NCBI GenBank assembly: GCA_019509685.1
Contig: JAEKLU010000265.1
Span: forward strand, 1-14,669
Source: Mesorhizobium sp.
GTDB taxonomy: Bacteria; Pseudomonadota; Alphaproteobacteria; Rhizobiales; Rhizobiaceae
Reading direction: 5' to 3'
Length of the DNA: 14,669 nt
Every line of letters starts with the position of its first letter. The stretch's first letter is position 1. Made by a program: the position numbers and the translations under genes. Below, piece after piece: positions 1 to 14,669 of this stretch. The notes below the pieces were generated by a model. The model was not told the DNA's origin and made no database searches. It saw nothing but the letters and a program-made list of their open reading frames with translations.

Positions 1-1168
1 TCTTGGAATTGTAGACGTCGTCGGAGCCCGGCAGGATCGAGAAGCCGGTGACGTCGCCGATGACCGAAGAGTCGTTGGTCTTGACGTTCGAGCCGACGTC
101 GCCCCACCAGGGGATCATCGAGCCGGTGCCGGCCAGGAACTGCTGGAAGGCGGTCGTGTTCGGATCGGCGTTGATCTGGTCGGCGGGTTCGGAGGGCAGG
201 GCATCGATGACGTCCTGGATGGCGCGCACCCAGGCCGGGTTGTTGACGCGCGGCTTCATCGTGTCGGCGTCGAACAGCCAGGCCTTGTCGTCGGGATGCT
301 TGGCATAGGCCGTGGCGCGGCTGCCGAGGAAGTAGAAGCCGAAACCGCCCCAGGGCTTGGGCGCGTCGAGATAGCCGTAAACGTCCTGGCCCTTGAATTT
401 CTTGCCCTTGAGGAATTTGGTCACGGCCTGCACCTGCTGCCAGGTCTTCGGCACGCCCCATTCGCCTTCACCACCGCCATCCTTCCACTGCTTGGCGAGG
501 TCGGCATCGGAAAACACGTCGGTGCGGTAGTTGAAGTTGTGCGCGTCGCCGTCGATGGTGACGCGATACTGCTTGCCGTCCCAGGTGCCGACGGGCGGCT
601 TCAGATAGTTGACCAGATCGTCGAAATCGATCTGCTTCTTGACCCAGTCGGGCATTTCGGAGGTCAGGCCTTTGCCGCAGACATCGCCTTCGAAAGGCGC
701 GCCCATCTCGATGATGTCGAAATCGACGGTGCCGGTGGCGATCGACTGCTGCAGGCGGGCGTTGTAGTCGGCCTGGGCAAGGTCGATCCAGCTGATCTTG
801 GCCCCGGTATAGGCCTCCCACGGCTTGAGGAAGCCACGGAACAGCACATTGTGCAGGTTCTGGTTGTTGAGGCCCATGAAGGTGAGCTCGACGCCGGCGA
901 ACTCGCCTTCCTTGACATTGGCCTTGGTCGCTTCGAGGCAAAGTTCGCCAACTTTCTGGAAGTCGGCATCGGTCGGCTGGCCTTTGCCGACGCCCGGGAT
1001 CTGCAGGATCTTCTTGCGCAGATCGTCATCGGCGGCGGCCGGCCTGGTCATTGCGCCGAGTCCGGCGCCGGACGCGGCGGCTATCGCGGCCATCGAGGCA
1101 GCACCCTTCAGCACATCGCGGCGGCTCGCGCCGGCGCGCATCAGTTTTTCGTACAGGTCGACTCTCAT
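1..1168 (-). CDS. Tat-exported ABC sugar-binding protein (3' end outside window)
   Basis: Periplasmic solute-binding protein of a carbohydrate (CUT1-like) ABC importer; it captures the sugar and delivers it to the membrane permeases. I translated 389 residues from the ATG at 1168; the frame stays open to base 1, so the C-terminus lies outside. A GGGAGGAA ribosome site (1176-1183) decides the start. Residues 14-22 read ASRRDVLKG, a twin-arginine export motif, followed by an alanine-rich hydrophobic stretch (23-40) and a likely cleavage near PAAA-DDD (43-49). The mature part has the look of extracellular solute-binding protein family 1, for example the D149-F-D-I-I-E stretch, G194TWDGKQYRV and the W354WGDVGS region. 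It diverges from the ATPase gene across a shared control region (1169-1449). Permease genes probably follow it to the left (inference). The substrate cannot be read from the sequence. Antisense open frames across it are shadows. Confidence 0.9.
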   Translation of the reverse strand, partial: MRVDLYEKLMRAGASRRDVLKGAASMAAIAAASGAGLGAMTRPAAADDDLRKKILQIPGVGKGQPTDADFQKVGELCLEATKANVKEGEFAGVELTFMGLNNQNLHNVLFRGFLKPWEAYTGAKISWIDLAQADYNARLQQSIATGTVDFDIIEMGAPFEGDVCGKGLTSEMPDWVKKQIDFDDLVNYLKPPVGTWDGKQYRVTIDGDAHNFNYRTDVFSDADLAKQWKDGGGEGEWGVPKTWQQVQAVTKFLKGKKFKGQDVYGYLDAPKPWGGFGFYFLGSRATAYAKHPDDKAWLFDADTMKPRVNNPAWVRAIQDVIDALPSEPADQINADPNTTAFQQFLAGTGSMIPWWGDVGSNVKTNDSSVIGDVTGFSILPGSDDVYNSK

Positions 1169-1334
1169 CTACAGGTTCCTCCCAGAACAACAGCCATTGA
1201 ATGGAAATACCAATCTATCGGACGTCGAAACGTCTTACGGTTCTCCTCGAACATACGGGGACGTGGGACCCCACCCTGCGTCGCCGGAGTTCCGATTTCG
1301 GGGTAAGAGGCCCGTTGTCGGATTGGCACTCGCC

Positions 1335-1363
1335 ACTATTCGCGTAATCGATTACCTTGTCAA
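1335..1363 (-). promoter_or_regulatory. Sigma-70-type promoter for the solute-binding protein gene
   Basis: On the minus strand a perfect -35 TTGACA (1363-1358) is followed after 17 bp by AATAGT (1340-1335), which matches the -10 consensus at four of six positions. The LacI-type palindrome lies wholly inside the 17-bp spacer, so a bound repressor would block this promoter. It leaves a leader of about 160 nt before the ATG at 1168. Confidence 0.55.
1344..1355. promoter_or_regulatory. Perfect palindrome, candidate LacI-family operator
   Basis: GTAATCGATTAC is a perfect 12-bp palindrome with the central CG step and flanking AAT/ATT typical of LacI/GalR-family operators (family knowledge). It sits in the spacer of the leftward promoter and immediately upstream of the rightward -35 box, so one dimer could control both divergent units. 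No regulator gene is in the window; it may lie beyond the left edge. Confidence 0.55.
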
Positions 1364-1387
1364 CACGAGTGGGTTTTTATCTATAAT
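1357..1387 (+). promoter_or_regulatory. Candidate promoter for the ATPase-mutarotase-kinase unit
   Basis: TTGTCA (1357-1362) and a perfect TATAAT (1382-1387) are separated by 19 bp, longer than the preferred 17, so the -35 contribution may be weak. The -35 overlaps the leftward TTGACA by five bases on the opposite strand. Transcription would begin near 1394, which excludes the in-frame ATG at 1396 as a useful start and supports the ATG at 1450. Confidence 0.45.
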
Positions 1388-1449
1388 ATACCGACTTGCC
1401 CTTGCCGTTCGCAATGGCTAGCTTCACCGCAAACGATAAAGGGGAGACG

Positions 1450-2505
<1,056 letters not shown>

Positions 2506-2507
2506 AC

Positions 2508-2560
2508 TTTTACGGCAATTCCAGCCGGAAACCGCTCACACTTTTCCTGGAATTGCGCTG
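2508..2560 (-). repeat. RIME-like palindromic repeat, single-palindrome copy
   Basis: Perfect 10-bp arms GCAATTCCAG (2515-2524) and CTGGAATTGC (2547-2556) enclose an inner GGAAA/TTTCC pairing. Read on the minus strand, the block is nearly the same as the left half of the repeat at 7897-7999, sharing GGAAAAGTGTGAGCGG and the following GTAAAA. It lies between the ATPase and mutarotase genes, where it could act as an mRNA hairpin. The second palindrome of the full element is missing here. Confidence 0.85.
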
Positions 2561-2590
2561 GACTGCACACAGACCTTACGAGGGGACACC

Positions 2591-3043
2591 ATGCTCAAAG
2601 GGATCAATCCGCTGCTCAATGCCGATGTGCTGCAAGCACTGCGGGCGATGGGGCATGGCGACGACCTGATCATCGCCGACACCAATTTCCCGGCCGATTC
2701 GGTGGCCAGGCAAACCGTGCTCGGAAAAGTGTTGCGCATCGATGCGTCGGCGGCCGAGGTGGTGAAAGCGGTGCTGTCGCTCTATCCGCTGGATACCTTC
2801 GTCAATGACGCGGCCGCGCGCATGGAGATCGTCGGCAAGCCGAACGAGATCCCGCCGGTGCAGAAGGAGGTGCAGAAAGAGATCGACGCCGCCGAAGGCA
2901 AGCCCTGGCCGATGATCTCGATCGAGCGCTACGCCTTCTACGAGCGCTCCAAGAAGGCCTATTGCGTCATCCAGACCGGCGAGCGCCGCTTCTATGGCTG
3001 CTTTGCCTTCCGCAAGGGCGTCGTGCCGCCGGATGCGGAGTAA
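2591..3043 (+). CDS. fucU: RbsD/FucU-family sugar mutarotase
   Basis: Cytoplasmic enzyme of the RbsD/FucU fold that speeds interconversion of sugar anomers, so that an imported sugar reaches the form its kinase or isomerase needs. The 150 residues match FucU length. The conserved N-terminal block MGHGDDLIIADTNFP (20-34) contains the catalytic-type histidine H22 and D30; the C-terminal block from R113 to F138 carries the aromatic residues (Y114, Y117, Y124, Y135) expected around the sugar site. GAGGGGA seven bases before the ATG fixes the start. It is four bases upstream of the sugar kinase gene, so the two are almost certainly co-expressed. The FucU form is favoured over RbsD by sequence, but the actual substrate (fucose, ribose or another sugar) is not proven. 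Confidence 0.88.
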   Translation: MLKGINPLLNADVLQALRAMGHGDDLIIADTNFPADSVARQTVLGKVLRIDASAAEVVKAVLSLYPLDTFVNDAAARMEIVGKPNEIPPVQKEVQKEIDAAEGKPWPMISIERYAFYERSKKAYCVIQTGERRFYGCFAFRKGVVPPDAE

Positions 3044-3047
3044 GACC

Positions 3048-3977
3048 ATGGCCATCGGAAAACCCATTGTTATCCTTGGCGTTTTCGTCGCCGACACGGC
3101 CTATCGCGCCGACCGGCAGCCACGCCTGGGCGAGACGATCCTCGGCAATTCCTTCAAGCTTGGGCCGGGCGGCAAGGGCTCGAACCAGGCGGTGGCGGCC
3201 GGCAAGCTCGGCGCCGACACCACTTTCCTGACCAGGCTCGGTGTCGATGCCTTTGCCGATATGGCCAGCCAGACTTGGAAGGGCGCGGGCGTCAAAAGCG
3301 CGGTCATCGACACGCCCGACAGCTATACCGGCGCCGCCTATATCTTCGTGGAAGAGGGCAGCGGCAACAACGCCATCATCGTCAGCCCAGGTGCCGCGAT
3401 GCTGATCTCGCCCGCCGACATCGAGGCGCATGCCGGCCTGATCCGCTCGGCCGGCGTCTTCGTCACCCAGCTCGAACAGCCGATCGATGCGGCTCTCAAG
3501 GCGCTTGAGATCGCGCGTGGGGCGGGGGTGACCACCATCCTCAACCCGGCGCCGGCAGCCAGCCTGCCGGATCGCATCTATACGCTTTGCGATTATGTCA
3601 CGCCTAACGAGACCGAGGCCGAGGGGCTGACCGGCATCAAGGTGTCGTCGCTCGAGGATGCCCGCCGCGCCGCCGATGCATTGCTGGCCAAGGGCGTCGC
3701 GGCGGTGATCGTCACGCTCGGCGAGAAGGGCGCGCTGCTGCACACGAAGGATCGCTCCGAGCATGTCGGCGCGGTCAGCGCCGGCGCGGTCGTCGAGACC
3801 ACCGGCGCCGGCGACGCCTTCAATGGCGGCCTGGCGGCGGCCCTCGCCAAGGGCGTCGAGCCGCTGGAAGCGGTGCGCTTTGCCTGCGCCGTCGCCGGCA
3901 TTTCGGTGACGCGTCCGGGAACGGCGCCTTCCATGCCGACGCTGCAAGAGGTCGAAGCGCTGCTGGCGCGGGCTTGA
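3048..3977 (+). CDS. rbsK: Ribokinase-type sugar kinase (PfkB family)
   Basis: Cytoplasmic ATP-dependent kinase of the PfkB/ribokinase family; it traps the imported sugar as a phosphate ester. The 309 residues are the usual ribokinase length. Motifs: the N-terminal GGKGSNQA (41-48) that contacts the sugar, NPAPA (166-170), NETE (187-190) and the signature TTGAGDAFNGG (251-261) with the anion hole and the catalytic base D256. GGAG (3037-3040) is placed seven bases before the ATG at 3048, four bases after the mutarotase stop; an in-frame ATG at 2994 would overlap that gene by 50 bases and is rejected. The motif set fits ribokinase well, but PfkB sugar kinases change substrate easily, so ribose is a likely rather than a certain substrate. 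Confidence 0.88.
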   Translation: MAIGKPIVILGVFVADTAYRADRQPRLGETILGNSFKLGPGGKGSNQAVAAGKLGADTTFLTRLGVDAFADMASQTWKGAGVKSAVIDTPDSYTGAAYIFVEEGSGNNAIIVSPGAAMLISPADIEAHAGLIRSAGVFVTQLEQPIDAALKALEIARGAGVTTILNPAPAASLPDRIYTLCDYVTPNETEAEGLTGIKVSSLEDARRAADALLAKGVAAVIVTLGEKGALLHTKDRSEHVGAVSAGAVVETTGAGDAFNGGLAAALAKGVEPLEAVRFACAVAGISVTRPGTAPSMPTLQEVEALLARA

Positions 3978-4012
3978 GCCGCAATTCACCGTCCCAAGAC
4001 TATCCACCGCTC

Positions 4013-4037
4013 GGAACGCAACCACCGGGCGTGCGTT
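4013..4037 (+). promoter_or_regulatory. EcfG/RpoE2-type general stress promoter
   Basis: GGAAC (4013-4017), 16 bases, then CGTT (4034-4037) is an exact match to the alphaproteobacterial general stress response promoter (GGAAC-N16/17-CGTT, known from RpoE2 of Sinorhizobium and EcfG of related species). Transcription would start near 4044, about 40 bases before the 32-residue peptide gene. The same motif with the same spacing occurs on the other strand at 4745-4721. Confidence 0.75.
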
Positions 4038-4085
4038 CATTGTCTTGAACCCAGGACAATACGGCTCGGATTTTGGAGCGGTGAT

Positions 4086-4184
4086 ATGAAAAAAGCTTAT
4101 GAAAAACCGATACTTACGAGGCGCGGGAAGCTTAGCGAACGCACCGCGCAGATATCGGCTTCGGGTGTCATCTTGGGCGAGTAG
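4086..4184 (+). CDS. 32-residue peptide with lasso-type RiPP leader motif
   Basis: A short gene encoding MKKAYEKPILTRRG followed by KLSERTAQISASGVILGE. It fits exactly the leader consensus YxxPxLxxxGxxxxxT recognised by the RRE protein of lasso-peptide pathways: Y5, P8, L10, G14, T20. I recall orphan small proteins of this sort in Mesorhizobium being labelled putative RiPP precursors. The remaining tail after T20 is only 12 residues; it lacks the small residue at core position 1 and the Asp/Glu at position 7-9 that a lasso ring needs, so the product may be a leader-like peptide without a classical core. No maturation, protease or export gene is in the window. GGAG (4075-4078) lies seven bases before the ATG, and an EcfG-type promoter precedes it. 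The stop is 11 bases before the DUF768 gene, whose ribosome site overlaps it. Confidence 0.75.
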   Translation: MKKAYEKPILTRRGKLSERTAQISASGVILGE

Positions 4185-4195
4185 GAGCTGCCACC

Positions 4196-4417
4196 ATGAG
4201 CGATCGCGGCGTTGATTTCCTGGAAAGCTGGCTTGATGAGCACCTGCCCGCGGATCTGCCCGCCGATAGGGCCACCGCCAGGGTGCTGACGACGCGCATA
4301 GCGCTTGACGCACGGCATAGCGGTCTGGAGGTCGCCGAGATCGAGGAGGCGGTTGGTTCGCTCGAAGGCGTCATCCTCGAAGCCTTGGATGAGGCGGATC
4401 CGGATGGGCCTGCATAA
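4196..4417 (+). CDS. DUF768-family small protein
   Basis: A 73-residue acidic protein of unknown function. It begins MSDRGVDFLESWLDEHLP and has a mid-region around ARVLTTRIALDA and a C-terminal EIEEAVGSLEGVILEAL, an arrangement I recognise as the DUF768 family, known mainly from Mesorhizobium. No signal peptide or membrane segment is visible; the content suggests a small all-helical cytoplasmic protein. AGGAG (4183-4187) overlaps the stop of the upstream leader-like peptide and sits eight bases before the ATG, so the two should be co-transcribed from the EcfG-type promoter. A hairpin terminator follows 20 bases after the stop. Family assignment is from memory of the pattern, not from a search. 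Confidence 0.75.
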   Translation: MSDRGVDFLESWLDEHLPADLPADRATARVLTTRIALDARHSGLEVAEIEEAVGSLEGVILEALDEADPDGPA

Positions 4418-4436
4418 GTTTCGATAGCCCCTTTGA

Positions 4437-4470
4437 AGCCCGCCTGCATGCGCAGACGGGTTCTTTCTAC
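4437..4470 (+). terminator. Rho-independent terminator after the DUF768 gene
   Basis: CCCGCCTGC (4439-4447) and GCAGACGGG (4452-4460) pair with one C-A mismatch around a four-base loop ATGC, followed by TTCTTTCT. The T-rich run lies on the plus strand, so it mainly ends the rightward unit. It lies between convergent genes and could also stall the leftward transcript, though the minus-strand tail is poor in T. Confidence 0.7.
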
Positions 4471-4484
4471 TGAATCTCGGAAAG

Positions 4485-4688
4485 CTAAAGAATCCGGCTG
4501 GTCAGTTCCAGCATGGTCGTTGCGCCTTGCTCGCTGCCTGGCATGTGCACGACGCGCAGGACTCTGAGGTCCTTGGCTGATCCTTCGACCGGCATCGACA
4601 CGCTTTCGCCGACACGCGGCAATTCCTGGAATGCCAGCTCGTCCACGTCCCTGGCATCGTCAATTGAGATACGGCATCGCACAGCCAT
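4485..4688 (-). CDS. Conserved-looking 67-residue protein of unknown function
   Basis: I do not recognise this protein. It starts MAVRCRISIDDARDVDEL and contains the segments LPRVGESVSMPVEG and LRVVHMPG, ending in LELTSRIL. Alternating hydrophobic residues suggest a small beta-rich domain; there are no membrane or signal segments. The start at 4688 is preceded by GGGAGA (4696-4701 on the complement), which rules out the upstream in-frame ATG at 4754. An exact EcfG-type promoter lies 33 bases upstream, so it probably belongs to the general stress regulon. It converges on the leader-peptide/DUF768 unit, which has the same promoter type. Codon use and GC content look like those of the neighbours. 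Confidence 0.7.
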   Translation of the reverse strand: MAVRCRISIDDARDVDELAFQELPRVGESVSMPVEGSAKDLRVLRVVHMPGSEQGATTMLELTSRIL

Positions 4689-4720
4689 CTGATTTCTCCC
4701 GTCTTTTTGCCCTTGGGTGG

Positions 4721-4745
4721 AACGAGACAAGGATGGGATGGTTCC
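4721..4745 (-). promoter_or_regulatory. EcfG/RpoE2-type general stress promoter
   Basis: On the minus strand GGAAC (4745-4741), 16 bases, then CGTT (4724-4721): an exact match with the same spacing as the copy at 4013-4037. It points at the 67-residue protein gene, with a leader of about 25 bases. On the plus strand the same stretch reads GGAAC-N16-GGTT (4719-4743), one base from consensus, so the site is nearly symmetrical. Confidence 0.72.
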
Positions 4746-4838
4746 GAGAATCATGCCAGTCGACTATTTTGCCGACATGGCAGGCGCTCTGCGGCTTAAG
4801 TCGAGGCGTTGCCGATGCCGATGCCGCAGGAGAGATCA

Positions 4839-4864
4839 AATTCAAATCCGGCAGGATCTGAATT
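4839..4864. repeat. Inverted repeat in the gap before tRNA-Asp
   Basis: AATTCAAATCC (4839-4849) and GGATCTGAATT (4854-4864) pair over 11 bp with one mismatch around GGCA. Neither side has a T-run, so it is not a clear terminator. The rest of 4746-4903 holds no gene that I can support; short open frames there have no ribosome site or sensible composition. Confidence 0.5.
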
Positions 4865-4903
4865 GCTGTGAGCAAGACAATGTCTTTTGGACGATTTATG
4901 TCA

Positions 4904-4924
4904 CATTTCTCCTGAGGAGAAATG
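4904..4924. repeat. Perfect 21-bp palindrome at the tRNA-Asp 3' end
   Basis: Ten-base arms CATTTCTCCT (4904-4913) and AGGAGAAATG (4915-4924) surround a single G at 4914. The palindrome overlaps the encoded CCA of tRNA-Asp by two bases. In the tRNA transcript it would form a stem directly after the mature 3' end, so it may act as terminator or processing signal, although only a weak T-tract follows. Confidence 0.6.
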
Positions 4925-4999
4925 GCGCGAGTGACGGGGCTCGAACCCGCGACCTCCGGCGTGACAGGCCGGCACTCTAACCAACTGAGCTACACCCGC
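4923..4999 (-). tRNA. tRNA-Asp (anticodon GTC)
   Basis: A 77-base minus-strand cloverleaf. The acceptor GCGGGTG pairs with CACTCGC (one G-T pair), the D-arm begins GCTCAGTTGGTTAGAG, and the anticodon loop CTGTCAC places GTC at 4965-4963. The T-arm GCGGGTTCGAGCCCCGT carries TTCGA. The discriminator is G and the CCA end is encoded (4925-4923). GTC reads both aspartate codons. It has its own promoter at 5042-5070 and diverges from tRNA-Val. Confidence 0.97.
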
Positions 5000-5041
5000 G
5001 CATTAACGAGCACGTGTCAGCCGTGTTCGTCGTTGGGGCGG

Positions 5042-5070
5042 TGGATAAGGGGTTCGTTACCGGGTGTCAA
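5042..5070 (-). promoter_or_regulatory. Sigma-70 promoter of tRNA-Asp
   Basis: Minus strand TTGACA (5070-5065), exactly 17 bp, then TATCCA (5047-5042). The perfect -35 and spacing put the transcription start near 5035, giving a 5' leader of about 35 bases for RNase P to remove. Confidence 0.65.
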
Positions 5071-5176
5071 GCGCGGCATTGAAGCATTTACAGCAAACAG
5101 GAGAAGGTTTTTTGACAGCCGCACCGAGGCTGGGGAAAACCGGCCGACAGCGGCGTTGCCGGCCGTTCATTTGGTC

Positions 5177-5205
5177 TTGCGAATGCGATGCTAACTGCTT
5201 AAAGG
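5177..5205 (+). promoter_or_regulatory. Candidate sigma-70 promoter of tRNA-Val
   Basis: TTGCGA (5177-5182), 17 bp, TAAAGG (5200-5205), ending 13 bases before the mature tRNA-Val 5' end. The boxes match consensus partially; spacing and placement are right. The remainder of 5071-5176 between the tRNAs shows no gene. Confidence 0.4.
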
Positions 5206-5218
5206 TCCGCGCTCAGGC

Positions 5219-5294
<76 letters not shown>

Positions 5295-5522
5295 GTTTCC
5301 CCGATCGGTATTTGCGGCTCGACGCTCGATCGGCACGACCACGCCCGTGAAAACATTATGCAGGGCGTCGACCCCTTCATGCGAAAGCGTCGGACATCTC
5401 ATAATAGGCCCTGCCTATGAATTGTCCTGGCCGATTGTCCGGCGGCCAAAAGCACCGCAATGGTTTGCAACAGGGATGGTTACGGCTCTTCCCCGACCAG
5501 GTCGATCCGGCAAGGAGAAAAG

Positions 5523-6701
5523 ATGATTGAACTGCCTTTTGCGCGCGACGAGTACCAGCAGCGCCTCGCGAAAATTCGCGCCGAGATGGCCAGGCGCGGC
5601 ATCGAACTGCTGATCGTCAACGACGTCGCCAACCAGCATTACATCACCGGCTATGACGGCTGGTCGTTCTATACGCCGCAGGTGGTGCTCGTGCCGATCG
5701 AGGACGTCGAGCCGGTCTGGATCGGACGTGCCATGGATGCGGCCGGCGGGCTGCTGACGGCGTGGATGAAGCCGGAGAATGTGGTTGGCTTTCCCGAAGA
5801 CCATGTCCAGCGCGCCGACCGCCATCCGATGGACTGGATCGCGGCCTGGATCGCCGCCAAGGGCTGGGGCAACCGCCCTATCGGCGTCGAGCTCGAAGCC
5901 TATTATTTCTCGCCGAAGGCGCACGCCCGGCTCGTCGCGGAGCTGCCCAATGCCAAATGGCACGATGCCGATCTTCTCGTGAACTGGATCCGCGCGGTGA
6001 AATCGGTGCCGGAAATCGCCTATCTGCGCAAGGCATCGACATTAGCCGAAGCCGCCGTCGCGCGCGCCTTCGAAGTCATCGCGCCGGGTGTGCGCGAATG
6101 CGACGCGATTGCCGCCATCCAGGCGGCGCAGATCGCCGGCAGTCCGGATTTCGCCGGCGACATCACGGCATTGCCGCCAACCATCCTCGGCGGCGAGAAT
6201 GCGTCGGCGCCGCACATCATGTGGAGCGACAGGCGGTTCGGAAAGGACGAGACGATCGCGCTGGAGCTCGCCGGCGTCTGCCGCCGTTATGCCGCGGGGC
6301 TTGCCAGGACGATGCAGCTCGGCAAGACGCCGACAATTGTCGCGGACACGGCAAAGGCGGTGATCGAAGGCATGGATGCGGTGCTCGATACCATACGGCC
6401 TGGAACAACCGCCGAAGCGGTCGAGGCCGCCTGGCGAAAGGTCATCCAGCGTTACGGGCTGAAGAAGGAATCGCGCATCGGCTACTCCATCGGCGTCGCC
6501 TATCCGCCGGATTGGGGCGAGCACACGATCAGCCTGCGGCCCGGCGACAAGACGGTGCTTCAGCCGGGCAATGTCGTCCATTCCATCCTGGGCATGTGGA
6601 TGGACGGCTGGGGCATCGAGGTCAGCGAGACCATTCTGGTGACCGATAAGGGCAATGAGACGCTGACGAAGTTCCCGCGAGACATCCATGTCAAATCCTG
6701 A
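5523..6701 (+). CDS. M24-family hydrolase, creatinase/ectoine-hydrolase-like
   Basis: A 392-residue cytoplasmic pita-bread-fold enzyme, about the length of ectoine hydrolase (DoeA/EutD) and creatinase. The N-terminal domain contains YITGYDGWSFY (40-50) and VWIGRAMDA (65-73), which I associate with the ectoine-hydrolase branch. The catalytic domain has SAPHIMW (228-234) with H231, then ELAGVCRRYAAGLART (248-263) and YSIGVAYPPDWGEH (321-334), with E366 near the end. Metal-dependent members carry two Asp ligands where this one has E248 and G259, so it probably works without metal, as creatinase does. AAGGAG (5512-5517) sets the start at 5523; an in-frame ATG at 5460 has no ribosome site. The next gene, an M20 amidohydrolase, overlaps its last 14 bases. 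A proline dipeptidase role is less likely because of the ligand loss. Confidence 0.85.
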   Translation: MIELPFARDEYQQRLAKIRAEMARRGIELLIVNDVANQHYITGYDGWSFYTPQVVLVPIEDVEPVWIGRAMDAAGGLLTAWMKPENVVGFPEDHVQRADRHPMDWIAAWIAAKGWGNRPIGVELEAYYFSPKAHARLVAELPNAKWHDADLLVNWIRAVKSVPEIAYLRKASTLAEAAVARAFEVIAPGVRECDAIAAIQAAQIAGSPDFAGDITALPPTILGGENASAPHIMWSDRRFGKDETIALELAGVCRRYAAGLARTMQLGKTPTIVADTAKAVIEGMDAVLDTIRPGTTAEAVEAAWRKVIQRYGLKKESRIGYSIGVAYPPDWGEHTISLRPGDKTVLQPGNVVHSILGMWMDGWGIEVSETILVTDKGNETLTKFPRDIHVKS

Positions 6702-7899
6702 CCGGCCAGCCGCGAGCGATACAGCACTGGAGATCGATGCCGGGATTCTCGATCGCATGATCGAGATCCGCCGCCATCTGCATCGCCACCCGGAGCTTTC
6801 CAACCGGGAGGGCGGTACGCAGCGTTATTTGCGCGAGGTGCTCGCGAGCGAAGGGATCGCCGACATCCGCGATGTCGCCGGCTACGGCCTGGCGGTCGAC
6901 ATTGTCGGTACCGGCCGGCCGTCGAACCGCAAGGTCGCCATTCGTGCCGACATCGATGCCTTGCCAATCGAGGAGGAGTCCGGCGTCGCGTTTGCGTCGG
7001 AGAATCCGGGCGTGATGCATGCCTGCGGCCATGATGCTCATGCCGCGATGGGCTTTGCGGTGGCCGCGCATCTGCATCGCCAGCGCGACAGTTTTGGCGG
7101 GACTGTCCGCCTCATCTTCCAGCCGGCCGAGGAGGACGAGCCGTCAGGCGGCAAGCGGGTGGTGGAAGAGGGACTTCTCGACGATATCGACGCCGCGATC
7201 TGCGTTCATGTCGATCCCTATACGCCATCAGGCAAGGTCGGTGTCGGCGCCGGCCCCTACACTCTGGCCTGCGATACGTTCGATGTGGTGGTCACCGGCT
7301 CGGCGGCGCATGCGGCAAAACCTTATGAGGGCGTCGATGCGCTGACGGTGGCCTGCTCGATGGTGAGCGAGTTGCAGAAGATCGTCTCGCGCGAGACCGA
7401 CCCTTACGAGCCGCTGGTCATTTCGGTGACCGCCATCAATGGCGGCAACGCCTATAATGTCACTGCCGGCAAAGTGACTTTGAAAGGCACTATCCGCAGC
7501 GGCAGCGATGCCACCCGCGACCGCGCATGGCGGCGGGTTCGCGCGGTAGCCGAAGGAATCGCGGCAAGCCATGGGGCGAGCGTCAAGATCGACATCCACC
7601 GGGGTGAACCCGGCGTCGTCAACGATGCCGAGATGGCCGAACTGATCATGGCCGGCGCCAAAGCCAGCATCGGCGCCGACAATGTGCTGAACTTGCCGGG
7701 GTGGAGCATTGCCGACGACTTCGCCTACTACAGCGAGAAACGCCCGTCGGTCTATTTCAGGCTCGGTATCCGGGATGAAGAGGCGGGATCGGTCTATCCG
7801 CTCCACCACGCCCGGTTTCGCGTCGACGAGGCCGCCTTGAAGAACGGCGTGCTTACGTTGGTTTCGGCAGCGACGATGTTCCTGTCGGCGCACCCTTAG
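6688..7899 (+). CDS. M20D-type amidohydrolase/aminoacylase
   Basis: A 403-residue zinc-type hydrolase that splits N-acyl amino acids or related amides (the hippurate hydrolase and IAA-amino acid hydrolase group). Visible motifs: RRHLHRHPELS (28-38), RADIDALP (86-93), HACGHDAH (111-118) with the metal ligands C113 and H115, FQPAEED (144-150), the ligand-type H174, the dimer-domain GSAAHAA with H208 (204-210), and PLHHARF (371-377) near the end. The ATG at 6688 lies inside the end of the M24 gene (14-base overlap) with only a weak ribosome site, so its translation is probably coupled. The pairing suggests a two-step path in which the M24 enzyme opens a substrate and this enzyme removes the acyl group. 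Its TAG stop lies at the first bases of the repeat that follows. Confidence 0.9.
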   Translation: MSNPDRPAASDTALEIDAGILDRMIEIRRHLHRHPELSNREGGTQRYLREVLASEGIADIRDVAGYGLAVDIVGTGRPSNRKVAIRADIDALPIEEESGVAFASENPGVMHACGHDAHAAMGFAVAAHLHRQRDSFGGTVRLIFQPAEEDEPSGGKRVVEEGLLDDIDAAICVHVDPYTPSGKVGVGAGPYTLACDTFDVVVTGSAAHAAKPYEGVDALTVACSMVSELQKIVSRETDPYEPLVISVTAINGGNAYNVTAGKVTLKGTIRSGSDATRDRAWRRVRAVAEGIAASHGASVKIDIHRGEPGVVNDAEMAELIMAGAKASIGADNVLNLPGWSIADDFAYYSEKRPSVYFRLGIRDEEAGSVYPLHHARFRVDEAALKNGVLTLVSAATMFLSAHP

Positions 7900-7999
7900 A
7901 GCAATTCCAGGAAAAGTGTGAGCGGTTTTCCGCTCGGAATTGCGTAAAAACAAAGAGATAGAGCGCTTCGCCGTTTCCGTGAAACGGTGAAACGCTCTA
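7897..7999. repeat. RIME-like two-palindrome intergenic element
   Basis: About 103 bp bounded by inverted TAGAGC (7897-7902) and GCTCTA (7994-7999). The first palindrome pairs GCAATTCC (7901-7908) with GGAATTGC (7936-7943) and has inner GGAAAA/TTTTCC. The second, 7960-7998, pairs AGAGCG, TTC and CCGTTT with AAACGG, GAA and CGCTCT around single mismatches. The design of two palindromes in about 100 bp fits the Rhizobium-specific intergenic mosaic elements (family knowledge). A half copy lies inverted at 2508-2560. It separates convergent genes and may terminate both. Confidence 0.85.
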
Positions 8000-9274
8000 G
8001 AGATACTGCGCGACCTTCTTGCCGACGCTGAGAAAGCGCAGCGGGTCGACCGCCTCGCCATCGTGGCGCACCTCATAGTGCAGATGCGGGCCGGTCGAGC
8101 GGCCACTGCTTCCGGTCTTGCCGATAACGTCGCCGGCGGCGAGCTTCTGGCCGACAACGACGTCGATCTCGCTCAGATGGCCGTAGCGGGTGGCGAAGCC
8201 GCCACCGTGGTCGACCTCGACCATGCGGCCGTAGCCGCCGGCCCAGCCCGCTCTTGTCACGACACCGGCGGCCGTCACCTTGGCCGGCATGCCGATCGGG
8301 GCCCTGAAATCCATGCCCGTGTGCAAGGCGGCGGTGCCGAGGATCGGATCGGTGCGCACGCCGAACGGGCTGGTCACCGTGTGGCCGGGGGCAGGGTTGG
8401 TCAGCGGCAGCTTGCGCGCTTCCTTCTTGACGCCGTCGAGTGTGTCGAGCGCTTCGTCCAGTTCCTTGACCTTGCTGTCGAAGACCATCGACGGGTCGAG
8501 CGGAACCAGCGGGCCGCCGGCATCGCTCTTGCCGAATTCGCTGTCGACCGGCAGGCCGGCCGCCTCCAGCGCCTGGGTGATGGCATCGGCATTCTTGTAA
8601 GCGCTGTCGGCAAGCGTGGTGATGCGGGAAAGCTGTTGATTTTCAATGGCTTTGAGCGAGGTATTGATCGACACGAACAGCTTGTCGGCGCGGTCGGCGG
8701 CCGTCTCGCCATCGAGCGGATCGGAGCGTGTCGACCACAGCGAGAACGGCCTGGTGTCGCCAGCGCTCAGGCTAGCGACCGAATAGGTCGGCGCCTGCGA
8801 AAGGCTGCCGGTGATCTCGGCGTCGGGCTTGACCGGCGTATCGTTTGTCGCCGGCACGTCGCCGCCGACTTCATTTTCGGCGCGCTCGAGGATCGGGCCT
8901 AGCCGGCCATGGCGTTGGCTGAGCTGGGTCTGCCTGGCCAGCAATTCGCTGACCTTGGTTTCCATGAGCTGCTGGTCGAGAAGCTGGCGGCTGGTGATGC
9001 GGTCGACCTGGGCGCGAAGCGCCGAGATGCGGTCTTCATAGGCCTGCTGCATGCGCGCCTGCCTGGCCGTCGTGGCGCCGATCAAATCGTCGCGCAGGAC
9101 CAGATAAGAGGTGGCGAGCAGGTAACCGATGGCGACGGCGGCAAGAGCAGATCCGATCAGCGCCGCAAGCCAGGGGCGAATGGTGAAATGCCGAATTTCA
9201 TTGCCGCGGGCGATGATGACCGTATGTGGTTCCTTGCGCCTGCCGAAGACCGCTGACTGACCGGTTGGGTTCAC
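7997..9274 (-). CDS. Membrane-anchored M23 (LytM-type) peptidoglycan endopeptidase
   Basis: A 425-residue inner-membrane protein with its catalytic domain in the periplasm, predicted to cut peptide cross-links of the cell wall. A short cytoplasmic N-terminus (VFGRRKEPHTVIIARG, 9-24) is followed by one membrane segment (35-60), a coiled-coil stretch (about 66-125), a linker, and a second helical stretch (190-290). The LytM domain lies at 298-415 with intact zinc motifs HTGMDF (H318, D322), YGHLS (364-368) and PHLHYEV (H397, H399). The start is a GTG at 9274 with a poor ribosome site, chosen because the following residues look conserved in rhizobial homologues. It could be the counterpart of RgsM of Sinorhizobium, needed for polar growth, but that is inference. 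The stop TAG is formed at the edge of the repeat. Bcp lies 167 bases upstream. Confidence 0.92.
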   Translation of the reverse strand: MNPTGQSAVFGRRKEPHTVIIARGNEIRHFTIRPWLAALIGSALAAVAIGYLLATSYLVLRDDLIGATTARQARMQQAYEDRISALRAQVDRITSRQLLDQQLMETKVSELLARQTQLSQRHGRLGPILERAENEVGGDVPATNDTPVKPDAEITGSLSQAPTYSVASLSAGDTRPFSLWSTRSDPLDGETAADRADKLFVSINTSLKAIENQQLSRITTLADSAYKNADAITQALEAAGLPVDSEFGKSDAGGPLVPLDPSMVFDSKVKELDEALDTLDGVKKEARKLPLTNPAPGHTVTSPFGVRTDPILGTAALHTGMDFRAPIGMPAKVTAAGVVTRAGWAGGYGRMVEVDHGGGFATRYGHLSEIDVVVGQKLAAGDVIGKTGSSGRSTGPHLHYEVRHDGEAVDPLRFLSVGKKVAQYL

Positions 9275-9441
9275 GAGACCAAGCTTTCGTTACGACCACG
9301 AACGAGAAGCCTGATTACACATTATTAGGGTTAACAAAGTTTTGCGGTTCGCAATCTCGGCGTAACCTATTCCCGCGATGCGGGTGCCGGGTTGTTGCGA
9401 CAGAGAGCGCGGTGTGACCGGAAGGCGATTGCGCCGGGCGG

Positions 9442-9909
9442 TCAGAGCGCGCGCACCGCCTCCAGAACCTGCTCGGCATGGCCCTTGACGCGAACCTGGC
9501 GCCAGATGCGGGCGATGCGGCCATCCTTGCCGATCAGGAAGGTGGCGCGCTCGACGCCCATATATTTGCGGCCATACATGCTTTTCTCGACCCACAGATG
9601 GTAGGCCTCGATGACTTTTCGCTCTTCATCGGCAACCAGATCGACGGTGAGATCGTATTTCTTCTTGAACTTGTCGTGCTTTTTCACGCTGTCGGGCGAG
9701 AGGCCGATCACCACGGCGCCGGCCTTCTCGAGTTCGGGCTTAAGCTGCGAAAAGCCGATCGCTTCGTTGGTGCAGCTTGTGGTGTCGTCCTGCGGGTAAA
9801 AGTAGAGTACAACCGGCTTGCCCCGGAACGCGGCGAGGCTGAGCGAGCCGCCGCCGTCACGCGGAAGATCGAATTGCGGTGCTGCGTCACCCACTTCGAG
9901 ATCAGCCAT
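9442..9909 (-). CDS. bcp: Bcp/PrxQ-type peroxiredoxin, apparently without the usual resolving Cys
   Basis: A 155-residue cytoplasmic thiol peroxidase that reduces hydrogen peroxide and organic peroxides. It has the AhpC/TSA thioredoxin fold: VGDAAPQFDLP (6-16), VLYFYPQDDTTSCTNEA (34-50) with peroxidatic C46, GLSPDS and the C-terminal ERATFLIGKDGRI. In many Bcp proteins a second cysteine sits five residues later; here that position is I51 and there is no other cysteine, so it should work as a 1-Cys enzyme or use an outside thiol. The start at 9909 follows AAGGG with eight bases spacing. It diverges from the AsmA-like gene and lies upstream of the M23 peptidase gene in the same direction. The 167-base gap between bcp and the M23 gene shows no further gene. 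Confidence 0.93.
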   Translation of the reverse strand: MADLEVGDAAPQFDLPRDGGGSLSLAAFRGKPVVLYFYPQDDTTSCTNEAIGFSQLKPELEKAGAVVIGLSPDSVKKHDKFKKKYDLTVDLVADEERKVIEAYHLWVEKSMYGRKYMGVERATFLIGKDGRIARIWRQVRVKGHAEQVLEAVRAL

Positions 9910-10004
9910 ATCGATGCCCTTGTTTGCGGTTACGCGCGAGAAAGCATCGATATAACGTGAAGCGGGGATTCGTCCACGACGAGTTCGTCACAACGGAATA
10001 TTGC

Positions 10005-13000
10005 GTGGATCAGGAAGAACCGCAGCACGAGAAGATCAAGTTCAGGCGTGACGAGATCACCGACCTGGGCAGGCTTCCGTCCGCGTGCAGGGTGCCGCCG
10101 CTGGGGCGGGCAGCCGTGCGTCGCCGCTTTCGCATCCTTGGCCGCGTGTTTGCCGGGCTTTGCGCGCTCGTGCTTCTGGCGGCAACCGGCGTCTACATCA
10201 TCGGCGCGTCCGGCATCGGCACCGAACGGCTTCGCGCCGAAGCCGAGACGGCGATCGAGAAGCTCGCCGGCGTCGATGTCCAGGTCGCCGTCGGAGGGGC
10301 GCGACTGACCCTGGACGGGTCGAGCTTCGTTGCTCTGCAGGTGGACGACGTCAGCCTGAAGAGCGCCGACGGCAAGCCGATGGCAGATATGGGGCGCGTG
10401 CGCTTCGGCATGCGCCTGTTGCCGCTGCTGTCCGGCCAGGTCAGGCTGACCAGCGCCCGTTTCTCCGATGCCCACATCATGGCCGCCGCGCTGCCGTCGG
10501 GTGGCGGCGACTGGACGGCAAGTCTGCGCAACGAGAACGGCCTGATCGATCCGGAGAAAGTCTCGGCAGCGATCTTTGCCGGCGTCAACCAGGCGCTGGA
10601 CGCGGTGCGCGAGGATTCGATGCGCCAGGTCGAACTCAGCAATGTCGAGTTCGACCTCCCCGACAATGGATTGGCCAAGCGCGTGACCGTTACTGAAGCC
10701 AAGGTCACCCAGACAGGAACCGGCGGCATACAGCTTTCCTACGACGCCAATGTCGACGGCAGGCACGTGGTCCTGACGGGATCGGCCGCGCGCGATGCAA
10801 CGGTCCGTCGCATCGCCTCGCTGGATGCCAGCCTTCAGATAGCGGATGCGGATGCGCCCGGTGGAACCTCCGCCGCGGCGAGCGCGAACAATGCAGCTCC
10901 CGCGACCGGCGGCGGCAAGCTTGGTTCGGTTGCGCTGAAGCTTTCGGGCTCGGAAGCGGCCGGTGACACGCCGTCGCAACTGACAGCCTCATTGTCGCTT
11001 GCCGGTGCGGTGCTCGACCTGGACGAGCGCGGCCTGCTGCCCGCCGATGTCGATGCCAATGCCACGCTGGTGGCAGGCTCCAACAAGATTTCGGTCGATA
11101 AGCTGCTCATCAAGAACGGCCGCTCCAGCTTCGATTTTGCCGGGTCGATCGGGCCGAAGCCGGCGGCTGCGGGGGAGGAGCCGTCTTATCGTTACGACCT
11201 GACCAGCGACGATTCCACGCTGGCGCCTTCGGACTCGCCTGAGCCTCCGCTTCCGTTCGTCGCCCGCATCGCCGGCGTTTACCAGCCCAACAGCCGCAAG
11301 CTCATTGCCGAGCAGATCGGCGTCCGGTCCGGCGGCTCGAGCGAGGTGCTGGGCGCGGCCACGCTTGCCTTCATCGACAACGGTCCTCCGGGCATATCGC
11401 TGTCGCTCAACGTCCACGACATGCCGGTTTCGCATGTCAAGCAATTGTGGCCGTGGTTCTCGGCCCGCAATGCCCGGCTCTGGGTGCTCGGCAATCTGTT
11501 CGGCGGCAATGTGAGCGACGCCAGCCTGCAGTTCCAGGTCGCGCCCGGGCGACTGGGCAATGGCGTGCCGCTGTCCGGCGACGAGGTGTTCGGCCGCTTC
11601 CAGATCGACGGCTCGCGCTTCGACACGGCAGGCCGCATCCCGCCGATCCGCGACGCCGTCGGCGTCGTTGCCTTCCACGGCAATGATGTCGACATCAGCC
11701 TGTCTTCCGGCAGCGTCTATATGCCGAGCGGCCGCACAGTGGCGGCAAGCGGCGGCACGCTGACGATCAAGAACGCGAACCGTCCGATCGTTGTCGGCGG
11801 GCTCGAAATCGACGTCGCGGGTGAGGCGCCGGCGATCGCCGAGCTTGCCTCCTACGAGCCGATCAATGCCATGCGCCATGTCGGTTTCGCGCCCGAGGAC
11901 CTGTCCGGCACGGTTACCGGCCACATCCGGGCCGACATTCCGCTGACAAAAGGCATGGATACCTCGACGCTCGATTGGCTGGTTTCGCTCGACTACAAGG
12001 ACCTGTCGCTGGCCAAGCCGTTCGAGGACCAGACGGTGACAGATGCCGACGGCTCCATCACAGTCGGGCCGAAGCAGGCGGTGATCTCGGCCGATGCGAA
12101 GCTCAACGGCATTCCTGCCGAGCTCGACCTCGTCGAGCCGCTTGCCGATGACGGGCCTGCGCGCAGCCGCAAGGTGACGCTGGTGCTCGACGACAAGACC
12201 CGCAATGCCAGCATGCCCGGCCTGTCGGATTTGCTATCCGGCACCATAAAGGTGGCGATCGACAAGAGCGGCGAGGGCGCCCAGCAGGTCTCGGCGGATC
12301 TCACCAACGCCAAACTCGATATTCCCTGGGCGGGATGGAGCAAGGGCGCCGGCATTCCGGCCAAGGTTACTTTCGACATGGCGAAGTCGGGCGGCACGAC
12401 CACGCTGTCGGACTTCGAACTCGACGGCAAGAGCTTTTCGGTCGATGGCGACGTGACGCTGGTCAATGGCGCGCTGTCATCGGCCCGCTTCAGCAAGGTT
12501 GCGCTCAACCGGGGCGACGACATCGCCGTCTCGGTGAAGCGCTCCGGCAAGAGCTACGCGGTCAATGTCAGCGGTTCATCACTCGACGCCCGCTCGCTCA
12601 TCAAGCAGTTCACCTCGGATGTCGACACGGCGACCAAGGGCGCCGGCAGCGATGCGATTTCGGTCAGCGCCGATGTGGATTCGCTGACCGGGTTCCATGA
12701 CGAGGCGCTCTCAAACCTCAAGCTCGACTACAGCGCCGCCGGCTCGCGCGTGAACGGGCTCAATGTCAGCGCCACCGCCAGTTCGGGCGCCGCGATCGCG
12801 ATCACCAACACCACCAACCAAGGCGGCCGTTCGCTCCGCGTGAAGTCGGCCGATGCAGGCGCCATCCTGCGTTTCCTCAACGTCTACGAGCATATGGAAG
12901 GCGGGACGATCACACTGTCCCTCTCCGGCGGCGCCGACGGACCGATGAAGGGCCAGGTCGACGCCAGCAATTTCTATGTCGTCAACGAGCCCAAGCTCGC

Positions 13001-13424
13001 CTCGATGGTGTCGACAACGCCGGCCGGCGACACGCGCAACCTGAACCAGGCGGTCAAGGCCAATATCGACACGTCGCGCGTGCAGTTCGAGCGCGGCTTT
13101 GCCGAGATCGACAAGGGCTCCGGCTACCTCAAACTGGCCAACGGCCTGCTGCGCGGCCCGCGCATCGGCACGACCTTCCAGGGCATACTTTACGACCAGA
13201 ACAACAATATGGACATGACCGGCACCTTCATGCCGGTCTATGGGCTGAACCGCATTTTCGGCGAGCTGCCGCTGTTCGGCCCGCTGCTCGGCAACGGCCG
13301 CGACCGCGGCCTGATCGGCGTCACCTACCGGCTGCGCGGCAACGCCAACAAGCCGACGCTCAACATCAATCCGCTGTCGGTGGTCGCGCCGGGCATCTTC
13401 CGCTCGATCTTCGAGTACCGGTAG
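10005..13424 (+). CDS. Large AsmA/YhdP-like (DUF3971-type) envelope protein
   Basis: About 1,139 residues with a cytoplasmic N-tail, one membrane anchor (about 44-68, RILGRVFAGL onward) and a very long periplasmic part rich in short beta-strand patterns. The end, with GLNRIFGELPLFGPLLG and GLIGVTYRLRG, is the AsmA-like C-terminal region. Family members such as YhdP and TamB are bridge-like proteins that help move phospholipid to the outer membrane, so a similar role is likely (family knowledge). The start is uncertain. No ATG with a ribosome site exists; I chose GTG 10005 (DQEEPQHEKIKF follows), GTG 9957 is possible, and the ATG at 9879 would overlap bcp and reads as unnatural sequence. It is divergent from bcp, and its stop lies 35 bases from the convergent CDF gene. 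Long antisense frames within it are shadows. Confidence 0.88.
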   Translation: MDQEEPQHEKIKFRRDEITDLGRLPSACRVPPLGRAAVRRRFRILGRVFAGLCALVLLAATGVYIIGASGIGTERLRAEAETAIEKLAGVDVQVAVGGARLTLDGSSFVALQVDDVSLKSADGKPMADMGRVRFGMRLLPLLSGQVRLTSARFSDAHIMAAALPSGGGDWTASLRNENGLIDPEKVSAAIFAGVNQALDAVREDSMRQVELSNVEFDLPDNGLAKRVTVTEAKVTQTGTGGIQLSYDANVDGRHVVLTGSAARDATVRRIASLDASLQIADADAPGGTSAAASANNAAPATGGGKLGSVALKLSGSEAAGDTPSQLTASLSLAGAVLDLDERGLLPADVDANATLVAGSNKISVDKLLIKNGRSSFDFAGSIGPKPAAAGEEPSYRYDLTSDDSTLAPSDSPEPPLPFVARIAGVYQPNSRKLIAEQIGVRSGGSSEVLGAATLAFIDNGPPGISLSLNVHDMPVSHVKQLWPWFSARNARLWVLGNLFGGNVSDASLQFQVAPGRLGNGVPLSGDEVFGRFQIDGSRFDTAGRIPPIRDAVGVVAFHGNDVDISLSSGSVYMPSGRTVAASGGTLTIKNANRPIVVGGLEIDVAGEAPAIAELASYEPINAMRHVGFAPEDLSGTVTGHIRADIPLTKGMDTSTLDWLVSLDYKDLSLAKPFEDQTVTDADGSITVGPKQAVISADAKLNGIPAELDLVEPLADDGPARSRKVTLVLDDKTRNASMPGLSDLLSGTIKVAIDKSGEGAQQVSADLTNAKLDIPWAGWSKGAGIPAKVTFDMAKSGGTTTLSDFELDGKSFSVDGDVTLVNGALSSARFSKVALNRGDDIAVSVKRSGKSYAVNVSGSSLDARSLIKQFTSDVDTATKGAGSDAISVSADVDSLTGFHDEALSNLKLDYSAAGSRVNGLNVSATASSGAAIAITNTTNQGGRSLRVKSADAGAILRFLNVYEHMEGGTITLSLSGGADGPMKGQVDASNFYVVNEPKLASMVSTTPAGDTRNLNQAVKANIDTSRVQFERGFAEIDKGSGYLKLANGLLRGPRIGTTFQGILYDQNNNMDMTGTFMPVYGLNRIFGELPLFGPLLGNGRDRGLIGVTYRLRGNANKPTLNINPLSVVAPGIFRSIFEYR

Positions 13425-13459
13425 ACTGGTCGCACCGGACGAAGGTCTGCGTACAGTCG

Positions 13460-14077
13460 TTAACCTTGCGCCGCTCTGTGCTCGCCAAGGGCTGCGTGCC
13501 AGACCTCGCGCGCAGCATCGGCGTTCATGCAGGCGATGCCGATGCCGACGATAAGATCAGGCCATGCCGATTGCCATAAATAGGCCGTGACCAGTCCGAC
13601 TGCGATGATCGCGACGTTGGCAATCGCGTCGTTGCGCGCGGACAGGAATGCGGCCCGGGTAAGACTTCCGCCATGCGCCCGATACCTGGCAAGCAGGATC
13701 GCGCAGAACAGATTGACTGAAAGCGCGCCAAGACCGGTGAGGCCCAGTGCAAATGGATCGGGCGGGGTCGGCGACTGGAGCTTATGTATCGCGGTCAAGA
13801 TGGTTGCCAAAGCCGGGACAAGCAGGATGCCTGCAAGCGCCATTCCAATCCGCGCCCGCATTTTCAAAGACCAGGCGAGGGCGAAGAATATCAGCAGGTT
13901 GACCGAGGTATCCTCGAAGAAATCGATACTGTCGGCAAATAGCGAAACCGAGCCGATGCGGAGCGCGATCGCGAATTCAACGACGCCGTAGGCAAGATTG
14001 AGAAGCGCTACGGCAAACACGGTTCGGCGAAGGCCATTTCCGCCAAAAACAGGATCTTTGTCATAGTTGGGCGCCAT
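13460..14077 (-). CDS. CDF-type cation transporter without cytoplasmic domain
   Basis: A 205-residue inner-membrane protein with about six hydrophobic segments (roughly 19-38, 46-70, 76-97, 109-131, 148-168, 172-187), resembling the transmembrane part of cation diffusion facilitators, which exchange metal ions such as zinc for protons. The second-segment motif SLFADSIDFFEDTS (45-58) carries DFFED (52-56), matching the DxxxD half of the metal site. In the fifth segment SARND (146-150) has Ser where most zinc transporters have His, so metal choice or activity may differ. The usual C-terminal domain is absent. GAGGG with six bases spacing favours the start at 14077 over an ATG at 14125. It lies 57 bases downstream of tyrS in the same direction and could be read through from it. 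Confidence 0.8.
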   Translation of the reverse strand: MAPNYDKDPVFGGNGLRRTVFAVALLNLAYGVVEFAIALRIGSVSLFADSIDFFEDTSVNLLIFFALAWSLKMRARIGMALAGILLVPALATILTAIHKLQSPTPPDPFALGLTGLGALSVNLFCAILLARYRAHGGSLTRAAFLSARNDAIANVAIIAVGLVTAYLWQSAWPDLIVGIGIACMNADAAREVWHAALGEHRAAQG

Positions 14078-14134
14078 ACAGAACCCTCGAAAACAGTTGA
14101 GACGCCTGCCGTCGACCGATGCCATCCGATTTGG

Positions 14135-14669
14135 TCAGCTCGGCCGCACCAGCACGTGCTTCTTCTTGCCAACCGAAAGCTTCACGACGCCTTCCGGACC
14201 GAGGTCCTGAAGCGTCACGACGCGCCGGTCGTCGGTCAGCGGCTGGTCGTTGACGCGCACGGCGCCGCCCTGGATATGGCGGCGCGCTTCGCCATTCGAG
14301 CCCGCCAGCCCGGCGCTGACAAGCAGCGATAGGATGCCGACGCCGGCCTTGAGCTCGGATTTTGCCACCTCGACGCTGGGCAGCGTGTCGGCGAGCGCGC
14401 CTTCCTCGAAGGTCTTGCGGGCCGTCTCGCTCGCGGTTTCCGCCGCCGCGCGGCCGTGCAGCATGGCGGTGATCTCGGTGGCCAGGATCTTCTTGGCCTC
14501 GTTGATCTCCGAGCCGCCAAGCGCCGCGAGCCGGGCCACCTCGTCGAGCGGCATCGTCGTATAAAGCTTGAGGAAGCGGCCGACGTCGGCGTCCTCGGTG
14601 TTGCGCCAGTATTGCCAGAATTCATAGGGCGAGAGCATGTCGCCATCGAGCCAGACCGCGCCCGATGCG
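14135..14669 (-). CDS. tyrS: Tyrosyl-tRNA synthetase, C-terminal part (5' end outside window)
   Basis: Charges tRNA-Tyr with tyrosine in the cytoplasm. About 177 C-terminal residues are present; the frame is open at the right edge. The first residues [18 protein letters not shown] directly follow the place where class I TyrRS has its KMSKS loop, which therefore lies just outside. [21 protein letters not shown] is the highly conserved segment after it. The last 70 or so residues form an S4-like RNA-binding domain ([27 protein letters not shown]), as in the bacterial TyrRS type. It ends in TGA at 14135. The CDF transporter gene follows in the same direction. Confidence 0.96.

Follow-up and report, generated by a model that had tools for sequence, protein, structure and literature searches.

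A conserved peptide gene of Mesorhizobium with a stress-type promoter and a proposed family of linear RiPPs matured in trans

Upon analyzing a stretch of Mesorhizobium sp. DNA of 14,669 nucleotides (hereafter the window), we determined that a 32-codon gene within it belongs to a family of precursors that share a lasso-type leader, and that is accompanied by a locus encoded elsewhere in the genome. This locus, here called locus B, comprises a stand-alone RRE, a lasso-type B2 peptidase, an HprK-like kinase and an NTP_transf_5 nucleotidyltransferase (NTase), and has no cyclase. We propose, at a probability of about 0.72, that locus B acts in trans on the family members to yield linear RiPPs, probably phosphorylated on Ser, and that the window member is regulated by the general stress response. 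A previous reading of the window from its sequence only had described the peptide as an orphan, a status that it loses, as the family tracks the RRE/B2/kinase/NTase locus.

The peptide gene and its stress-type promoter

The features of the window that bear on this proposal are as follows.

2994..3977, forward strand: rbsK (ribokinase), outside the system, an upstream synteny anchor (TIGR02152, 310.3 bits against a cut-off of 299.65)
4013..4037, forward strand: EcfG-type (general stress) promoter, GGAAC-N17-GTT, beginning 73 nt before the peptide start
4086..4184, forward strand: precursor gene, 32 codons and stop, product MKKAYEKPILTRRGKLSERTAQISASGVILGE, dN/dS 0.087
4086..4148, forward strand: leader, codons 1-21, MKKAYEKPILTRRGKLSERTA, the predicted RRE-binding part, with a cut predicted after T20-A21
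4149..4181, forward strand: core QISASGVILGE, in which Ser26 (codon 4161-4163), core position 5, is the predicted phosphorylation site
4196..4417, forward strand: DUF768 gene, 73 aa, probably outside the core system (PF05589, 28.5 bits against a gathering cut-off of 27.8)
4485..4754, reverse strand: convergent 89-aa gene, outside the system, a synteny anchor found downstream of many rbsK-site orthologues
4923..4999: tRNA-Asp, downstream of the peptide gene

As the sequence-only reading had stated, Y5, P8, L10, G14 and T20 are all present in the product, and the DUF768 ORF begins 11 bases beyond the stop codon (4182-4184), whose TAG overlaps an AGGAG. The peptide itself falls under the NCBIfam lasso cut-offs (16.0 against 19 for the lasso leader domain NF033521, and 18.4 against 33), and only one of six relatives tested passes the NF033521 cut-off of 19 (at 21.9); we take 'putative RiPP precursor' to be the label that NCBI gives to such proteins. 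In 752 pairwise comparisons among 40 rbsK-site sequences, that of the window included, the median dN/dS was 0.087, and a pair differed on average at 3.78 first, 2.30 second and 11.69 third codon positions, a pattern that, together with the dN/dS, rules out a chance ORF. This selection, the codon-position bias and an EcfG site in 61 of 73 loci support the 32-codon ORF as a genuine conserved gene.

The rbsK gene lies upstream of 39 of 73 loci of the same type (best matches). In the closest orthologue (G136, 84% identity), both rbsK and the convergent gene are present and DUF768 is absent; the nearest compared genome to the window, G001, has 31% of sampled words in common with it. For the convergent 89-aa gene, neither Pfam nor NCBIfam gave a match at thresholds up to E 1. 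That no maturation genes lie nearby was borne out by tblastn of the window with the RRE, B2, cyclase, kinase and NTase of both Mesorhizobium clusters described below, the best match having an E value of 0.019 over 26 residues; an ABC-transporter query matched an unrelated ABC gene at 1501-2130.

The EcfG-type site upstream of the peptide gene was confirmed, and it is conserved. The motif GGAAC-N17-20-GTT was built for EcfG of Sphingomonas melonis, according to the part of PMC6599016 available to us. The Mesorhizobium site was found in 61 of the 73 window-type loci (best matches), against a random expectation of 0.012 per 150 nt, including 39/39 rbsK-site loci and 22/34 of the remaining ones. 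The spacer is 17 nt in all 61 loci, though 16 was permitted, and the site starts 51-83 nt ahead of the start codon. Twelve of the 73 loci are without the site in this form, one of which (L023) has it with an 18-nt spacer. No EcfG site lies within 150 nt of any of the 74 distinct family members that belong to other types, and all 60 genomes bearing a peptide with the site also have locus B. The window peptide is predicted to be under general-stress (EcfG) control. EcfG-like GGAAC-N-GTT matches, on both strands and nearly palindromic, were also seen at 4719-4745 of the window, at the start of the 89-aa gene, perhaps by chance.

Leaders and cores of the precursor family

A peptide match at E <= 1 was obtained in 105 of the 146 genomes of the genus, which also has peptides that join this leader to different cores, in some cases in tandem. 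From the best 74 rows of the genus search, 73 were kept as window type and one (G072:C83), of another core type, was left out; all 73 best-match loci belong to a single type, whose cores are exemplified by QIVASGVVLGE.

The pattern used to collect the wider set imposes Y, P, certain residue classes two and five positions after Y with a K or R near both, and S or T between Y+11 and Y+18, while it leaves free L, T and A at Y+11, Y+15 and Y+16, respectively, and the core Ser. Of these free positions, A at Y+16 and L at Y+11 each occur in 135 of 136 distinct peptides from the retrieved loci and T at Y+15 in 106; the sole peptide with another residue at Y+16, which probably matched by chance, was retained in n. 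G14 (Y+9) is not constant, being G in 68/136 peptides. The leader is near-constant and has 21 residues, and its Y, P, L and T fall at -17, -14, -12 and -2, respectively, the positions that the accessible part of PMC10368454 gives for lasso leaders. Because these positions match, the cut is predicted after T-A.

The cores vary more widely, and share a serine. All 135 clear Mesorhizobium cores have Ser within the first eight residues, and 103 have it at core position 5 (shuffled mean 17, maximum 30). With the window type excluded, Ser still occupies position 5 in 41 of 73 cores (shuffled mean 10.5, maximum 20), the other 32 having another residue there. In other genera, Ser5 is found in 9/35 cores and is missing from 26/35, and all 35 have Ser or Thr within the first eight residues. 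Residues that would allow a lasso ring (G/A/C/S at position 1, D/E at 7-9) were found in none of the 136 cores of the Mesorhizobium set, in agreement with the previous observation that the tail of the window peptide lacks ring-forming features. The identity of the window gene as a RiPP-type precursor is thus supported, as is its lack of lasso-ring residues.

Maturation genes were sought beside the tandem precursor arrays and rejected, as none of nine scanned neighbors matched a RiPP enzyme in Pfam. In L039 (17569-19403), a precursor (MKKQYSKP...) starts where a cNMP-binding/pyridine-nucleotide reductase gene ends, and this type of precursor is also present in L040, L052 and L056.

Locus B and its co-occurrence with the precursors

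PF13471 (B2 type) was found in 113/146 genomes of the genus, usually in two copies, and the B2 of locus B in 97/146. Precursor matches were present in 97/97 locus-B-positive and 8/49 locus-B-negative genomes, all of them related genomes of one genus, so that P values for this co-occurrence do not stand as probabilities. At E <= 1 the 97 positive genomes together contain 796 matches, between 2 and 26 each with a median of 8, and the five among them that have the B2 of locus B and not that of locus A, the lasso cluster described below (G056, G072, G086, G143, G146), contain 6-13 each. Of the eight locus-negative genomes with a match, six have one or two weak ones (E 0.02-0.43), and two, G059 and G139, have strong matches of window type. 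These two loci (L017 and L010, respectively) have no EcfG site, and their peptides may be relics or users of locus A.

Outside the genus, the B2 of locus B was detected in 17 of 340 genomes sampled from the same bacterial family, from 9 genera, at 40-53% identity. With profile A2, which includes peptides from some of the tested relatives, precursors were found in 16 of these 17 (not G384), compared with 0/36 locus-negative genomes, which were the first of the list rather than a random draw and include two of the same genus as a positive. The locus has all four genes in 14 of the 17 relatives; one lacks the NTase, one lacks the RRE, and one has the B2 only. Among named records with the B2 of locus B, nearly all of which are Mesorhizobium (for which reason we take the genus surveyed above to be this one), the RRE, B2 and kinase are present in 63/63 and the NTase in 62/63. 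In a flank of roughly 6 kb around locus B, a cyclase homolog was found in one of the 63 records and in 0/17 relatives. The exception, an uncultured Roseovarius record (L239), may throw light on the relationship between the two cluster types.

Clear precursors lie near the locus in 9 of the 17 relatives (14-15 kb read), with up to ten in a row, and G187 is a tenth by profile; in records of Mesorhizobium or its kin, precursors occur in the locus-B flanks in 22/57. Of the 150 best-listed peptide matches, 148 are in locus-B genomes, 49 of them on the same contig as the locus, and none of the 148 is within 20 kb of it, the nearest being 181,680 bases away; these listed matches are the most window-like, and the locus-adjacent precursors are less so. 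Taken jointly, adjacency and co-occurrence tie the scattered peptides to locus B. Of the lasso proteins that the sequence-only reading proposed to look for elsewhere in the genome, a stand-alone RRE and a lasso-type B2 were found in related genomes, but the cyclase was not found at locus B. We infer that locus B is present in the window strain too.

Three of the four locus-B proteins exceed curated cut-offs: the RRE (PF05402, 43.1 bits against 23.4), the B2 (NF033537, 68.8 against 33) and the NTase (PF14907, 96.8 against 31.2). The nearest solved relatives of the RRE by sequence are TfuB1 (E 9.2e-6) and TbiB1 (E 0.0087), and the B2 residues C74, H111 and D124, which we take to be catalytic, are kept in 4/4 aligned sequences. 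The kinase falls under its cut-offs (PF07475, 23.3 against 33.3; TIGR04352, 29.8 against 200). Its profile finds HPr kinases at E 0.0029, and the best fold match of its model (mean pLDDT 89) is to PEP carboxykinases (E 3.9e-9), with no HPr kinase among the best 50 fold matches; the PEP carboxykinase and HPr kinase folds are related. The putative kinase is assigned on a weak profile, a P-loop and the predicted fold, of which the P-loop is no independent finding, since the 14 kinase ORFs were chosen by it.

In the scheme that we propose, EcfG would transcribe the peptide gene under stress, and the RRE, encoded elsewhere, would bind the Y-x-x-P-x-L leader. The kinase would phosphorylate a core Ser (Ser26 in the window peptide), the B2 would cut after T20-A21 and free a linear 11-residue core, and the nucleotidyltransferase may add to or extend the phosphate; DUF768 would be dispensable. 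The phosphorylation and leader-removal steps are suggested by likeness to the LPPs of Bacillota and to BsfA, both discussed below, and a role of the product as a stress peptide, either secreted or in the envelope, is conjecture. Several observations count against maturation in trans: G384 has the locus but no precursor match, G059 and G139 have strong window-type peptides without it, and 3/17 relatives are without a detectable RRE, NTase or all but the B2.

Alternative readings and known systems

The sequence-only reading had cast DUF768 as a possible partner that handles the peptide, and the two genes might form a unit in which DUF768 handles or senses it. In favor of this, transcription from the EcfG site would cover both genes, and the pair does recur: in 5/34 window-type loci away from rbsK (G009, G019, G046, G074, G087), a DUF768 gene 65-74% identical to that of the window lies 7-29 nt downstream of the peptide, at one common chromosomal site distinct from the rbsK site, where the ORFs upstream, judged by eye in all five, are presumably pseudouridine-synthase-like and phosphoglycerate-mutase-like. 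However, DUF768 is found downstream of 0/39 rbsK-site orthologues, and together these counts rule it out as an obligatory partner; the lack of a conserved peptide-DUF768 linkage, which the sequence-only reading had named as its refutation, thus largely holds, although a minor cassette remains, in five genomes and the window. The 0/39 and 5/34 counts and the second common site therefore define the pair as a recurring minority cassette at two sites, which either moved or arose by two gains of DUF768. Furthermore, at E <= 0.001 DUF768 occurs in 137/146 genomes of the genus (in 105 above the cut-off), peptide-less genomes included, with 15 matches in G059, which lacks locus B. Its predicted structure is a small fold of four helices, for which a fold search of the PDB gave nothing at E <= 0.001 and a sequence search nothing convincing. 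We consider a handling or sensing role for DUF768 very improbable. As separate observations, the pair with its EcfG site was seen at the second site in L046, L047, L112, L120 and L123; DUF768 is a multi-copy family in the genus, with up to 15 matches per genome, sometimes in tandem (e.g., L042 15602-16029); and a terminator discerned by eye downstream of the DUF768 gene was not called by a terminator scan, so that we make no claim of it.

The window peptide might instead be matured by the other cluster of the genus. Locus A, present in many genomes of the genus, is a complete lasso cluster (RRE, B2, cyclase, HprK-like protein and ABC transporter) whose cyclase scores 763.6 bits with NF033535 against a cut-off of 525. 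Its RRE is of the same family as that of locus B, its own precursor shares the YxxPxL and T(-2) leader, and a single window-type peptide occurs in each of G059 and G139, which carry locus A and lack locus B. But that precursor, of ring type, adjoins the RRE of locus A, the lasso ring fits 0/136 family cores, and a peptide match is absent from 9 of 12 checked genomes having only locus A; these 12 were picked by eye, G017, G021, G127 and G160 being left out for other or weak B2 matches. We have therefore set locus A aside as the machinery and regard this reading as unlikely. A similarly small chance attaches to the idea that the stress-induced peptide is a decoy, whose leader would occupy the common RRE and shut off the other precursors while yielding no product itself. 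A leader common to all family members and an EcfG site in the window type alone (61/73 versus 0/74) would suit such a role, but the core is conserved beyond what a decoy needs, as TAQI[IV]ASG[VI][VI]LGE or a close variant in most of the 73 loci. A lasso cluster of this complete kind that includes an NTase lies beside polysaccharide-type genes in G084 (L105, 6510-14098) and at homologous loci of many genomes of the genus, its lasso precursor being 50 aa long (MEQNVEKHEYETPSLTVHGSIETITQ-GASGTTALD...).

Linear, locus-B-dependent RiPPs, our preferred reading, have their nearest published counterpart in the LPPs of Bacillota, for which the part of PMC13381572 available to us reports as shown that phosphorylation of core Ser3 depends on the kinase and that the leader is removed, and states in its discussion that the function is unknown. 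According to the same part of that text, LPPs and locus B have in common a stand-alone RRE, an HprK-like kinase, an NTP transferase and the lack of a macrolactam cyclase, and both systems have a [Y/W]xxP leader and often a lasso cluster in the same genome. They differ in that LPPs are cut after T(-1) by a signal-peptidase-type enzyme, as opposed to a lasso-type B2 with T at -2 here; in that LPP clusters contain 1-3 precursors with the phosphate on core Ser3, whereas here many precursors are scattered and Ser5 is predicted; and in that LPPs are restricted to Bacillota, while the present family is Alphaproteobacterial and has one member with a stress promoter (PMC13381572). By reading, the window peptide and the family consensus match only YxxPx[L] of the LPP precursor motif YxxPxVLxHQxIxFETxxS, and the accessible text of PMC13381572 contains no Proteobacteria, Pseudomonadota or rhizob-.

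The phosphorylated lasso peptides BsfA, with phosphate on core Ser3 (PMC10368454), and paeninodin (cited in PMC13381572) are described, in the parts of these sources available to us, as having an RRE and B2, an HprK-type kinase and YxxPxL at -17 to -12, as here, but also a cyclase and a Gly1-Asp8-type ring, neither of which was found here. More generally, the YxxPxL motif and T(-2) of the leader, together with its cognate RRE and B2 (predicted for the window strain), are those of lasso peptides, whereas ring residues are missing from the family and cyclase C from locus B. Prochlorosins, in the accessible part of PMC10783134, work alike, with several precursors and a solitary promiscuous enzyme, but are not of the same family, being ProcM lanthipeptides with Nif11-type leaders from other bacteria.

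Among the open-licence PMC papers listed by our searches, we found no account of the system in Mesorhizobium, nor of DUF768. Genome mining for precursors beside enzymes would miss the family, because 0/148 listed matches lie within 20 kb of locus B. That these peptides form an Alphaproteobacterial class of linear phosphopeptide RiPPs, whose many precursors, scattered and each under its own regulation, depend on a single chromosomal RRE-B2-kinase-NTase set and make up a modular repertoire with the window member as its general-stress output, is a proposition to which we give even odds. If it is true, rhizobia would make sets of short phosphorylated peptides via one common enzyme set, one peptide of the set would be tied to the general stress response, and cyclase-less lasso-like RiPPs would be given a directly testable role.
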